The notes under the pieces were generated by a model. It ran no database searches, had not been told where the DNA came from, and saw only the letters and a list, made by a program, of their open reading frames with translations. A program made the position numbers and the translations under genes. Of a DNA stretch of 64,000 nt, positions 1 to 64,000 are shown piece after piece. Within the stretch, counting starts at the first letter, position 1; the number at the start of each line of letters is the position of its first letter. Source of the stretch: SAR92 clade bacterium H921 (lineage in GTDB: Bacteria > Pseudomonadota > Gammaproteobacteria > Pseudomonadales > Porticoccaceae); contig JAOALD010000002.1 of NCBI GenBank assembly GCA_025153755.1, forward strand, positions 434,001 through 498,000, written 5' to 3'.

Positions 1-166
1 CATTGAGCGTCCATGTGGAAAATGACTGACTGCGATTATGGGCACTACTGCTCGGGCTCTGTGCTGTGAGAAATAGAATAAAGCTAACCACTATGGCTGT
101 CTTTAGGCTTGTGGCTTTTGTTGGGCTCATGGCTGTCTTTAGGCTCATGGCTGTCTTTAGGCTCAT
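1..166 (-). CDS. 5' part of a secreted or membrane protein, HupE/UreJ-like, cut by the window edge
   Basis: The minus-strand frame opens at ATG 166-164 and is still open at base 1, so about 55 residues are visible. The start overlaps the stop of the upstream gene as ATGA, the usual coupled arrangement. The first residues are repetitive (MSLKTA, MSLKTA, MSPTKATSLKTA) because of an 18-bp DNA repeat. A hydrophobic stretch (AIVVSFILFLTA) follows and looks like a signal-peptide core, then a segment beginning AHNRSQSFSTW. That segment recalls the mature N-terminus of HupE/UreJ-type proteins, which often neighbour SurA/PpiC-like genes; the family call rests on about 15 residues and is tentative. In-frame ATGs at 148 and 130 are alternative starts. 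Confidence 0.5.
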   Translation of the reverse strand, partial: MSLKTAMSLKTAMSPTKATSLKTAIVVSFILFLTAQSPSSSAHNRSQSFSTWTLN

Positions 167-172
167 GGCTGT
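124..172. repeat. 18-bp tandem repeat, about 2.7 copies, carrying start codons
   Basis: Two exact copies of ggctcatggctgtcttta lie at 124-141 and 142-159, followed by a 13-base partial copy at 160-172. More degenerate copies extend back to about 94. Read on the minus strand the unit encodes MSLKTA, so each copy carries an in-frame ATG. The array also supplies the TGA stop of the upstream gene (165-163). Confidence 0.9.
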
Positions 173-624
173 ACCCAGCTTGAGGACCACTTAATATCTG
201 CAGATCTGTGTAAGCTATGTAGATAGTCTTCTAGGGCCTCTGACTTATTATTGCTGGCCTCAATGTCGATCATTATGCCTGCCAAAATAGACTCCAGCAC
301 AACTGCACGCACCGCTAAGTCGTTGCGTATTAGTTCTGAGTTAATGCCATGCTGTATCAACAGTTCTTCATCAATTAGGCGTTGCAGTACTAAATTCCGG
401 TCCTGTTGAGAGACAGCATCACGCTTTTCGCTGGCGAGCATATTAAGCGCCCGTTGGTATTCCAGAAGACGAATATTGGTGTTGTTAACTGTGGCAATAG
501 ACTCCTCGTTGAGTTGTTGATTTGGGGTTAGCCAGCCAGTGATGTCAAGCATACCTAGGACTGCGCCTGACAGGGCGCAGGCGGCTAGGATCCGCAATGA
601 ATATTTACGGGAGCTACTATTCAT
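163..624 (-). CDS. SurA/PpiC-like N-terminal domain protein without a rotamase domain
   Basis: About 153 residues from ATG 624. An N-terminal hydrophobic segment (ILAACALSGAVLGML) suggests a signal anchor. The body matches the helical N-terminal part of SurA/PpiC-type chaperone-isomerases, including IATVNNTNIRLLEYQRAL and a run around LIDEELLIQHG. The next gene upstream has the same LIDEELLIQ motif, so the two are paralogues. No parvulin catalytic domain follows; the protein ends inside the 18-bp repeat. It overlaps the upstream gene by 8 bases and the downstream HupE/UreJ-like gene by ATGA, so the three are probably one operon. A role in helping the membrane protein fold is inference. ATG 639 is an alternative start. 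Confidence 0.6.
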   Translation of the reverse strand: MNSSSRKYSLRILAACALSGAVLGMLDITGWLTPNQQLNEESIATVNNTNIRLLEYQRALNMLASEKRDAVSQQDRNLVLQRLIDEELLIQHGINSELIRNDLAVRAVVLESILAGIMIDIEASNNKSEALEDYLHSLHRSADIKWSSSWVQP

Positions 625-1462
625 AGTATGTCTTAACATGCTGTTCGTGATTAATTTCTATAACTGCCTGTCGGCGCAGCGTTGCCAGTTTTAGTTGTAG
701 TGCAGTATCGCGACCACGGCGTTTGTATTCGGCTTCGATCTGACTGCGTACCTGCGTGAAAGGCGGAGTTTGTTCTGGATGTCTGTCAATAAGGGTTAAA
801 AGATACACACCGTCTGGCTGTGAAATAGGGGAGCTGGTTTGTCCCGCCTCTAAGTTGAGGGCTATGTTGGTTAATTTATTGCCTAGGTATCGTCGCACCA
901 TATGCACTGGCAGTGCAGATGAAGGAAGCACTGATGGTTGATTGGCAAGTTGAGGGTCAAATTCAAAAGCTTGGGACGCTTTGGCTAGCCTATCAAATTT
1001 ATAGGCTTTAAGTTTTATGCGCAGTGGTTGGGTAAATAGGCTCTGGTGTGAAAGATAGAAATTCTGCAACTGCTGTTCGCTAATGGGGTTGTCTAAGAAT
1101 TCTTGGGTTGTTTGATTAATTACTGTTCGCGCTAGCGCCTTGCGAATACCGGGGTCTACACTGGCAATACCCAATGATTCAGCACGCTGTATTAGCAACT
1201 CTTCATCAATGAGTAATTTGACGATGGTATGTTTTTGCTCATGATCGAGGGTATCAGCAGAGGCGCCAGTGAGTCTTTGTGCAGCAAAATTTAATTGTTT
1301 CAGGCTGATGGGTCGCTGATTTACTAATACCAATTCATTGCTACCGACGGTAAGACTATCAAAATTTAGGCTGGAGCCCATTAGTGCAATAGTCAGTCCT
1401 GCCAGTGCTAAAAAGCTACGGCCGACATTGATATAGCCTGTGGGTGTTAATAATGCACTCAT
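617..1462 (-). CDS. PpiC/SurA-like peptidyl-prolyl isomerase family protein
   Basis: 281 residues. A hydrophobic segment at about residues 13-32 (FLALAGLTIALMGSSLNF) is a signal anchor, so the protein is periplasmic. Residues about 40-140 are the SurA-type helical domain (VNQRPISLKQLNFAAQRL, LIDEELLIQRAESLG). Residues about 140-260 correspond to a divergent parvulin region ending in FTQVRSQIEAEYKRRGRD, the usual junction after a PpiC domain. The histidines expected of an active parvulin are hard to place, so it may be chaperone-only. It is first in a three-gene minus-strand operon. Chaperone role for the downstream membrane protein is inferred from position. Confidence 0.65.
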   Translation of the reverse strand: MSALLTPTGYINVGRSFLALAGLTIALMGSSLNFDSLTVGSNELVLVNQRPISLKQLNFAAQRLTGASADTLDHEQKHTIVKLLIDEELLIQRAESLGIASVDPGIRKALARTVINQTTQEFLDNPISEQQLQNFYLSHQSLFTQPLRIKLKAYKFDRLAKASQAFEFDPQLANQPSVLPSSALPVHMVRRYLGNKLTNIALNLEAGQTSSPISQPDGVYLLTLIDRHPEQTPPFTQVRSQIEAEYKRRGRDTALQLKLATLRRQAVIEINHEQHVKTYYE

Positions 1463-1604
1463 AGTGACTGCGATCTCTCGAGGGATCTAGTAGTTATTGC
1501 TTTAGCACTGACATACATAATAGCTCTATTTTATCTGCAATCACTGTCTTAAGCAGTCATAGCTGTTGCAATTTCAGACAGATTTTAGGGTCTTTAAGGG
1601 CAAA

Positions 1605-1636
1605 AAAAAGGGCGGCTCAAAAGAGCCACCCTTTTT
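1605..1636 (-). terminator. Rho-independent terminator of the first TonB-dependent receptor
   Basis: Two 14-base arms (1605-1618 and 1623-1636) flank an AAAA loop. The only non-Watson-Crick position is a U-G wobble when read on the minus strand. The minus-strand RNA ends in a U-run. It starts 17 bp past the receptor stop codon. Confidence 0.85.
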
Positions 1637-1652
1637 AAGTCACTATCTTCTA

Positions 1653-4121
1653 TTAGAACTCAAAAGATACGGTTACACCCGCTGTGCGGGGCGCAGAGGG
1701 GTAGCCACTATAGATAGCAGCCATATCACCGGCTGCATCTGACCCTGGAGAGATAAACGTTGTTTCCATCCACTGCTCGTCGAATACATTGTTGGCCCAA
1801 AAGGTTAATGTGCCAGCACCTTTGGACATAGAAAGGTTGACATTGACCACATCCTTACTAGAGACATCCATGCCATTCGCAGAGATAACCGCCCTATGAT
1901 TAGGGTTCTCTAGAGTGTAGTACTCACTCTCGCTGAGTCCAGTAACGGATAGCATGTTATCAAAGCCCATGGCGTTAAAGGTATAGTTCAAAGCGGCAGT
2001 ATAACGTTGCTTTGACACTCTTGATGGACGTGTATTGCTGAGGTCAACATCTGCAACGACATGGCCATCACCATACTTTGGATCATGGACAATGCCGCCT
2101 AAGCTTACCGTTAGACTTTCGGATAGAGCAAACATCGACTCAAACTCAAAACCATCAGAGGTTTGTAGAGGTGCGTTCGAGAAAGCATAACCACCGCCGA
2201 CAAATGTTGAGGTCTGGAAGTTTTTAACCTCTTGGTCAAAGTAGGTAAGGTTTAAAAAGCCATTGGCAAACTGTATTTTGGCACCCACCTCATAAACCGT
2301 GGATTCCTCTGGCTTGGTATATCTAAGTCCGTCAATTGCAAAGTTCAAGTTCAGAGGGTTATTCATAGCGCTAAATCCATTAGCCGCAATTTCAGCGGTT
2401 GATGGGTTGGAATCTCTGCTTAGGTCCCAAGACGAAGCTTTGAATCCAGTTGAAACACCACCATAAACAGTTACAGAGTCTGAATACTTATAGGTCAACT
2501 TGGCCGTGTAATCTGTGTTACTGTCGCTTGATTTGCCATTATTTCCGGGATTTGGAAACTCAAGAGACGGCTTCAAATATTGCAACGCATCTGCACCCGC
2601 CAAAGGTCCAGCGAAATAAAACCCCGGAATTGTGGAGAATGGTACGTTGTGCTCCTGACTGAAAGACACTTCTTTATCGTCATCAAGCCGGCTGACACCC
2701 AGTAAAAGAGAGAGTTGGTCGTTCAACTTAATATCGGCTTGCGCAAAGATCGATAATGACTCGTTAGATTGTTCAGCGCTATCGAGTACACCTTGCCCAG
2801 GGGCGTAGAACTGGGTATATGCTTCTCCCGTCTCTGGGTTTGTTCCCAAAAAGGCTTTGAATGCTAGGGGGCTTTCGAGTAGATCAAATATCGCTGGGTT
2901 GCCCGTCAGCATCTGAGCCTGTGCATTCATATAACCTCTAAATGCCGGACCAAATGTGATTTGGCTTGACCCAGAAATGTCTTCATCAGAGTAGAACAGG
3001 CCGGTAGTCCAGTCAATATTGCCCGTTGAGAAAGCAAGTCTCAGTTCAATTTGATCACTATCGATGTCCATCGTGTCACGACCACTATCCGTAAGTGGTG
3101 CGCTATCGAAGTCCACGTCCTGAAGTGTTGAATACTTCATAGTACGATTCGCTATCATGCCGGTAAGGGCACCCCAGCCGAGATCTTTCTCTATGTTCAG
3201 CGAGATACCTTCGTTGACATTTTCATTGCTGGGACGGAAGTTAAAATACGTCTTCCCTGCGTGCGCTGCGCCAGGATCAGTGGCCGCATTGGGTATCGTG
3301 CCACCCGCCGCTGCTACAACAACATAGGATCCTTGGTCCAGTCGGAAAGCGTTCACTACACCGCAGCATACCTCATCAGCAGAGCTTCTATCGGCAATCA
3401 GGCGCATGGAGAAGTCGTCTGATGGCGTGTAAAGAAAATCGGCTCTAACTGAGTAGCGATCTCGATTGCCAACGTCACCTTGCGCACCTGGGACTTGATT
3501 TTGGAAGAAACCGTCTCTGGAGTTTTTGCTTCCGCTTACAGCCATAGCAAGGTTGTCAGCAATGCCCGAAGTCATATAAAACTTTGTTTTTTGGGAATTA
3601 TAGTTGCCTACACTCACGCTAGCCTTGATCTGAGTTTCTTGAGAGGGTTTTTTGGTTACGATATTTACTACACCGGCTGACGCACTCTTGCCGAAAAGCG
3701 TACTTTGCGGCCCTCGAAGAACCTCGATTCGTTCGACAGCAGGAAGGTCATCCAGGGCGCCAGGGATCCTCGTTCTATAGACCCCATCGACAACGATAGC
3801 CACTGCGGGCTCGATGCCCACTGAGGATCCGCCGCCACCAAAACCGCGGATAAAAACTGACGAGTTAATGGAGGTCTGATTCTGTCGCGTGTCAAAAGAT
3901 GGAACAAGCTGTTTTAAATCCATTAAATCTATGACATTGCCAGCTTCGATAGACTCAGCAGATACTACGCTCACTGCTACTGGAACTTCTTGCAGTGTTT
4001 TCTCTGACTTAGTCGCGGTAACTATAATTTCGTCGATGTCAGCAGTTTGCCCTATGCCCGCCATCATCGTGCCAGCGATTGCAACCGCAAGGCTTAAACG
4101 TTTCGAATGAATAAGTTTCAT
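1653..4121 (-). CDS. TonB-dependent outer-membrane receptor
   Basis: 822 residues. A signal peptide (about residues 1-27, ending GIGQTA) is followed by a TonB-box-like segment DIDEIIVTATKSEK. The plug domain lies at about 45-160 (PVAVSVVSAESI, RIEVLRGPQSTLFGKSASAG), and the remainder is the beta-barrel ending in VSFEF with the aromatic C-terminal residue needed for outer-membrane insertion. The EIIVTATK start and GPQSTLFG plug motif are typical of the large family of marine receptors for plant and algal compounds, but they do not give the substrate. It resembles the receptor at 5139-7649, including a Cys-Cys pair after an RLIAD strand, so the two probably arose by duplication. It has its own terminator. 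Confidence 0.9.
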   Translation of the reverse strand: MKLIHSKRLSLAVAIAGTMMAGIGQTADIDEIIVTATKSEKTLQEVPVAVSVVSAESIEAGNVIDLMDLKQLVPSFDTRQNQTSINSSVFIRGFGGGGSSVGIEPAVAIVVDGVYRTRIPGALDDLPAVERIEVLRGPQSTLFGKSASAGVVNIVTKKPSQETQIKASVSVGNYNSQKTKFYMTSGIADNLAMAVSGSKNSRDGFFQNQVPGAQGDVGNRDRYSVRADFLYTPSDDFSMRLIADRSSADEVCCGVVNAFRLDQGSYVVVAAAGGTIPNAATDPGAAHAGKTYFNFRPSNENVNEGISLNIEKDLGWGALTGMIANRTMKYSTLQDVDFDSAPLTDSGRDTMDIDSDQIELRLAFSTGNIDWTTGLFYSDEDISGSSQITFGPAFRGYMNAQAQMLTGNPAIFDLLESPLAFKAFLGTNPETGEAYTQFYAPGQGVLDSAEQSNESLSIFAQADIKLNDQLSLLLGVSRLDDDKEVSFSQEHNVPFSTIPGFYFAGPLAGADALQYLKPSLEFPNPGNNGKSSDSNTDYTAKLTYKYSDSVTVYGGVSTGFKASSWDLSRDSNPSTAEIAANGFSAMNNPLNLNFAIDGLRYTKPEESTVYEVGAKIQFANGFLNLTYFDQEVKNFQTSTFVGGGYAFSNAPLQTSDGFEFESMFALSESLTVSLGGIVHDPKYGDGHVVADVDLSNTRPSRVSKQRYTAALNYTFNAMGFDNMLSVTGLSESEYYTLENPNHRAVISANGMDVSSKDVVNVNLSMSKGAGTLTFWANNVFDEQWMETTFISPGSDAAGDMAAIYSGYPSAPRTAGVTVSFEF

Positions 4122-4412
4122 AATTTCCCCTCAAATTTAAGAATTTTTTTTATATCTGGCTGTCGTCTTTGGAGACTTGTTGGATGGTGCTTACCCGAAC
4201 TAAGACGACCTTAATCTACTTTGAATTGTTACAACGATCTCATGCATCTCTGTTGCTTAGGCACCACTGGATACAGCAACTATAGCTAGTGGACCTACTA
4301 TTGCGAGATGATTTTTTCATCGTGATTTTCCTTTAAAAATTTTTTTTTACTAGGATTGCGCTGTTGTCTTGGTCCCAATAAATTTAACCCCCTTATTACT
4401 ATTGTATTTCAG

Positions 4413-4826
4413 CTATTCAATCGCGTATGCTTTTGTTTCGAAGAAAGGTTTCCAACAATAGTTTTTGCAATCTAGCACAACTTTCCTATTAATGCATGCG
4501 CCGTACGTTTTGCATGTCTTTTGTAATTGCGTTATGTCAGCGTGATCATGGCTGCGCATTTTAAATCCTTCCATTAGATGGTGCGCTAGGTAATCATCTT
4601 GCTGCCTCTGCTTAGATGGGTAAAAAAAGGTATGCCTCCTAACCCTACAGTTGCAAATACGCTTAACTAGTTTAGATACTATATCTGAAGTATCTGTACC
4701 GGCAGAGATGATTTCGTTGATAAGGCTTTGTCTGATAGCAATATACCCGAGATCGAACCCTTTAGTTAATAAGTCACCTAGGGCCAGGATACTACCAAAT
4801 AGCAGAGTAGCTGGTAACCTCTGACG
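4413..4826 (-). pseudogene. Start-less 137-codon open frame, probable gene remnant
   Basis: On the minus strand this frame is open for 137 codons from the TAA at 4829-4827 to TAG at 4415-4413, in a 1-kb gap with no other long frame. It contains no usable ATG, GTG or TTG near its start; the first ATG (4574) leaves 53 codons. The composition is protein-like: an amphipathic stretch AIRQSLINEIISAGTDTSD, a basic Cys-containing segment RICNCRVRRHTFFYP, and a C-terminal part with spaced Cys residues. I do not recognise the family. It may be the 3' part of a decayed regulator or transferred gene, or chance in AT-rich DNA. Confidence 0.4.
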
Positions 4827-4923
4827 TTAGCGACTCAGTAATGATTACCTAGAGGTTATAATTTTACTCTGGACGGGTCTATGGCATGAGGTATCAGGGG
4901 ATTTACTAACGGGAGGCCAGCGG

Positions 4924-5043
4924 ATGTATGTAGTGGCTTTTTTCGTTGGTGCCAAGGGTGAGGGTGTTCACGCCTACTTAAATGTCGGCGATATTCGGTC
5001 AAAATGGTTTCGAATTTGCCCTGCAATCCTATATGAGAGTTAA
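4924..5043 (+). CDS. Possible 39-residue small protein
   Basis: ATG 4924 is preceded by GGGAGG (4911-4916) with 7 bases between, close to an ideal ribosome binding site. The frame runs 39 codons to TAA at 5041-5043. The product begins MYVVAFFVGAKGEGVHAYL and matches nothing I know. It stands on the opposite strand to both flanking receptors and ends about 40 bp before the receptor terminator. It could be a genuine small gene or a decayed end of a longer one. Confidence 0.3.
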   Translation: MYVVAFFVGAKGEGVHAYLNVGDIRSKWFRICPAILYES

Positions 5044-5083
5044 GAGCCTACTGTCCCTGTAGACTTATATCAAACTGCTAATA

Positions 5084-5117
5084 AAAAAAGGGCAACTCAG
5101 CTGAGTTGCCCTTTTTT
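5084..5117 (-). terminator. Terminator of the second TonB-dependent receptor
   Basis: A perfect palindrome (gggcaactcag/ctgagttgccc) flanked by an A-run on the left and a T-run on the right, 21 bp past the receptor stop. It is symmetric and could act on both strands. Confidence 0.88.
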
Positions 5118-5138
5118 TGGTACTTCTCAAACTGCGTT

Positions 5139-7649
5139 TTAGAAATTTTTGCGCAGAGTAAAGCCATAGGTGCGTGGAGCGTTTGGATAGCCGCTAAAAC
5201 TACCTGGCTGTGCAGGCGTTGGAAACGCGCTGATCAGGCTTTCATGATCGGTGAGGTTGCGACCCCAGATCATTGCATCCCATCCGCCAGTCTCGCTACT
5301 AAAGCCTAAGCTCGCATTGAGATTATCGGAGCCACGGTTAGCTAAGCTGAACGGAATAAGATCAGCCACCTTGACATCCTTTTCATGCAGATATTCAAGA
5401 CGGAAAAAACCATTTACCCCACTAGATACTTCAAAGTTGTAAGTTGCATTAACGTTGTAACTGAGTTCATGAACTCCGGCTGGTGACTGGCCGCTAAGGT
5501 CAATGGTATTTTGACCTTCTGGACAGAGATACTGTGGTTCTGAGAGGCCAGTGGTGTCACAGGTACCGTTTAAGAACTCATCATAAACCGCATCAATATA
5601 CATGGCTGATAATCCCACAACAAGATTCTCTGATAGAGCGAAAACACCATCTAACTCAACGCCCTCATGAGTTTCCTTACCAGCATTCTCAAGATTGAAG
5701 CCTGTGCCACCGAAGACATTAGATTGGAATCCTTTAATAGTTTGCTCAAAATAAGCCATATTAAAGTAGCCATTATCGAAGGAAGCTTTTAAGCCAACTT
5801 CAACGCTAATTGCCTCTTCAGGGTCAGCTGTACGGTTACCCGGTGTGCGTCCATCGACAGATAAATTTACTGAAGTAGCTTTAAAACCTGATGAATGGCT
5901 AGCATAAACCGTCAAAGAGTCAGTCATGTCATAAGACAACCTAAATGTATGAGTCAAATCATCTGACTTAAATACACCGCTTTCTTCAGCAGAGCCACCA
6001 TATGCGGGGAATGGAGGGACTAGCTGTAAGCCAGTTAATGAATCAAAAGGCCCGCCAGCGAGAGGAAGCGCTGCAAATGGATCATTAACCACGACATCAG
6101 AGACAACTGTTTTCTTGTCTTCCGTGTAGTTTAGTCCCAGAGTAACAGATGCCTTGTCACTCAGGTTATAGTCAAGCTGAGTGAATATAGATGTAGCCAC
6201 CCCATCCATAGCGAATGCTTCCTTTGGAAGTCCTGTGCCTGGCTGAAACCAAGTTCCCGCCAAAAGAGGAATCCCTGCGGCAAGGTTAGCTCCCGCTGCA
6301 TTGCCTCCGCCAAGGTAAGCCATTACATCAGCAGGATTAGCAGTTGGAGATAGTAGTGCCGCAAGTGACATATTGCCGGTCGCCGCTATCTCAGCCTGAA
6401 CAGCTCCACCTAACGTTAGTAATGTTGCTACGCTGGTTAGTCCGCCAGGCAAAGCCTGACTAATCAAAAAATCTGCAAATGGGTAAACGTCAGCGCCATA
6501 GATAAGCGTACGCTCAGTCTCAACTTCTTCATCAGAGTGGAATAAACCGACCATCCATTGCAGGTCACCATCACCATTAGAGGTTAGTCGAAGTTCTTGA
6601 GTAACGCTTTTGATATCATAGTCCACTCTATTTTCGCCCAGCAGATCTGCGGGAGAGAAGTCCGCATCGAAATTAGAATCCAACGACTGACGTCGAGACG
6701 AGGTGATTGATGTCAGAGTGGCGTAATCTAGATCTTTATCAATCTGAATAGATAAGCCTTTACCTTCCAATTTGTTAGACGGCGTGACGTTCATATTCAT
6801 ATTTCTTGCCCATGGATCTATGGGCGCTGTTGCATTACCCTGTTGCATAGCGATTCCTGCGGCAACTTGGGTTGCGGGTCCATAGACCAAGCCACTGGCG
6901 GCGCAACAGATTTCATCAATTTCATTAAAATCGGCGATTAAGCGTACGGTTAGATCATCGGAAGGTTCGAAGAGTATTTGTCCACGGATTGCGCTGCGAT
7001 TGCGCTCATTAACTCCATTTCCCGTTGTGATATTGGTGGCGTATCCATCGGATGAATTATCACTGGCAGATAATCTGTACGATACGGTATCGCTTAGGGG
7101 TCCAGTTACCGTGCCTTTTATAATGCGGGCACCATAGTTGCCGCCAGTTGCTTCAATCATGCCACCAAAGCTGTCCTCGGGGAGCAGGGTGGATATGCTA
7201 ATTACACCAGCAGATGCATTTTTACCAAATAGTGTTGATTGAGGGCCACTTAGCACCTCAACGCGCTGCACGGTAGGTAGGTCAGCCAATGCTGACGCTG
7301 ATCGGCTTCTGGGAACTCCGTCAATATAAACCCCTACTGCAGGTTCAATACCTGGATTGTTGGCACCATTACCATAGCCGCGAATGGTGAAGTTAGTTTG
7401 CGCAGAGCTCTGAAGCTGGTTGACACGTAGTGATGGAACCGACATTTGCAAGTCGATAATGTCGACGATGGCAGCGCGCTGGATAGTTTCGCCGCTGGTC
7501 ACGGAGACACTTAGCGGCACATCTTGCAGTGATTGCTCACGCTTGTTGGCTGTTACTATAATTTCGTCTAGTTGCGCTGCATAGGCACCGCCGGACGCAG
7601 TGGCAATAGCTAACGCTAACGCACTTATATGGCGTAATGATGTTTTCAT
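5139..7649 (-). CDS. TonB-dependent outer-membrane receptor
   Basis: 836 residues. The signal peptide ends at about residue 24 (SGGAYA), followed by AQLDEIIVTANKREQ as TonB box region. The plug domain is at about 40-155 (PLSVSVTSGETI, RVEVLSGPQSTLFGKNASAG), then a long barrel ending FTLRKNF. It shares layout, plug motif and a Cys-Cys pair (DEICCA, about residue 251) with the receptor at 1653-4121. The permease, hydrolase and Rieske genes start 412 bp away on the other strand, so this receptor may bring their substrate across the outer membrane; that link is positional only. Confidence 0.9.
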   Translation of the reverse strand: MKTSLRHISALALAIATASGGAYAAQLDEIIVTANKREQSLQDVPLSVSVTSGETIQRAAIVDIIDLQMSVPSLRVNQLQSSAQTNFTIRGYGNGANNPGIEPAVGVYIDGVPRSRSASALADLPTVQRVEVLSGPQSTLFGKNASAGVISISTLLPEDSFGGMIEATGGNYGARIIKGTVTGPLSDTVSYRLSASDNSSDGYATNITTGNGVNERNRSAIRGQILFEPSDDLTVRLIADFNEIDEICCAASGLVYGPATQVAAGIAMQQGNATAPIDPWARNMNMNVTPSNKLEGKGLSIQIDKDLDYATLTSITSSRRQSLDSNFDADFSPADLLGENRVDYDIKSVTQELRLTSNGDGDLQWMVGLFHSDEEVETERTLIYGADVYPFADFLISQALPGGLTSVATLLTLGGAVQAEIAATGNMSLAALLSPTANPADVMAYLGGGNAAGANLAAGIPLLAGTWFQPGTGLPKEAFAMDGVATSIFTQLDYNLSDKASVTLGLNYTEDKKTVVSDVVVNDPFAALPLAGGPFDSLTGLQLVPPFPAYGGSAEESGVFKSDDLTHTFRLSYDMTDSLTVYASHSSGFKATSVNLSVDGRTPGNRTADPEEAISVEVGLKASFDNGYFNMAYFEQTIKGFQSNVFGGTGFNLENAGKETHEGVELDGVFALSENLVVGLSAMYIDAVYDEFLNGTCDTTGLSEPQYLCPEGQNTIDLSGQSPAGVHELSYNVNATYNFEVSSGVNGFFRLEYLHEKDVKVADLIPFSLANRGSDNLNASLGFSSETGGWDAMIWGRNLTDHESLISAFPTPAQPGSFSGYPNAPRTYGFTLRKNF

Positions 7650-8061
7650 TATGAATTTCCCCTTAATATTTTTGTAACAGCGTTGAGCTGCTGATTTTTA
7701 CTGTAAATAACACTTAGTACATTACTGCGCTTGGATGACCCGAATTTACCTATTTCCAGGTAGTTTCAAAACCAAAAACATCGGTTAGATCGCTACCGAA
7801 TTTATCATAACTTTATATTTATTGCATGCGCTGTCTAAATAACCGGTAGATGTAGCTGTTTCAGTTAGCTAAACCATTACTATGATTTTGTTATAGCAGA
7901 CTCAAGACTTATCATTACACGCAATCCCAAATGCCGTGACCTAGATCACTAACAGAGGAGCTAATTTAAGCGAAAGGACTGGGTGTACGATCAAAATATG
8001 TGCATGACCCTTTGCATTAGTCTCCGCCCCTGTTAACGTGCTTCAAAAAGGGGATTTGCAT
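7650..8061. other. Divergent intergenic region between receptor and permease genes
   Basis: 412 bp that must hold promoters for both divergent genes. It is AT-rich near the receptor. I found no clear hairpin, RNA gene or convincing operator. Confidence 0.5.
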
Positions 8062-9375
8062 ATGTTGAAGCCACAGCCAGTAAGCTCAAATAATCCAATC
8101 GGATTTTGGCGCGGTTGGTCAATAGCAGTTGGCTGTGCGATAGGGTCTGGTGTGTTTATGATGCCTACACTACTTGCCCCCTATGGCCTGCTAGGCCTTG
8201 CAGGTTGGCTGGTCGCCGGAGCCGGTACACTTTTAGTGGCGTTGTCACTCTCTCGCTTAGTGCGTCGGGTTCCCAAGCTGGGCGGGCCCTACGCCTATGT
8301 GCGTGCTGGTTTGGGGAGCTTTGCCGGTTTTTTGATTGCCTGGACCTACTGGATTGCCTGCATTGCTGCGGTGGCCGGGATAGCAACGGCATTTGTCGGC
8401 TATCTGGGTGTATTTGTCCCAATGATTGCCCAGTCAGCGGTTGTATCTCTGGCTATTTCTCTGGGGTTGGTTTGGACCATAATTGGGTTGAATATTCGCA
8501 GTGTAGAAGGTAGCGGCCGTTTTCAGGTAGTTACCACTTTGCTTAAAATAGTGCCTTTACTGGTGATGATAGTGATGGGCTTTACCAATATGCAACCAGA
8601 GTTATTGCCGCCGGTTAACCCAACCGAGCTACATCCTATTGCCATATTAGCGACAGTCACTACCCTAGTCATGTGGTCTTTTGTCGGTATCGAAACCGCG
8701 ACAGTACCGGCCGATAACATGGCTCACCCGGAAAAAATGATTCCACGTATTTTAATCGCCTCGGTACTTACCATATTGGCGATCTACTTTCTGGTGAGCC
8801 TGTCCATTGCGCTGGTGGTTCCGGCTGAACAGTTATTGGTTTCCACGGCCCCATTTGCACTGGCGGCGACAAAAATTATGGGGCCAATTGGCGGTGCGTT
8901 TATCACTGTAGGCGCTCTTATTTCTACTCTGGGCTCACTCAATGCCAATGCTTTAACGGCCGGTAATTTGCCTCTGGCCGCAGCTAAGGATCATCTGCTG
9001 CCAGTTAAGTTTGCCACCCTGAGCAAATCTGGTACTCCGGTGTTTTCATTTATTGTGTCAGGCCTGTTTGTGAGTGTCTTGTTGATACTCAATTACAGCA
9101 AAGGTTTAGTGGCCGCGTTTACCTTTATGGCAATGTTATCGACCCTGTCGACACTCATGGCTTACGCGTTTTCAGCGGTTGCCGAGTTTTATTTTTTAAA
9201 GCGCGATGATGCCGGTCTAGAGCGTAATAGGGCTATTGGCCTGGCGATTGCGGCATTCTTATATTCAGTGTTTGCAATCTATGGCGCCGGGCCAGAAACT
9301 GTTTTTTACTCGTTTTTGCTGATCTTAATGGGTATGCCTTTTTATGCGCTAGTCAGAGAGGAATCCACTGAGTAG
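8062..9375 (+). CDS. APC-superfamily amino acid/polyamine permease
   Basis: 437 residues from ATG 8062. This start is preferred over the in-frame GTG at 8038 because AAAGGGGA lies 8 bases upstream. Twelve hydrophobic segments are evident. The first carries the APC substrate-binding motif GCAIGSGVFMMP, and the GGPYAYVRAGLG loop follows helix 2, as in arginine/agmatine (AdiC) and related antiporters. An inner-membrane location follows. It is followed at 45 bp by a guanidino-group hydrolase and then a Rieske oxygenase, so a basic or methylated amino acid such as an arginine derivative is a reasonable but unproven substrate. Confidence 0.85.
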   Translation: MLKPQPVSSNNPIGFWRGWSIAVGCAIGSGVFMMPTLLAPYGLLGLAGWLVAGAGTLLVALSLSRLVRRVPKLGGPYAYVRAGLGSFAGFLIAWTYWIACIAAVAGIATAFVGYLGVFVPMIAQSAVVSLAISLGLVWTIIGLNIRSVEGSGRFQVVTTLLKIVPLLVMIVMGFTNMQPELLPPVNPTELHPIAILATVTTLVMWSFVGIETATVPADNMAHPEKMIPRILIASVLTILAIYFLVSLSIALVVPAEQLLVSTAPFALAATKIMGPIGGAFITVGALISTLGSLNANALTAGNLPLAAAKDHLLPVKFATLSKSGTPVFSFIVSGLFVSVLLILNYSKGLVAAFTFMAMLSTLSTLMAYAFSAVAEFYFLKRDDAGLERNRAIGLAIAAFLYSVFAIYGAGPETVFYSFLLILMGMPFYALVREESTE

Positions 9376-9420
9376 GTCAATTTTTAATAACAAGAAAATC
9401 CTAATTCACGAGAGACCCAG

Positions 9421-10281
9421 ATGTTTAAATTTGATGAATATTCCAGTATTGCTCAGGTCGCAGTGCGCAGCGCACAAAATGCCTTTGTCAGTGAGGCGAA
9501 GCTAGCCTCACAGTGGCAGGCGCTGCGGTTCCATGACAAGCCAGATATGGCTAGCTCCCTAGCTGAATATGAGGGGTTTTTGGCCCTACTTGAATGTGAT
9601 GTAGTGATAGAGTTGCCGATGGCAGACAATCTGACTATAGATAGTATTTATACCAGAGACAGTATCTTGGTCAGCCCTAAGGGCCTCATACTGTGTAACA
9701 TGGGGCGCGCGAGTCGCACGCCAGAGGCCACAGAGAACGCTAAAGTTTATACTCAGTTGGGGCATCAGGTTGCAGGGCAAATTGTCAGTCCCGGCACATT
9801 GGAGGGCGGTGATTTTATCTGGTTAGATGAGCACCATGCCGCAGTGGGATTGGGACCGCGCACCAATGAAGAGGGCATCAGACAGCTACAAGATATTCTC
9901 GGTACTGAGGTTGAATTATTTGTAGTCAAATTGCCGGATCCAGATCATCCTGATGATGTACTACATTTAATGTCCATTATCTCGCCGCTGGATAAAGATT
10001 TGGCTCTGATATACAGGCCGTTTATGCCTCAAGATTTTATTTTGTGGCTTCAACGGCAGGGCATAGCATTTGTCGATGTCCCGGAAGAAGAATATCTGCC
10101 GATGGGCTGCAATGTGTTGGCCATGGCGCCGCGGTCAGTCCTGATGTTAGAAAATTTGCCTGGCGTTAAAGCTCGATTAGAGGCCGAAGGTTGCACTGTA
10201 GCAACTTATATGGGATTGGAGATTAGTCGCAAAGGTGAGGGTGGACCGACTTGCTTGACTCGCCCACTGCAGCGGATTTAA
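9421..10281 (+). CDS. Dimethylarginine dimethylaminohydrolase-like (amidinotransferase superfamily)
   Basis: 286 residues of the guanidino-group-modifying superfamily (arginine deiminase, DDAH, amidinotransferases). Catalytic features are in place: EGGDF at 128-132, His182 in DVLHLMS, and nucleophile Cys278 in GGPTCLTRP. The size fits DDAH (about 255-290 residues) rather than arginine deiminase (about 400). DDAH turns N-methylated arginines into citrulline and a methylamine; substrate specificity here is inferred. The gene lies 45 bp behind the permease and 28 bp before the Rieske oxygenase. Agmatine deiminase is less likely given the length. Confidence 0.78.
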   Translation: MFKFDEYSSIAQVAVRSAQNAFVSEAKLASQWQALRFHDKPDMASSLAEYEGFLALLECDVVIELPMADNLTIDSIYTRDSILVSPKGLILCNMGRASRTPEATENAKVYTQLGHQVAGQIVSPGTLEGGDFIWLDEHHAAVGLGPRTNEEGIRQLQDILGTEVELFVVKLPDPDHPDDVLHLMSIISPLDKDLALIYRPFMPQDFILWLQRQGIAFVDVPEEEYLPMGCNVLAMAPRSVLMLENLPGVKARLEAEGCTVATYMGLEISRKGEGGPTCLTRPLQRI

Positions 10282-10309
10282 GTTAAGACGATAAGTTAGG
10301 ATTGCCATT

Positions 10310-11485
10310 ATGACGGTAAATTTCCAAAGCCTGCCAAGCTGGACCTATTCGAGTGAAGCTTTTTTTGAGTTAGAAAAAAGAGCTCTTTTTTTATCCAGCT
10401 GGCAGCTGGTGTGTCACCTATCTAATATCCCTAACAGAGGCGATTACTTCACCTTTGAGTTGTTTAGCGAGCGCATCGTGGCCATACGTGGTGATGATGG
10501 CGTTGTGCGTGCATTTCATAATGTATGCTCCCATCGAGCTGCCAAACTACTCGATGGGGATTCGGGCAACTGCGGCAAGCGGGTGACCTGTCCCTATCAC
10601 GCCTGGGGCTACGATCTTTCTGGTAATCTTGCCAGCGTGCCATACCGAGAGCAGTTCGCAGACTTTGATGAGGGTAGTCTTGGCTTAAAAGCGGTTGAGA
10701 TGGAAATATTTCAAGGCTTTATCTTTGTTAAAATACTGCCTGAAGATGGTCCCAGTGTCGCCGACCAATTCGCTCCTTATCTTGAAGAAATTCTGCCCTA
10801 TCGGCTAGAAGAATTAGAGCCCTTGGCGCGCGTAGTAATGCGCCCGCGCAATGTTAACTGGAAGCAAATCGCCGACAACTATGTGGATGCCTTGCATATT
10901 CATGTGGCACACCCTGGATTATCTGCTCTGGTTGGTAATAGCTATGGTTTGGATGTGAGTGAGCCTGGCGGTTATATTCATAAGATGTGGGGCGATGTGC
11001 GCGACAGCCGCAAAAATACATTATCCAATCGTTTATACGATCAGGTGATGCCCGTTGTAGATCATTTGGCCCCAGACAAGCAACGACACTGGGTATATTA
11101 CCGGCTGTGGCCGAACCTCGCCTTTGATGTGTATCCAGAGCAGATGGATTTTATGCAATTCATCCCCATTAGCGCCACAACTACTATGATTCGTGAATTG
11201 CCCTATGCGTTGCCCGATGACCGGCGAGAAGTGCAGGTGGCTAGGTATCTAAATTGGCGTATTAACCGTCAGGTCAATGCCGAAGATACGGATTTGATTG
11301 GTAGGGTGCAAGAGGGTATGGGTACCAGCGGTTTTACCTCAGGCCCCCTGGCAAAAACTGAGATTTGCCTGATAGATAGTGCCGAGAAGATTCGCGCCAG
11401 TATTCCTGTGGCTCGGTTGAGTAAAAAGCCTGATGAGGAAATACTGGCTGCGACAAATATCGAGATGTTAGAGGCACGCTTCTAG
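10310..11485 (+). CDS. Rieske non-haem iron oxygenase, alpha subunit
   Basis: 391 residues. The Rieske 2Fe-2S centre is complete: C73-x-H75 (NVCSHR) and C94-x2-H97 (CPYHAW). The catalytic domain has the mononuclear iron site, with DNYVDALHIHVAH supplying His196 and His201 and the electron-bridging Asp. It falls in the branch that includes glycine betaine monooxygenase (GbcA) and stachydrine demethylase, enzymes that remove N-methyl groups, so an oxidative demethylase is plausible. No ferredoxin-reductase partner gene is in the window, so electrons must come from elsewhere. Its stop shares CTAG with the convergent gene. Confidence 0.85.
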   Translation: MTVNFQSLPSWTYSSEAFFELEKRALFLSSWQLVCHLSNIPNRGDYFTFELFSERIVAIRGDDGVVRAFHNVCSHRAAKLLDGDSGNCGKRVTCPYHAWGYDLSGNLASVPYREQFADFDEGSLGLKAVEMEIFQGFIFVKILPEDGPSVADQFAPYLEEILPYRLEELEPLARVVMRPRNVNWKQIADNYVDALHIHVAHPGLSALVGNSYGLDVSEPGGYIHKMWGDVRDSRKNTLSNRLYDQVMPVVDHLAPDKQRHWVYYRLWPNLAFDVYPEQMDFMQFIPISATTTMIRELPYALPDDRREVQVARYLNWRINRQVNAEDTDLIGRVQEGMGTSGFTSGPLAKTEICLIDSAEKIRASIPVARLSKKPDEEILAATNIEMLEARF

Positions 11486-11865
11486 CTATCTAAAATTTCG
11501 CCGATTTTTTCAAGACATCCTTCCATGCTGGCGCGAATAAAAGCCTCAAATGCTGCTGGTGTTACTGAAGTTTCCCAAATCAGGCGACATCCGCTGGCAC
11601 TGGGAATTATCTGCATGCTGGCATGATGAGACTCCAGAGGAGCGGGGGTTTCGAAGCAGGAATATTCCATGGTGCGCTGATCGGCATCGCGGCTGAGTAT
11701 TCTTTCCTTAATATTACCGGCACCAGGCAGAGATAAAGATCGGACTTCACCATCAAATGTGCAGCTAGCGGCGCCCGGCACCCAGTCGATACGATCTGGT
11801 GTGCCAACAATGGCCCATAGTTGGTCTGCAGGGTGATTAAAGTGTTGGTCGAATTTTACGGACAT
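11482..11865 (-). CDS. SRPBCC (START/Bet v1-like) family protein
   Basis: 127 residues. The opening VKFDQHFNHPADQLWAIVG and the WVPGAASCTFDG segment follow the polyketide-cyclase/SRPBCC pattern, a hydrophobic-pocket fold of about 130-150 residues. There is no signal peptide, so it is cytoplasmic. These proteins bind lipids or aromatic ligands or act as cyclases; the ligand cannot be told from sequence. It converges on the Rieske gene, sharing the bases CTAG (11482-11485) as the two stop codons. Confidence 0.72.
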   Translation of the reverse strand: MSVKFDQHFNHPADQLWAIVGTPDRIDWVPGAASCTFDGEVRSLSLPGAGNIKERILSRDADQRTMEYSCFETPAPLESHHASMQIIPSASGCRLIWETSVTPAAFEAFIRASMEGCLEKIGEILDS

Positions 11866-12031
11866 GATACGGCCTGTTGTTTTTAAAAATTTGTCAGGCG
11901 AGATGGTACCTCAAGTTGTGAATCTGGTGATAAATTGATTTGCAGAGAGAGCATTGGTGTCATCATCGCCAAGAGCGTTTGCATGACAGCAACTGTAGTC
12001 TGGCAAGCAGATAATATTAGTAGGTAATAAA

Positions 12032-12059
12032 AAAGGCCACTTCTGATGAAGTGGCCTTT
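12032..12059 (-). terminator. Terminator of the tRNA-Val/tRNA-Asp transcript
   Basis: A perfect 12-bp stem (aaaggccacttc at 12032-12043, complement at 12048-12059) with a TGAT loop lies 9 bp past the tRNA-Asp 3' end. Minus-strand RNA ends in a U-run. Confidence 0.88.
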
Positions 12060-12067
12060 AATAATAA

Positions 12068-12144
12068 TGGCGGACCGGACGGGACTCGAACCCGCGACCT
12101 CCGGCGTGACAGGCCGGCATTCTAACCAGCTGAACTACCGGTCC
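12068..12144 (-). tRNA. tRNA-Asp (anticodon GTC)
   Basis: 77 nt including an encoded CCA. The acceptor arms GGACCGG and CCGGTCC pair fully, the T-loop is GGTTCGAGTCC, and the anticodon loop CTGTCAC carries GTC. It is transcribed after tRNA-Val. Its GUC anticodon is a queuosine target, and the queuosine gene queD lies just upstream on the other strand. Confidence 0.97.
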
Positions 12145-12163
12145 GTGAATCTTTGACTCTCTT

Positions 12164-12239
12164 TGGTGGGTGGTACAGGGATTGAACCTGTGACCCTCGC
12201 CTTGTAAGGGCGATGCTCTACCAGCTGAGCTAACCACCC
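12164..12239 (-). tRNA. tRNA-Val (anticodon TAC)
   Basis: 76 nt including an encoded CCA. The acceptor arm GGGTGGT pairs with ACCACCC, the D-arm is GCTCAGCTGGTAGAGC, the anticodon loop CTTACAA carries TAC, and the T-arm contains GGTTCAATCCC. It precedes tRNA-Asp by 19 bp in one transcript. Confidence 0.97.
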
Positions 12240-12360
12240 CCTGAGAGAGCGCGCATTTTACCGAACTGAGGATGACTGTCAAACGTTTTCTGGTGCTATA
12301 TACATATTCAGTTGGCAGCCCTAAAATACTGCCTAATTTGACTAGTTGCTAACCTCAAAA

Positions 12361-12714
12361 ATGCAGATTTATAAAGAATTTAGTATTGAAGCCGCCCACC
12401 GCCTGCCAAATGTTCCAGAAGGTCATAAATGTGCACGTCTGCATGGGCATTCATTTTTGGTTTCAATCTATGTCGAGGGGCCTGTGGGAGAGCAAACTGG
12501 ATGGATCATGGACTTTGGCGACATCAAACAGGCCTTCGCACCGATTTATGATCAGCTTGACCATCATTATCTGAACGATATTGCAGGCTTGGAGAACCCT
12601 ACCAGTGAAAACCTGGCTCTGTGGATTTGGCAGAAACTTAAGCCAAGACTCCCTCTCTTAAGCGCAGTGGAGATAAAAGAGACCTGTACCAGCGGCTGTA
12701 TCTATCGCGGCTAG
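12361..12714 (+). CDS. queD: 6-carboxy-5,6,7,8-tetrahydropterin synthase
   Basis: 117 residues from ATG 12361, which gives the usual [16 protein letters not shown] start; a TTG at 12346 is less likely. QueD makes 6-carboxytetrahydropterin from dihydroneopterin triphosphate, an early step to queuosine and other deazapurines. The zinc histidines are present in AAHRL and LHGHS, the catalytic Cys in [10 protein letters not shown], and the conserved tail [12 protein letters not shown] is intact. Length matches the family. It converges on the MFS gene, sharing CTAG as both stop codons. Confidence 0.93.
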
Positions 12715-13910
12715 CTCTCCATAGTTGCGGTCTGAGTTCCGCTTAGTGCCTCCCAGATTAATACGGCCACTATCAAACAGATTGGAATCAGGCAACTGAG
12801 TAACATTTGTTGCCAAGAAATAAGGTTAATTGCCCAGCCTGCTGACAAGGCGGCAACCGCCTGAAATGAAAATACCGTAAAGTCATTAATAGCCTGCGCT
12901 TTAAAGCGGTCATTCTGTAGATGAGTGCTAGGTAGTAATGATGTTCCAGCCACAAACAAGAAATTCCAACCCACTCCAAGCAATACCAGCTGCAACCAGA
13001 AGCCGCTGACACTAGTGTCAGAAAAGCCGATAACTATGGCGGCGCAGTAGCAGACTAACCCAAGGATCATCATGCCTCTGATCTTAAAGTGTCTAAATAA
13101 TAGCGGGGCAACAAAAGATGGCAAAAACATGGCTGCAACATGACTTTGAATAACCCATTTGGTATCCGACAGCGAATGTGCGTGAAAATGATGCATGCTG
13201 ATAGGCGTGCCGGTCATTACAAATGACATTATTACATAGGCTGAAACACCACTAGCCAGAACCAAGCAGAATGATGGGTTACGTAACAGAGTCGCAGCGG
13301 ATGCAGGGGTGTTTTCGATTGTCGTAGCCGTTATTTTAGGTGGTTCAAATAAACTTAAGACAGTTGCGGCTGTGCCGATGCAGACTGCGGCCAGCAGAAA
13401 TGAGCCCTGATAGCCAACCTGCGTTAAATTACTGCCCATGACTGCGAGTTCAGGGCCGACAAAGGCCGCAATAATACCGCCGGCCATCACTACCGAGGCG
13501 GCAGTGGCACTGTGCTCAATGGCCACCGACTCCATGGCAATAAAGCGGGTTTGCAGCAGCGCAGTGTTAGTGGTGCCAAGCAGCACTGAGGTCAGGCAGA
13601 ACATGATGAAGCTTTGCAATTGCAGAGATAATATAGCCAGTGCGCAGCCCAAAATACCTAGCCCCATAAACAGCCATAGGGCTTTTTTTCGCCCCAGAGC
13701 TTGCATGCTGCGAGAGACGGGTACCACTGCCAGAGCGGTACCTGAAATCATCAGTGCAATAGGCGCAGTTGCCAGGGTAACCGAGGGAGCTAGATCGGCA
13801 CCCACTAAACTGCCAACAAGTACCATTAGAGGCATAATAGAGCCCGCTAGGGCGCAACTTAGGCTTAGAATCCAGACGTTTTTAAATCCACTGGTGAACG
13901 CTATTTTCAT
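12711..13910 (-). CDS. MFS transporter
   Basis: 399 residues with about 12 hydrophobic segments. Between segments 2 and 3 is the MFS loop [14 protein letters not shown], a divergent form of the G-x-x-x-D-R-x-G-R-R motif. The central loop at about residues 190-205 is short. Inner-membrane location is clear, but the substrate is not. The region upstream shows no strong ribosome binding site. The 3' end overlaps queD by four bases. Confidence 0.82.
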
Positions 13911-14199
13911 TGGGGTTTCTCAATAGAGGTATGGCTGAGTCGCTACCCGGATAGCCTAGCCTAAAAAGCTCGGCCCCGGCTAGTTGAAATATCGAATCCT
14001 GGTAGATTGGTTAAATGTGCTCTAGAAGATCAATGTGATGGCCGTAGTCAAGGCAGTATAGGACCCGATCCATATTGGCAGGCCAAATTTACTATCAGAG
14101 CCTGTATTCGTCTCCTAAACTTGAGGTGCCGAGTTATAGATAACTGCTGTATACTTCTGCCGCTAATTCACAGCGAGTTACTTAACCCGGCGCACTTTC

Positions 14200-15033
14200 A
14201 TGGTAGAAATCGGAACGTTCAACAAGCTACAGGTTGTTAAGGAAGTAGACTTTGGAGTCTATCTTGATGGCGAAGATCTCGACACCATCCTTTTACCGAA
14301 GCGCTATGTGCCTGAGGGTTGTGAGATAGGTGACTGGATTGATGTGTTTCTGTATTTTGATTCCGATGATCTGCTAATTGCTACCACTGAAAAACCCAAG
14401 GTTGCGGTAGGTGGTTGTGCAATGCTCACTGTTGTCGATATAAATCACGCTGGGGCCTTTATGGATTGGGGTCTACCCAAGGATTTACTCGTCCCCTACA
14501 ATGAACAGCAAAAGCCCATGGAAGTCGGTTATTCCTATGTAGTCCATGTATTTCATGACAAAAACTCCGACCGTATAGCCGCCTCCACCAAGCTCAATCA
14601 TCACCTCGATGAGGAGCCTGTCAACTTAGAGCTGCGCCAGAAGGTTGATCTGCTTATTGCTGGCCGCACTGAGTTGGGCTACAAAGCAGTGATAAACAAT
14701 CGATCTTTGGGACTTATCTTTCGCAGCGATGCCTTCAGGCCACTTAAGATCGGGGAACGGCTACCGGGGTTTATTAAGTCAATACGCGCCGATGGTAAGA
14801 TTGATCTGTTGATTTCTCAGAGCACATTGCAAGGTGATCACGATCTCGGTGAGCAAATTATTCGGCATCTAGCCGAATCCGGCGGTGAGTCAACTCTTAC
14901 CGACAAGAGCGACCCAGACGATATATATCGTACCTTTAAGGTGTCAAAAAAGAAGTACAAACAAGCTCTGGGTTCACTCTATAAGGCCAAACGTATCTTG
15001 TTAAGCGCCCAGAAAATTCAGCTTATTAATTGA
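14200..15033 (+). CDS. CvfB-like S1-domain RNA-binding protein
   Basis: 277 residues. The fold order matches CvfB/YitL: an S1-like N-terminal part (VVKEVDFGVYLDGEDL, DTILLPKRYVP), a second S1 domain at about 68-135 (MLTVVDINHAGAFMDWGLPKDLLVPYN would be its core, shown only in part here by AGAFMDWG), a third at about 150-215, and a C-terminal winged helix (YRTFKVSKKKYKQALGSLY). In Gram-positives CvfB influences virulence gene expression; in gammaproteobacteria it is a conserved cytoplasmic RNA-binding protein of unclear role. ATG 14200 begins MVEIGTFNKL, a typical start. Confidence 0.85.
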   Translation: MVEIGTFNKLQVVKEVDFGVYLDGEDLDTILLPKRYVPEGCEIGDWIDVFLYFDSDDLLIATTEKPKVAVGGCAMLTVVDINHAGAFMDWGLPKDLLVPYNEQQKPMEVGYSYVVHVFHDKNSDRIAASTKLNHHLDEEPVNLELRQKVDLLIAGRTELGYKAVINNRSLGLIFRSDAFRPLKIGERLPGFIKSIRADGKIDLLISQSTLQGDHDLGEQIIRHLAESGGESTLTDKSDPDDIYRTFKVSKKKYKQALGSLYKAKRILLSAQKIQLIN

Positions 15034-15396
15034 AATAACGGTAGAGTTTTTACCCGTCGGTTGTCGTTTTGTTTCATTTTAAAATGCTTTGAAATGCCTT
15101 GAAATGCTACGTTTTGGTGATTAACAGGCCCCACGGTTTAGCCATCCTAGACTACCTGTGCTAAGGTACTCCTGTTCATTGGGTGTCTTAGAGGGATTTA
15201 AGGCAAATGCAGATGCCGGCTGACAGTCAAACAAACCTTGCGTTTAATAAGTTAAAATTATAAATGGATTTGGTTTTTTAATTTGTATCTCCCCTCCGAC
15301 GGGAGGACTATCGGTACGTTGTGTAACCAACTCGCTCACTTCGAATCTCTCGAAGGTGAGTAGGAACAAAAAAATTCATTTTTGGGGGCTTTAAAT
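15034..15396. other. Leader region of the third TonB-dependent receptor with a hairpin at 15335-15360
   Basis: 363 bp without a gene. CTCACTTCGA (15335-15344) pairs with TCGAA-G-GTGAG (15350-15360), a 10-bp stem with one bulged G, ending 36 bp before the receptor ATG. A 10-base near-tandem repeat (ttgaaatgc) lies near 15090. The hairpin may stabilise the mRNA or be an operator. Confidence 0.5.
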
Positions 15397-18177
15397 ATGT
15401 ACAGAAATAATAAATTAAGTTTGGCAGTCTCGATTGCCATGGGTGTCTCATTTGCCGGAATGGCGAGCGCTGAGATTGAGGAGGTGCTTGTAACTGCAAC
15501 CAAAACCTCTGCGAGTACGCAGGATATTGCAGTAGCGGTTTCTGCAATTTCTTCAGAAAAGCTCGACCAGATGGGCGTTTCCAATTTTGAAGACTATTTA
15601 ATTCAACTGCCTGGTGTTTCCGCCGGTGGTAGCGGGCCTGGGCAGAATACAATTTACATTCGTGGTGTTGCATCTACCACGCCTAACCTGACAACAGCTG
15701 GTGTTGCGGGTTTAGCACCAAACGTTGCACTTTATCTAGATGAGCAGCCTCTGTCGCAGCCTGGTCGTAACCTTGATGTGTACGCTGCTGACTTGAGCCG
15801 TATCGAAGTACTTTCCGGACCACAGGGAACTTTGTTCGGAGCAAGCTCACAGGCTGGTACGGTTCGCTTGATCACCAATAAACCTGATCCGTCTGATACC
15901 TACGGCCGTGTCAAGATAGGGCTTTCTTCGACATCGGGTGGCGAGTCGAGCGACAGTATAGAGGCCATGTATAACCTACCAGTAAGTGACAATGTGACGT
16001 TGCGTGGCGTGGTTTATAGTGATAACCAAGGCGGTTATATCGATAACGTTCATGGAACCCTAAGTGCGATTGAAAGTGCTCGTTGGCGTTCGTCCGGAAC
16101 GATGCGCTCCAACGGAGTAGCAGTTTCTGATCTTCGCGGTGGTTTCGGGACACAAGGCTATATCGACTCAATTCAGGGCCTTTCATATCAGGAAAACCGT
16201 ATTCCTATGGATGCGGCCGACCCTGCCAGTTATGCCTTAGTCAATTTTGAAGAGGCAGACAACAGCGCCTTAGTAGAAGATGACTTCAATGACACCACCT
16301 ACGAAGGTGTTCGATTGGGCGCACTTATTGACCTGAACGAAGATTGGTCTTTACTTCTCGGTTATGGTCATCAGGAATTGGAAACAGAGGGCGTTTTTCA
16401 GGCTGACCCCAATCTGGGACCCGATAGTCTATCTGTACAAAGATTTACTCCAGAAAAATTGGACGATTCTTTTGATAATGTTAATTGGAAACTTGAGGGC
16501 CGCATTGGTGAGTTGGATGTGGTTTATGCTGGCGCCTACACCAAGCGGGAAACTGATCAGGTAGTGGACTACACAGATTATTTGTTTGTAGGCCAATATC
16601 TGCCTTACTACATCTGCGATACGACCGTAACCTATCCTGAATATAACTACTACAACCCTGGTCTCACCTATGATCCTCAAGGTAACTGCTACTCACCAGC
16701 TACTTACGTAACCAGCTACAGTGAGACTGAGGTAAGTACCCACGAGTTAAGATTTACCACTGATCAGGACAAGGCAATTCGTGCCACTGGTGGTGTCTTC
16801 TACAGTGATTTGGAGCTCAAAGAGCGCGTTGACTTCAGCTATCCAAGTGTGCAAAAAGCTAATTTCTATGGACATGACTATGATGGTTGGGGTCCAGTAG
16901 AAAACTTTGCGTTTGATAACGACTATGCTTCGCAGACAGGAGCATTTCCAGTTGATACGGTATTTAGAAATGATATCAAACGTACCGATGAGCAGTTAGG
17001 CGTGTTCGGTGAGGTAACATTTGATCTAAATGATGAGTTCGCCCTTACGTTGGGCGCCCGATACTATGACGTGCAAGTCGATATGAAGGGTGATGCCAAC
17101 GCTGCATTTGGTAACTTCTACAGAGAGACTGATGTCAACGCGTTTGGTACTAACATCTCGGATCTCTACGATGGCGATGGCGAGTTCACATTTATTTATG
17201 ACACTCTTAAAGCCACCCATATAACGTTCCAAGAAGGCGTTACATTTGATGAAGTTAAAGCGGCATTAAACGCAGTTGACAGTTACAGTGTTGGTCGAGG
17301 CGCGGTTGCCAATGCGCCTAACGCAATCAGTGATGTTGAAATTCAAGGTGTGCTCAACGCACTCAAGGCGCCTGACAAGGCAGAGACAAGCGGCACAATT
17401 TTCAAAGCCACTTTAAATTGGACTCCCAGTGAGGATACTCTGTTTTACGGTACCTTCTCTGAAGGATTCCGTCCTGGGTTGTTGAACCGTCCGGGTGGAG
17501 CATCGAATGCAGCCGGCTACACAGTACCATTTGAACTTATGACGGACGAGGTTACTAATCTTGAACTCGGCTGGAAGACCGATCTTCTTGAGGGTCAGTT
17601 GAGATTCAATGGTAGCCTGTTCTTTGTTGAGATCGATAACTTGCAAACTACGATCTTCGATCCATCGATTGCTAACCTGTTCTTCTCAGATAATGCTGCG
17701 AATGCAGAAGTTACCGGTTTGGAAGGGGACTTTATCTGGGCGCCTGACGCTACACCTGGTCTACAGATTAGTGGTGGATTCTCGTTCTTGGATACCGAAA
17801 TCACAAAGGTTCTGACACCTACTGATGACGTGCGGAAAGGTGATTCTCTGGCCTTTGCTCCAGAGTTCCAAGCTAACTTGCAGGCTCGTTACGAGTGGAC
17901 TTTGGCATCTGGTATGACTGCTCATGTAATGCCGCACGTAGCACATTCAGATAAGTCTTACAGTGACATCATTCGCATGAACCGCGATGAAATCCAAGGC
18001 TGGACCATGGTTGGTCTATCCGCAGGCGTCACGAGTGACATGTGGGGTGTTGAGTTATTCATCGACAACCTGACCGATGAGCGCGCGGAACTATCTAGAA
18101 ACTATGTCAACGATAGAGAGAGAGTCTCTTATGCAAGGCCTAGAACAACGGGCTTGCGTTTGACCTATAACTTCTGA
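15397..18177 (+). CDS. TonB-dependent outer-membrane receptor
   Basis: 926 residues from ATG 15397, chosen because GGGGG lies about 9 bases upstream and MYRNNKLSLAVSIAMG is a proper signal peptide start; cleavage is likely after GMASA. EIEEVLVTATKTSA is the TonB-box region. The plug (RIEVLSGPQGTLFGASSQAG) is at about 130-150 and the barrel ends LRLTYNF. The GPQGTLFG form differs from the other two receptors, so it belongs to a separate subfamily. A strong terminator follows, and then a TPR-sulfotransferase gene, a pairing often seen with this receptor type in marine proteobacteria. Substrate unknown. Confidence 0.9.
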   Translation: MYRNNKLSLAVSIAMGVSFAGMASAEIEEVLVTATKTSASTQDIAVAVSAISSEKLDQMGVSNFEDYLIQLPGVSAGGSGPGQNTIYIRGVASTTPNLTTAGVAGLAPNVALYLDEQPLSQPGRNLDVYAADLSRIEVLSGPQGTLFGASSQAGTVRLITNKPDPSDTYGRVKIGLSSTSGGESSDSIEAMYNLPVSDNVTLRGVVYSDNQGGYIDNVHGTLSAIESARWRSSGTMRSNGVAVSDLRGGFGTQGYIDSIQGLSYQENRIPMDAADPASYALVNFEEADNSALVEDDFNDTTYEGVRLGALIDLNEDWSLLLGYGHQELETEGVFQADPNLGPDSLSVQRFTPEKLDDSFDNVNWKLEGRIGELDVVYAGAYTKRETDQVVDYTDYLFVGQYLPYYICDTTVTYPEYNYYNPGLTYDPQGNCYSPATYVTSYSETEVSTHELRFTTDQDKAIRATGGVFYSDLELKERVDFSYPSVQKANFYGHDYDGWGPVENFAFDNDYASQTGAFPVDTVFRNDIKRTDEQLGVFGEVTFDLNDEFALTLGARYYDVQVDMKGDANAAFGNFYRETDVNAFGTNISDLYDGDGEFTFIYDTLKATHITFQEGVTFDEVKAALNAVDSYSVGRGAVANAPNAISDVEIQGVLNALKAPDKAETSGTIFKATLNWTPSEDTLFYGTFSEGFRPGLLNRPGGASNAAGYTVPFELMTDEVTNLELGWKTDLLEGQLRFNGSLFFVEIDNLQTTIFDPSIANLFFSDNAANAEVTGLEGDFIWAPDATPGLQISGGFSFLDTEITKVLTPTDDVRKGDSLAFAPEFQANLQARYEWTLASGMTAHVMPHVAHSDKSYSDIIRMNRDEIQGWTMVGLSAGVTSDMWGVELFIDNLTDERAELSRNYVNDRERVSYARPRTTGLRLTYNF

Positions 18178-18201
18178 TTGATAGTCGTAAATGTTAAAAC
18201 T

Positions 18202-18233
18202 AATATGCCCCTTTCATAGGGGCATATTTTTTT
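18202..18233 (+). terminator. Terminator after the third receptor gene
   Basis: A perfect 11-bp stem (aatatgcccct at 18202-18212 with 18218-18228), TTCAT loop and a T-run to 18233. The next gene's ribosome binding site begins only four bases later, so any expression of that gene from the receptor promoter depends on read-through. Confidence 0.9.
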
Positions 18234-18249
18234 GCCAAGGGAAAATGTT

Positions 18250-20229
18250 TTGAATCAGCAATACAAGAATGACATTGAGCAGTTAATGCGAAGCAAAGAG
18301 TTTGATAAGGCGCTCCAAAGCCTCGCATCTGCATTGCAAGACGATGGGAACAATATCGATGCGCATTACTACAGCGCAGTCTGCCTTAGGTATCTAGGGC
18401 GACCAGACGAGGCGCTAGAAACCCTTAAGACACTGCGTAAAATTGCGCCCAACTTTGGCAGGGCGCTTCAGGAGGAGGGTCATGTTCATAAGAGTCGAGG
18501 TAATCTAAAACAGGCATTGCATCTCTATACTCGCGCTACCCATGCCAATCCGTCTCTCTCTGGAAGCTGGAGAGGGCAGATTGAGATTTTACTTAAACAG
18601 AATCGAGAGGCTGAGGCTCTTCGCCTTAAGCCTCATTTGGAACGCCTTGTTAAAATGCCTCCGCCGCTAATTGCGGTAATGGACTTGATTGCTCAGGGTA
18701 AGTTAGCGAATGCGGAGACGCTGTGTCGGGGCTTTCTAAAACAAACCCCCCACCATGTCGAGGCAATGCGGCTTCTGGCCGAGATAGGGATGAAACTGAA
18801 TATACTTCACGATGCTGAATTTTTATTGGAGAGTGCGTTAAAATTAGAACCCGACAACGACCTGTTGCGCGTTGAATATATCGAGTCTTTGCGTAAGCGG
18901 CAAAAAATTGAGGCAGCCCATAAAGAAGTCTTAACACTTTATAATTCAAATCCTGATAACCTTCATTTTGAGTCTTTGTACGCGGTCCTTTGCATGCAAA
19001 TGGGGCTTTATGAGAAAGCCTTGGAGCTATTTGATAATGTGCTGACCAAAGTGCCTCAAGACCCAGTCACTCTAACCTCAAAGGGACATGCCCTCAAAAC
19101 TTGTGGTAATACCGACGATGCAATTGCCTCGTATAGGCGCGCCACCGAAAGTAGTAGTGCCTATGGAGAAGCCTGGCATTCACTGGCCAATCTTAAAACT
19201 GTTAAACTGGATGACAATGATGTAAGCAAAATGCTCACTCAGATAAATGGCGACGACCTCAAGTTTATGGATAGGGTTTACATCAACTTTTCACTCGGTA
19301 AAGCATTTGAAGATGCCGAAGATTTCGATAGAGCCTTTTTCCATTATGAGGCGGGTAATAAGTCTAAAAAAGCTCAGAGTCGCTATGTTGCGGAAGAGAT
19401 GACTGATGAATTTGAGCAGCAAAAAAATCTTTTCAGCGACAAGTTTATTAAAAGTTTAATTGGCTGTGGCCACGGTGCGGCTGACCCTATTTTTATCGTC
19501 GGATTACCCCGGGCCGGATCGACTTTGCTCGAACAAATACTCTCGTCTCACAGTCAGGTAGACGGCACCCTTGAATTGCCCAATGTATTGGCTCTGGTCA
19601 ACGATCTACGCAGAGGGGGCAATATGACCGGGGATAATCTCTACCCGGGAATCTTAGAGACCCTCGACGCTGAAAAATACGCTGAGTTTGGCCAAGCCTT
19701 TATCAATGATACTCAGGTGCATCGTCAGGGGGCCCCATTCTTTATCGATAAGATGCCCAATAATTTCAGGCATATTGGACTGATTAAGCTAATGCTTCCC
19801 AATGCCAAGATTATTGATGCAAGGCGTCACCCCATGGGATGTTGTTTCAGTGGTTTTAAGCAGTTATTTGCGGAGGGACAGGCTTTTAGCTACGACCTTG
19901 CTGACATTGGCCATTATTTTCGTGATTACCAGTCCCTGATGGACTTCTGGCAAGGAGCATTTCCCGGCCAGATATTGCATGTTCAGTATGAAGACGTGGT
20001 CAATGATTTTGAAGCTCAGGTGCGCCGTATACTTGACTACTGCGGCTTACCCTTTGAGGAGGCCTGTTTAAGCTTTTATAAAACCGAGCGAGCCGTCCGA
20101 ACTCCGTCCTCAGAACAGGTACGCCAACCAATATATCGAGGGGGCATTGATCAGTGGCGGAACTTTGAGTCTCATTTAAGTCCGCTTAAAGAGGCGCTGG
20201 GATCGGTACTTGACCGATACCCGAATTAA
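18250..20229 (+). CDS. Tetratricopeptide-repeat sulfotransferase family protein
   Basis: About 659 residues. TTG 18250 is chosen because AAGGGA (18237-18242) is 7 bases upstream; an in-frame TTG at 18232 lies within the terminator T-run. Residues about 1-400 are TPR repeats (for example AVCLRYLGRPDEALETL and LYEKALELFDNVL). Residues about 410-650 are a sulfotransferase domain with the PAPS-binding loop DPIFIVGLPRAGSTLLEQ and a later FIDKMPNNFRHIGLI segment. Family members transfer sulfate from PAPS, but the acceptor here is unknown. It sits directly behind a TonB-dependent receptor, a recurrent pairing whose meaning is not settled. Confidence 0.82.
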   Translation: MNQQYKNDIEQLMRSKEFDKALQSLASALQDDGNNIDAHYYSAVCLRYLGRPDEALETLKTLRKIAPNFGRALQEEGHVHKSRGNLKQALHLYTRATHANPSLSGSWRGQIEILLKQNREAEALRLKPHLERLVKMPPPLIAVMDLIAQGKLANAETLCRGFLKQTPHHVEAMRLLAEIGMKLNILHDAEFLLESALKLEPDNDLLRVEYIESLRKRQKIEAAHKEVLTLYNSNPDNLHFESLYAVLCMQMGLYEKALELFDNVLTKVPQDPVTLTSKGHALKTCGNTDDAIASYRRATESSSAYGEAWHSLANLKTVKLDDNDVSKMLTQINGDDLKFMDRVYINFSLGKAFEDAEDFDRAFFHYEAGNKSKKAQSRYVAEEMTDEFEQQKNLFSDKFIKSLIGCGHGAADPIFIVGLPRAGSTLLEQILSSHSQVDGTLELPNVLALVNDLRRGGNMTGDNLYPGILETLDAEKYAEFGQAFINDTQVHRQGAPFFIDKMPNNFRHIGLIKLMLPNAKIIDARRHPMGCCFSGFKQLFAEGQAFSYDLADIGHYFRDYQSLMDFWQGAFPGQILHVQYEDVVNDFEAQVRRILDYCGLPFEEACLSFYKTERAVRTPSSEQVRQPIYRGGIDQWRNFESHLSPLKEALGSVLDRYPN

Positions 20230-20265
20230 TAATAAAAAACATTACTAGAATGGCAGGGAAAAAAT

Positions 20266-21285
20266 GTGTCTGATTTAAAAATGACTGAGGCTGAAATTCA
20301 GCAACTGGTGGCTGACTGTTTAGTAGCCAATGGCTGTAACCAAGAAAATGCTGCTGCACTGGGCCGCACTATTGCCTCTGCGGAGCGTGATGGCAGTGCC
20401 TCTCATGGTTTATTTAGAATGCCCGGCTACATTGCTTCACTGCGCAGTGGTAAGGTCAATGGCAATGCTGTGCCTAAAGTCACCCGCATCTCGCCTGCAG
20501 TGGTCAAAGTAGATGGTGATCACGGCTATGCACCACTGGCACTTGAAAAGGGTCGTGAAGCCTTGATAGAAGCCGCCCGTGAAAATGGTATTGCCGCTAT
20601 GGCGCTAGTTAATGTACATCACTTTGCGGCGCTCTGGGTTGAGGTAGAACCTATTGCCGAGGCGGGTTTGGCGGCAATGGCTTTTACTACCTATAAGCCC
20701 GCCGTGGTGCCCGCTGGTGCTAGAACCCCATTATTTGGAACCAATCCGATGTGCTTTGGCTGGCCCCGTGGAGATAAACCACCTCTGGTCTTTGATCAGG
20801 CCTCGGCCTCTATGGCCCGTGGTGAGGTTATGATTGCCGCACGTGACGGTCATGCCGTACCTCTGGGGACTGGCGTTGATGCCGAGGGCAATTCCACCAC
20901 AGATGCACAAAAGATTATCGATGGTGGCGCGCTGCTTCCTTTTGGTGGCCACAAGGGCTCGACCATTGCCATGATGATTGAATTGCTGGTAGCAGGTCTT
21001 ACTGGCATGGACTTTAGCTACGAGGCGCAGAAAAATGATAACAACGATGGTGGTCCGCCTAATGGTGGTGAGTTTATGCTGGCCATAGACCCCAATCGAT
21101 TTGGTGATGCGGAGAACTGGTTAAGTCATTCTGAGGCGTTTTTAGAGTGTTTAGCCGGTATGGAAGGTGCTCATATGCCCGGTAACCGGCGCTATGCCAA
21201 CAGAGCCAAGTCCGCAAGTGATGGCATAAGTATTGCTGAAAACGTTCATGCTAGCTGTCTTGAGTTTATTAAAACCGCGAGGTAG
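20266..21285 (+). CDS. Ldh-family (malate/lactate/delta1-piperideine-2-carboxylate) oxidoreductase
   Basis: 339 residues from GTG 20266, with CAGGGA about 8 bases upstream. It belongs to the malate/L-lactate dehydrogenase II family, NAD(P)H enzymes with a fold unlike classical lactate dehydrogenase. The catalytic-site segment SHGLFRMPGYIASL, DGDHGYAPLALEKG, FGTNPMCFGWP and LLPFGGHKGS are characteristic. The form is closest in feel to the cyclic imino acid reductases (DpkA/LhpD), which reduce piperideine- or pyrroline-2-carboxylate, but ureidoglycolate and sulfolactate dehydrogenases share these motifs. The gene ends 15 bp from a convergent LysR gene and likely belongs with the island that follows. 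Confidence 0.75.
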   Translation: MSDLKMTEAEIQQLVADCLVANGCNQENAAALGRTIASAERDGSASHGLFRMPGYIASLRSGKVNGNAVPKVTRISPAVVKVDGDHGYAPLALEKGREALIEAARENGIAAMALVNVHHFAALWVEVEPIAEAGLAAMAFTTYKPAVVPAGARTPLFGTNPMCFGWPRGDKPPLVFDQASASMARGEVMIAARDGHAVPLGTGVDAEGNSTTDAQKIIDGGALLPFGGHKGSTIAMMIELLVAGLTGMDFSYEAQKNDNNDGGPPNGGEFMLAIDPNRFGDAENWLSHSEAFLECLAGMEGAHMPGNRRYANRAKSASDGISIAENVHASCLEFIKTAR

Positions 21286-21300
21286 GCACTTAACTGTTTC

Positions 21301-22158
21301 TTAAAGAAGGGTTAGACCGAACTTTTTTACCTGCTGAGGTGTTTCTCGAACTATGGTTTCTATCATTGCCTCAGCAGCGGGTGAGAGGGTTAAGCCCTTG
21401 CGCGTAATAAGATAGATATTGCGGCTTTCCGTTGGTGCCAGAGGTCGTGATATCAGCTCATCGCTGGATGCAGGAACTGCTAGGGAGGGTAGTATGGATA
21501 CCCCAAGGTTTGATCTCAGCATAGCCACCAGTGTGGTAATGTTGGGAAAATCAAACTTTGACTGTCCGGCTTCTCGGCGGGTTCTCAATGCTCTGGTTAC
21601 GCTGGTGTCGAGAAAGGTAACATTATCCAGCTGTTCCCAGTGCACGGGGTTGGCGGTTTTTGCCAACTCATGATCACGATGGCAGATTAGTTGTAGTTTG
21701 TCGGCAAATAATGGGGTGAAATCCAGTACCTTGTTGGGCTTCCAGATACTGCCGATACCAAAGTCCACCTCATTGCGCTCGACTCTGTGTTGCACACCGC
21801 GAGAACTATCGTCATCGAGGTGAAGATTAATACCTGGAAATTCTGTGGAAAAGGTTTTGATGATAGCCGGTAACAGATTGGTTGCGACTGAGGGTACAAC
21901 GGCCATACTTACATGACCAATGCGGCGCTCTGAGGTTGCCCTAAGATCATAGATTGCGCTGTCGAAGTCGCGCACTAGGCGCTCGGCAATAGGCAGGAAA
22001 TTTTCACCCTCGACCGTAGTACTTACACTGCGTGTGGTGCGCTCGATAAGTTTCAAGCCAATAAACTCCTCCAATTGTTTTACGGCGAGAGTAATGGCCG
22101 GTTGGGTACGCGAGAGAATTTCTGCTGCACGATTAAAGCTACCTTGTTGGGCGACCAC
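21301..22158 (-). CDS. LysR-family regulator with no standard start codon at its expected N-terminus
   Basis: 285 residues if translated from GTG 22158, but that start cuts into the first helix of the DNA-binding domain. The frame continues upstream and reads LNVTLRHLRTFIVVAQQGSFNRAA, the normal LysR N-terminus, yet between the in-frame stop at 22230-22228 and GTG 22158 there is no ATG, GTG, TTG or CTG. AUC at 22203-22201 has AGG seven bases upstream and is a possible rare start. The effector domain (about 85-285) is complete. It is divergent from the aldehyde dehydrogenase, 240 bp away, and is the probable regulator of that island. Confidence 0.75.
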   Translation of the reverse strand: MVAQQGSFNRAAEILSRTQPAITLAVKQLEEFIGLKLIERTTRSVSTTVEGENFLPIAERLVRDFDSAIYDLRATSERRIGHVSMAVVPSVATNLLPAIIKTFSTEFPGINLHLDDDSSRGVQHRVERNEVDFGIGSIWKPNKVLDFTPLFADKLQLICHRDHELAKTANPVHWEQLDNVTFLDTSVTRALRTRREAGQSKFDFPNITTLVAMLRSNLGVSILPSLAVPASSDELISRPLAPTESRNIYLITRKGLTLSPAAEAMIETIVRETPQQVKKFGLTLL

Positions 22159-22399
22159 AATAAAGGTTCTTAGGTGCCTGAGGGTTACATTTAAGTATCT
22201 GATAAAAAAACCTTTTTTTTTATTTTTTTATAAATTTATATCCAAACGGAAATAAATTAATTACGCTTATAAATGTATATAAATTATTGATTAGATTTAT
22301 AGCTGGTTAGATTGAAAAATAGAAGACTACAGGGCGCGTTTAGGTAATAACAGGCCGCTAAAAGTGGTATCAACCAGTAATTTTTAAAGGGGAGTGACA

Positions 22400-23845
22400 A
22401 TGGGTCAAACAACGTTCCAAAACTATATCAATGGCCAGTGGGTGGGCAGTTCAACTGCCATAGAAAATATTAACCCATCAGATACTAGTGATGTAGTAGG
22501 GCACTACGCTAAGGGCTCTTCGGAGGACTGCCTTGCAGCTATTGAGGCTGCTAATGTCGCCTTTGATGACTGGTCACAAAGCGGCCTAGAGCAGCGCAAG
22601 CAGGTGCTGGATTTTATTGGTGCTGAGCTTATTGCTCGCAGTGGTGAAATTGGCGAAATTCTTGCTCGAGAAGAGGGTAAAACTCGCGCTGAAGGTGTTG
22701 GCGAAGTCTACCGCTCTGGCCAGTTCTTTCAATACTACGGCGCCGAAGCGCTGCGTCTGATGGGTGAAAATACTCAGTCTGTGCGGCCCGGTGTTGATGT
22801 AGAAGTCCATCGTGAAGCGTTGGGGGTTATTGGTATTGTCACACCATGGAATTTCCCTATGGCGGTAGCTGCATGGAAGGTTGCTCCGGCTCTCGCCTAT
22901 GGTAATGCTGTAGTACTTAAACCCGCCGAGCTGGTTCCGGCAAGCGCTTGGATACTGGCTGATATCATCAGCCGCAGTGGTCTGCCGGCTGGAGTCTTTA
23001 ACCTAGTAATGGGTTCTGGCCGCGATGTTGGCGAAACCCTCTGTACATCCCCAGATATTCAGGCGGTAACCTTTACCGGCTCTGTGGGAGTAGGACGTCA
23101 CATCGCCCGCAATGCTATCGATAATATGGCTCGTGTCCAGTTAGAGATGGGAAGTAAAAACGCTCTGGTCGTGTTGGACGATGCAGATATTGACGTGGCC
23201 GTTACCTGCGCTGTTGCCGGTGGTTATTTTGGTACCGGACAAAAATGTACCGCCTCTTCAAGAATTATTGTGCAGGCCGGTATCCACGATGAGTTTGTTG
23301 AAAAAATGACCGCGGCTGTCAGTAAACTGGTGGTGGGCCACGCTCTGGGCGAGGGCTCGCAGATCGGCCCAGTGGTCGATGCTCGTCAGCTTGAACAGAA
23401 CCTTGAGTATATCCAAATTGCTGTGGATGAAGGTGCCCAGTTAGTGGTGGGTGGTGAGCGTTTACAGTTGGATACCGAGGGTTTCTTTATGTCGCCCGCG
23501 CTATTTATTAATACCAATAACCAGATGCGCATTAACCGCGAAGAAGTCTTTGGCCCGATCGCCTGTGTGATTAAAGTTGATAGTTATGAGGAGGCCCTCG
23601 AGGTGTCTAATGACTCAGACTTTGGTCTTACCTCAGGTATTATTACCAACTCGCTACAGTATGCTGGCCATTTTAAGCGCCACTCCAAATCGGGCTGCGT
23701 GATGGTTAATCTGCCTACCGCAGGTACTGACTACCATGTGCCCTTTGGCGGTCGTAAGAACTCAAGCTATGGTGCCCGAGAGCAGGGGCAATACGCTCGC
23801 GAGTTCTACACCATTATAAAAACTAACTACAGCAAGCCATACTAA
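22400..23845 (+). CDS. NAD(P)-dependent aldehyde dehydrogenase, 2,5-dioxovalerate-type
   Basis: 481 residues from ATG 22400; AAAGGGGAG (22386-22393) is 6 bases upstream, better placed than for GTG 22394. The family signature is complete: TPWNFPMAVAAWKVAPAL, the glutamate in QLEMGSKNALVV, the catalytic Cys in GTGQKCTASSR and the cofactor motif FTGSVGVG. The GQKCTASSR form and overall length resemble alpha-ketoglutarate semialdehyde dehydrogenases used in hydroxyproline and sugar-acid breakdown, though betaine or other semialdehydes cannot be excluded. It is the first gene of a plus-strand operon that continues with the M19 homologue, BCCT transporter and two unknown genes. Confidence 0.85.
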   Translation: MGQTTFQNYINGQWVGSSTAIENINPSDTSDVVGHYAKGSSEDCLAAIEAANVAFDDWSQSGLEQRKQVLDFIGAELIARSGEIGEILAREEGKTRAEGVGEVYRSGQFFQYYGAEALRLMGENTQSVRPGVDVEVHREALGVIGIVTPWNFPMAVAAWKVAPALAYGNAVVLKPAELVPASAWILADIISRSGLPAGVFNLVMGSGRDVGETLCTSPDIQAVTFTGSVGVGRHIARNAIDNMARVQLEMGSKNALVVLDDADIDVAVTCAVAGGYFGTGQKCTASSRIIVQAGIHDEFVEKMTAAVSKLVVGHALGEGSQIGPVVDARQLEQNLEYIQIAVDEGAQLVVGGERLQLDTEGFFMSPALFINTNNQMRINREEVFGPIACVIKVDSYEEALEVSNDSDFGLTSGIITNSLQYAGHFKRHSKSGCVMVNLPTAGTDYHVPFGGRKNSSYGAREQGQYAREFYTIIKTNYSKPY

Positions 23846-23856
23846 CCTAGGGGCCA

Positions 23857-24855
23857 ATGATGAACACAGATATGCTTCTTATTGATGGTCTGCAGTACGT
23901 CAATTGGAATCGCGGGCTATTTGAACAGGCTCAGCGCGCCGGGTTACATGCTATTCATGTCACCATTGCCTATTGGGAAAATAGCCGCGAGACATTGGAA
24001 AATATTGGTCATTGGAATCGCCACTTTCTCGATCACGGCGATCTTATTATGCCCGTGCACAGTGCGGCCGATATTTTAGAGGCCAAGCAGCTGGGAAAGG
24101 TGGGCATTATCTTTGGCTTTCAAAACTGCTCGCCGATTGAAGATGATGTCAAAATGGTACAGATTCTTCATCAGCTGGGTGTGCGTATTATGCAGCTTAG
24201 TTACAATAACCAGAGTCTGCTGGCGACCGGTTGTTATGAAGAGCAAGATGGCGGTATTACTCGTTTTGGCAAGCAGGTCATCAAAGAGATGAACCGCGTG
24301 GGCATGATTATTGATATGTCCCATAGCGCAGAAAGGTCGACTCTTGAAGCCATTGAACTATCTGAGCGACCCATCGCTATTACCCATGCCAACCCCACGT
24401 TTTTCCATGCTGCACTGCGCAACAAGTCTGATACTGTCCTGCGAGCAATTGGCGAGTCAGAGGGTATGCTGGGCTTTAGTATGTACCCGTTCCATTTAAA
24501 AAATGGCTCTGACTGTACGCTGCAAGAATTTTGCCAGATGATTATGCAGACTGCGGAAATGATTGGTGTCGAGCGTCTTGGCATAGGCTCGGATCTCTGT
24601 GAAAATTGGGATTATTCAGTGCTAGAGTGGATGCGTAGTGGTCGATGGACCATGGGTGTTGATCATGGTGAAGGCACGGCGGCGAGCCCCTCATGGCCCC
24701 GTCAGCCCAATTGGTTTGCTGGGTCAAAGGATATGCATACCCTGGCCCAGGGTCTGGAGGATGTAGGCTTTAGTGATACAGATGTAGCAGCAATAATGGG
24801 TCAGAACTGGCAGTCATTTTTTGAAAAATCATTTATAGGTAAGGATCAGTTATGA
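23857..24855 (+). CDS. Peptidase family M19 (membrane dipeptidase) homologue, betaine-locus type
   Basis: 332 residues, with TAGGGGCC just ahead of ATG 23857; ATG 23860 is equally possible. The barrel shows DMSHSAERS and THANPTFFH with the two later zinc histidines, and GIGSDLCENWD with the acidic residue. The N-terminal HxD zinc ligands of true renal dipeptidases are missing: the segment reads LLIDGLQYVNWNR. From memory, the dipeptidase-like gene of the Pseudomonas aeruginosa glycine-betaine locus (PA5396) has the same IDGL...WNR start, so this subfamily probably works on something other than dipeptides. It overlaps the BCCT gene by ATGA. Confidence 0.75.
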   Translation: MMNTDMLLIDGLQYVNWNRGLFEQAQRAGLHAIHVTIAYWENSRETLENIGHWNRHFLDHGDLIMPVHSAADILEAKQLGKVGIIFGFQNCSPIEDDVKMVQILHQLGVRIMQLSYNNQSLLATGCYEEQDGGITRFGKQVIKEMNRVGMIIDMSHSAERSTLEAIELSERPIAITHANPTFFHAALRNKSDTVLRAIGESEGMLGFSMYPFHLKNGSDCTLQEFCQMIMQTAEMIGVERLGIGSDLCENWDYSVLEWMRSGRWTMGVDHGEGTAASPSWPRQPNWFAGSKDMHTLAQGLEDVGFSDTDVAAIMGQNWQSFFEKSFIGKDQL

Positions 24856-26381
24856 GCAAGCAGACAGCAGGCAACGCCAGCACAGTAGTAGATTGGCCAG
24901 TATTTATTTTGAGCGGCGGTTTTCTGCTGTTGTTTGTGGCCACCGCGCTAGTTGATCTGAGCCTTCTCTCTGCCGTCGTTAACAGCGCCTTCGGTGCTGC
25001 GACCAAATTATTCGGTGCTTATTGGCAGGTATTAATGCTACTAACTTTTATAATTGCTTTGGGGGTTGCCATCTCCGACTCTGGTCGTGCACGTCTGGGT
25101 AATCTCAGTGCGCCGGATATCAGCACCTTTAAATGGGTGGCAATTATTATGTGTACGCTACTGGCGGGTGGCGGCGTTTTTTGGGCGGCGGCAGAGCCCA
25201 TGGCGCATTTTATATCCTCGCCGCCACTATTTGGGGTTGAGTCGGCCAGTCCGGCAGCTGTCTATCCTGCACTGGCACAGAGTTATATGCATTGGGGCTT
25301 TTTGGCTTGGTCAGTTTTGGGTAGTTTGACCGCTATTGTTTTTATGTACTTGCACTATGATATCGGCTTACCTTTAAAACCCCGTATTCTGTTGTACCCG
25401 GTGTTTGGCGAGGTAGTCCTGCATGGCTGGCTGGGGGCGCTTATTGATGCTGCCTGCGTGGTCGCTGTAGTTTCCGGAACTGTAGGGCCAATTGGGTTTT
25501 TGGGGTTACAGGTTAGCTTTGGTTTGTCGGAGCTATTTGGTATCAGTGACAGTTATACCACTCAGCTGACGATTATTTTGTGCCTTATCCTAATTTATAC
25601 TGTTTCTGCCGTATCTGGTGTCACCCGCGGCATTCAAATTCTCAGCTCATTTAATATTGGTTTAGCCATATTGCTGATGACCTTTATTTTGCTTTCAGGG
25701 CCGACCGCTTTTATTTTTGATAGCTTTATACAGTCGGTGGGAGTTTTGATTTCTGAATTTATTCCCATGGCCAGCTACCGCGCCGATACAGGTTGGGTCA
25801 ATGGCTGGACAGTTTTTTTCTGGGGCTGGTTTATTGGTTATGGCCCATTGATGGCTATGTTTATTGCGCGCATCTCCCGAGGTCGAACAATTCGTCAATT
25901 AATTATAACCCTGTCTTTGATAGCTCCCTTGGTAACCTACTTTTGGTTCACCATTGTGGGTGGTTCTGGTATCGCCGCAGAGTTGGCCAGCCCTGGTACG
26001 ATTTCTGTGCCCTATGCAGAATCCGGAATGCCGGCGGCGCTATTGGCAATCACCCAGCAATTGCCGTGGGGCTTTTTGGTCTCGGTATTGTTTTTGATCC
26101 TAACCACCATCTTTGTTGCCACCACCGGTGACTCTATGACCTATACGGTTTCTATGGTTATGACAGGCACAGATAACCCGCCGACGGTGCTGAGAGTATT
26201 CTGGGGAATTATGATGGGCGTATTGGCCGCCATATTGATCTCAATCGGCTCAGGGGGCGTAACCGCTTTACAGTCGTTTATTGTCGTTACTGCCGTCCCA
26301 GTGTCGCTTATATTAATGCCAACACTTTGGAATGCTCCTAAAATAGCGAAAATTATGGCCTCGGAACAGGCGCTTCAATAG
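24852..26381 (+). CDS. BCCT-family betaine/zwitterion transporter
   Basis: 509 residues with about 12 membrane segments in the BCCT pattern. The aromatic-box helix reads YMHWGFLAW (BetP-type transporters have a Trp-rich MHWG segment), and the conserved GWTVFFWGWFIGYGPLMAM and FIARISRGRTIRQ segments are present. BCCT proteins import quaternary ammonium or sulfonium zwitterions, usually with sodium. The segments differ clearly from the DMSP-type transporter at 33315-34868, so a different substrate is likely. The start overlaps the M19 stop (ATGA), which ties import to the catabolic enzymes. Confidence 0.9.
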   Translation: MSKQTAGNASTVVDWPVFILSGGFLLLFVATALVDLSLLSAVVNSAFGAATKLFGAYWQVLMLLTFIIALGVAISDSGRARLGNLSAPDISTFKWVAIIMCTLLAGGGVFWAAAEPMAHFISSPPLFGVESASPAAVYPALAQSYMHWGFLAWSVLGSLTAIVFMYLHYDIGLPLKPRILLYPVFGEVVLHGWLGALIDAACVVAVVSGTVGPIGFLGLQVSFGLSELFGISDSYTTQLTIILCLILIYTVSAVSGVTRGIQILSSFNIGLAILLMTFILLSGPTAFIFDSFIQSVGVLISEFIPMASYRADTGWVNGWTVFFWGWFIGYGPLMAMFIARISRGRTIRQLIITLSLIAPLVTYFWFTIVGGSGIAAELASPGTISVPYAESGMPAALLAITQQLPWGFLVSVLFLILTTIFVATTGDSMTYTVSMVMTGTDNPPTVLRVFWGIMMGVLAAILISIGSGGVTALQSFIVVTAVPVSLILMPTLWNAPKIAKIMASEQALQ

Positions 26382-26387
26382 CCTTAG

Positions 26388-28151
26388 GTGGATATTACTT
26401 TGGATTTAAACCAACGCGACAATGGTCAGCAAAACTATAGCGATCTTCAGCTATTGCCAATGCGGCCCGCCAAGCAGGTTATGCAACTCGAGCGCCTCGG
26501 TAGCTTCCATCAGTCTCGTCTGAGCTTTATGCGCACGCTGGTTCGTCGCATGGTTTCAGAGAACTGGCAGATCACCAGCCCGATGTTTGATCTCGATGAA
26601 CAGGGATACGGCACGGTGGTCTATAAGGTTGACGCTAAATATGGCACGTTTAGCTATGTCCTTTTCTCTCACCACCTAGATCCCGAGAGTCGCAATGATC
26701 GAGTTATTGCCAATCAATGGGACCTAACTATGGCCCTGTGTGAGGGTACGGTTGACGCTGAGCAATTAGAGTTTTTACGCAATAATGTCCCTAAACAGGA
26801 AGCGGGGCGGGTTGATTCCCGCGTCCTGGTGTTATCCCGCGCTAATCGTAGTGCACGGACCTTCGACTATGTGGTTGATGAGCTCGCCGCAGGCCGACAA
26901 CCCTGTGTCGATACTTTAGCTGAAGTGGGTTATCTGTATCGCACTACTGCGGCCTATGGCAGTGGCAAACTTGGTATGGCCGACTGGGAGAAAGTGCGCA
27001 CCAAGCACCGTGATTTTGCCCGACCCTTTGCGGCAGAGATGTTTACCTGCTTCATGCTACGTCACTTTAGTATGGAACAGGCGGACTATTTGGCGGCCCA
27101 GCGGGCGCCTGAGACTGCGGCTAAGCTAAATACAGAGATTAGGCGTTATATGGGCATAGGCAACTCGACTGGCCTGGGGATGGCGCCATTTTTAATTAAT
27201 CATCCTCTGCTGATTAATCAGTGGATTGAGATGCGTGAAACTGCATTGGCCAGAGTCGTTGCGGCTAGTGAGGTCGGTGTGGATGGCGCAACATTGGCTC
27301 GTTTAGAAACGGCCATCAAACGGGTTATCCAGCATCTAGGTGAAATTATCACTGCTGATGAACGGCAGAATAAGTCCAATGTGTTGGTGGGAGATGAGTT
27401 AAAGCATCTACATCAGTGGTTGCGAGATCAAAGCCCCATTTTGGCTTGTAATCATTATGTTTGGGCGGATCTTATTAAGTACGCCGAGCAGAATTGCCGT
27501 GTAGAAACTCAAGAAGTGATCAACACATTACTGATTGAACTATACCCTGAGCTAGTTGACGGATTGGAGGAGCTGATGGACGTTGAGGAGTCCATGCAAG
27601 TAATGCCAGAAATGTCCGTGTCGCAGTTACAGCAGATTATTGAAGAGAAATATGATTGGGCTCTTGCCATAGATTTTAGCCAGTTCGAATCTATGGGTGC
27701 GTTTTGGTATCGCTCCCAAGAGAAGATGGAGCCACGTCTCGGCCAGACCAATATAGACATGGGCATGGAAAAAGAGATGCCTCTTGCGATTGGTCGTAGG
27801 GTGAGGGAATGTTATGACCTGCTCTGCGCTTACAGTCAGGAACATCCTCAACAGAATGTCGCCCATTTTATAGTCCAATATCCTACCTACAGCGGTATCG
27901 TCAGCCGTATACAAACTATGGCTCAAAGTAGATACGGTGAGATTCGTGAAAACTTAGTGCACAGTGATGTATTACCGATTCATTTACTGCGTTGCAAGCT
28001 ATCCTTTTTTGGGGTGAGTAAGTTTGACCCTCGCTCAAGACTCTGGGTGCGTAATACTATGTTCCAAGGCGCTCCGCTGATCAGTGACTTTGGCAAGCCC
28101 TTTGTCGATGACTGGCAGTTTCCTATTAAACCAGTGTTGGCTTATAGCTAG
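26388..28151 (+). CDS. Uncharacterised 587-residue protein of the BCCT island
   Basis: No family recognised. The protein has no signal peptide or membrane segment and is probably cytoplasmic. Visible blocks include LPMRPAKQVMQLERLGSFH near the start, FSYVLFSHHLDP, DSRVLVLSRANRSARTFDY, the glycine-rich YMGIGNSTGLGMAPFLINH, and CNHYVWADLIKYAEQNCR. The order and spacing look like an enzyme or scaffold rather than a regulator. It starts 6 bp after the BCCT stop and ends 5 bp before the DUF3726-like gene, so it belongs to the operon. GTG 26388 is used; a TTG at 26400 behind AGGTGG is an alternative start. Confidence 0.7.
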   Translation: MDITLDLNQRDNGQQNYSDLQLLPMRPAKQVMQLERLGSFHQSRLSFMRTLVRRMVSENWQITSPMFDLDEQGYGTVVYKVDAKYGTFSYVLFSHHLDPESRNDRVIANQWDLTMALCEGTVDAEQLEFLRNNVPKQEAGRVDSRVLVLSRANRSARTFDYVVDELAAGRQPCVDTLAEVGYLYRTTAAYGSGKLGMADWEKVRTKHRDFARPFAAEMFTCFMLRHFSMEQADYLAAQRAPETAAKLNTEIRRYMGIGNSTGLGMAPFLINHPLLINQWIEMRETALARVVAASEVGVDGATLARLETAIKRVIQHLGEIITADERQNKSNVLVGDELKHLHQWLRDQSPILACNHYVWADLIKYAEQNCRVETQEVINTLLIELYPELVDGLEELMDVEESMQVMPEMSVSQLQQIIEEKYDWALAIDFSQFESMGAFWYRSQEKMEPRLGQTNIDMGMEKEMPLAIGRRVRECYDLLCAYSQEHPQQNVAHFIVQYPTYSGIVSRIQTMAQSRYGEIRENLVHSDVLPIHLLRCKLSFFGVSKFDPRSRLWVRNTMFQGAPLISDFGKPFVDDWQFPIKPVLAYS

Positions 28152-28156
28152 TCATT

Positions 28157-28888
28157 ATGAAAGTGTCTAAAAATGAACTTATGGCTTCTTTAAAGAAGGC
28201 ATTTGAAGGTTTGGGCTTCCAGCCCGGCGACTACTATGATGCCGCCGATATGGTAGTCTGGCTGGAGACGCATGGTTTTGACGGTTTTGATCGATTGCAG
28301 AAGGCGCTAGCGTATCTCAATACCACCGCACCTAATCATGCGGTGCTGGTCCAAGAAGATGAGCAAAATGCCGTGCTCGACGGTGAAGACAGCTCTATTT
28401 TACTATGCGGTAGTGAGGCGGTTGATCTGCTTATTGCCCAGGTAATGCAGGGCTCTGCCGCAAGGTTACAGCTCAATAATTGTTATAACCGAACATTTAT
28501 TTTGCAGCGGCTCGTCAAGGCCGCCCAGCGTAATATTGCATTTGTTGCCTTTTGGCGACAGGAAGATTATTGCGTCAAGGTGTCTGTGGCGGCCGGTGCC
28601 AAATTGCCTGAATACAGTACCTTTGCCATGACTGAGTTACTGGAACCTCAGACACTAACAATTTTTGCGGGAAAAGAGTTAAAGATTATTGGCGAGCAAT
28701 TTTCTGCACAGCTGGTGATGGGGCCACTACTTACAACCTTTACCGAAGCTGAAATGGCCGCCTGTTATCTGGAATCTTTAGAGCGTGGTATAGAAATCGA
28801 CGAAGAGCTATGGCAGATGCTTGATGACTTGGTGGCCAGAATCCTCGTTGAATCAACGGAGTCCTCTAGGGCGGGCGCCGGAGACTAG
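28157..28888 (+). CDS. DUF3726-like protein
   Basis: 243 residues. The start MKVSKNELMASLKKAFEGLGF, followed by YYDAADMVVWLETHG, resembles the DUF3726 family as I remember it; confidence in the family name is moderate. It is soluble, with no signal peptide. It follows the 587-residue unknown after 5 bp and closes the operon; a convergent LysR gene ends 20 bp away. Function is unknown. Position suggests that it partners the 587-residue protein in breakdown of the BCCT substrate. Confidence 0.6.
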   Translation: MKVSKNELMASLKKAFEGLGFQPGDYYDAADMVVWLETHGFDGFDRLQKALAYLNTTAPNHAVLVQEDEQNAVLDGEDSSILLCGSEAVDLLIAQVMQGSAARLQLNNCYNRTFILQRLVKAAQRNIAFVAFWRQEDYCVKVSVAAGAKLPEYSTFAMTELLEPQTLTIFAGKELKIIGEQFSAQLVMGPLLTTFTEAEMAACYLESLERGIEIDEELWQMLDDLVARILVESTESSRAGAGD

Positions 28889-28908
28889 AAGGGGTAACTT
28901 CTAGCCGT

Positions 28909-29805
28909 CTACTCTGGCATTTCCATTGCGGCCTGATGGATTAACCAGTAGCGAAATGCCTCCACGTGGGGATGAATATGCTGATTGACCGGAGTGGCTA
29001 AAAAGAAAGATTCTGCTGTGGCTACAGTGTCTTTAAAAGGCGCAATCAAACGCCCACTAGCAAGCATCGCGGCGGCCAGTGAGGTGCGACTAAGAGCGAC
29101 TCCATGACCTAGTGCAGCCATCTCCATAGCTGTCATCAGTGAGTCAAAGTGTACACCTTGAGAGGAGTCCACCTCTTGATGGCCGAGTTGATTGAGCCAG
29201 AAGCCCCACCCTTCTTCGTAGCCAATAACATGCAATAACGTATGGTTTGAGAGTTCAGCGGGGTTTGACGGCGGCTCTTTATTATCCAGCAGAGTCGGAC
29301 TGCATACCGGAATAAGATCGTCCCAAGAGAGGCGATTACTGGTGAAGCCGGGCCACAGTCCTTTACCATATCTGATCTCTACATCGGCTTCCTTGTCCGG
29401 ATCTGCAACCCAAATATTACTGGTAAAGCGCAGGCCAATATCTGGGTGCTGTGCCCGAAAGCTGGCCAATCGCGGTGCTAACCAATGATTAAAGAAAACT
29501 AGATTTACTCTTACTGTAAGCGTCCTACTACGCTCCTTACCAAATACCTCATCTGTGACTAGGGCAAGTTTTTCAATGGACTCACGTACACCGGGGATAT
29601 AGGCGCGACCGGCATCTGTTAGGTGCAGCCCTCTAGGTAAGCGAGTAAATAGGGCGCAGCCAAGCTGAGCTTCAAGCCCTTTGATTTGCTGACTAATGGC
29701 CGCCTGAGTCATATGCAGTTCAGCGGCTGCCTGAGTAAAGTTCAGGTGGCGAGCTGAGGCCTCAAATGAGCGCAGCCAGTTTAAAGGCGGTAGTCTTTTT
29801 TTCAT
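28909..29805 (-). CDS. LysR-family regulator, last gene of the ddd operon (DddR position)
   Basis: 298 residues from ATG 29805, giving MKKRLPPLNWLRSFEASARH, the classic GcvA-type LysR start; a longer frame to 29874 would overlap the upstream gene and is unlikely. The helix-turn-helix is LNFTQAAAELHMTQAAISQQIKG in outline, at residues about 20-42. The effector domain fills the rest. It follows the IclR gene by 10 bp. In Marinomonas the divergent ddd operon ends with the LysR gene dddR, so this gene holds the same place; equivalence is inferred from order. Confidence 0.8.
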   Translation of the reverse strand: MKKRLPPLNWLRSFEASARHLNFTQAAAELHMTQAAISQQIKGLEAQLGCALFTRLPRGLHLTDAGRAYIPGVRESIEKLALVTDEVFGKERSRTLTVRVNLVFFNHWLAPRLASFRAQHPDIGLRFTSNIWVADPDKEADVEIRYGKGLWPGFTSNRLSWDDLIPVCSPTLLDNKEPPSNPAELSNHTLLHVIGYEEGWGFWLNQLGHQEVDSSQGVHFDSLMTAMEMAALGHGVALSRTSLAAAMLASGRLIAPFKDTVATAESFFLATPVNQHIHPHVEAFRYWLIHQAAMEMPE

Positions 29806-29815
29806 GGTTGAGCTC

Positions 29816-30613
29816 TCAACTTGTGGTGCTGTTATCGGGGAAGTCCACAAGACGCCCCAGTTGCTCGGCTGCACTGCTTAACATAGGCAGATAATTAAGT
29901 AGCTCAGGTAAAGTTTTCCGAATCACCGGAGCATGAGTAAAAAGGCAGGCCAGCAGTTTACCGCGATCGTCTAGCACGGGTACCGCACAAGCTACCATAC
30001 CCTCGGCAAATTCTTCATTATCTGTGCCCACTTTACTACTTTTTATTGCTACCAGTTCGCTCTCCAGTATCTGGGGGTCGGTAATAGTATTTCTGGTGTA
30101 CTGGCTCAGGGGCAGTTTATTGATAATGGTAAGGCGCCGATCCTTTGTCAGAGAGCTTAAATAGAGTTTGCCGCTTGCAGTGCACCAGGTTGGTGTATGA
30201 CTGCCGACTTGCAGATGTAACTGTAATGGCCAATCGGTCTGTACTCTATCGTAGTAGATCATTTCAGTGCCATTGGGAATGGCAATGCCACAGGTTTCCC
30301 CAATCTCATCAGTGAGTTTGGTGAGAATAGCCTGCCGCACGGCCTTAAATTTACTACTGTAAAGAATGCCCAGCGCCATGCTGTGGAGTCGATTGCCTGG
30401 CATAATCAAACCGCGCAGCGAGGTTTGTATGTACCCATTCCCTTCGAGCTGATTGAGTAGACGATGTATACTGGGTTTGGGTATATCAAGCTCAAAGGAT
30501 AAGTCGGCTGGCGACATTGGTCGGTCGGCCTTGGCCACAGCTTCTATAATCTCCATCACCCTAGTGATAGAGGAACCTTTCTCGCGGGATGCTGTTATCA
30601 TCGCTTGACGCAT
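29816..30613 (-). CDS. IclR-family regulator in the ddd operon
   Basis: 265 residues. The winged helix is at about 15-75 (SSITRVMEIIEAVAKADRP, ELDIPKPSIHRLLNQLEGNG) and the IclR effector domain at about 85-255 (ETCGIAIPNGTEMIYYDRV, TPTWCTASGKLYLS). IclR proteins sense small acids and control catabolic operons. It lies 15 bp after dddC and 10 bp before the LysR gene. The described Marinomonas arrangement has only the LysR gene here, so this is an added layer of control, possibly responding to a C3 acid from DMSP breakdown. Confidence 0.85.
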   Translation of the reverse strand: MRQAMITASREKGSSITRVMEIIEAVAKADRPMSPADLSFELDIPKPSIHRLLNQLEGNGYIQTSLRGLIMPGNRLHSMALGILYSSKFKAVRQAILTKLTDEIGETCGIAIPNGTEMIYYDRVQTDWPLQLHLQVGSHTPTWCTASGKLYLSSLTKDRRLTIINKLPLSQYTRNTITDPQILESELVAIKSSKVGTDNEEFAEGMVACAVPVLDDRGKLLACLFTHAPVIRKTLPELLNYLPMLSSAAEQLGRLVDFPDNSTTS

Positions 30614-30628
30614 TTCTAGTTCCTGTGA

Positions 30629-32125
30629 CTATTTCATCGTTGGCATTGAGAACATTGCACCTTCTCGCACACCGGCCGAAGGCCAGCGCTGAGTTATAGT
30701 TTTTCGCTTGGTATAAAAGCGCACCGCATCTGGGCCATAGGCGTGAAGATCGCCAAATAGGGAGCGCTTCCACCCACCAAAGCTATGGTAGGCAACAGGC
30801 ACAGGTAGGGGTACATTGATTCCCACCATTCCTACCAGTATCTGATCTGAGAAATAGCGCGCGGCTTCACCATCACGGGTGAAGATGCAGGTACCATTGC
30901 CGTATTCATGGTTATTAATAATATCCATAGCTTGCTGCATGGTGGCGACACGCACCACTTGAAGCACAGGGCCAAAAATTTCAGCGGCGTAACTGTCCAT
31001 GTCGACCGTAACGTTATCGATAAGGGTGCCGCCGACAAAGAAACCATTTTCATAGCCTTCAATCTGCGGATTGCGACCATCCACGACCACATTGGCACCT
31101 TGTTGCTCGGCACTATCAATAAAGCCCACCACCTTTTGCTGATGCTGTTTGGTAATCACTGGGCCAAAGTCATTGCTGGCATTGGTGCAGGGGCCCACCT
31201 TAAGGTCTTGCATGGCAGTTTGCATTTTACTGATCAGCGCATCGGCAGCGTCATCGCCCACGGCAACGGCGACTGATAGGGCCATGCAACGCTCACCGGA
31301 CGAGCCAAATGCTGCGCCCAGTAATTGGGCCACCGCATTATCCATATCGGCGTCTGGCATAATGATCGCATGGTTTTTAGCTCCTCCTAGTGCCTGGCAC
31401 CGTTTACCGTTGGCATTGGCAGTGCTATAGATATATTCCGCAATAGGGGTAGAGCCGACAAAGCTGACAGCCTTCACATCATCATGGTTGAGAAGAGCGT
31501 CAACAGCTTCTTTATCACCATTGACCACGTTCATAACGCCATCGGGTAGGCCAGCTTCTTTTAACAGCGCGGCAATAAATAGGGTAGAGCTGGGATCTCG
31601 TTCTGAGGGTTTTAAAATAAAGCAGTTGCCGCACACAATTGCCATAGGATACATCCACAGTGGCACCATGGCAGGAAAATTAAATGGGGTAATACCGGCA
31701 ACCACACCCAGTGGCTGGAATTCACTCCAGCTATCAATGTTAGCGGCGACATTCTTGCTGTGCTCGCCTTTTAAAAGCTCTGGTGCACAGCAGGCGTATT
31801 CAACATTCTCGATACCGCGCTGCAATTCACCGGCAGCATCATGGCTTATCTTGCCGTGCTCTGCACCGATTAGAGCGCAGATTTCCTCAGCGTGCTGTTC
31901 CAGTAACTCTTTGAACTTGAACATCACCCGCGCGCGCTTAATAGGCGGAGTATCCCGCCATTGTGGGTAAGCCGCCTGAGCAGCCGCAATAGCCTTTTCA
32001 ACGGTAGCCTGAGACGCCAGCCCAACCTGATTGCTGACTTCACCTGTAGCTGGGTTGTACACATCTTGAGTGCGTTCATCGGCAGGTATCATCTCGCCGT
32101 TAATTAAATGTCCTATTACTGTCAT
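30629..32125 (-). CDS. dddC: CoA-acylating (methyl)malonate-semialdehyde dehydrogenase
   Basis: 498 residues, the normal MmsA length. It shows GVVAGITPFNFPAMVPLWM, FVGSTPIAEYIY and the catalytic Cys in GSSGERCMALSV. The C-terminal GGWKRSLFGDLHAYG is characteristic of MmsA, which acts without the usual hydrolytic glutamate and transfers the acyl group to CoA. In DMSP breakdown DddC converts malonate semialdehyde to acetyl-CoA and CO2. Its place between the iron alcohol dehydrogenase and the regulators, divergent from dddD, supports that role. A valine-pathway MmsA would have the same sequence features, so the symbol rests on context. Confidence 0.82.
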   Translation of the reverse strand: MTVIGHLINGEMIPADERTQDVYNPATGEVSNQVGLASQATVEKAIAAAQAAYPQWRDTPPIKRARVMFKFKELLEQHAEEICALIGAEHGKISHDAAGELQRGIENVEYACCAPELLKGEHSKNVAANIDSWSEFQPLGVVAGITPFNFPAMVPLWMYPMAIVCGNCFILKPSERDPSSTLFIAALLKEAGLPDGVMNVVNGDKEAVDALLNHDDVKAVSFVGSTPIAEYIYSTANANGKRCQALGGAKNHAIIMPDADMDNAVAQLLGAAFGSSGERCMALSVAVAVGDDAADALISKMQTAMQDLKVGPCTNASNDFGPVITKQHQQKVVGFIDSAEQQGANVVVDGRNPQIEGYENGFFVGGTLIDNVTVDMDSYAAEIFGPVLQVVRVATMQQAMDIINNHEYGNGTCIFTRDGEAARYFSDQILVGMVGINVPLPVPVAYHSFGGWKRSLFGDLHAYGPDAVRFYTKRKTITQRWPSAGVREGAMFSMPTMK

Positions 32126-32152
32126 TGTTACATCCTCAGAATATAAGTTGGT

Positions 32153-33310
32153 TTACCAGAGCCTTTTATAGATCTCAATGATCTCTTCAGCACTGGGAAC
32201 CCGTGGATTATTACCCGGAGATCCAGATGCCAACGCTTGCTCGGCCATCACCTCCAGATTGTTAAAAAAGTGCTCCCGTTCAATCCCAAATTGCTCCGGG
32301 GTTGGCACCTGCAGTTCTTCATTTATGGCATAGAGTTCAGCCATCAATTTGTTATTTGCTTGCTCGATGCTGTCGCTTTCATTGGCCACACCCATAGCGC
32401 GGGCGCAGTCGGCATAGCGTTCAGCCGCGGCTGGAATACTGTATTCCGTGACCATGGGCAGTAGCATGGCATTGGAGAGACCATGGGGTACATGATAGAA
32501 GGCGCCGATTGGGCGCGACATACCGTGTACCAGGGCTACTGAGGCATTAGAGAAGGCGATGCCAGCCAGTGTCGATCCGAGCATCATTTCTTCGCGGGCC
32601 TGCTGGTCACTACCGTTGTGGAATACCTTGCGCAGATTTGGCCCCAGCAACTTCATTGCGGCAATGGCCTGGCTGTCGCTGTAGAGGCTAGCCTTTTTGC
32701 TAACATAGGCCTCCATGGCGTGGGTTAGGGCATCTATGCCCGTATCAGCGGTAGTGCGCGGTGGCAGACTTAGAGTAAGACTGTAATCCACTAGTGCGGC
32801 AGTGGGCATAAAACCAATCCCCACGCAGAGCATTTTCTCATCATTGGTTTCATCGGTAATAATGGTCACTCTGGTGCACTCAGAGCCTGTGCCAGCGGTG
32901 GTGGGAATGGCAATAATAGGTAAGCCAGGCTCGGTCACTACCCGAGGGAACTTGTAGTCGCGCATTACGCCACCATATTTACCCAAAATAGCAATGGCTT
33001 TAGCACTATCGATGGGACTGCCGCCGCCAATGGCGATAATGCTGTCATAGTTGCCGTTGCGCACCTGATCGACACCAGCCTGGATCGAACTAACTGTAGG
33101 CTCCGGTACTGTGTCTTGAAATATATCTGAGTCGATGCCGGCAGCACTAAGGTTGTCTTGGATAGCACTAACATAGCCTAGTTGCACCATCATTTGGTCA
33201 GTAATAATTAACGGTCGCCGGCATTCAAGGCTTCTAATGATATTACCAACTTCTTTACTCGCGCCATCGCCAACTTGGAGTATGCGCGGCAGGATTATCT
33301 GTGTAGACAT
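32153..33310 (-). CDS. dddB: Iron-containing alcohol dehydrogenase (3-hydroxypropionate dehydrogenase role)
   Basis: 385 residues of the group III iron-dependent alcohol dehydrogenases. The nucleotide site is GGGSPIDSAKAIAIL, and the metal site includes DALTHAMEAYVSKKAS and HGMSRPIGAFYHVPHGLSN. The cytoplasmic enzyme would oxidise 3-hydroxypropionate to malonate semialdehyde with NAD, as described for DddB. It is 4 bp after the BCCT stop and 27 bp before dddC, in the dddT-B-C order. Confidence 0.82.
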   Translation of the reverse strand: MSTQIILPRILQVGDGASKEVGNIIRSLECRRPLIITDQMMVQLGYVSAIQDNLSAAGIDSDIFQDTVPEPTVSSIQAGVDQVRNGNYDSIIAIGGGSPIDSAKAIAILGKYGGVMRDYKFPRVVTEPGLPIIAIPTTAGTGSECTRVTIITDETNDEKMLCVGIGFMPTAALVDYSLTLSLPPRTTADTGIDALTHAMEAYVSKKASLYSDSQAIAAMKLLGPNLRKVFHNGSDQQAREEMMLGSTLAGIAFSNASVALVHGMSRPIGAFYHVPHGLSNAMLLPMVTEYSIPAAAERYADCARAMGVANESDSIEQANNKLMAELYAINEELQVPTPEQFGIEREHFFNNLEVMAEQALASGSPGNNPRVPSAEEIIEIYKRLW

Positions 33311-33314
33311 ATGA

Positions 33315-34868
33315 TTACTCTTGTGACCTTATTGTAGGCTCTGAACCATTAGACTCGGCGTATAAAGACTTAAACAAACTAAACGCCGCCATAATCAAAA
33401 CAATCGAAAATGGCAGTGCAGCCACAATTGAAGCGGTCTGCAGTGCTTTGAGGCCACCGGCAAAGAGTAGCACTGCGGCAACAGCACCCACAGCTAGACC
33501 CCAAAATATGCGGAAGCGCGGTGCCGGCTCCTCATCGCCCATGGAAATTAGTGTGCAGATCACCAAGGTTGCCGAGTCGGCGGAGGTGACAAAGTAAGTG
33601 ACAAGCATAATGGTGCAGATACCCGCCATAATTGGGGTGAGCCACTGTCCTAGATTCATAAGGTCGATAGTTTTAAACAGGGCGGTGGTCGTATCTTGAT
33701 TGACCGCCTCGACCACGCCGCCGGCGCCAAATAACTCTATGTACATGCCAGTGCTACCAAAGATCGTTATCCATAAAAGGGCTAGGGCAGTCGGTGCCAG
33801 CAACACACCCAAAACAAACTCACGCAATGTTCGGCCACGAGAAATGCGGGCAATAAAAACAGCCACAAAGGGCGACCATGCAATCCACCAGCCCCAGTAA
33901 AAGATAGTCCACCAGCCCTGCCAGGGGTTGTCGCTGTCCGGATTGACCCACAGGGCCATCGCCGGGGCGTTTAGCAGATAATCAATACCGTTATTAAATA
34001 AAGAGTTGAGCTGGTAGCCTGTTGGGCCAAAGATAAAGAACAATAGTAGTATCAACAATGTTAGGCGCATATTGAATACGCTTAGAATACGAATACCACG
34101 ATTGACTCCTGTAAGTACCGAAATGGTAGCAATAATTGAAATGCCAGCGATAAGAATCATTTGATTGCTGATGGCAATATCCATGCCCAGCAGATAGTTC
34201 AGGCCAGCATTCATCTGTTGGGCACCGAGCCCCAGCGATGTGGCTATGCCAAATACCGTGCCTATGACCGCTAGTAGGTCCGCCATAAAACCAATGGGGC
34301 CATAAATTCGTTCACCAAAGATAGGGTAGAGGCTGGAGCGAATCGCCAAGGGTAGACCTTTGCGGTAGGCAAAATATGCAAGTGATAAACCCAGTACTGC
34401 GTAGAGTGCCCAACCATGCAGTCCCCAGTGCATCACCGTTATACGCATTGCAATGGTGGCTGCTTCAGGAGTCATAGACAGCGCAGGATCGAGGAAAGGG
34501 TTAGCCTGAAAATGTGCCATCGGCTCGGCAATGCTGTAGAACAGAATTCCAATACCTATCCCAGCACCAAACAGCATAGAGAACCAAGCAAAGAGGCCAA
34601 ACTGTGGCTGGTCATTGTCAGTGCCAAGTCTAATATTGCCAAACCGGCTGAAAACCAGATACAGGGACAGCAATAAAAAGATATTCATCAACCCGATGTA
34701 GTACCAGGCCAGTTCCTTGGAAATATAATCTTTCGCGCTGCTGTAGACCGAATCGGCGTACTGAGGGTCGACGATGGTAAAAATCACAAATCCCAAAACT
34801 AAAAAAGCAGATCCTATTGCCATTACAGGATGGGCGCCGGCCAAAACGCCACTGGTTTGATTGGACAT
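33315..34868 (-). CDS. dddT: BCCT-family DMSP transporter
   Basis: 517 residues with 12 membrane segments. The helix-4 segment VMHWGLHGWALYAVLGLSLA and the GWWTIFYWGWWIAWSPFVAV segment are textbook BCCT with the Trp-rich binding box. IARISRGRTLREF follows. It is the first gene of the operon divergent from dddD and is followed at 4 bp by dddB, exactly the DddT position. Uptake of DMSP is inferred from context; glycine betaine transport would look the same in sequence. Confidence 0.85.
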   Translation of the reverse strand: MSNQTSGVLAGAHPVMAIGSAFLVLGFVIFTIVDPQYADSVYSSAKDYISKELAWYYIGLMNIFLLLSLYLVFSRFGNIRLGTDNDQPQFGLFAWFSMLFGAGIGIGILFYSIAEPMAHFQANPFLDPALSMTPEAATIAMRITVMHWGLHGWALYAVLGLSLAYFAYRKGLPLAIRSSLYPIFGERIYGPIGFMADLLAVIGTVFGIATSLGLGAQQMNAGLNYLLGMDIAISNQMILIAGISIIATISVLTGVNRGIRILSVFNMRLTLLILLLFFIFGPTGYQLNSLFNNGIDYLLNAPAMALWVNPDSDNPWQGWWTIFYWGWWIAWSPFVAVFIARISRGRTLREFVLGVLLAPTALALLWITIFGSTGMYIELFGAGGVVEAVNQDTTTALFKTIDLMNLGQWLTPIMAGICTIMLVTYFVTSADSATLVICTLISMGDEEPAPRFRIFWGLAVGAVAAVLLFAGGLKALQTASIVAALPFSIVLIMAAFSLFKSLYAESNGSEPTIRSQE

Positions 34869-34909
34869 AGATATTTTTCCCCGAGATTTCTTAATTTTTA
34901 TTTTATCTT

Positions 34910-34934
34910 ATAACGATACGATTCTTATTGTTAT
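34910..34934. promoter_or_regulatory. Imperfect palindrome upstream of dddT, candidate operator
   Basis: ATAACGAT (34910-34917) and ATTGTTAT (34927-34934) match as an inverted repeat at 7 of 8 positions with 9 bases between. It lies 42 bp upstream of dddT in the 299-bp dddT/dddD intergenic region. The AT-rich dyad is the kind of site LysR or IclR proteins bind. Confidence 0.4.
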
Positions 34935-35096
34935 GCATATTAATCTCCCGTGCAACAATTAAAATATTGGCTTTAGGTGTCAGCTTATTTATGCCTTCAT
35001 AAGTAAAGTTGAGCCTTTGCATAAATCCAGTAATGGCGGGGCCTATAGAGCACTTACCCATAAAAAAATAATGGCCTCAGGGAGGTTTTTTGTTGC

Positions 35097-35132
35097 TGGC
35101 GCGATGGCTAGTTGGTTTCTATCATCGCGCCA
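35097..35132. promoter_or_regulatory. Perfect 10-bp inverted repeat just upstream of dddD
   Basis: TGGCGCGATG (35097-35106) and CATCGCGCCA (35123-35132) are exact complements with a 16-base spacer, in otherwise AT-rich DNA. The right arm ends 35 bp before ATG 35168. It could be a protein operator or a hairpin in the dddD mRNA leader. Confidence 0.6.
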
Positions 35133-35167
35133 AATAGACATTGATGTTAAAAATTGGATTCAACGCT

Positions 35168-37777
35168 ATGCGAGATAACAACTATTTACCTCTTTCAGGG
35201 GTCCGAGTAATTGATTTTGGCCAGCAGATTGCAGGCCCAGCAGTAGCCATGGTACTGGCTGATTTGGGCGCTACGGTGATCCATATCGATCCACCTGCAG
35301 GCCCCCAGTGGAAGCATCAGGCCAACGCTATATTGAACCGAAACAAAGGTTGTTTGACGATCGACTTAAAAAGCGCTGAGGGCCTTGATCAGGCGTTGCA
35401 GTTAATTGATCAGGCTGATGTTGTCCTTGAGTCGTTTCGCCCCGGCGTGATGCAGAGATTGGGAATCGACTTTGCCCAGTTGCGCGCCAAGCGCCCTGAG
35501 CTGATTACTCTGTCTGTGCCTGGGTTTGCTAGTAATGATGCGTTGCGCAGTCAGTGGAAGGCAACCGAGGCTGTGGTTGCGGCCACCGCTGGCGCCTTTA
35601 CTGATATGGGCTTTAATCGAGTGTTGATGGGTTTAAATCCTTGCTTCTCACCCTTACCCTTAGCGTCTTCCTATACCGTGACCTTGGCAGCTAGCTCTGT
35701 TGTGTTGGCACTAATGGCCAGAAATAATTCCGGTTATGGTGATCATATTGAGGTACCGGTGGTTGCGGCGATGATGGAGGGTCTGTCATACAACTCCTAT
35801 GAAGTGGCTGATTTACCTCAGCGTTATAAGACCATGCGCGAGCTAGAAATCGAGGATCGCCGCGCTAAGGGAGTTGATTTTGACCTGAGTTATGAGCAGT
35901 TACAGGGATATCTGGATCCATTTTATCGCACCTACCAATGTGCCGATGGACGTATGTTTTACGTGGTGTGTCCCTCGCATCGCAACCATGCGCGCCGCTG
36001 TCTTGAAGTTTTGGGGCTCTATGATGAGTTGCTGGCTGAGGGCATGCCCGAGGTGCAAGATCTGCATCTACCGGTAAGCGAGTGGGAGGGTGAAACCTCA
36101 TTGGGGGTCTATCCTCTGCCGAAAAAGTGGGCCGATATTATCTCGGCTAAAATAAAAGTAGTGATGTTGACTAAAACCTCCACCGAATGGGGGGCTATTT
36201 TTGGTGATGGCCAGATTCCCGGTGCTCCCCACAGAACCACGAGGGAATGGGTAAATAGCCAACATTGTAATGATGCGGGTCTAATTGTTGAGGTCGATGA
36301 TCCGGAGTATGGCTTGATGAAACAGCCGGGGCCAGTGGTCTGGTTGGAGGAGTCAGCACATAAAATGTTGGCGCCTAAACCGCGCAAATTTGTCTCATTT
36401 GCCGAGGCATTGGCAGAGTTGGTGGCACTGCAACCCAAGGTTATTACCCAAAAACCCGATGCAGATGTATCTGCGGGCTGGTTGCAGGGGTTGCGGATAC
36501 TGGATCTAACAAATGTAATTGCAGGGCCACATTCCAGCGCTTTTCTAGCTCGCTTCGGTGCCGATGTGACCAAGATCGAACCTGTAAAGCCCTTATATGA
36601 CCCTCTCATTGGAACTCTGTTCGCCTTTCAGGCCGATATGGGCAAGCGCAATGCATTGATTGATATTAATAGTGAAGAGGGCCGCGAGGCATTTAATCGT
36701 TTGGTACGCTCGGTAGATTTGGTGGTGATAAACGCCCCAGACCGACAAATGAAGCCCCTAGGTTTAGACAATGATAGTTTGCAGGCGATTAATCCTGGTG
36801 TGCTTTTCTGTCGACTCGACTGTTTAGGAGGCCCTCTGCCGGCCCATAAAAGTAATTATATTGGGTACGATGATATTATTCAGGCTAACAGCGGTATTAT
36901 GAGTCGCTTCGGCGGCGTAGACACGCCAGAAGAGCATGCGCATCTGGGTACCCTGGATGTGAACTGTGGTTTTGCGGGTGGTTTGGCTATGGCGGTGGCG
37001 CTATATCACAAAGCGAAAACCGGTCAGGTAAGTCGTGGCCGCACCTCATTGTCGGCGGTTACTAATTTGGCGCAGTTGCCATTCTGTTTCGACTACGCGG
37101 GCCTAGAAGACTTTAACGAACCCTCTGGACGCCAGGCCATGGGTAATCATGCGTTGTCACATTTTTACGCAACCTCGGATGACTGGATCTTTATAGATGC
37201 GAATGAGGGTGATATGCATGCGTTGGAAAACATACAGGGTCTGCAGGGCATCGCTGTAACCGCTGATATCCAGACGTTTTTAACTGTTGCCTTTCAGCAG
37301 GCCTCGGCGGAGACATGGATAACGCGATTGCTGGATGCTGACATTGCAGCTGCTCAGCCGCAATCGATTGAAACACTTCGGGAACAGTACAGTAGGGTTG
37401 CTGATGGAACGGTGGGCCTTGAATGCGGTAGTTTCGCATTCTCAATCTATCCAGATCACCCCAGCGGTCATCAACTGACTCAGATTGACCACTATGCGAT
37501 TCGTCCAACTAACGCACAGATCCGTGCGGTAAGCCCAACTGAAGCCCACGGCCATTCAACCCGCGAGGTGTTGGCTGACGTAGGTTACAGTCCGGCGCAG
37601 ATAGAATCTATGTTGGAGCGTGGGATTGCCGGCCTCAGTTGGGGCAAGACCTTTTTGCCCGCCGATAGCGCCGGTCATCCATTGCCTGAATTAGATGGTC
37701 TTTTCGGCGCAGTGAACACAGAGACTGTAAGCTGGATCAATACCGAGTCTACCGATGGAGATATCTTCATCACATAA
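35168..37777 (+). CDS. dddD: DMSP CoA-transferase/lyase
   Basis: 869 residues from ATG 35168 (ATG 35144 is possible). Two class III CoA-transferase (CaiB) domains lie in tandem, about 5-410 and 435-830, the hallmark of DddD, which acylates DMSP with CoA and releases DMS and a 3-hydroxypropionate product. Domain 1 opens LPLSGVRVIDFGQQIAGP and domain 2 opens LQGLRILDLTNVIAGPHSS. The nucleophilic Asp of the family is present in domain 2 (Asp597, HLGTLDVNCGFAGG), near the Asp602 reported for Marinomonas DddD; at the matching place domain 1 has PLASSY without Asp. It is divergent from dddTBC. Its last 87 bases overlap the convergent DksA/TraR-like gene. Confidence 0.88.
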   Translation: MRDNNYLPLSGVRVIDFGQQIAGPAVAMVLADLGATVIHIDPPAGPQWKHQANAILNRNKGCLTIDLKSAEGLDQALQLIDQADVVLESFRPGVMQRLGIDFAQLRAKRPELITLSVPGFASNDALRSQWKATEAVVAATAGAFTDMGFNRVLMGLNPCFSPLPLASSYTVTLAASSVVLALMARNNSGYGDHIEVPVVAAMMEGLSYNSYEVADLPQRYKTMRELEIEDRRAKGVDFDLSYEQLQGYLDPFYRTYQCADGRMFYVVCPSHRNHARRCLEVLGLYDELLAEGMPEVQDLHLPVSEWEGETSLGVYPLPKKWADIISAKIKVVMLTKTSTEWGAIFGDGQIPGAPHRTTREWVNSQHCNDAGLIVEVDDPEYGLMKQPGPVVWLEESAHKMLAPKPRKFVSFAEALAELVALQPKVITQKPDADVSAGWLQGLRILDLTNVIAGPHSSAFLARFGADVTKIEPVKPLYDPLIGTLFAFQADMGKRNALIDINSEEGREAFNRLVRSVDLVVINAPDRQMKPLGLDNDSLQAINPGVLFCRLDCLGGPLPAHKSNYIGYDDIIQANSGIMSRFGGVDTPEEHAHLGTLDVNCGFAGGLAMAVALYHKAKTGQVSRGRTSLSAVTNLAQLPFCFDYAGLEDFNEPSGRQAMGNHALSHFYATSDDWIFIDANEGDMHALENIQGLQGIAVTADIQTFLTVAFQQASAETWITRLLDADIAAAQPQSIETLREQYSRVADGTVGLECGSFAFSIYPDHPSGHQLTQIDHYAIRPTNAQIRAVSPTEAHGHSTREVLADVGYSPAQIESMLERGIAGLSWGKTFLPADSAGHPLPELDGLFGAVNTETVSWINTESTDGDIFIT

Positions 37778-38035
37778 TGTGCAGCAGCCATAGTCGTCAG
37801 AGTCGATTCTAGCAAGAGCGCCTCGGATTCTGGCGAGCTGTTGCTGGCGACGACGCGAGGCCGCTTGGGCCATCTGAGTTGCCTGCATAGCATCTACTCG
37901 AGTTAGTCTGCCGATCATGGACTGATCTAATTCCGCAGGTTTTCGGGCATCCGTGGACAGGGCCTCCAGATCCTGCAATTCGCTACGTAAGTCCAGCAGG
38001 CGTTGACGAAAACTTTGCTGTACAGAAGCTTTCAT
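37691..38035 (-). CDS. DksA/TraR-family zinc-finger protein
   Basis: 114 residues. A coiled-coil-like N-terminal half (RQRLLDLRSELQDLEAL, AASRRRQQQLARIRGALARI) is followed by a four-Cys zinc finger, C-T-L-C and C-V-H-C about 18 residues apart. The size is that of the short TraR/YbiI-type members rather than full DksA (about 150). Such proteins bind the RNA polymerase secondary channel. The start ATG overlaps the LysR stop as TGATG, so the two are translationally coupled. The C-terminal 28 codons lie antisense to the end of dddD. Confidence 0.82.
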   Translation of the reverse strand: MKASVQQSFRQRLLDLRSELQDLEALSTDARKPAELDQSMIGRLTRVDAMQATQMAQAASRRRQQQLARIRGALARIDSDDYGCCTLCDEDISIGRLGIDPAYSLCVHCAEKTI

Positions 38036-39006
38036 CAGATCGCCGGCATCTCATGGATAGCATAGGCCTGTTGTTCGAGCCAGGGCGCTATTTGAATTAG
38101 TTGGGGGACGATTTCGTCACGATAAATACTACGACACATGGCTGCGACTCTATCTGGCACATCGCCTAGTTCGTTGGGGCGGCAGAGCATGGTGAGATGA
38201 CGCGCATTGGTGCTTTTGGCCAATTGTAGCACGCGCACTCCTTTGAGTAATTCAGGGTAGCGCACCATACACAGTCCGGTGGTTATGGCCCAGCCCCGAC
38301 CGGATTGCACAAAGCGCAGTAATGTTTGGGTGCTGTCCAGCTCGTAGGCAACATTGAGATCAATACTCAGGCGTCGCGCAATAAGGTCTGTGAATATACC
38401 TAGTCGAGAAGTTCCCGCATAGCGGACAAAGGATAAATTTTCAGCCAGCCAGGCTGGGGTAGCAGTCCCATCTTGGGCGAACTTTTCCGGCACGATCATG
38501 ACAAAGGGATCGCGTAAAATAGGAAAGCGTTGCAATTCAGGAACCTCGCCAATGGGATCGCTGGTGATCAATAAATCTAGGTCGCGATTAAGTAAATCCT
38601 GAGACAGGGAAGACCCCAGTCCTGTGCGCAGTGTGAGCTTAGAGGTAAAAGCTTGTACCTGTTCCATAAGTGCCAGACCAGCGACATCACAAAAAGAATC
38701 GATCATGCCGACCTTCAGCGGCAGCAGTCCCCCCATTGAGAGCTGGCGCACATCCGCGAGCATACGATGGGTATCACTGATAATTTGTTGAGCATAACCT
38801 TTGAGAACCTGGCCACTTGGGGTTAATTTAATCGGACGAGACCGCGTAACCACAAGCTGAGTTTCCGTTTTCTGCTCAATCTGCTTGAGTGTCTGAGATA
38901 CAGCAGACTGTGTAATACCCAAGCGCTCGGCCGCTTGGGTTAATGTGTCAGCTTCGCTAATAGCAACGAATATTTTTAGTGCACCAATTTCTACATTATT
39001 TTTCAT
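38035..39006 (-). CDS. LysR-family regulator
   Basis: 323 residues. The DNA-binding domain (about 1-65) reads IGALKIFVAISEADTLTQAA and LGITQSAVSQTLKQIEQ. The effector domain follows from about 95, including a Cys at VGMIDSFCDVAG. It is co-transcribed with the DksA/TraR-like gene and converges on dddD, so it may affect DMSP genes, but the coupled partner suggests a broader role. Target genes cannot be told from sequence. The methionine-rich outer-membrane gene ends 65 bp behind its start on the same strand side. Confidence 0.85.
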   Translation of the reverse strand: MKNNVEIGALKIFVAISEADTLTQAAERLGITQSAVSQTLKQIEQKTETQLVVTRSRPIKLTPSGQVLKGYAQQIISDTHRMLADVRQLSMGGLLPLKVGMIDSFCDVAGLALMEQVQAFTSKLTLRTGLGSSLSQDLLNRDLDLLITSDPIGEVPELQRFPILRDPFVMIVPEKFAQDGTATPAWLAENLSFVRYAGTSRLGIFTDLIARRLSIDLNVAYELDSTQTLLRFVQSGRGWAITTGLCMVRYPELLKGVRVLQLAKSTNARHLTMLCRPNELGDVPDRVAAMCRSIYRDEIVPQLIQIAPWLEQQAYAIHEMPAI

Positions 39007-39071
39007 GGTGCCGAGTATAGGGTAATCAGAGAACTAAAAGTTACACCTCAGCGTCATAGGGTCTTAAGGTT

Positions 39072-40106
39072 TTATAAGCTCAGTTGCCAACCCAGTACAA
39101 AGGAATAATCTGTTTCTAGCTGTGGTCCGTTTAAATCCTGATAAATTGATCTGATAAATTCGACCGCCAAACGATTCGAGTGAGAGCCTGGAATAATCCA
39201 GTTAATACCAGTTGCTAAATCAACCCTCTGACCGCCGCGTAAATCAGGATCTGCTGTGGGCACCATATTTTTCATCATAGGACTTAATTTGCTGCTTTCA
39301 CCATCAATATCATCCCAATATTCATAGGCCCCGCGCACTGACCAGCTGAAAGATTTTGCGAAGGGACGAGCGTACCAAATCGTCGTCATAAGGCGATCAC
39401 CGAGGCTGTAGTGATTGTCATTTTCATCTAGGCGCAATGTCGCTATAGCTTGCGCACCCCAAGAATAAGTCGCCTGATGACTGTTGTAGGTTAGACCCGG
39501 TCTAAGGTCATAGGTCCCTGAGCCCACTTGCATGGCATAGGGCAGCACCACTTCACTGCCCATGCTCATACCAGTCATGTCTTTCTCATCAATGGAACCT
39601 GTAGGCAGGCTAAGACTCAGGTTGAGTATCAATGTGCTGTTTGATGTTTCGTGCAGCCGATATAGGCCACCGACCTTAATATCGCCGAGACCATCAGTTT
39701 CGGTGGTGAATGTTGAGCGCATCGGCATCATTCCCATACCGCCGGCCATTTCCATGCTGTGATCCATCTCATTGTTGACCACGGGTAACATAACCATGAG
39801 GGTTAAATCATTGCTCGGGGCATACATGGCGCCGAGCATATGCATTGCCATAGACATCTTTTCTGGAGCCACAGAATAGTCTTGTAAAACCTCATCGATA
39901 CTCAGGCTATTGCTACCCTCAAGATTACCGTCCATTTCCATCTGCATATAGCGATAAGAAAACATCCATTCACCCTCTTTGTGCATGTGCTCGCCCATTA
40001 CACCTACAGGACCATGACTGTCGGCGCGGATTGAACCGTCCGCCAATACGGTTGAAGTAAAAAACAGAGTAATAAGGACGAGAAAGAATGAGCGATAGAA
40101 TGACAT
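39072..40106 (-). CDS. Methionine-rich outer-membrane beta-barrel protein, transporter-like
   Basis: 344 residues with a signal peptide (about 1-22, LITLFFTSTVLA). The mature protein alternates as a beta-barrel and ends in VLGWQLSL. It matches the phenol-degradation-type outer-membrane transporter family (MetA pathway) in general form. It is unusually rich in Met and His: HGPVGVMGEHMHKEGEWMF, MQMEMDG, MEMAGGMGMMPM and TGMSMGSE. Such clusters bind copper(I) in known copper-handling proteins, so a link to copper is likely but unproven. It is monocistronic, with a strong palindrome 58 bp upstream. Confidence 0.7.
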   Translation of the reverse strand: MSFYRSFFLVLITLFFTSTVLADGSIRADSHGPVGVMGEHMHKEGEWMFSYRYMQMEMDGNLEGSNSLSIDEVLQDYSVAPEKMSMAMHMLGAMYAPSNDLTLMVMLPVVNNEMDHSMEMAGGMGMMPMRSTFTTETDGLGDIKVGGLYRLHETSNSTLILNLSLSLPTGSIDEKDMTGMSMGSEVVLPYAMQVGSGTYDLRPGLTYNSHQATYSWGAQAIATLRLDENDNHYSLGDRLMTTIWYARPFAKSFSWSVRGAYEYWDDIDGESSKLSPMMKNMVPTADPDLRGGQRVDLATGINWIIPGSHSNRLAVEFIRSIYQDLNGPQLETDYSFVLGWQLSL

Positions 40107-40163
40107 TGTAGCCTCTAGGGTAGTTAAAACCCGCAGACTATCAGGCGATTGGCCCCAACAAAA

Positions 40164-40180
40164 TGTGACATATTGTCACA
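40164..40180. promoter_or_regulatory. Perfect 17-bp palindrome, candidate operator of the Met-rich barrel gene
   Basis: TGTGACA-TAT-TGTCACA is an exact 7-3-7 palindrome located 58 bp upstream of the barrel gene start and 29 bp past the soxG stop. It contains TGACA/TGTCA half-sites like those of CusR/CopR copper-response boxes, though with one base less spacing. Confidence 0.55.
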
Positions 40181-40208
40181 GGCAGGACCCAATGATATCC
40201 GAGGCGTT

Positions 40209-40898
40209 TTAACTGAGCGTTCGCAAGGCTGAAACGCCTACTGGTGCACCTGTGTATTCAGCCATTGCATCTAATAGACAGTCCCACAGAAACTCAGTCG
40301 CGCTGGCATCTGTAAGGACATAGAAGCAGGGGGTGCTGCCTAGGTCATGACGAATAACAATACTGTTAGCCCTGGCTACAGAGGTCTGTGCAACCTCGCC
40401 ATTGGCGAATTTATGGGCGCGTAAATCCACCGCACAAATTTTTGAAAACATCTCTGCTGCTTGATTGCCGGTAACCGCAAGCCAGCAGTGACTATCGGCT
40501 CTTGGGAGAGCGTAGGTCTGTGCAGCAATAGGACTGTCTTCGAGCCGTTCTATCTGAGTGGACGTAACTCCCAGATCACTGAGTATCAACAGTTCCTGAT
40601 GAGATAACTTTGCGACCAGACTATCATCCTTTTGCACTGCACTGGTATTTGGCTGCTGGGGTAGAGTAACCCCATGGTATGCAGCCCAATCTGGTGCTCC
40701 AGTCCCCTTAAAACCGATACGGGGTAAGGTAGACAGATCTGCTAATCCTAATTTTTTTGCCTGATCCACCTCTGTTTGAGAACCATAGTCTTTTACCACT
40801 ATGAGATTGCTGCAGTGCTCAAACTCGGCACCTAGTTCAATATGGCGACGCGCTAGTTGGCTTCGGCGTTTTACCTGAGATGGCCTTATGCTTGTCAT
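40209..40898 (-). CDS. soxG: Sarcosine oxidase gamma subunit
   Basis: 229 residues, near the usual 190-210. Sequence conservation in this subunit is low, but LPRIGFKGTGAPDWAAYHGV and the ending VGVSALRTLS fit the family, which has the fold of a T-protein lobe. It is the last gene of soxBDAG, 2 bp after soxA. The gamma subunit packs against alpha in the cytoplasmic heterotetramer. Confidence 0.85.
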   Translation of the reverse strand: MTSIRPSQVKRRSQLARRHIELGAEFEHCSNLIVVKDYGSQTEVDQAKKLGLADLSTLPRIGFKGTGAPDWAAYHGVTLPQQPNTSAVQKDDSLVAKLSHQELLILSDLGVTSTQIERLEDSPIAAQTYALPRADSHCWLAVTGNQAAEMFSKICAVDLRAHKFANGEVAQTSVARANSIVIRHDLGSTPCFYVLTDASATEFLWDCLLDAMAEYTGAPVGVSALRTLS

Positions 40899-40900
40899 AG

Positions 40901-43801
40901 TTATAACTCCTGACGCAACGTATCTGGATCGTAAAACGGTAGATTCACTACCTCTGCAGTTACAGGGACACCGCCGGTGGATTTAATAATGATACTGCTC
41001 CCCGCCTGAGCGCTGTCCGGAACCACATAGGCCAAGCCGATGGGTTTTTGCAAGGTTGGCGAATAATTACAGGATGTTACGCGTCCAGTCATCTGTGCTC
41101 CATCTAGCACCAGATGGCTCTCCTTGGGGATAGGAGCACGGGAATCGTGGACTATAAAGCCCACCAAACTGCGCAGTTGGGGTTTTTTCTCCAGCTCTCT
41201 AATAGTCCTACCGCCAACAAAGAAGGGCTTTTGACGGCTTACTGCCCAACCCATCTGTACTTCCATGGGGTTAGACATAGCATCTGTATCCTGACCGATA
41301 ATAATATGACCTTTTTCCAGACGCAGAACTCGCTGGGCTTCAATACCAAACGGCTTAATACCCTGTTGCTGTCCCGCGTCCATGATTGCGTCCCACAGCG
41401 CCTCGCCACTATGTTGAGGAACATGGATTTCGTAGCCCAGTTCACCGACAAAGCCTACTCGAATGAGACGAGCTTCTATGCCGGCCACAGTGCCTTCACG
41501 AACGCCCATGTAGGGGAATGACTCGTTGGATAGGTCAACATCTGTGCACAGTTTGGCCAACACTTCTCGGGCCTTGGGGCCGGCAATATTTACTCCGCAA
41601 TAGGCCGAGGTGACATTGGCTATATCTATATCCAGCCGCCATTGCGCATTCCATTTGAGCATGGACTGATACACGCGATCGACCCCGCCAGTAGTGGCCG
41701 TGACATAGTAATGCTCATGGCTAAATCTGCAGGCAACGCCATCATCTATAACTACGCCACCTTCATTGGTGAGTAGAGCATAGCGCGCCTTGCCCACGGG
41801 TTGTTTGACAAAGCCAAAGGTGTAGAAGCGATTGAGAAATTCAGCAGCGTCCGGGCCGCGCACTTCAATGCCTCCGAGGGTTGAGACATCGACTAGACCG
41901 ACATTGTTACGCACATTGTTAACTTCATCGTTAATACACTTGAGGCTATTATCGGGACGTCCGTAAAACGCTGGTCGGTACCAGGCACCGGCTTGTAGCA
42001 TCTGAGCACCTGCCTCTAGGTGACGATAGTGCATGTTACTGCGCCGGGCTGGGTAAAAGCTGCGTCCGGCACTATGACCGAGATGCTCAGGAGCGAACGG
42101 CGGGCGCGCTGTAGTGACACCAGTTTGGGCTACTGTGCGATTAGTTGCTGCAGCTACCAGTCGCGCAGCGGCCAAAGCAGAGTGACGACCTTGGGAAGGT
42201 CCCATGCCACAGGTTGAGTAACGCTTAACTAGCTGGATATGTTCGTAGCCATCGCGGGTGGCATTGATAATGTCAGCGATGGTTAGATCTTCGTCATAGT
42301 CGACAAATTCTTTGCCGGCGCTATGGGCGAAAATTGGCCAGGGATGATTGGGACTAAGCGACTCTCTGGCAATCTGGGGAGGCACATCTGCATTGGTAAG
42401 GCCTAGAGCATTAGTGGCAATCACGGCCGCGCGTGAGGCTTCGGCTAGACAGGCGTCTAGATCCCAATGACTATTGACTGAACCAGCTATCTGCATAGCC
42501 TCTGGACAGTTGCCGAGCGTAAACATGGCACTTTCATCGTCATAGCTTAGCTGGCCACCGGCCTGACATACGAGCTGGTAGGTGGGGGTGTAACCCACGG
42601 CCATACACAGGAGATCACAGGGGATCACTTCGCCACTATCAGCGCAGACACCTGGACTTGTAATTTTGCGAATTTCGACCGCAGATAAATGATTACCCGA
42701 CTTGTGAGCCGAGTAAACTGCATGGCCAGCTTCTATCCTGATACCACGGGCGACTGCTGCGTCGATCATGGGGCTTTCACAGGGCTGTTCTCGCAGGTCA
42801 ACAATCGCCCTAATCTCAACACCGGCATCGAATAGATCTAGGGCATTGGCATAGCCATCATTATTACCAGTTACAATCACCCCAGCATGGCCCGGACGAA
42901 CTGCGTAGAGATGCATGAGGCGTTGGGCCGCACTACTCATCATTACACCGGGCAGGTCATTGTTATGAAAAACCGCCTGCTGCTCTAACGCTCCAGTGCA
43001 TAGAATAGTCTGTTTGGCGCGCACCTTATACAGGCGTTTATGGCGAATAATCGGTAGCCAGTTGTCAGCAAACCAGGCATTGCAAACCGCATCTGTCATG
43101 CAAGTGATATTACTATTGGCTTCAATTTTTTCAATTAACTGCGCCCGTAACTTTCGACCGCGGACAGCTTCTGTGTCAAAGCGCGTATAATTTAAAGAGC
43201 CTCCCAGAGTAGGGTTTTCGTCCACCAGCAATACTTCACAGCCCTCTACCCCCGCACTTAAAGCGGCCTGCATGCCCGCAGGGCCACCACCAACAACCAC
43301 TACGTCAAAGAACTTATATTGCTTGTCGTAATATTCTGGTTCTAACTGCTGATTGATAATACCCAAGCCAGCTTTTTTGCGGATGAACGGTGCCCATTTC
43401 TCCCACATACCTCGAGGCTTGAAGAAGGCCTTATAGTAAAAGCCCACAGGTAAAAAGCGCGAGAAAAAGCCTAGCAGCGCACCTCGGTCTTTGGTCAGAC
43501 TGCCGCTGTAGTTCTGACCCATGACGTCGAGATTGTCGCTAATAAGTTCACGATCCGCTAGTGCATTAGGATTAGAGGGTAGTTGGACCATGGTATTGGC
43601 ATCTTGACCAGCCATAGTAAGAGCACCACGAGGACGGTGGTATTTAAAAGAGCGACTTAATAACCATTGTTCATTGGCCGCTAGCGCGCTGGCAATACTG
43701 TCTCCAGCGAAGCCTTGGTAAGACCTGCGTTCAAAATTAAAATTAACAGGCATATCACGATCAATCAGGCTTCCATAGGGAGCGGGAAGACGTGGTTTCA
43801 T
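40901..43801 (-). CDS. soxA: Sarcosine oxidase alpha subunit
   Basis: 966 residues, the full family length. The N-terminal domain (about 15-100, SFKYHRPRGALTMAGQDAN) is the ferredoxin-like SoxA start. A FAD/NAD domain follows from about 165 (VVVVGGGPAGMQAALSAG), and the C-terminal 370 residues form an aminomethyltransferase (T-protein) domain that binds tetrahydrofolate. The complex oxidises sarcosine with oxygen to glycine and hydrogen peroxide and passes the methyl carbon to 5,10-methylene-tetrahydrofolate. The start overlaps the soxD stop as ATGA. Confidence 0.93.
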   Translation of the reverse strand: MKPRLPAPYGSLIDRDMPVNFNFERRSYQGFAGDSIASALAANEQWLLSRSFKYHRPRGALTMAGQDANTMVQLPSNPNALADRELISDNLDVMGQNYSGSLTKDRGALLGFFSRFLPVGFYYKAFFKPRGMWEKWAPFIRKKAGLGIINQQLEPEYYDKQYKFFDVVVVGGGPAGMQAALSAGVEGCEVLLVDENPTLGGSLNYTRFDTEAVRGRKLRAQLIEKIEANSNITCMTDAVCNAWFADNWLPIIRHKRLYKVRAKQTILCTGALEQQAVFHNNDLPGVMMSSAAQRLMHLYAVRPGHAGVIVTGNNDGYANALDLFDAGVEIRAIVDLREQPCESPMIDAAVARGIRIEAGHAVYSAHKSGNHLSAVEIRKITSPGVCADSGEVIPCDLLCMAVGYTPTYQLVCQAGGQLSYDDESAMFTLGNCPEAMQIAGSVNSHWDLDACLAEASRAAVIATNALGLTNADVPPQIARESLSPNHPWPIFAHSAGKEFVDYDEDLTIADIINATRDGYEHIQLVKRYSTCGMGPSQGRHSALAAARLVAAATNRTVAQTGVTTARPPFAPEHLGHSAGRSFYPARRSNMHYRHLEAGAQMLQAGAWYRPAFYGRPDNSLKCINDEVNNVRNNVGLVDVSTLGGIEVRGPDAAEFLNRFYTFGFVKQPVGKARYALLTNEGGVVIDDGVACRFSHEHYYVTATTGGVDRVYQSMLKWNAQWRLDIDIANVTSAYCGVNIAGPKAREVLAKLCTDVDLSNESFPYMGVREGTVAGIEARLIRVGFVGELGYEIHVPQHSGEALWDAIMDAGQQQGIKPFGIEAQRVLRLEKGHIIIGQDTDAMSNPMEVQMGWAVSRQKPFFVGGRTIRELEKKPQLRSLVGFIVHDSRAPIPKESHLVLDGAQMTGRVTSCNYSPTLQKPIGLAYVVPDSAQAGSSIIIKSTGGVPVTAEVVNLPFYDPDTLRQEL

Positions 43802-44103
43802 AGCTTGCCCTCCTTGGAGTTTGTGGCCACAAAATCGATGCGTTGGTTAAACAATTCACTGGCCTCAAAGGTACGAATCACCTCATCGCTAATGGTGTTG
43901 CGTTCGGCTAAAAACCAAAACGAGCTAGCCGTGTGGCACCACCATTCAGTGACAACGCCAGCTGCATTGTCATGGAAAAATACATGCTCGGCCCAGGCTC
44001 TTGTATCTGTGATGTTGGGATCTGGCATGGGATGATATTCACCGCCATAGGTAAACTCCGCTATGTTGCGCGGGCCATTTAAAGGGCAGGTTAGTAGTTT
44101 CAT
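43798..44103 (-). CDS. soxD: Sarcosine oxidase delta subunit with an altered zinc site
   Basis: 101 residues from ATG 44103, with AGGGG about 9 bases upstream; this gives MKLLTCPLNGPRNIAEF, the normal SoxD start. Known delta subunits bind zinc with CPxCG near the start and a His-x3-Cys later. Here the second Cys is Asn (CPLNG), and the later segment reads WCHTASSFWF, where GC would be expected, so two of four ligands appear to be lost. The FTYGGEYHP segment is kept. It sits between soxB and soxA as usual. Confidence 0.88.
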   Translation of the reverse strand: MKLLTCPLNGPRNIAEFTYGGEYHPMPDPNITDTRAWAEHVFFHDNAAGVVTEWWCHTASSFWFLAERNTISDEVIRTFEASELFNQRIDFVATNSKEGKL

Positions 44104-44113
44104 AATGTGGCCC

Positions 44114-45355
44114 CTAATGACTGGCGGCTGTGGCGCCGGCCTCATTGATTTGTTCAAAGCGGTAAAAGCGTTCTAGCTCGAAAGGTTTAATTAGTTCTGG
44201 CACCTTTTTGGTGGCGACTAATTCGGCCATGGTGACACCGCAAATTGGTGTGGCCTTAAAGCCCCAGGTTCCCCAGCCTGCATCAAGGTAATAATTCTCT
44301 ACTGGGCTAAGTCCCATAATTGGGCTGTAATCTGGAGTCATATCTGTAGTGCCGGCCCACTGGCGTAGCATTCTGGCTTGAGCTAAAAATGGAAATAGCT
44401 CCAAGGCAGCTGCGCTGAGAGACTCGCGCTGATCTAACGTTGCTCTGGTGTGATAGAGGGGATAGGGATCGGAGCCACCACCGATAACAAATTCTCCTCG
44501 CGAAGTTTGGTGCACATACACGTGAACTTGGGGTGAACTGACATGGGGTGTCAAAATGGGTTTATAGGGTTGAGTAACCATAGCCTGTAATGGGTAACAG
44601 TGAATGGGTAGAGGAATACCAGCTTTTTTAGCTACGATAGAGCTGGCACCAGCTACGGCTTGCACTACTGCACCACATTCAATACGACCGCGATTGGTTT
44701 TAACACCGGTCACTCGGCCCTTACTAATTTGAATATCTTCTACTTCAGTAAGTTGATGTAATTCAACGCCGCGCTCACAGGCGCCTTTAGCATAGCCCCA
44801 AGCGACCGCGTCATGACGGGCTGTAGCACCATCGGCATGCCAGAGTCCGGCCATAATGGGAAATCGACAATCTTCGGACATATTCAGGTTGGGTACTAAT
44901 TCTGCGATAGTCTGGCGGTCAATAAGTTCTGAGCGCACACCAAGGTGCTGATTGACCTCAGCGCGCCAACGAAAGCTGCGAATGGCGGCATCGCTGTGGG
45001 CTAAGGTTAGCTGGCCGCGACTCTCCATCATAACGTTGTAATTGAATTCGTTACTCAAGTTGTTGTAAAGCTTGACTGATTCACTGTAAAACTTGACTCC
45101 GGATTCGGTCAGATAGTTCGACCGTATAACCGCAGTATTACGGGCTGTGTTGCCGCCCCCTAGGTAGTTTTTTTCTAGGATGGCTACATTGGTAATCCCA
45201 TGGTACTTGGCCAGATTATAAGCGATGGCTGCACCGTGGCCGCCTCCACCGATAATCACCACGTCATAATGCTTTTTAAGCTCCCTGGACGGGGTAAAAT
45301 GATGCTTGGCAGGATACTCATTACTGAGCCCATACTTGAGTAATCCAAACGGCAT
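44114..45355 (-). CDS. soxB: Sarcosine oxidase beta subunit
   Basis: 413 residues, the usual length. A dinucleotide-binding start DVVIIGGGGHGAAIAYNLAK is followed by LEKNYLGGGNTARNTAVIRSN in outline, as in other SoxB proteins. This subunit carries the non-covalent FAD and covalent FMN and holds the sarcosine-oxidising site. It is 10 bp before soxD and 33 bp after purU in a five-gene operon. Confidence 0.93.
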   Translation of the reverse strand: MPFGLLKYGLSNEYPAKHHFTPSRELKKHYDVVIIGGGGHGAAIAYNLAKYHGITNVAILEKNYLGGGNTARNTAVIRSNYLTESGVKFYSESVKLYNNLSNEFNYNVMMESRGQLTLAHSDAAIRSFRWRAEVNQHLGVRSELIDRQTIAELVPNLNMSEDCRFPIMAGLWHADGATARHDAVAWGYAKGACERGVELHQLTEVEDIQISKGRVTGVKTNRGRIECGAVVQAVAGASSIVAKKAGIPLPIHCYPLQAMVTQPYKPILTPHVSSPQVHVYVHQTSRGEFVIGGGSDPYPLYHTRATLDQRESLSAAALELFPFLAQARMLRQWAGTTDMTPDYSPIMGLSPVENYYLDAGWGTWGFKATPICGVTMAELVATKKVPELIKPFELERFYRFEQINEAGATAASH

Positions 45356-45388
45356 AGCTTTTACACCCTATCTTTTTAAGTTTAGTTA

Positions 45389-46270
45389 TCAGCCGCCGAG
45401 AAATATCACAGTCTTATTGCCGTCAAGAAAGACACGGCGTTCGATGTGATATTTAACGGCCTTGGCTAATGCCATACACTCATTATCGCGACCGACACGG
45501 ACTAGGTGCTCAGGCCCATAGCCATGGTCAACACGAGTTAGTATCTGTTCAATAATCGGCCCTTCGTCTAAATCTGATGTGACATAGTGGGCGGTAGCAC
45601 CGATTACTTTTACACCTCTATCATATGCTTGGTGGTAAGGTTTGGCGCCCTTAAAGCCAGGCAAAAATGAATGATGGATATTGATGCATCGGCCTGCAAG
45701 CTTTTCGGTTAGGTTGTTAGATAAAATCTGCATGTACCGCGCAAGGACAACTAGTTCAGACTCCGTCTCTCCAATAATCTCCAAAAGACGGTCCTCCTGT
45801 TGAGCCTTGGTATCTTTAGTGACCGGCAGATGGATAAATCGAATACCTTCACGCTCAACCATGGGTCGTAATTCTTGGTGATTGGAAACCACAGCGGTGA
45901 TCTCCATATTAAATTCACCCTTGCGACGGCGATACATCAGATCATCCAAGCAGTGATCATATTTAGACACTAGTAGCAGTGTTTTTACCGCCAAAGCTGG
46001 ATTATGAAATTTCCAGCCCATAGCAAACTCTTCGGCGACCTTGTTAAAAGCCAGTGCAATATCGTTAATAGATGGTGAGCCTTCCTGACGGCGGAAGACG
46101 GCCCGCATGAAAAACTTATCTGTTGATTCATCATCAAATTGCTCAAGCGCGCATATATAACAGTCGCGATCAGCCAAAAAGCTAGTTACCGCGGCTACGA
46201 CGCCACTGCCTGCACGGCAGGTTCCGGTGAAAATGAAATTGTCAGTGTTGCTAGTCACAGCGGCCATCAT
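45389..46270 (-). CDS. purU: Formyltetrahydrofolate deformylase
   Basis: 293 residues. An N-terminal ACT-like domain (about 10-90, FTGTCRAGSGVVAAVTSFLA) senses the one-carbon pool in known PurU. The C-terminal formyltransferase fold has CINIHHSFLPGFKGAKPYHQ and the catalytic Asp in VTSDLDEGPIIEQ. It hydrolyses 10-formyl-tetrahydrofolate to formate and tetrahydrofolate, restoring the folate acceptor that sarcosine oxidase consumes. It is first in the purU-soxBDAG operon, a pairing common in methylamine-using bacteria. ATG 46267 is an alternative start. Confidence 0.92.
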   Translation of the reverse strand: MMAAVTSNTDNFIFTGTCRAGSGVVAAVTSFLADRDCYICALEQFDDESTDKFFMRAVFRRQEGSPSINDIALAFNKVAEEFAMGWKFHNPALAVKTLLLVSKYDHCLDDLMYRRRKGEFNMEITAVVSNHQELRPMVEREGIRFIHLPVTKDTKAQQEDRLLEIIGETESELVVLARYMQILSNNLTEKLAGRCINIHHSFLPGFKGAKPYHQAYDRGVKVIGATAHYVTSDLDEGPIIEQILTRVDHGYGPEHLVRVGRDNECMALAKAVKYHIERRVFLDGNKTVIFLGG

Positions 46271-46578
46271 GGATACCTTAAAGAGGGGTTAAAAATAGTT
46301 TATTTTAAGCCCACTACGCTAAAAGCGTTAGAGAAATCTTCGTCAAAACGTCACGCCGAGGATAATGGCGACAGTAGTGAATTCGGTCAATCTATAAAGG
46401 CCCTAATAAGGGAGACTTATGACTAATATTTGTTCTTCTAATGCAGTATCAGTAATGGTGCAATTACAACTGATTTTGCAGATTCTCTCGGCAAACTATT
46501 GTTTAGCACTGATGATTTCTTGTTCTAATTTGCACAACTACCTTGATTACAGGCGTTAAACCTTGCACTATTTACTTT
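46271..46578. other. Divergent purU/transglycosylase intergenic region
   Basis: 308 bp. Besides a possible small gene at 46419-46559, I see no clear terminator, RNA or operator. AGGGGTT upstream of the purU start serves as its ribosome binding site. Confidence 0.5.
46419..46559 (+). CDS. Possible 46-residue hydrophobic small protein
   Basis: ATG 46419 follows AAGGGAG with 4 bases between, a strong though slightly close ribosome binding site. The frame runs 46 codons to TAA 46557-46559. The middle part (AVSVMVQLQLILQIL, CLALMIS) is hydrophobic enough to cross a membrane once. It lies 19 bp ahead of the transglycosylase gene, so it could be a small membrane protein or a leader that couples to it. 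No family recognised. Confidence 0.3.
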   Translation: MTNICSSNAVSVMVQLQLILQILSANYCLALMISCSNLHNYLDYRR

Positions 46579-47190
46579 ATGTATATTCAGCGATTATGCC
46601 CATTAGTTATATCTATGGTAGTTCTTTTTATCTCGGGTTGCGCGACCTACCAGCCGACCCAAACTGATGACGTCTGCCGTATTTTTTGGGGCGAAACAGA
46701 TTGGTATAAGGATGCACGCAAGGCGAATAAGCGCTGGGGTACTCCCATCGCTGTGATGATGGCAATTATTAATCAAGAGTCTACTTTTAGGGCTGATGTG
46801 CGCCCCGAGCGCCCCAAGTTTTTGTTTATTCCCCTGCCTCGACGGTCTTCTGCATACGGCTATGCTCAGGCACAGGATCCAGCCTGGAATGACTATCGCA
46901 AAGACACCGGTAACTGGAGCCATGATCGCGATGACTTTGGTGACGCAATAAATTTTGTAGGCTGGTATACCAATATTACTCAGCGACGCCTGGGCGTTTC
47001 TAAATGGGACGCCTACAAGCAGTATCTTGCTTATCATGAGGGCTGGGGCGGATATTCTCGAGGCTCGTTCAATAAAAAACCTACTCTAATAAAAGTGGCG
47101 GCCAAAGTTAAACGCAAGGCCGCGACCTATGGTACACAGCTCAAACAGTGCAGTGGCGCATTGGACAGATCGGTCAAAGGCTGGTTTTAA
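46579..47190 (+). CDS. Lytic transglycosylase-like (SLT domain) lipoprotein
   Basis: 203 residues from ATG 46579, which gives a clean lipoprotein signal MYIQRLCPLVISMVVLFISGC with the lipid-attachment Cys after ISG; a TTG at 46543 is less likely. The catalytic glutamate of the lysozyme-like fold is in AIINQESTFRADVRP, and SAYGYAQAQDPAW and YLAYHEGWGGY follow as in SLT proteins. It would cleave peptidoglycan glycan strands while anchored in the outer membrane, as Asp+2 is absent. It appears monocistronic. Confidence 0.82.
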   Translation: MYIQRLCPLVISMVVLFISGCATYQPTQTDDVCRIFWGETDWYKDARKANKRWGTPIAVMMAIINQESTFRADVRPERPKFLFIPLPRRSSAYGYAQAQDPAWNDYRKDTGNWSHDRDDFGDAINFVGWYTNITQRRLGVSKWDAYKQYLAYHEGWGGYSRGSFNKKPTLIKVAAKVKRKAATYGTQLKQCSGALDRSVKGWF

Positions 47191-47284
47191 CAAAGGATTT
47201 TTTGGCCGTGTGTTTATTTCCTCACAGATGTCCAGAAATCTACTAATGTATTAATAAATATATGAAGATAAAGCGAGATTTGTC

Positions 47285-48772
47285 ATGTCAATTAACCATG
47301 TTGATGTAGCTATTGTTGGCGCCGGTCTTTCTGGAATAGGGGCAGCTTGTCATTTAGAACAGCACAGTCCAACTAAAACCTATGCCATTATTGAGAGCCG
47401 TGAGGCCATGGGAGGTACCTGGGACCTGTTTCGCTACCCAGGAATTCGCTCAGACTCAGACATGCATACTCTGGGTTACAGTTTCAAACCCTGGCTCCAT
47501 AAAAAAGCGATCGCCGATGGTCCAGCCATTCTTGACTATATCAATGAAACCGCCAAAGAATATGCTGTTGATCGCCACATCCTATACAACCGGCGCGTTA
47601 TTAAAATATCCTGGGATACCGAAACCGCACTGTGGACTCTGACCATGGCACAGGCTGGTAAGCGGGCCAAGAAAATGACCTGTAGGTTTATCTATAGCTG
47701 CACTGGTTATTTTCGATATGACAAAGGCTACACCCCAGAGTTTCCCGGCAGTGAAAAATTCAAAGGTCCCATAATTCATCCGCAGCAATGGCCTGCGGAT
47801 TTAGATTATTCGGGTAAAAAGGTTGTGGTGATTGGCAGTGGCGCCACGGCTATTACGCTGGTACCTGCAATGGCAAAAACTGCAGGCCATGTGACCATGC
47901 TCCAGCGCTCGCCAACCTATGTGGTGTCCCGCCCTGACCAGGATTCATTTGCATTGGCTCTGTCTAAATACTTGCCGTCGAAGATGGCCTACTCGATAAC
48001 CAGATGGAAAAACGTCTCTCAGCAGGCTCTATTATTTCAGATGAGCCGCCGCCGTCCAGAGAGAGTGAAGGCCATGTTGCGTCAGTTAGTGCGAAGATCG
48101 CTGGGTGAAAGTTATGATATCGATACCCACTTTACCCCGCAATATAACCCCTGGGATCAGCGTCTGTGTCTGGTACCAAATGGAGATCTTTTTCGCTCAT
48201 TGCGCGAAGGTACTTCCACCGTGGTTACCGACCATATTAAAACCTTTACAAAAACGGGTATAAAATTGGCATCTGGTACGCTACTCAAAGCGGACATTGT
48301 AGTCACTGCCACAGGTCTTGAGCTTCTGCCCATGGGTGGAATGGAAATAGTGGTTGATGGGAAGATCGTTAAATTACCGGATACTCTCGGGTATAAGGGA
48401 ATGATGCTGAGTGATGTGCCTAATTTTATTTTGGCCTCTGGCTATACCAATGCGTCATGGACACTAAAGTGCGATCTTACCAGTGAATATATCTGTCGCA
48501 TGTTGAATCATTTAGACAACAATGATTTCGACTACTGTGTTGCTCGAAACAAGGATCCCAACATAGAGCGCGTTTCATTTTTGGATCTGGCCTCTGGCTA
48601 TGTAGATCGCGCAATTGATCAGTTCCCCAAACAGGGTAGGGCTGCTCCGTGGCGTCTTCAACAAAATTACCTACTGGATATTTTAAGCCTGCGATTTGGG
48701 TCGATGAAGGCTGAGGCAATGGAGTATGGCACAGCAACCGCTGTGCCAAAGGATGGGTCTCAGGCAGTCTAG
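47285..48772 (+). CDS. Flavin-containing (Baeyer-Villiger-type) monooxygenase
   Basis: 495 residues. The FAD motif is DVAIVGAGLSGIGAACHLE, the NADPH motif is VVVIGSGATAITLVPAM, and between them FKGPIIHPQQW fits the Baeyer-Villiger fingerprint F-x-G-x3-H-x3-W. GGTWDLFRYPGIRSDSD is typical of this branch. Such enzymes oxygenate ketones or heteroatoms such as sulfides using NADPH and oxygen; the substrate is unknown. Sulfide oxidation is chemically possible given the DMS-producing genes, but nothing in the sequence shows it. The stop shares CTAG with the convergent amidohydrolase gene. Confidence 0.85.
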   Translation: MSINHVDVAIVGAGLSGIGAACHLEQHSPTKTYAIIESREAMGGTWDLFRYPGIRSDSDMHTLGYSFKPWLHKKAIADGPAILDYINETAKEYAVDRHILYNRRVIKISWDTETALWTLTMAQAGKRAKKMTCRFIYSCTGYFRYDKGYTPEFPGSEKFKGPIIHPQQWPADLDYSGKKVVVIGSGATAITLVPAMAKTAGHVTMLQRSPTYVVSRPDQDSFALALSKYLPSKMAYSITRWKNVSQQALLFQMSRRRPERVKAMLRQLVRRSLGESYDIDTHFTPQYNPWDQRLCLVPNGDLFRSLREGTSTVVTDHIKTFTKTGIKLASGTLLKADIVVTATGLELLPMGGMEIVVDGKIVKLPDTLGYKGMMLSDVPNFILASGYTNASWTLKCDLTSEYICRMLNHLDNNDFDYCVARNKDPNIERVSFLDLASGYVDRAIDQFPKQGRAAPWRLQQNYLLDILSLRFGSMKAEAMEYGTATAVPKDGSQAV

Positions 48773-50442
48773 GGTGTCTTTTGATAAACCCGATCGCCAG
48801 CGACCCATGTTTCCAAAACCTGTGTTCGCCACAGCTTTTCAGAGTCAACCTGAAAAATATCCTGATCCAGTAGAATAAAGTCGGCCCATTTACCCGCTGT
48901 CAAGCCGCCGAGCCTAGCCTCTTGGTGCGCAGCCCAGGCAGCATCGATAGTAAAGCTACGCATCACCTCCTCTAAAGTCATCGCCTCCTCGGCAATCCAC
49001 CCAGCGGTAGGCATATTTTCTTGGTTTTGTCGCGTGACAGCGGCATGAATACCGTGGAAGGGATTAGCCAGCTCAATGGGATAGTCTGAGCCAGACACTA
49101 CACGACTACCCTGATCTAGGAAAGAGCGCCACGCATAGGCGCCTTTAATTCGCTCGGGGCCAATTCTATCCTCGGCCATATTCATATCGCTGGTGGCGTG
49201 AGTAGGCTGCATGGACGGGATAACATCGAGAAATTTAAAGCGAGGGATATCTTCTAGATGGACAATCTGAGAATGCTCAATACGGTGGCGCAGGTGACGT
49301 CCACCAACGGTACCATAGGCATATTCAACTTCATCCAGAGCAATACGATTACCTTTGTCGCCAATGGCGTGTATAGCTACTTGGAAGTCCGCGGCGATAG
49401 ATTTTTTAAACAGATCGCGCAGCTGATCTGTGCTAGTGACTAGCAATCCGCTGTGATCTGTTCGATCAGTATAGGGAGCAAGCATGGCTGCACCGCGGCT
49501 TCCCAAGGCCCCGTCGACATAGACCTTGATACTGCGCATGCTATAAAGATCCAGATTATCAACGCTGTGTCCCGCGTCTAATGTCTGAGCAATATCGACA
49601 TTGGTAGAGGAGATCATGCCATAGATACGTACGCGCATGTCACCGCTGTCAGCTATCTGCCGGTACAGCCTATGTTCAGCTGAGCTTACTCCGGCATCAT
49701 GGGTGGAGGTAATACCCAGACTCAATAGATGCTGGCTCACAGTCTCCAAGGCCAAAATGATTTCATCATCATTAGGTGCTGGAATCACTCTAGTTACCAA
49801 ATTCATAGCATTATCGATCAGTACTCCAGTCGGCTGGCCATTGCTATGCCGAATAATTTCACCGCCAGGAGGCGAGACTGTCTCCCCTGTTATGCCTGCA
49901 AGCGCCAGAGCTTTGCTATTTGCCCAGCCGGCATGGCCATCAATTCGCTCCAACCACACAGGACGATCATTGATTTGCGCATCGAGAATTGCGGCGCTTG
50001 GATATTGCTGGTCTGGCCAGAGGACTTGATTCCAGCCACGTCCTTGAATCCAGTTTAGTGTGGGTTTTTCCGCGGCATAAGCAGCTACTTCCTCGGCTGC
50101 GGCCTGAGCTGATTTACGACCCCGAACATCCAGGCTCAGCAAGGTATAGCCCAGCGACGAAACATGGCCATGAGCATCGGTAATACCCGGAATTAATGTT
50201 TTACCCTGACCATTAATTTTTTCTGCATTGGGATAGCCTAGGGCAAGTGTTGCGTCACCTGTGGCCAAGACTTTACCGTCTTGGAGGGCCAGTGTTTGGA
50301 ACCGTTGTAATTGGCGGTCATTGTCAAAGGTATATCCATTGATATTTTCGATAACCAGCCCGTTTGTTTCGTGCTGCTGTGAGCAGGCGCTCAAAAAAAT
50401 GGTCGCTGTAATAATGATGGCGAGCCAGACGAATTTTGCCAT
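48769..50442 (-). CDS. Amidohydrolase-superfamily lipoprotein (YtcJ-like)
   Basis: 557 residues. A lipoprotein signal (about 1-20, IIITATIFLSAC) targets it to the cell envelope. The metal-dependent amidohydrolase fold has the HxH motif in ITDAHGHVSSLG, later FQVAIHAIGDKGNRIALDE and HRIEHSQIVH, and Asp in VVSGSDYPIELANP. These are the features of YtcJ-type exoenzyme-like hydrolases, whose substrates are mostly unknown. It lies convergent with the monooxygenase, overlapping by the shared CTAG, and divergent from ilvI. Confidence 0.83.
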   Translation of the reverse strand: MAKFVWLAIIITATIFLSACSQQHETNGLVIENINGYTFDNDRQLQRFQTLALQDGKVLATGDATLALGYPNAEKINGQGKTLIPGITDAHGHVSSLGYTLLSLDVRGRKSAQAAAEEVAAYAAEKPTLNWIQGRGWNQVLWPDQQYPSAAILDAQINDRPVWLERIDGHAGWANSKALALAGITGETVSPPGGEIIRHSNGQPTGVLIDNAMNLVTRVIPAPNDDEIILALETVSQHLLSLGITSTHDAGVSSAEHRLYRQIADSGDMRVRIYGMISSTNVDIAQTLDAGHSVDNLDLYSMRSIKVYVDGALGSRGAAMLAPYTDRTDHSGLLVTSTDQLRDLFKKSIAADFQVAIHAIGDKGNRIALDEVEYAYGTVGGRHLRHRIEHSQIVHLEDIPRFKFLDVIPSMQPTHATSDMNMAEDRIGPERIKGAYAWRSFLDQGSRVVSGSDYPIELANPFHGIHAAVTRQNQENMPTAGWIAEEAMTLEEVMRSFTIDAAWAAHQEARLGGLTAGKWADFILLDQDIFQVDSEKLWRTQVLETWVAGDRVYQKTP

Positions 50443-50566
50443 TTGAGTAAACTCTCATTGATTGTTGTTTTTATATTACGCTAAAGCTGTAGCCTAAGTG
50501 TGTCTTATATCGATTGGTGGCGCGAGTTGTGCCTTGGCGGACATGTTGGAGGCATTGATTTTCTCG

Positions 50567-50594
50567 TTGACTAATCAGTGAAAAGTGGTACATT
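50567..50594 (+). promoter_or_regulatory. Candidate sigma-70 promoter of ilvIHC
   Basis: TTGACT (50567-50572) and TACATT (50589-50594) are separated by 16 bases and match the consensus at five and four positions. Transcription would start near 50601, leaving a leader of about 225 nt. Confidence 0.5.
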
Positions 50595-50600
50595 ACGCGC

Positions 50601-50825
50601 TTCTGTGCCTACCAGTACAGAAATTTTTTGGACAAAGTATCAGTTGGGCGTTATCCACGTCGCTGGTGATCACAAGAGAAGGCACAGGAATCCACAGTGC
50701 CAGCTACAGTCAAATAAACACTTATCGGTGTGACTGGAATCTACCGCAAGCGCGGTGTCGCTTCTGATGTATTAGCAAACAGCCACTGAGAAAAGTCCTT
50801 ATCATAATGAACATGAGGACATGTT
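50601..50825 (+). promoter_or_regulatory. Structured ilvI mRNA leader with alternative hairpins around the ribosome binding site
   Basis: An 8-bp hairpin followed by six Ts lies at 50601-50629, and further short stems at 50681-50701 and 50743-50756. Just before the GTG start, GUCCUUAU (50795-50802) can pair with AUGAGGAC (50813-50820) and hide the AGGA site. The competing hairpin AACATG/CATGTT (50810-50825) instead shows AGGA as its loop. The two exclude each other. No Ile/Val/Leu-rich leader peptide was found. Confidence 0.5.
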
Positions 50826-52562
50826 GTGGAACTCTTATCTGGCGGTGAAATATTGATCCGCGCACTAAAAGATGCAGGCGTTAAGAACGTTTGGGGATAT
50901 CCCGGCGGCGCGGCGCTGCATATCTATGATGCCCTGTATCGACAGGATGACGTCTATCACTTATTAGTTCGCCATGAGCAGGCGGCGGTCCACGCTGCTG
51001 ATGGTTTTTCTCGCGCCACCGGCGAAGTAGGTACTGCTCTGGTGACCTCTGGTCCCGGTGCGACCAATGCGATCACTGGTATTGCCACTGCGTATATGGA
51101 TTCGATTCCAATGGTGGTTATCTCTGGGCAGGTTCCCTTGACTAAGATTGGTCAGGACGCCTTCCAAGAAACTGACATGGTCGGTGTTTCACGGCCTATT
51201 GTTAAGCACAGCTTTTTGGTTACTCGCACTGAAGATATTGCTGGCACTATCGCCAAGGCATATTTTATCGCTGCTTCAGGCCGTCCAGGTCCAGTGGTTG
51301 TGGATATACCCAAGGATGTCACAGATCCCAGCCATAAGGTGCCTTATAGCTACCCAGCTGATGTAAAGATGCGCTCCTACCAGCCAACTGATAAGGGTCA
51401 TCGTGGGCAAATTAAACGTGCGGTTAAAACACTTATCGGCGCCAAGCGACCAGTCATCTATGCCGGCGGTGGCGTTGTTATTGACAATGCTTCAGATCAG
51501 CTAACCGAGCTGGCACAGGCGTTGAACTTTCCGGTAACCAATACTTTGATGGGCCTAGGGTGCTACCCGGGTACCGATCGACAGTATCTGGGTATGCTGG
51601 GCATGCATGGTACCTTTGAAGCTAATACAGCAATGCACCATGCGGATGTGATCTTCGCCATTGGTGCGCGGTTTGATGATCGGGTGACCAATGATCTAGA
51701 AAAGTTCTGTCCTCATGCGACCATTATTCATGTCGATGTGGACCCGACATCAGTGTCGAAAAATATTGAAGCACATATTCCAATTGTAGGGACCTGCACC
51801 TCGGTACTCACAGAGATGTTGGCTATCAATAAAGAGCTAAAAAGTAAGCCAGATGTAGATGCGATCGCCCAGTGGTGGGCGCAACTTGATCAGTGGCGCT
51901 TGGATAAAGGTATCTACACAGCGTCGCGCTACGAAGAGAGCTCAGGCAACTGCATTAAGCCCCAAGATGTGATCAAAATGCTCTATAAGGTTACCGGTGG
52001 TGAGGCTATTGTGACCTCTGACGTGGGACAGCATCAAATGTTTGCGGCGCAGTATTATTTGTTCGATAAGCCGCGTACCTGGATTAACTCTGGTGGACTC
52101 GGCACCATGGGTTTTGGCTTGCCTGCAGCTATGGGCTGTCAGTTGGCATTTCCCGATAAAGATGTTGCCTGTGTAACAGGTGAGGGCAGTATCCAAATGA
52201 ATATTCAAGAGCTCTCGACCTGCAGTCAACACAATTTGCCTGTTAAAATTATTAATCTTAATAATGCGGCGCTGGGAATGGTCCGTCAGTGGCAGGATAT
52301 GAATTACAGCAGCCGCTACTCCGAGAGTGTCTACGAGGACTCATTGCCAGATTTTGTAAAACTGACAGAATCCTATGGTCACGTGGGTATGAAAATTACT
52401 CATATTGACGAGCTTGAAGAGAAAATGCGTGAGTGCTTCGCGATGAAAGACCGTGTGGTATTTATGGATATTGATGTCGATCGCTCGGAGCATGTATACC
52501 CCATGCAAATGCCCGGTGGTTCGATGCGCGATCTATGGCTTAATAAGACGGAGAGAACCTAA
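50826..52562 (+). CDS. ilvI: Acetolactate synthase large subunit
   Basis: 578 residues from GTG 50826 with AGGA 6 bases upstream. Domains follow the ThDP-enzyme order: N-terminal PYR domain with the catalytic Glu in [16 protein letters not shown], central domain, and C-terminal PP domain with the ThDP/Mg motif [13 protein letters not shown] (GEG in place of GDG, as in some proteobacterial relatives). It condenses two pyruvates, or pyruvate and 2-oxobutyrate, in the first shared step to valine, leucine and isoleucine. The stop overlaps ilvH as TAATG. Confidence 0.95.
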
Positions 52563-53056
52563 TGAAACGGATAATCTCTATTCTTTTAGAAAACGAATCT
52601 GGAGCGCTTTCAAGAGTTGTCGGTCTGTTTTCTCAACGCGGATATAATATAGATACTCTGACCGTAGCGCCCACCGATGACGACACACTGTCACGATTGA
52701 CTCTGACGACTCAGGGTGATGATCATATGGCCGAACAGATTGTCAAACAGTTGCACAAGCTCATAGATACTATCAAGGTCGTTGATTTAACCGTTGGCTC
52801 GCATATTGAACGTGAGCTGATGTTGGTCAAAATCAAGGCAGTAGATCATGATATCCGCATAGAGCTCAAAAGCTGTGTGGAGATCTTTCGGGGCCACATT
52901 ATCGATGTGACGCCATCGACTTATACGGTGCAACTGGCTGGCGACAGCGACAAGCTAGATGCCTTTATCGAGGCCGTTCGGGAGATGGGTATTATGGAAG
53001 TGGTGAGAAGCGGCATTTCAGGCATCTCCCGCGGCGAAAAATTTTTACGTGTATAA
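52562..53056 (+). CDS. ilvH: Acetolactate synthase regulatory small subunit
   Basis: 164 residues, the size of IlvH rather than the short IlvN. The ACT domain is at about 1-75 (ISILLENESGALSRVVGLFS, GYNIDTLTVAPTDD) and binds valine for feedback inhibition in known enzymes. The second half (ELMLVKIKAVDHDIRIELKS) is the ALS_ss C-terminal domain that activates the catalytic subunit. It is coupled to ilvI by a one-base overlap. Confidence 0.95.
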   Translation: MKRIISILLENESGALSRVVGLFSQRGYNIDTLTVAPTDDDTLSRLTLTTQGDDHMAEQIVKQLHKLIDTIKVVDLTVGSHIERELMLVKIKAVDHDIRIELKSCVEIFRGHIIDVTPSTYTVQLAGDSDKLDAFIEAVREMGIMEVVRSGISGISRGEKFLRV

Positions 53057-53088
53057 CTCTTTTTAAATACTGACTTTTATTAAATTAG

Positions 53089-54114
<1,026 letters not shown>

Positions 54115-54137
54115 ACCTTACTATTATTCATCGATGC

Positions 54138-54169
54138 TAAAACGGCTCGCTCTCAGGTGGGCCGTTTTA
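54138..54169 (+). terminator. Probable terminator after ilvC
   Basis: TAAAACGGCTC (54138-54148) pairs with GGGCCGTTTTA (54159-54169) in an 11-bp stem with one wobble. The T-run is only four bases, so termination may be partial. Confidence 0.7.
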
Positions 54170-54228
54170 GTATGTGTCACGTAAAAAATCAGTTTAAACG
54201 CAGCCTAACAATTTGGAACATAGAGCAG

Positions 54229-55017
54229 ATGAGCAGAGCAAATAGCAGGACCCGTGTCGTTACCTTAGATGGCGGTATTAATTTTCGCGACATCGGTGGA
54301 TACGTTAATGATCAGGGTCGCAGCGTTAAATGGCGCAAGATTATGCGCTGCGGGCATCTGGCTAATCTCACAGACAATGATCTCGACAGTCTCGAGCAAA
54401 TTGGTATCAATAGAATCCATGATTTTCGCCGCACCGAGGAACAGGAGCAATCGCCAAGCCGCGCTGTGCGAGCTGAATTTATTGACGACTATCAAATTTC
54501 CATAGGAGATATCTCAAGATTTTGGGAGTTTTTATTTGGTGGCGAGCTGACTGCAGAATCTTCCCATACACTGGTGGTCAATTCCTATCGCAACTGTATT
54601 GAATCAGTAATTCCTGCTTTTAGTCGTTTTATGCGTCATATTGTTGATAATGCTGATAACGCCTCGGTATTTCATTGCTCTGCGGGTAAAGACCGTACAG
54701 GTATGGCGGCGGCACTTATCCTGTCGGCGCTGGATGTACCTCGCCAGACTATCATTGAGGACTATATGTTGACACTGCAACACTATGACTCTGAAAAGTT
54801 GATTGACTTGGTAGAAGGGCACCTGCGAGATGCCAAGGTAGAAAGTTGGGATCGAAACTGGTTAGTACCCTATTGCTCTGTTCATCAGGATAATATTGTC
54901 GCCTTTCTTGACGCTATTGACAGCGAATATGGCAATGTAAGAAATTACCTTATAACTGCGCTGGGCTTATCTCAGGCGGATTTGGATAAAATGCATAGCT
55001 GTTATTTAGAAGACTAG
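54229..55017 (+). CDS. Tyrosine-phosphatase-like protein (Y_phosphatase3 type)
   Basis: 262 residues from ATG 54229, giving MSRANSRTRVVTLDGGINFRD, the usual start for this family; the longer frame from 54157 begins inside the terminator. The phosphatase loop C-x5-R is HCSAGKDRTGMAAALIL, and NFRDIGGY near the start is the other family mark. Family members remove phosphate from tyrosine, serine or phosphoinositides. No signal peptide is seen. The role beside ilvC and pssA is unclear. Confidence 0.82.
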   Translation: MSRANSRTRVVTLDGGINFRDIGGYVNDQGRSVKWRKIMRCGHLANLTDNDLDSLEQIGINRIHDFRRTEEQEQSPSRAVRAEFIDDYQISIGDISRFWEFLFGGELTAESSHTLVVNSYRNCIESVIPAFSRFMRHIVDNADNASVFHCSAGKDRTGMAAALILSALDVPRQTIIEDYMLTLQHYDSEKLIDLVEGHLRDAKVESWDRNWLVPYCSVHQDNIVAFLDAIDSEYGNVRNYLITALGLSQADLDKMHSCYLED

Positions 55018-55066
55018 ACCCTATAATGCCCAAAGACTTAACGCTTAGGGACTCAAAGGTAGCGGC

Positions 55067-55855
55067 ATGAAGAAAGAAAAAGATAGCCAAGATAGAGTAG
55101 TAAATCTTAAATCGGCAACGATTGGGGATGTGCCAACGCGGCGCAAAGGGATCTATTTGCTACCCAATCTACTCACTACCGGTGCTCTTTTTGGTGGGTT
55201 CTATGCGGTTTTGTCTGGTTTTAGCGGCCAATATGAATGGGCTGCTATGGCTATTTTTATCGCTATGATATTTGATGGCTTGGATGGTCGGGTGGCACGG
55301 ATGACTAACACTGAGAGTGCATTTGGGGTTCAGTATGACAGCCTGTCAGATATGGTATCTTTCGGCGTTGCGCCAGCTGTGGTCGCCTATGGTTGGGGGG
55401 TCAGTGGTCTGGGTAAGCTGGGGTTGGCTGCGGTTTTCGTCTATGCGTCCTGCGCGGCGTTGCGTCTGGCTCGCTTTAATGTTCAAGCGGAACTTTCTGA
55501 CAATAAAAGTTTTACGGGGCTACCCAGTCCTGCCGCTGCAGCTATTGTTGCGGGATTTGTGTGGTCTACATACCAGGTAGAGACCTCTCTCGGTTTGGCG
55601 GTAATTGGTGCCGCTATTACTGCCGTCTCAGGTTTGTTGATGGTTTCTAACTTCAAATACCCCAGTTTTAAAGAAGTGGACTTGCGAGGTAAGGTCCCCT
55701 TTATTGTTATCCTCTCGGTAGTGATGGGTTTTGTGGTGATAACAATAGATCCCCCGCGTATCCTGTTTACCATGGCCATAGTGTTTGGTTTTTCCGCGCC
55801 GCTAATGTGGATCTGGAAAAAACTAAATCCAACGCTCAGTAATAATGCTGATTAA
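55067..55855 (+). CDS. pssA: CDP-diacylglycerol-serine O-phosphatidyltransferase
   Basis: 262 residues with about 6-7 membrane segments; AAAGGT precedes ATG 55067. The CDP-alcohol phosphotransferase motif is complete: DGLDGRVAR, then G and two Asp residues in FGVQYDSLSDMVSFG. It makes phosphatidylserine from CDP-diacylglycerol and L-serine, the precursor of phosphatidylethanolamine. This is the membrane-embedded type, not the soluble Escherichia coli type. The ilvC-pssA-leuA neighbourhood is common in gammaproteobacteria. Confidence 0.93.
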   Translation: MKKEKDSQDRVVNLKSATIGDVPTRRKGIYLLPNLLTTGALFGGFYAVLSGFSGQYEWAAMAIFIAMIFDGLDGRVARMTNTESAFGVQYDSLSDMVSFGVAPAVVAYGWGVSGLGKLGLAAVFVYASCAALRLARFNVQAELSDNKSFTGLPSPAAAAIVAGFVWSTYQVETSLGLAVIGAAITAVSGLLMVSNFKYPSFKEVDLRGKVPFIVILSVVMGFVVITIDPPRILFTMAIVFGFSAPLMWIWKKLNPTLSNNAD

Positions 55856-55898
55856 TTTAGACTTGGCATGTGCGAAAAAAACTGGTTGAATACTATCC

Positions 55899-55985
55899 AT
55901 GAGTAACGCGGCCCACATTTTTCCTGCAAACAACAGTTTAGCGACTGTTGCGTCTGCACGCGGACTACTTCTTCTCCTGCCCTGA
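55899..55985 (+). CDS. leuA leader peptide with five consecutive Leu codons
   Basis: A 28-codon frame from ATG 55899 to TGA 55983-55985. It begins MSNAAHIFPAN and ends ARGLLLLLP, the leucines being encoded CTA CTT CTT CTC CTG at 55965-55979. Five Leu codons in a row just before the stop, 150 bp upstream of leuA, is the mark of transcription attenuation, as in the enteric leu operon. No strong ribosome binding site is visible, only AAAAAACTGG upstream. Confidence 0.8.
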   Translation: MSNAAHIFPANNSLATVASARGLLLLLP

Positions 55986-56063
55986 GGGGCATCTATAGTT
56001 ATTTCTCATCCAAAATTTTCGTTTATTGCCTTAGTTGCAATAAAATTGTAGCCCCACAGGGGG
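55978..56063 (+). promoter_or_regulatory. Candidate leuA attenuator with mutually exclusive pairings
   Basis: Three pairings compete: TGCCC (55978-55982) with GGGCA (55987-55991); GGGGC (55986-55990) with GCCCC (56051-56055); and CCCC (56052-56055) with GGGG (56059-56062). This is the 1:2, 2:3, 3:4 layout of attenuators, with the last Leu codon inside arm 1. The 3:4 hairpin has only TTTT about ten bases later, so it is a weak terminator by sequence. A separate 8-bp stem lies at 56022-56044. Confidence 0.5.
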
Positions 56064-56135
56064 TGAATCCGTTTTACAATGTAGTCAGTTACCTAAGCGC
56101 TTAAAATGCGCCTGGCTCCAATCAGGAAGAAAAAT

Positions 56136-57695
56136 ATGAAGAGCACAGAGCAGTCGAAAGAGAAATTAGTCATTTTTGATACCACATTGCGCGATGGCGA
56201 ACAGAGTCCCGGCGCATCCATGACCAAAGATGAGAAAGTGCGCATTGCCAAAGCTTTGGAAAAAATGCGTGTCGATGTTATTGAAGCTGGTTTTGCCATC
56301 TCTAGTCAGGGTGACTTTGAAGCTGTACAGGCCATAGCCAACACTGTAACCGAGAGCCGTATTTGTAGCCTATCAAGGGCCATGGTTGCGGATATCGAAC
56401 GTGCCGGAGAGGCTCTTAAAGGTGCAAATGCTGGTCGTATTCACACCTTTATCGCCACCTCGCCGATCCATATGAAGCACAAGTTGCAGATGGAGCCAAA
56501 TGAGGTTCTTGAGCAGGCCGTGGGTGCGGTCAAAATAGCCCGTAGCCTAATTGATGATGTTGAGTTTTCCCTGGAAGATGCCAGTCGTACCGAATTTGAT
56601 TTTATGTGTCGGATCACCGAGGCAGTCATCGATGCAGGTGCGCGAACTATCAACCTACCAGATACCGTGGGCTATTCTGCGCCAGGTGAATATGGAGCGA
56701 TGATTGAGCGCCTTTTAAATACGGTACCCAATGCGGATAAAGCAATCTTTTCGGTACATTGTCATAATGATTTAGGTTTGGCGGTGGCAAATAGTCTCTC
56801 TGCTGTTCAGGCTGGTGCTCGACAAGTTGAGTGTACAATCAATGGTCTAGGTGAACGGGCGGGTAATGCCTCATTGGAAGAAATAGTGATGGCGATCCGC
56901 ACGCGCAAGGATCTTTTTCCTGTGGCAACGGACATCGATGCTGTGCATATAGTGCCAACTTCGCGTCTGGTCTCAAGTATTACTGGCTTCCCGGTACAGC
57001 CAAACAAGGCTATTGTGGGGGCTAATGCCTTTGCCCATGAGTCAGGTATCCACCAAGATGGTATTTTAAAATTTCGTGAGACCTACGAAATCATGAAGGC
57101 TGAGGATGTTGGTTGGAGTAACAATAAGCTGTCTTTGGGCAAATTGTCCGGCCGAGCAGCCTTTGCCGCTCGCCTTGAAGAACTAGGTATTGTCTTTGAT
57201 GGCAAAGAAGATTTTAACCAGGCTTTTATACGTTTTAAGGAATTAGCTGACAAGAAGCGTGAAATCTTTGATGAAGATTTACAGGCGCTAGTTTCCGATG
57301 TGCAGATGGGCACCGAAGATGACGTGTTGACCGTGATTGATCTTGAGGTGTTGTCAAAATCTGGTCAGGCACCTCATGCTAAGATTATAGTTAAGTATCA
57401 GGATCAGGAGCACAGCTCTGAATCCAGTGGTGACGGCGCAGTCGATGCAATATTTAATGCGATTGAAAAGCTAGTTAACTCTGAGACCAGGCTACAGCTA
57501 TATTCAGTCAATGCCGTTACTCAGGGTACAGATTCCCAAGGTGAGGTTACGGTGCGATTAGAAAAAGATGGCCGAATTATCAATGGGCAGGGTGCAGACA
57601 CAGATATACTTTTAGCCAGTGCCAAGGCCTATTTGAATGCGCTGACCCTAATGCGTAATCCTGGGCGGTTACACCCGCAGCTTGGCGGTGTTTAG
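56136..57695 (+). CDS. leuA: 2-isopropylmalate synthase
   Basis: 519 residues from ATG 56136, chosen over ATG 56106 because AGGAAG lies 7 bases upstream. The TIM barrel starts [17 protein letters not shown], with the metal ligands in [16 protein letters not shown] and the [14 protein letters not shown] motif. The C-terminal 130 residues are the leucine-sensing regulatory domain ([19 protein letters not shown]). It condenses acetyl-CoA and 2-oxoisovalerate, the first committed leucine step. A leader peptide and attenuator precede it; the next gene starts at its stop (TAGTG). Confidence 0.95.
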
Positions 57696-58471
57696 TGTCA
57701 GCCGCTCTGCGCAATCAGTATCTGCAAACTCTGGGTGTCGTTCAATATGTATCCAGAGATTTGCCGTTGGTATCGCCTTTTGCTCATCCAGAAGAAACCA
57801 ATCGCCACAGTACTAATCCTTATAACAAGTCGGCTATCGATAGTCCCAGCAAGGCAGTTATCGGTGCGCCAGAAAGTCTCGAAGTCATGGCTAAAACTGT
57901 GGCAGAGCTGAGTGCTATTGGCGCTGAAAAAGCCCCTCAAGCAAGGGGTATCGAGGTCGCAGACATAGCGCTAGAGTCCGAGGAACTCAGAGATATTGCG
58001 CTGACATTTGCACTCTGGCAACCTACTGATGAGGTACTAGTCTGTTGTTCGGTAGAAGACAGCTTACCGGACCCCGACCAGATCCTACTGCTGGGCAATA
58101 TATTGCTTGCAATGGGTCAGGATAATGGACCGTTACCACAGATGGATATCGTTCAATGGCCTCCCTTCCCCAATGCTAGTGGGGATGTTGAGGAAGTCCG
58201 TGACTTTTTAGCGACCCTGATAAAAGCCCGTATCAGCAGTAAATCGGCCAAAATATTGCTTTTGATGGGTGATGATGCCCGGCATTGGCTGCTGACTGAT
58301 GATGAAAAAGAGGCAGTCGCTAATGGTCAGGTGAATATTTTTGAGCAGGTTACGGCGCTGGTGGTGCCATCTCTCAAAGAGATGATTGAGCAGCCATTTA
58401 GGAAGGGTGAAACCTGGCAGACCATACGCTTTTTGTCACCACAGCGGCATGTGCATAAAACACCATCTTGA
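57695..58471 (+). CDS. HolD-like protein (possible DNA polymerase III psi subunit)
   Basis: 258 residues from GTG 57695, overlapping the leuA stop by one base. The start NQYLQTLGVVQYVSRDLPLV resembles the HolD start of Escherichia coli (RRDWQLQQLGITQWSLRRP), where this segment binds the chi subunit. A second block, DPDQILLLGNILLAMG, recalls the end of the fold. The gene overlaps rimI by four bases, as holD does in E. coli. The protein is about twice as long as E. coli HolD, with a variable insertion at about 30-90. The call rests on the short N-terminal match and gene order. Confidence 0.55.
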   Translation: MSAALRNQYLQTLGVVQYVSRDLPLVSPFAHPEETNRHSTNPYNKSAIDSPSKAVIGAPESLEVMAKTVAELSAIGAEKAPQARGIEVADIALESEELRDIALTFALWQPTDEVLVCCSVEDSLPDPDQILLLGNILLAMGQDNGPLPQMDIVQWPPFPNASGDVEEVRDFLATLIKARISSKSAKILLLMGDDARHWLLTDDEKEAVANGQVNIFEQVTALVVPSLKEMIEQPFRKGETWQTIRFLSPQRHVHKTPS

Positions 58472-58932
58472 ATTACTCCGACCGCCATCATTTTGCTATC
58501 CGAGATATGGAAATTACCGATCTAGAACAGGTTGTGATGATAGAAACATCGGTCTCGCAGTCGCCGTGGAGCTCCATACAGTTCCAGCAAAGTCTCAATG
58601 AATCGATGGTACTAGTGGTCGCAGGACAGATTATTGGCTTTTCGGTGGTGGCAATTATTGGCGATGAGGCGGAAGTACATAATTTAGCCGTGCATCCGGA
58701 TCATCAGGGGCTAGGATTCGGCTCTGTGTTATTAGATCATATAATTGCCCATCTGCCTGTGCTAGTATCGAAAATGCACCTCGAGGTAAGGACTTCTAAT
58801 TTTCCCGCCATAAGGCTATATCTACAAAGAGACTTTGTGCCCGTGGGCGAGCGCCTAGGCTACTATAAAACCGAACATGGTCGTGAGGATGCTGTGCTTA
58901 TGTCGCGGCCAATTAAGGCGACTGGGCACTAA
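58468..58932 (+). CDS. rimI: Ribosomal protein S18-alanine N-acetyltransferase
   Basis: 154 residues from TTG 58468, overlapping the previous stop (TTGA); ATG 58507 (MEITDLEQ) is an alternative start. The GNAT acetyl-CoA motif is VHPDHQGLGFGSVLLDH, followed by LEVRTSNFPAIRLYLQRDF and the C-terminal YYKTEHGREDAVLMSRPI, which match RimI closely. It acetylates the N-terminal alanine of ribosomal protein S18. Confidence 0.88.
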   Translation: MNYSDRHHFAIRDMEITDLEQVVMIETSVSQSPWSSIQFQQSLNESMVLVVAGQIIGFSVVAIIGDEAEVHNLAVHPDHQGLGFGSVLLDHIIAHLPVLVSKMHLEVRTSNFPAIRLYLQRDFVPVGERLGYYKTEHGREDAVLMSRPIKATGH

Positions 58933-58975
58933 TGTTTGTTACCCTTGATAAACTATAGTTAATAAAAGGCCCTAA

Positions 58976-59428
58976 ATGGATATTAATATGATGTATTGGC
59001 ACTGGCTGGTGTTAGGTATTTTACTAATTATCGGTGAGATTTTTATCCCCAGCTTCACTATTTTGTGGTTTGGCTTAGGTGCTCTTGTGGTAGGTGTTGC
59101 AGGACTGCTATTTAAGATGCCTTTTACCGTGCAGGTGTTGCTATGGACTGTTTCATCCGTGGCATTTACTGTGCTTTGGTTCAGGGTGATCAAACCGAAA
59201 GTGGACGATCGCAATAATGATAGTTTGGCACGTGAATCAGCAGTTGGTGAAGCCGGACAGGTTATAAAATTGCCGGCAGGACAGAGCAACGGCAAATTGC
59301 GCTTTAGTACCCCAGTGCTAGGTCAGGATGAATGGGAGTTTAACTGCGACACTCAGGTGAAACTGGGTGACCGTCTTCATATTAAAGAAATCTCTGGCAA
59401 TGTTTTAGTTGTCACCAAGCTTAGTTAA
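58976..59428 (+). CDS. NfeD-family membrane protein
   Basis: 150 residues; AAGG precedes ATG 58976. Two or three membrane segments fill residues about 8-75 (WLVLGILLIIGEIFIPS, LWFGLGALVVGVAGLLF), followed by a soluble OB-fold domain (GEAGQVIKLPAGQSNGKLRF, GDRLHIKEISGNVLVV). NfeD proteins pair with SPFH/stomatin proteins, and the slipin gene follows 21 bp downstream. Together they are thought to organise membrane microdomains. Confidence 0.9.
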   Translation: MDINMMYWHWLVLGILLIIGEIFIPSFTILWFGLGALVVGVAGLLFKMPFTVQVLLWTVSSVAFTVLWFRVIKPKVDDRNNDSLARESAVGEAGQVIKLPAGQSNGKLRFSTPVLGQDEWEFNCDTQVKLGDRLHIKEISGNVLVVTKLS

Positions 59429-59449
59429 TTATTCCAAGGAGAATAGCTA

Positions 59450-60301
59450 ATGGAAGGTAGCATCGTTGTAATTGCAATTTTTATTCTGGTCTTAGTCACT
59501 GTTTTTAAAGGTGTGCGCCTGGTACCTCAGGGTTCTAAATGGGTAGTTCAGCGTCTGGGTAAATATCATAAGTCATTGCTTCCTGGTCTCAATCTGATTG
59601 TTCCCTATATCGATGTTGTCGCCTTTAAAGCTACCACTAAGGATATCGTCTTAGATATTCCCTCGCAGGAGGTAATTACCTTAGATAACGTAGTTATCAT
59701 AGCCAACGCAGTGGCCTATATTAATATCATCAGTCCAGAAAAAGCCGTTTATGGCGTGGAAGATTATGAACTGGCCATTCGAACGTTGGTGCAGACATCG
59801 CTGCGCTCAATTGTCGGCGAAATGGCTTTGGATGATGCACTGTCCTCACGTGATCAGATTAAAGCCAAACTTAAATCCTCGATTTCAGATGATATTGCCG
59901 ATTGGGGCATCACCTTAAAGACTGTAGAAATTCAGGATATTAATCCCTCTGGTACCATGCAACAGGCGATGGAAGAACAGGCAGCGGCGGAGCGGCAGCG
60001 TCGCGCCACGGTAACTCGTGCTGACGGTGAGAAAACAGCTGCAATCCTGGAGGCCGATGGTCGTCTAGAAGCCTCCCGGCGAGATGCAGAGGCACAGGTC
60101 GTTTTAGCCGAAGCCACTAAGTCAGCGCTGAGTAAGGTCAATGAGGCGATTCAGGACAAAGAATTACCTGCCATGTACCTTTTGGGTGAGCAATATATTT
60201 CTGCTATGAAGTCTATGTCTAATTCGTCTAACGCTAAAATTGTAGTGTTGCCGGCAGATTTACCCGCTGCAGTAAGGGGCATCATGAATAATGCTAAATA
60301 G
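59450..60301 (+). CDS. SPFH-domain slipin/stomatin-like protein
   Basis: 283 residues; AAGGAGA is 7 bases before ATG 59450. One N-terminal membrane segment (VVIAIFILVLVTVF) is followed by the SPFH domain at about 20-190 (VPQGSKWVVQRLGKYHKSL, DIPSQEVITLDNV) and an Ala/Glu-rich coiled coil (about 175-235, MEEQAAAERQRRATVT). It forms membrane-attached oligomers, partnered by NfeD. It resembles QmcA in layout. A terminator follows. Confidence 0.9.
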   Translation: MEGSIVVIAIFILVLVTVFKGVRLVPQGSKWVVQRLGKYHKSLLPGLNLIVPYIDVVAFKATTKDIVLDIPSQEVITLDNVVIIANAVAYINIISPEKAVYGVEDYELAIRTLVQTSLRSIVGEMALDDALSSRDQIKAKLKSSISDDIADWGITLKTVEIQDINPSGTMQQAMEEQAAAERQRRATVTRADGEKTAAILEADGRLEASRRDAEAQVVLAEATKSALSKVNEAIQDKELPAMYLLGEQYISAMKSMSNSSNAKIVVLPADLPAAVRGIMNNAK

Positions 60302-60327
60302 TCCGAGTCAATTTGGCTCGTGCAACG

Positions 60328-60362
60328 AAAACGTCAACTAATGTCATTGGTTGACGTTTTAA
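60328..60362. terminator. Terminator after nfeD-slipin
   Basis: AAAACGTCAAC (60328-60338) and GTTGACGTTTT (60350-60360) form a perfect 11-bp stem with an 11-base loop. It is symmetric, with a short T-run. Confidence 0.75.
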
Positions 60363-60395
60363 TTAATGGATTAATAAAAAGTGAAGGAAAGCCTC

Positions 60396-60773
60396 ATGCT
60401 CAAAATATTTGTAGTAAGTGCTGCGATCGCAGTTCTGTCTGGCTGCAGTAATGGTTACAGCTACGGTACCCCAGACAAAGTAATCATAGATACCCTCGGT
60501 GTAGACCCCTATGAATATCAGGCTGATTTAGCCGATTGTGAAGAATATGCCCATCAGATTAGTGTCAGCGGAAAAACAGCAGAAGGTGTTTTAGAAGGCG
60601 CTGTCGTTGGCGGCGTTCTGGGTGCTGTGCTGGGTAATAGTGATACAGCAAAACGCAGTGCTGGGGCCGGTGGCGTTTTAGGGGGCGCTGAAGGTAATCA
60701 ACGGGCTCGCTATGAGCAGGATCGTATTGTTAAGCGCTGTTTGAAAGGACGTGGTTATCGAGTTTTAAACTAG
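60396..60773 (+). CDS. Glycine-zipper lipoprotein
   Basis: 125 residues from ATG 60396, with AAGGAA about 9 bases upstream. The lipoprotein signal is MLKIFVVSAAIAVLSGC. The middle carries a glycine zipper (EGAVVGGVLGAVLGN, GAGGVLGGAEGN) that may pack in or on the membrane, and Cys residues at DCEEYA and RCLKGRGYRVLN frame it, as in many short envelope lipoproteins of this type. Function unknown; monocistronic. Confidence 0.78.
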   Translation: MLKIFVVSAAIAVLSGCSNGYSYGTPDKVIIDTLGVDPYEYQADLADCEEYAHQISVSGKTAEGVLEGAVVGGVLGAVLGNSDTAKRSAGAGGVLGGAEGNQRARYEQDRIVKRCLKGRGYRVLN

Positions 60774-60850
60774 TCAGATTGGCAATCTATTGAGCCTACA
60801 AGCGTCCTGAGGGATTACAGACAACACCAGCTAGCTACCAAGCGCGAACA

Positions 60851-61366
60851 CTAATTTTTGACTGGACGCTTTTGCAGTTTTCTCTGCAGTGTTCTGCGGT
60901 GCATGCCCAAACTGCGGGCGGTAGCCGAAATGTTGCCAGCGTTTTCATTGAGTACACGCTGAATATGTTCCCATTCTAGCCTGTTTACCGAGAGCGGAGC
61001 CTGCTCAAGGGTAACGTTGCCGGCACTGCTTTCAAAGGCGCCAATAATTTCGTTGACTCCGGCTGGCTTGCACAGGTAATTTACAGCCCCCAATTTTATT
61101 GCTTCGACCGCCGTAGAAATACTAGAGTAACCAGTTAGTATCACCACCTTAATATCAGGTTGAAGGGCGCAAAGTTGCTGTAAGATTAATAGCCCAGATT
61201 CCTGTTCAAGCTTCAAATCAAGTACCACACGATGAATAGATTGGTCGCAGCGAGCTAGTGCTTCTTCAGTATTAGTTGCGGTTATTACCTGATCGCCGCG
61301 GCGAACAAGCATTCGCGCAAGTACTGAGCTAAAAACAGTGTCATCGTCGATTAGTAGGTAGTTCAT
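60851..61366 (-). CDS. RegA/PrrA/RoxR-type response regulator
   Basis: 171 residues, typical for this family. The receiver domain has the acidic pocket in LLIDDDTVF and phosphorylatable Asp50 in VVLDLKLEQESG. The C-terminal Fis-type helix-turn-helix ends SLGMHRRTLQRKLQKRPVKN, nearly invariant in RegA/PrrA/ActR. It binds DNA to control respiration, carbon and electron-flow genes in relatives. The start overlaps the kinase stop (ATGA). Confidence 0.9.
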   Translation of the reverse strand: MNYLLIDDDTVFSSVLARMLVRRGDQVITATNTEEALARCDQSIHRVVLDLKLEQESGLLILQQLCALQPDIKVVILTGYSSISTAVEAIKLGAVNYLCKPAGVNEIIGAFESSAGNVTLEQAPLSVNRLEWEHIQRVLNENAGNISATARSLGMHRRTLQRKLQKRPVKN

Positions 61367-62631
61367 CTAGCACCTTGCTCTAAGGGTAAGCGAATGTGCG
61401 TCAATGTGCCGGGCTCTGAATTGGGCGCATTTTGCAGGCTCACAGAGCCACCAAATCTGGATACTGTGGCCTGTGATAAAAATAGGCCAAGGCCAAGACC
61501 ATCAGCCTTATCGGTAACAAATGCCTGTCCGAGTCGGTCAATCTCGCCCATATCCAAGCCTGCACCATAATCACGTATTTCAATACTGGCGGTGGTTGCA
61601 TCCCAGCTTAGACAGACGTCGACGTTGGGGCTAGCATCTGCAGCATTATTTAGTAAATTAAGAATCGATTGGGCAATAGTGGGTTCGAACACAGCACTGC
61701 GTTCGGGACTATCTATAAACCTTATGTTAGCGGTCAGATGTGGCCGCATAAGCTGCCAGCGTTCAAGCAGTCCAGCAAAATAGGACTTTACTACTTGGGG
61801 CTCCGACTGTTTTGATTGTGACTGTTCGGCAGTAGTCAACAGCTGTTTTAAAGTGCTTTTACACTGGGCTATTTGCTGGTTTAGGAGAATGAGGTCCTGA
61901 TTATTTGGTGCGTCAGCTATCATTTCATCCACCAGTAGTTTCATGGTATTTAAAGGTGTGCCAAGCTCATGGGCTGTGCCGGCTGCCAAGGTACCTATTG
62001 CCAGCAACTGCTCATTGCGAAGTTGCTCCTCGCGTTGCAGAGCGAGAGCCTGTTGTTGAATTTTTAAAGCAGTTGCCATTCGGCTAATAAAGTAAATGAT
62101 AATGCCGGTACTGACGGCAAAGTTAGCCCACATACCTAGAATATGTAGGCTGCCATTACTGTTAGCATGGTGGTCGCTGGGGGCAATGGCGGCAATTGGC
62201 ATATAAAATTTTAGTAACAGGCTATAGGCACCTAAGGCAGTAACTGCGATTAAAATACTGTATTGCCGCGATACCGTAATCGCAGCAATACTGATGGGAA
62301 TTAAATAGTATGAAATGAATGGATTAGAGGCGCCGCCACTAAAGTATAGCAATACGGAAAAGAACAGGATATCAGCCAGTAAGTGAATAAAGAATTCATT
62401 GTCTGCGATGGGCACTGATATGCGACTGCGGTGCCAGGTAGCCACAGTAAAGGAAGCATAAATAGTTAGCACGATTGCAATGGCGTTGGCAGGCAGACCA
62501 ATCGGATTGATGACTGTAAAGTAAATCAGAGCCGCTACCTGACCAACCAACACAACACCGCGAATCAAGCTGAGGCGGAAAAGATTTTGTCGTGGGGCCG
62601 AATAGATCTGCTGGCGGTTATTTGAGCTCAT
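61363..62631 (-). CDS. RegB/PrrB/RoxS-type redox-sensing histidine kinase
   Basis: 422 residues with about six membrane segments in residues 20-185. The quinone-binding heptapeptide of RegB (GGxxNPF) is present as GGASNPF at 99-105. The H-box is GTAAHELGTPLN with His221, and the redox Cys of RegB is matched by Cys257 in QQIAQCKSTL. The ATPase domain has N (LNLLNNAADA), G1 (DYGAGLD) and G2 (GLGLGLF) boxes. It should phosphorylate the overlapping regulator in response to quinone redox state. Confidence 0.9.
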   Translation of the reverse strand: MSSNNRQQIYSAPRQNLFRLSLIRGVVLVGQVAALIYFTVINPIGLPANAIAIVLTIYASFTVATWHRSRISVPIADNEFFIHLLADILFFSVLLYFSGGASNPFISYYLIPISIAAITVSRQYSILIAVTALGAYSLLLKFYMPIAAIAPSDHHANSNGSLHILGMWANFAVSTGIIIYFISRMATALKIQQQALALQREEQLRNEQLLAIGTLAAGTAHELGTPLNTMKLLVDEMIADAPNNQDLILLNQQIAQCKSTLKQLLTTAEQSQSKQSEPQVVKSYFAGLLERWQLMRPHLTANIRFIDSPERSAVFEPTIAQSILNLLNNAADASPNVDVCLSWDATTASIEIRDYGAGLDMGEIDRLGQAFVTDKADGLGLGLFLSQATVSRFGGSVSLQNAPNSEPGTLTHIRLPLEQGAR

Positions 62632-62756
62632 CCACTGATGGTATCAGAAATGCTGAGCAGTCTGTGTGGCAAATTGTCGCAATTGATCTCTCCCAGTGGT
62701 GGTAGAACGGCAAAGCGGTTACTATGGCGGCAAATTGGTAGACAGAGTGTTACACC

Positions 62757-63122
62757 ATGCATCCATTGTCCGACGACTTGCAAGAAAATCTTGATCGACT
62801 AGTTGTAGAGAGCCTCGAGAATGGCTGCATCTGGGGTTTAAAGGATAGCAAGGATAACTGGGCATTGGTTGGCTCAACCGATAATGACAACATAGATGTT
62901 ATACCGTTCTGGTCCGCTCAGGAATTGGCACAGAGACTGTGCACTGGCGACTGGGATGTCTATCAACCTGTGGCTATAGAGATGGAGGAGTTTCTCGATG
63001 ACTGGCTGCCTGGTATGCACGCAGATGTTTTAATGGTTGGTATTAACTGGAATGAAGATCTTGATGGTCAAGAGATGGAGCCTCTAGATGTACTTGAGGA
63101 GTTTGAGGCCGAATTGGACTAG
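62757..63122 (+). CDS. DUF2750-family protein
   Basis: 121 residues, acidic and soluble. CIWGLKDSKDNWALVGSTDN, VIPFWSAQELAQRLC and VAIEMEEFLDDWLPGM follow the DUF2750 pattern. Function is unknown. It is divergent from the RegB-type kinase, 125 bp away. Confidence 0.8.
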   Translation: MHPLSDDLQENLDRLVVESLENGCIWGLKDSKDNWALVGSTDNDNIDVIPFWSAQELAQRLCTGDWDVYQPVAIEMEEFLDDWLPGMHADVLMVGINWNEDLDGQEMEPLDVLEEFEAELD

Positions 63123-63170
63123 TAGTTTAAAAAGTAACTTAAAAATTGTAATAACGAATTAGAGCGAGTA

Positions 63171-63872
63171 ATGTTTTTAGATCCATTCCACAGCAGTAAT
63201 GAAAATTTGATTAGTATTAGTGCCGAACAGGCCAGTAGTTTTGCCAAATCGGTAAGCAATGACTTTAATCCCATTCACGATGTCGACAGCAAACGTTTCT
63301 GTGTCCCGGGGGATTTACTTTTTGCACTGGTATTGCAGCGTTATGGGCTAAGTAAGAAGATGTCATTCAATTTCTCTGGCATGGTGCAGGCAGATACCCA
63401 ATTAGTCTTTCCACACAATCCTGGCAATGAGTTCGAAATTCTGGATAGTCGTGGAAAATGCTATTTACAGGTAAGTCGAAATGGTGAGTCGACTGATGAT
63501 TTGGCTGTTATTGAGCAGCTGATAAAACGTTATGTGTTTTTCTCTGGGCAAAACTTTCCCTATATTTTGCAGCCCTTGATGGAACAGAAAAATGTCATGA
63601 TAAACCCCCAGCGCCCCCTGGCTATTTATCATGCGATGTCCTTGCAGTTTGATACATTGAATCTAAATGAGCCTGGCGTTGAGCTGGCCGAGACCAGTCT
63701 TGAGGTCAACGGAAAACGCGGAGATGGCGAGTTTAACTTTCGTCTTATGAATGGTGAGCAAGTCGTTGGTTGTGGGGTTAAAAAAATAATCCTCAGCGGC
63801 CTGCGTGAATATGAAAAAGAAGCTATGGATAAAATGGTTGCCGACTACTTAAGGTGGGCCTCACAGTCCTAA
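63171..63872 (+). CDS. DUF3581-family protein
   Basis: 233 residues. [22 protein letters not shown] and [20 protein letters not shown] are characteristic of DUF3581, a family found mainly in gammaproteobacteria. The DFNPIHD segment resembles the catalytic segment of MaoC/hot-dog hydratases, so a hot-dog fold acting on acyl groups is possible. It follows DUF2750 by 48 bp. Its TAA stop overlaps the convergent uvrA stop. Confidence 0.8.
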
Positions 63873-64000
63873 CTCGCCAAAAGTCCCTTTAAAAAGTGCC
63901 CCGTGTGGGAACCCTTAATCTCGGCTACCTCCTCTGGTGTGCCTGCCGCAACAATCTGCCCCCCTCCTGAGCCGCCTTCTGGCCCTAAATCGACAATCCA
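63869..64000 (-). CDS. uvrA: UvrABC excinuclease subunit A, C-terminal 43 residues
   Basis: The minus-strand frame enters at base 64000 and ends at TAG 63871-63869. It reads [20 protein letters not shown], then [18 protein letters not shown], the highly conserved UvrA C-terminus after the second ATPase site. The rest lies outside the window. UvrA is the damage-recognising ATPase of nucleotide excision repair. The stop overlaps the DUF3581 stop (CTAA). Confidence 0.95.

Follow-up and report, generated by a model that had tools for sequence, protein, structure and literature searches.

The 64,000-nt stretch of the SAR92 clade bacterium H921 genome analysed here (the window) carries a short leucine-rich reading frame before leuA. 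Its presence raises the question of whether leuA is controlled through this frame and, if so, whether control follows the terminator switch known from enteric leu operons or a different route.

Leader ORF and gene context

A preliminary description placed a 28-codon frame with five consecutive Leu codons upstream of a lone leuA, and its coordinates proved exact in the window sequence. The frame begins with an ATG at 55899, ends with the TGA at 55983-55985 and lies 150 nt before the leuA ATG at 56136. Its 3' codons are GGA CTA CTT CTT CTC CTG CCC TGA and the peptide ends in ARGLLLLLP* (asterisks mark stop codons); the other features of the region are listed in Table 1. leuA does stand alone, as the upstream gene order is ilvB-ilvH-ilvC, a phosphatase-like ORF, pssA and the leader, and the 258-aa ORF 3' of leuA is unrelated. 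The nearest named relatives of the window's LeuA come from SAR92/Porticoccaceae genomes, and the core of the leader element occurs only once in the genome. Upstream of ilvB (50826; region 50400-50825), in contrast to leuA, no Leu-, Ile- or Val-rich leader peptide ORF was seen. The ORF between ilvC and pssA (54157-55017, + strand) contains the motif HCSAGKDRTG, which is typical of protein tyrosine phosphatases.

The Leu codons had also been described as all different and hence as sensing several tRNA-Leu species, but CTT is used twice. Because CTT and CTC are normally decoded by one tRNA, fewer tRNA-Leu species would be sensed than was supposed.

Table 1. Features of the leuA leader region in the window
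Feature	Position	Strand	Notes
-35 box TTGGCA of the leader promoter	55863..55868	+	Separated from the -10 box by 17 nt; seen again in relatives and class-wide; assigned by motif
-10 box TTGAAT	55886..55891	+	Ends 7 nt before the leader ATG; relatives have TTAAAT or TATAGT/TATATT; predicted leaderless start
Leader peptide ORF, MSNAAHIFPANNSLATVASARGLLLLLP*	55899..55985	+	28 aa; in-genus indels all multiples of three
Leu control codons CTA CTT CTT CTC CTG	55965..55979	+	Position-specific synonymous conservation in SAR92
Hairpin H1, UGCCC[UGAG]GGGCA ("1:2")	55978..55991	+	Abuts the Leu codons; loop holds the stop codon; compensated stem changes, model R1
Pyrimidine-rich, G-poor linker, consensus AUCUAUCGUUAUACCUCAUCC	55992..56012	+	Near-invariant in the SAR92 alignment; possible Rho site
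Spacer hairpin M (UUUAUUGC/GCAAUAAA)	56022..56044	+	Present in relatives with other stem sequences
Hairpin GCCCC/GGGGU ("3:4")	56051..56064	+	Occupies the place of the candidate H2 pseudoknot of other lineages; no U-tract after it
Conserved block UUUUACAAU	56072..56080	+	SAR92 only; sole exact copy in the window
Hairpin P5 (AGUCAG/CUGGCU)	56083..56117	+	Just before the leuA Shine-Dalgarno sequence; other stem sequences in relatives
leuA Shine-Dalgarno sequence AGGAAG	56124..56129	+	Able to pair with the Leu codons
leuA, 2-isopropylmalate synthase, regulated gene	56136..57695	+	

Conservation in the genus and across the class

Upstream sequence could be read at 28 further loci of the genus, and every one of them retains the ORF end, hairpin H1 and the block TGCCCTGAGGGGC. 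Variants within the genus include RLP instead of LLP in one locus and TAA instead of TGA in two. Leader length in the genus alignment changes by steps of three, as expected for a translated frame, and CTC occupies codon -2 in 26 of 31 cases in SAR92 versus 11% of the Leu codons in the window's genes. In five SAR92 relatives (L018, L019, L026, L028 and L031) the Leu run is down to one to three Leu (VVRLLP*, ARLLP*, CRLP*) and H1 is kept.

Beyond the genus, Porticoccus, Microbulbifer, Methylomonas, Motiliproteus, Sedimenticola and others have leaders whose ends read LLP*, LRLLP* or LRLP followed by several more codons. From a class sample of 151 genomes, upstream regions were taken from the 104 in which leuA was found at the threshold used. 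A Leu run with a hairpin precedes leuA in roughly 40% of the sampled loci (40 of about 90 readable ones); in these 40 the last Leu codon of the Leu-rich ORF directly abuts H1, and further loci are close variants.

We also searched 369 whole Gammaproteobacterial genomes, blind to the position of leuA, with a 48-nt covariance model of the Leu codons, H1 and linker (model R1). The best hits lay directly before leuA and had a Leu-rich ORF in 7 of 7 cases (the window itself included), as did most other strong hits, and hits located elsewhere lacked a Leu-rich leader. R1 did not match E. coli leuL; the window leader had no match in Rfam, and the leader peptides had none in Pfam or NCBIfam. Genus-level nucleotide conservation and the blind class-wide search together indicate that the leader ORF is not a product of chance, and the Leu-rich mini-ORF that the preliminary description expected before leuA in relatives is present across both genus and class. 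The element apparently represents a genuine, conserved class-wide variant of leader-peptide control of leuA, one that appears undescribed in the open-access literature.

A hairpin around the stop codon

The pairing earlier designated 1:2 corresponds to H1 and is strongly supported by compensated stem changes. Across the class the stems vary among TGCCC/GGGCA, CTGCC/GGCAG, TGCCGC/GCGGCA, TTGCCC/GGGCAA and ATTATTGCC/GGCAATAAT, and the loop mostly contains the stop codon (UGAG, GUAA, UGAC, CUAG). In Microbulbifer and others the frame continues for a few more codons, and therefore the hairpin, not the stop codon, is the constant part. On sequence comparison, H1, wrapped around the stop codon, is the conserved core of the element.

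Four leaders (L213, L220, L232 and L233) end in LLLRR*, LLLR*, CCLR* or LLLLRQPAR* and have CGC-type sequence after the last Leu codons. In L213, with the leader ending LLLRR*, the stem UGCGCC/GGCGCA stands in place of UGCCC/GGGCA, which suggests that the hairpin rather than the proline is conserved.

A probable leaderless start

Sigma-70 promoters were scored around each leader ATG, with expectations obtained from shuffles. In 21 of the 37 held-out loci the top-scoring promoter had its -10 box 5-9 nt before the leader start, against 1.45 expected, and in 18 of these the distance was 6 or 7 nt; the discovery set gave 22 of 52 loci against 2.75 expected. Among the held-out loci, a Shine-Dalgarno-like site precedes only 1 of 37 leaders versus 33 of 37 leuA genes, and no Shine-Dalgarno sequence stands before the leader ATG of the window. 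Because the -10 boxes lie 6-8 nt before the ATG and the leader lacks a Shine-Dalgarno sequence, we infer on statistically strong grounds that the leader is probably translated as a leaderless mRNA.

The region between H1 and leuA

The overall fold of the window leader region, which the preliminary description had proposed as a check, is only modestly better than that of shuffles (z -1.9 and -2.5). With the MAFFT alignment A2, RNAalifold retained only 6 pairs, none of them covarying. Because the variable hairpins are misaligned in A2, hairpins M, 3:4 and P5 were read from folds of the individual sequences and not from formal covariation counts.

The same description had recognised here the design of the enteric leu operons, with arms pairing 1:2, 2:3 and 3:4 exclusively. 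Under such classical transcription attenuation, a stalled ribosome would lead to the 2:3 pairing (GGGGC:GCCCC), and otherwise the 3:4 hairpin (GCCCC/GGGGU) would terminate transcription near 56065-56080. Both pairings are possible in the window, the CCCC of the left arm hardly changes, though the right arm varies, and a UUUU lies about 8-11 nt past the 3:4 hairpin. By footprint reasoning, GGGGC would be free if the ribosome stalled at the first Leu codons and covered if it stood at the stop codon. However, 3:4 lacks a directly following U-tract, and terminator scans of the window found no site downstream of the leader. Terminator-like sites across loci are commoner than in shuffles (10 versus 1.9, 13 versus 1.4 and 7 versus 1.1), but many of them consist of H1 and the U-rich sequence after it, a combination that might pause the polymerase. 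The GCCCC hairpin, and with it segment 3, is missing in eight relatives (L020-L024, L027, L029 and L030) that keep the leader, H1 and the linker, so the 2:3/3:4 switch cannot be the conserved core; by inspection, complementarity between the H1 and H2 arms is not kept class-wide either.

The Rfam Leu_leader model RF00512 gave 145.8 bits with the E. coli control and no hit in the window at the gathering threshold or at E<=5. Like E. coli leuL, the window leader has 28 codons, consecutive Leu codons and a place upstream of leuA; unlike it, it has neither a terminator nor a leader Shine-Dalgarno sequence, and its Leu codons run directly up to a hairpin with the stop codon inside. We regard classical attenuation as unlikely. 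Of the earlier proposal, control of leuA through a Leu-codon leader is retained while the terminator switch is not, and of the exclusive pairings 1:2 stands firmly, whereas 2:3 and 3:4 are possible in the window and unconserved in the eight relatives. The leaderless start, the spread through the class and the possible pairing of the Leu codons with the leuA Shine-Dalgarno sequence go beyond that proposal.

Alternatively, the linker behind H1 might load Rho after leader termination, so that polymerase is stopped before leuA, with a stalled ribosome or an induced structure masking the site. The linker is near-invariant even in relatives without 3:4, and C-rich stretches follow H1 in many other lineages. 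Pyrimidine richness is, however, no proof of a rut site, and in some lineages (L082) leuA starts only about 62-77 nt past the stop codon, which leaves little room; this Rho-dependent route seems to us quite improbable. It is very improbable that H1 and the downstream structure serve to bind a protein or another ligand, with the leader peptide incidental or serving only to open the structure, since the conserved Leu-rich ORF, its frame and the leaderless promoter would be needless for a pure ligand site. In favour of this reading, H1, and H2 in other lineages, are strongly conserved, and something similar has been proposed for the LEU element of actinobacteria (PMC1262725).

Two further candidates in this region were set aside. 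The block UUUUACAAU (UUCUACAAU in group-2 relatives) hardly varies upstream of leuA in SAR92 and adjoins the 5' side of a variable hairpin, so that an RNA element or a second -10 box came into question. Its reading as a -10 box or as the tail of a terminator was rejected, as group-2 relatives have no directly preceding hairpin and the main group has no -35 box. A pairing AUUGUA:UACAAU around the GCCCC hairpin was discarded on inspection of the alignment, in which AUU[CG]U varies and UACAAU is constant.

Possible pairing of the Leu codons with the leuA Shine-Dalgarno sequence

When the free leader is folded, its Leu-codon run is often paired with the leuA Shine-Dalgarno sequence, as in TTCCTTCTCC with GGAGAAGGAA (L020), TGCTATTCCT with AGGAAUAGCA (L140), CTACTCC with GGAGUAG (L046, L097) and CCTGCT with AGCAGG (L108). 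First permutation tests of this pairing were confounded by genome base composition, and composition-corrected and synonymous-codon versions were then run. After correction, own Shine-Dalgarno partners did better than swapped ones, at 17/10000 in the discovery set with controls null, although tests in this set are not fully independent of the pairing idea because the idea arose from inspecting folds, and 1/10000 over all 90 loci. In the held-out set control pairings also beat swapped ones (25 to 240 of 10000), so the pairing is non-specific there. Synonymous Leu-codon choice favours the locus's own Shine-Dalgarno sequence (z -2.83, n=89; control regions -1.5 to 0.2).

In the held-out loci, the predicted accessibility of the Shine-Dalgarno sequence rose when the Leu codons were covered by a ribosome (16 up, 1 down, p=0.003 versus an early ribosome), and the effect was weaker in the discovery set (p=0.06). 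In the window, early and stalled ribosomes raise it equally (0.63 each) and the pairing of the Leu run with the Shine-Dalgarno sequence is modest, at 2.6 expected pairs; L021, L053, L091, L104 and L120 show little of it. Together, these results provide moderate evidence that the pairing holds for at least a subset of lineages.

A candidate pseudoknot and comparison with described leaders

In about 26 other Gammaproteobacteria (L148, L154, L160, L167, L176, L178, L185, L198, L209, L223, L082, L083, L097, L119, L159 and others), H1 is followed by a second element, a hairpin with the loop UGGCGA and a downstream ACGC, which is a candidate H-type pseudoknot. It takes the form NCC-UGGCGA-GGN, then ACGC/ACGU 2-7 nt later, about 55-150 nt before leuA. 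In L119 and L159 the loop reads UGACGA and the partner ACGU, a compensatory change of both candidate strands. An Rfam search with the candidate gave no match, and it is absent from the window and SAR92.

Among described systems, the window comes closest, judged by description, to the LEU element of actinobacteria (Seliverstov et al. 2005, PMC1262725; PMC8079986). In actinobacterial leuA leaders the Leu-codon run pairs with the leuA Shine-Dalgarno sequence, a pseudoknot is present and there is no terminator (PMC1262725). The S. lividans leuA leader (LeuL1) is leaderless and likewise lacks a terminator (PMC8079986), and in S. coelicolor the reported effect of mutating leader codons was not that of classical attenuation (PMC1262725). 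The window shares the Leu-run leader before leuA, the predicted leaderless start (as in S. lividans) and the lack of an intrinsic terminator. Its Leu run may also pair with the leuA Shine-Dalgarno sequence, a pairing that is supported over all loci and modest in the window. The internal pseudoknot has its counterpart in the candidate of other Gammaproteobacteria, not in the window, and because it is absent from the window and SAR92 we do not file the window as a member of the LEU element. The window also differs in phylum, in a peptide that ends LLP* and in having its stop codon within H1.

Other leuA leaders have been described as transcription attenuators. The Shewanella leader resembles that of the window in being a Leu-rich ORF before leuA (PMC2659441). 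Campylobacter LeuL, which was identified by its ribosome-binding site, likewise lies before leuA, is 28 aa long with a terminal group of 5 Leu codons, and has its translation backed by Ribo-seq (PMC3847290, PMC11955535). LeuA rises 4.2-fold in P. putida when the tRNA pseudouridine synthase TruA is lost (PMC7822408), as attenuation control, if it operates there through such a leader, would predict.

Proposed mechanism

Leucine sensing by stalling of ribosomes on the leader peptide is, in our judgement, very likely. That the output lies at leuA translation initiation rather than at a terminator has about even odds, which still makes it likelier than a classical terminator. The reading as a whole, in which stalling at the Leu codons governs leuA and probably does so by exposing the ribosome-binding site of that gene, we hold to be somewhat favoured.

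Given a promoter just 3' of pssA, transcription would start within a base or two of the leader ATG, and the 28-codon leader would be read as a leaderless mRNA. Ribosomes would then reach the five Leu codons that adjoin H1, with the stop codon in its loop. When Leu-tRNA is ample, the ribosome would terminate at the stop codon and depart, H1 and the spacer hairpins would form, and the free Leu-codon run may pair with the leuA Shine-Dalgarno sequence and keep leuA expression low. When Leu-tRNA is scarce, a ribosome parked on the Leu codons would leave the leuA ribosome-binding site free, and LeuA would be made. Translational attenuators of the ermC/cat type also use a stalled leader ribosome to free a sequestered downstream Shine-Dalgarno sequence, in response to a drug. 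Here, in contrast, the signal would be uncharged tRNA-Leu and the sequestering strand would be the control codons themselves.

More tentatively, and with odds somewhat below even, these leaders may constitute a class-wide "LEU element" that acts by translational attenuation in parallel to the actinobacterial one. It would comprise a leaderless leader, Leu codons that serve both as tRNA sensor and as leuA anti-Shine-Dalgarno sequence, a stop-codon hairpin as cap and, in many lineages, the H-type pseudoknot (NCC-UGGCGA-GGN..ACGC).

Leucine control in Gammaproteobacteria is usually discussed through the transcription attenuator of E. coli, from which the element described here differs. If its Leu codons are also the anti-Shine-Dalgarno sequence, then sensor and switch are the same bases, and Gammaproteobacteria that are easy to grow could be used to test how the actinobacterial LEU element works, for which classical attenuation was a poor fit. 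A class-wide leaderless start would provide a natural set for studies of leaderless translation.
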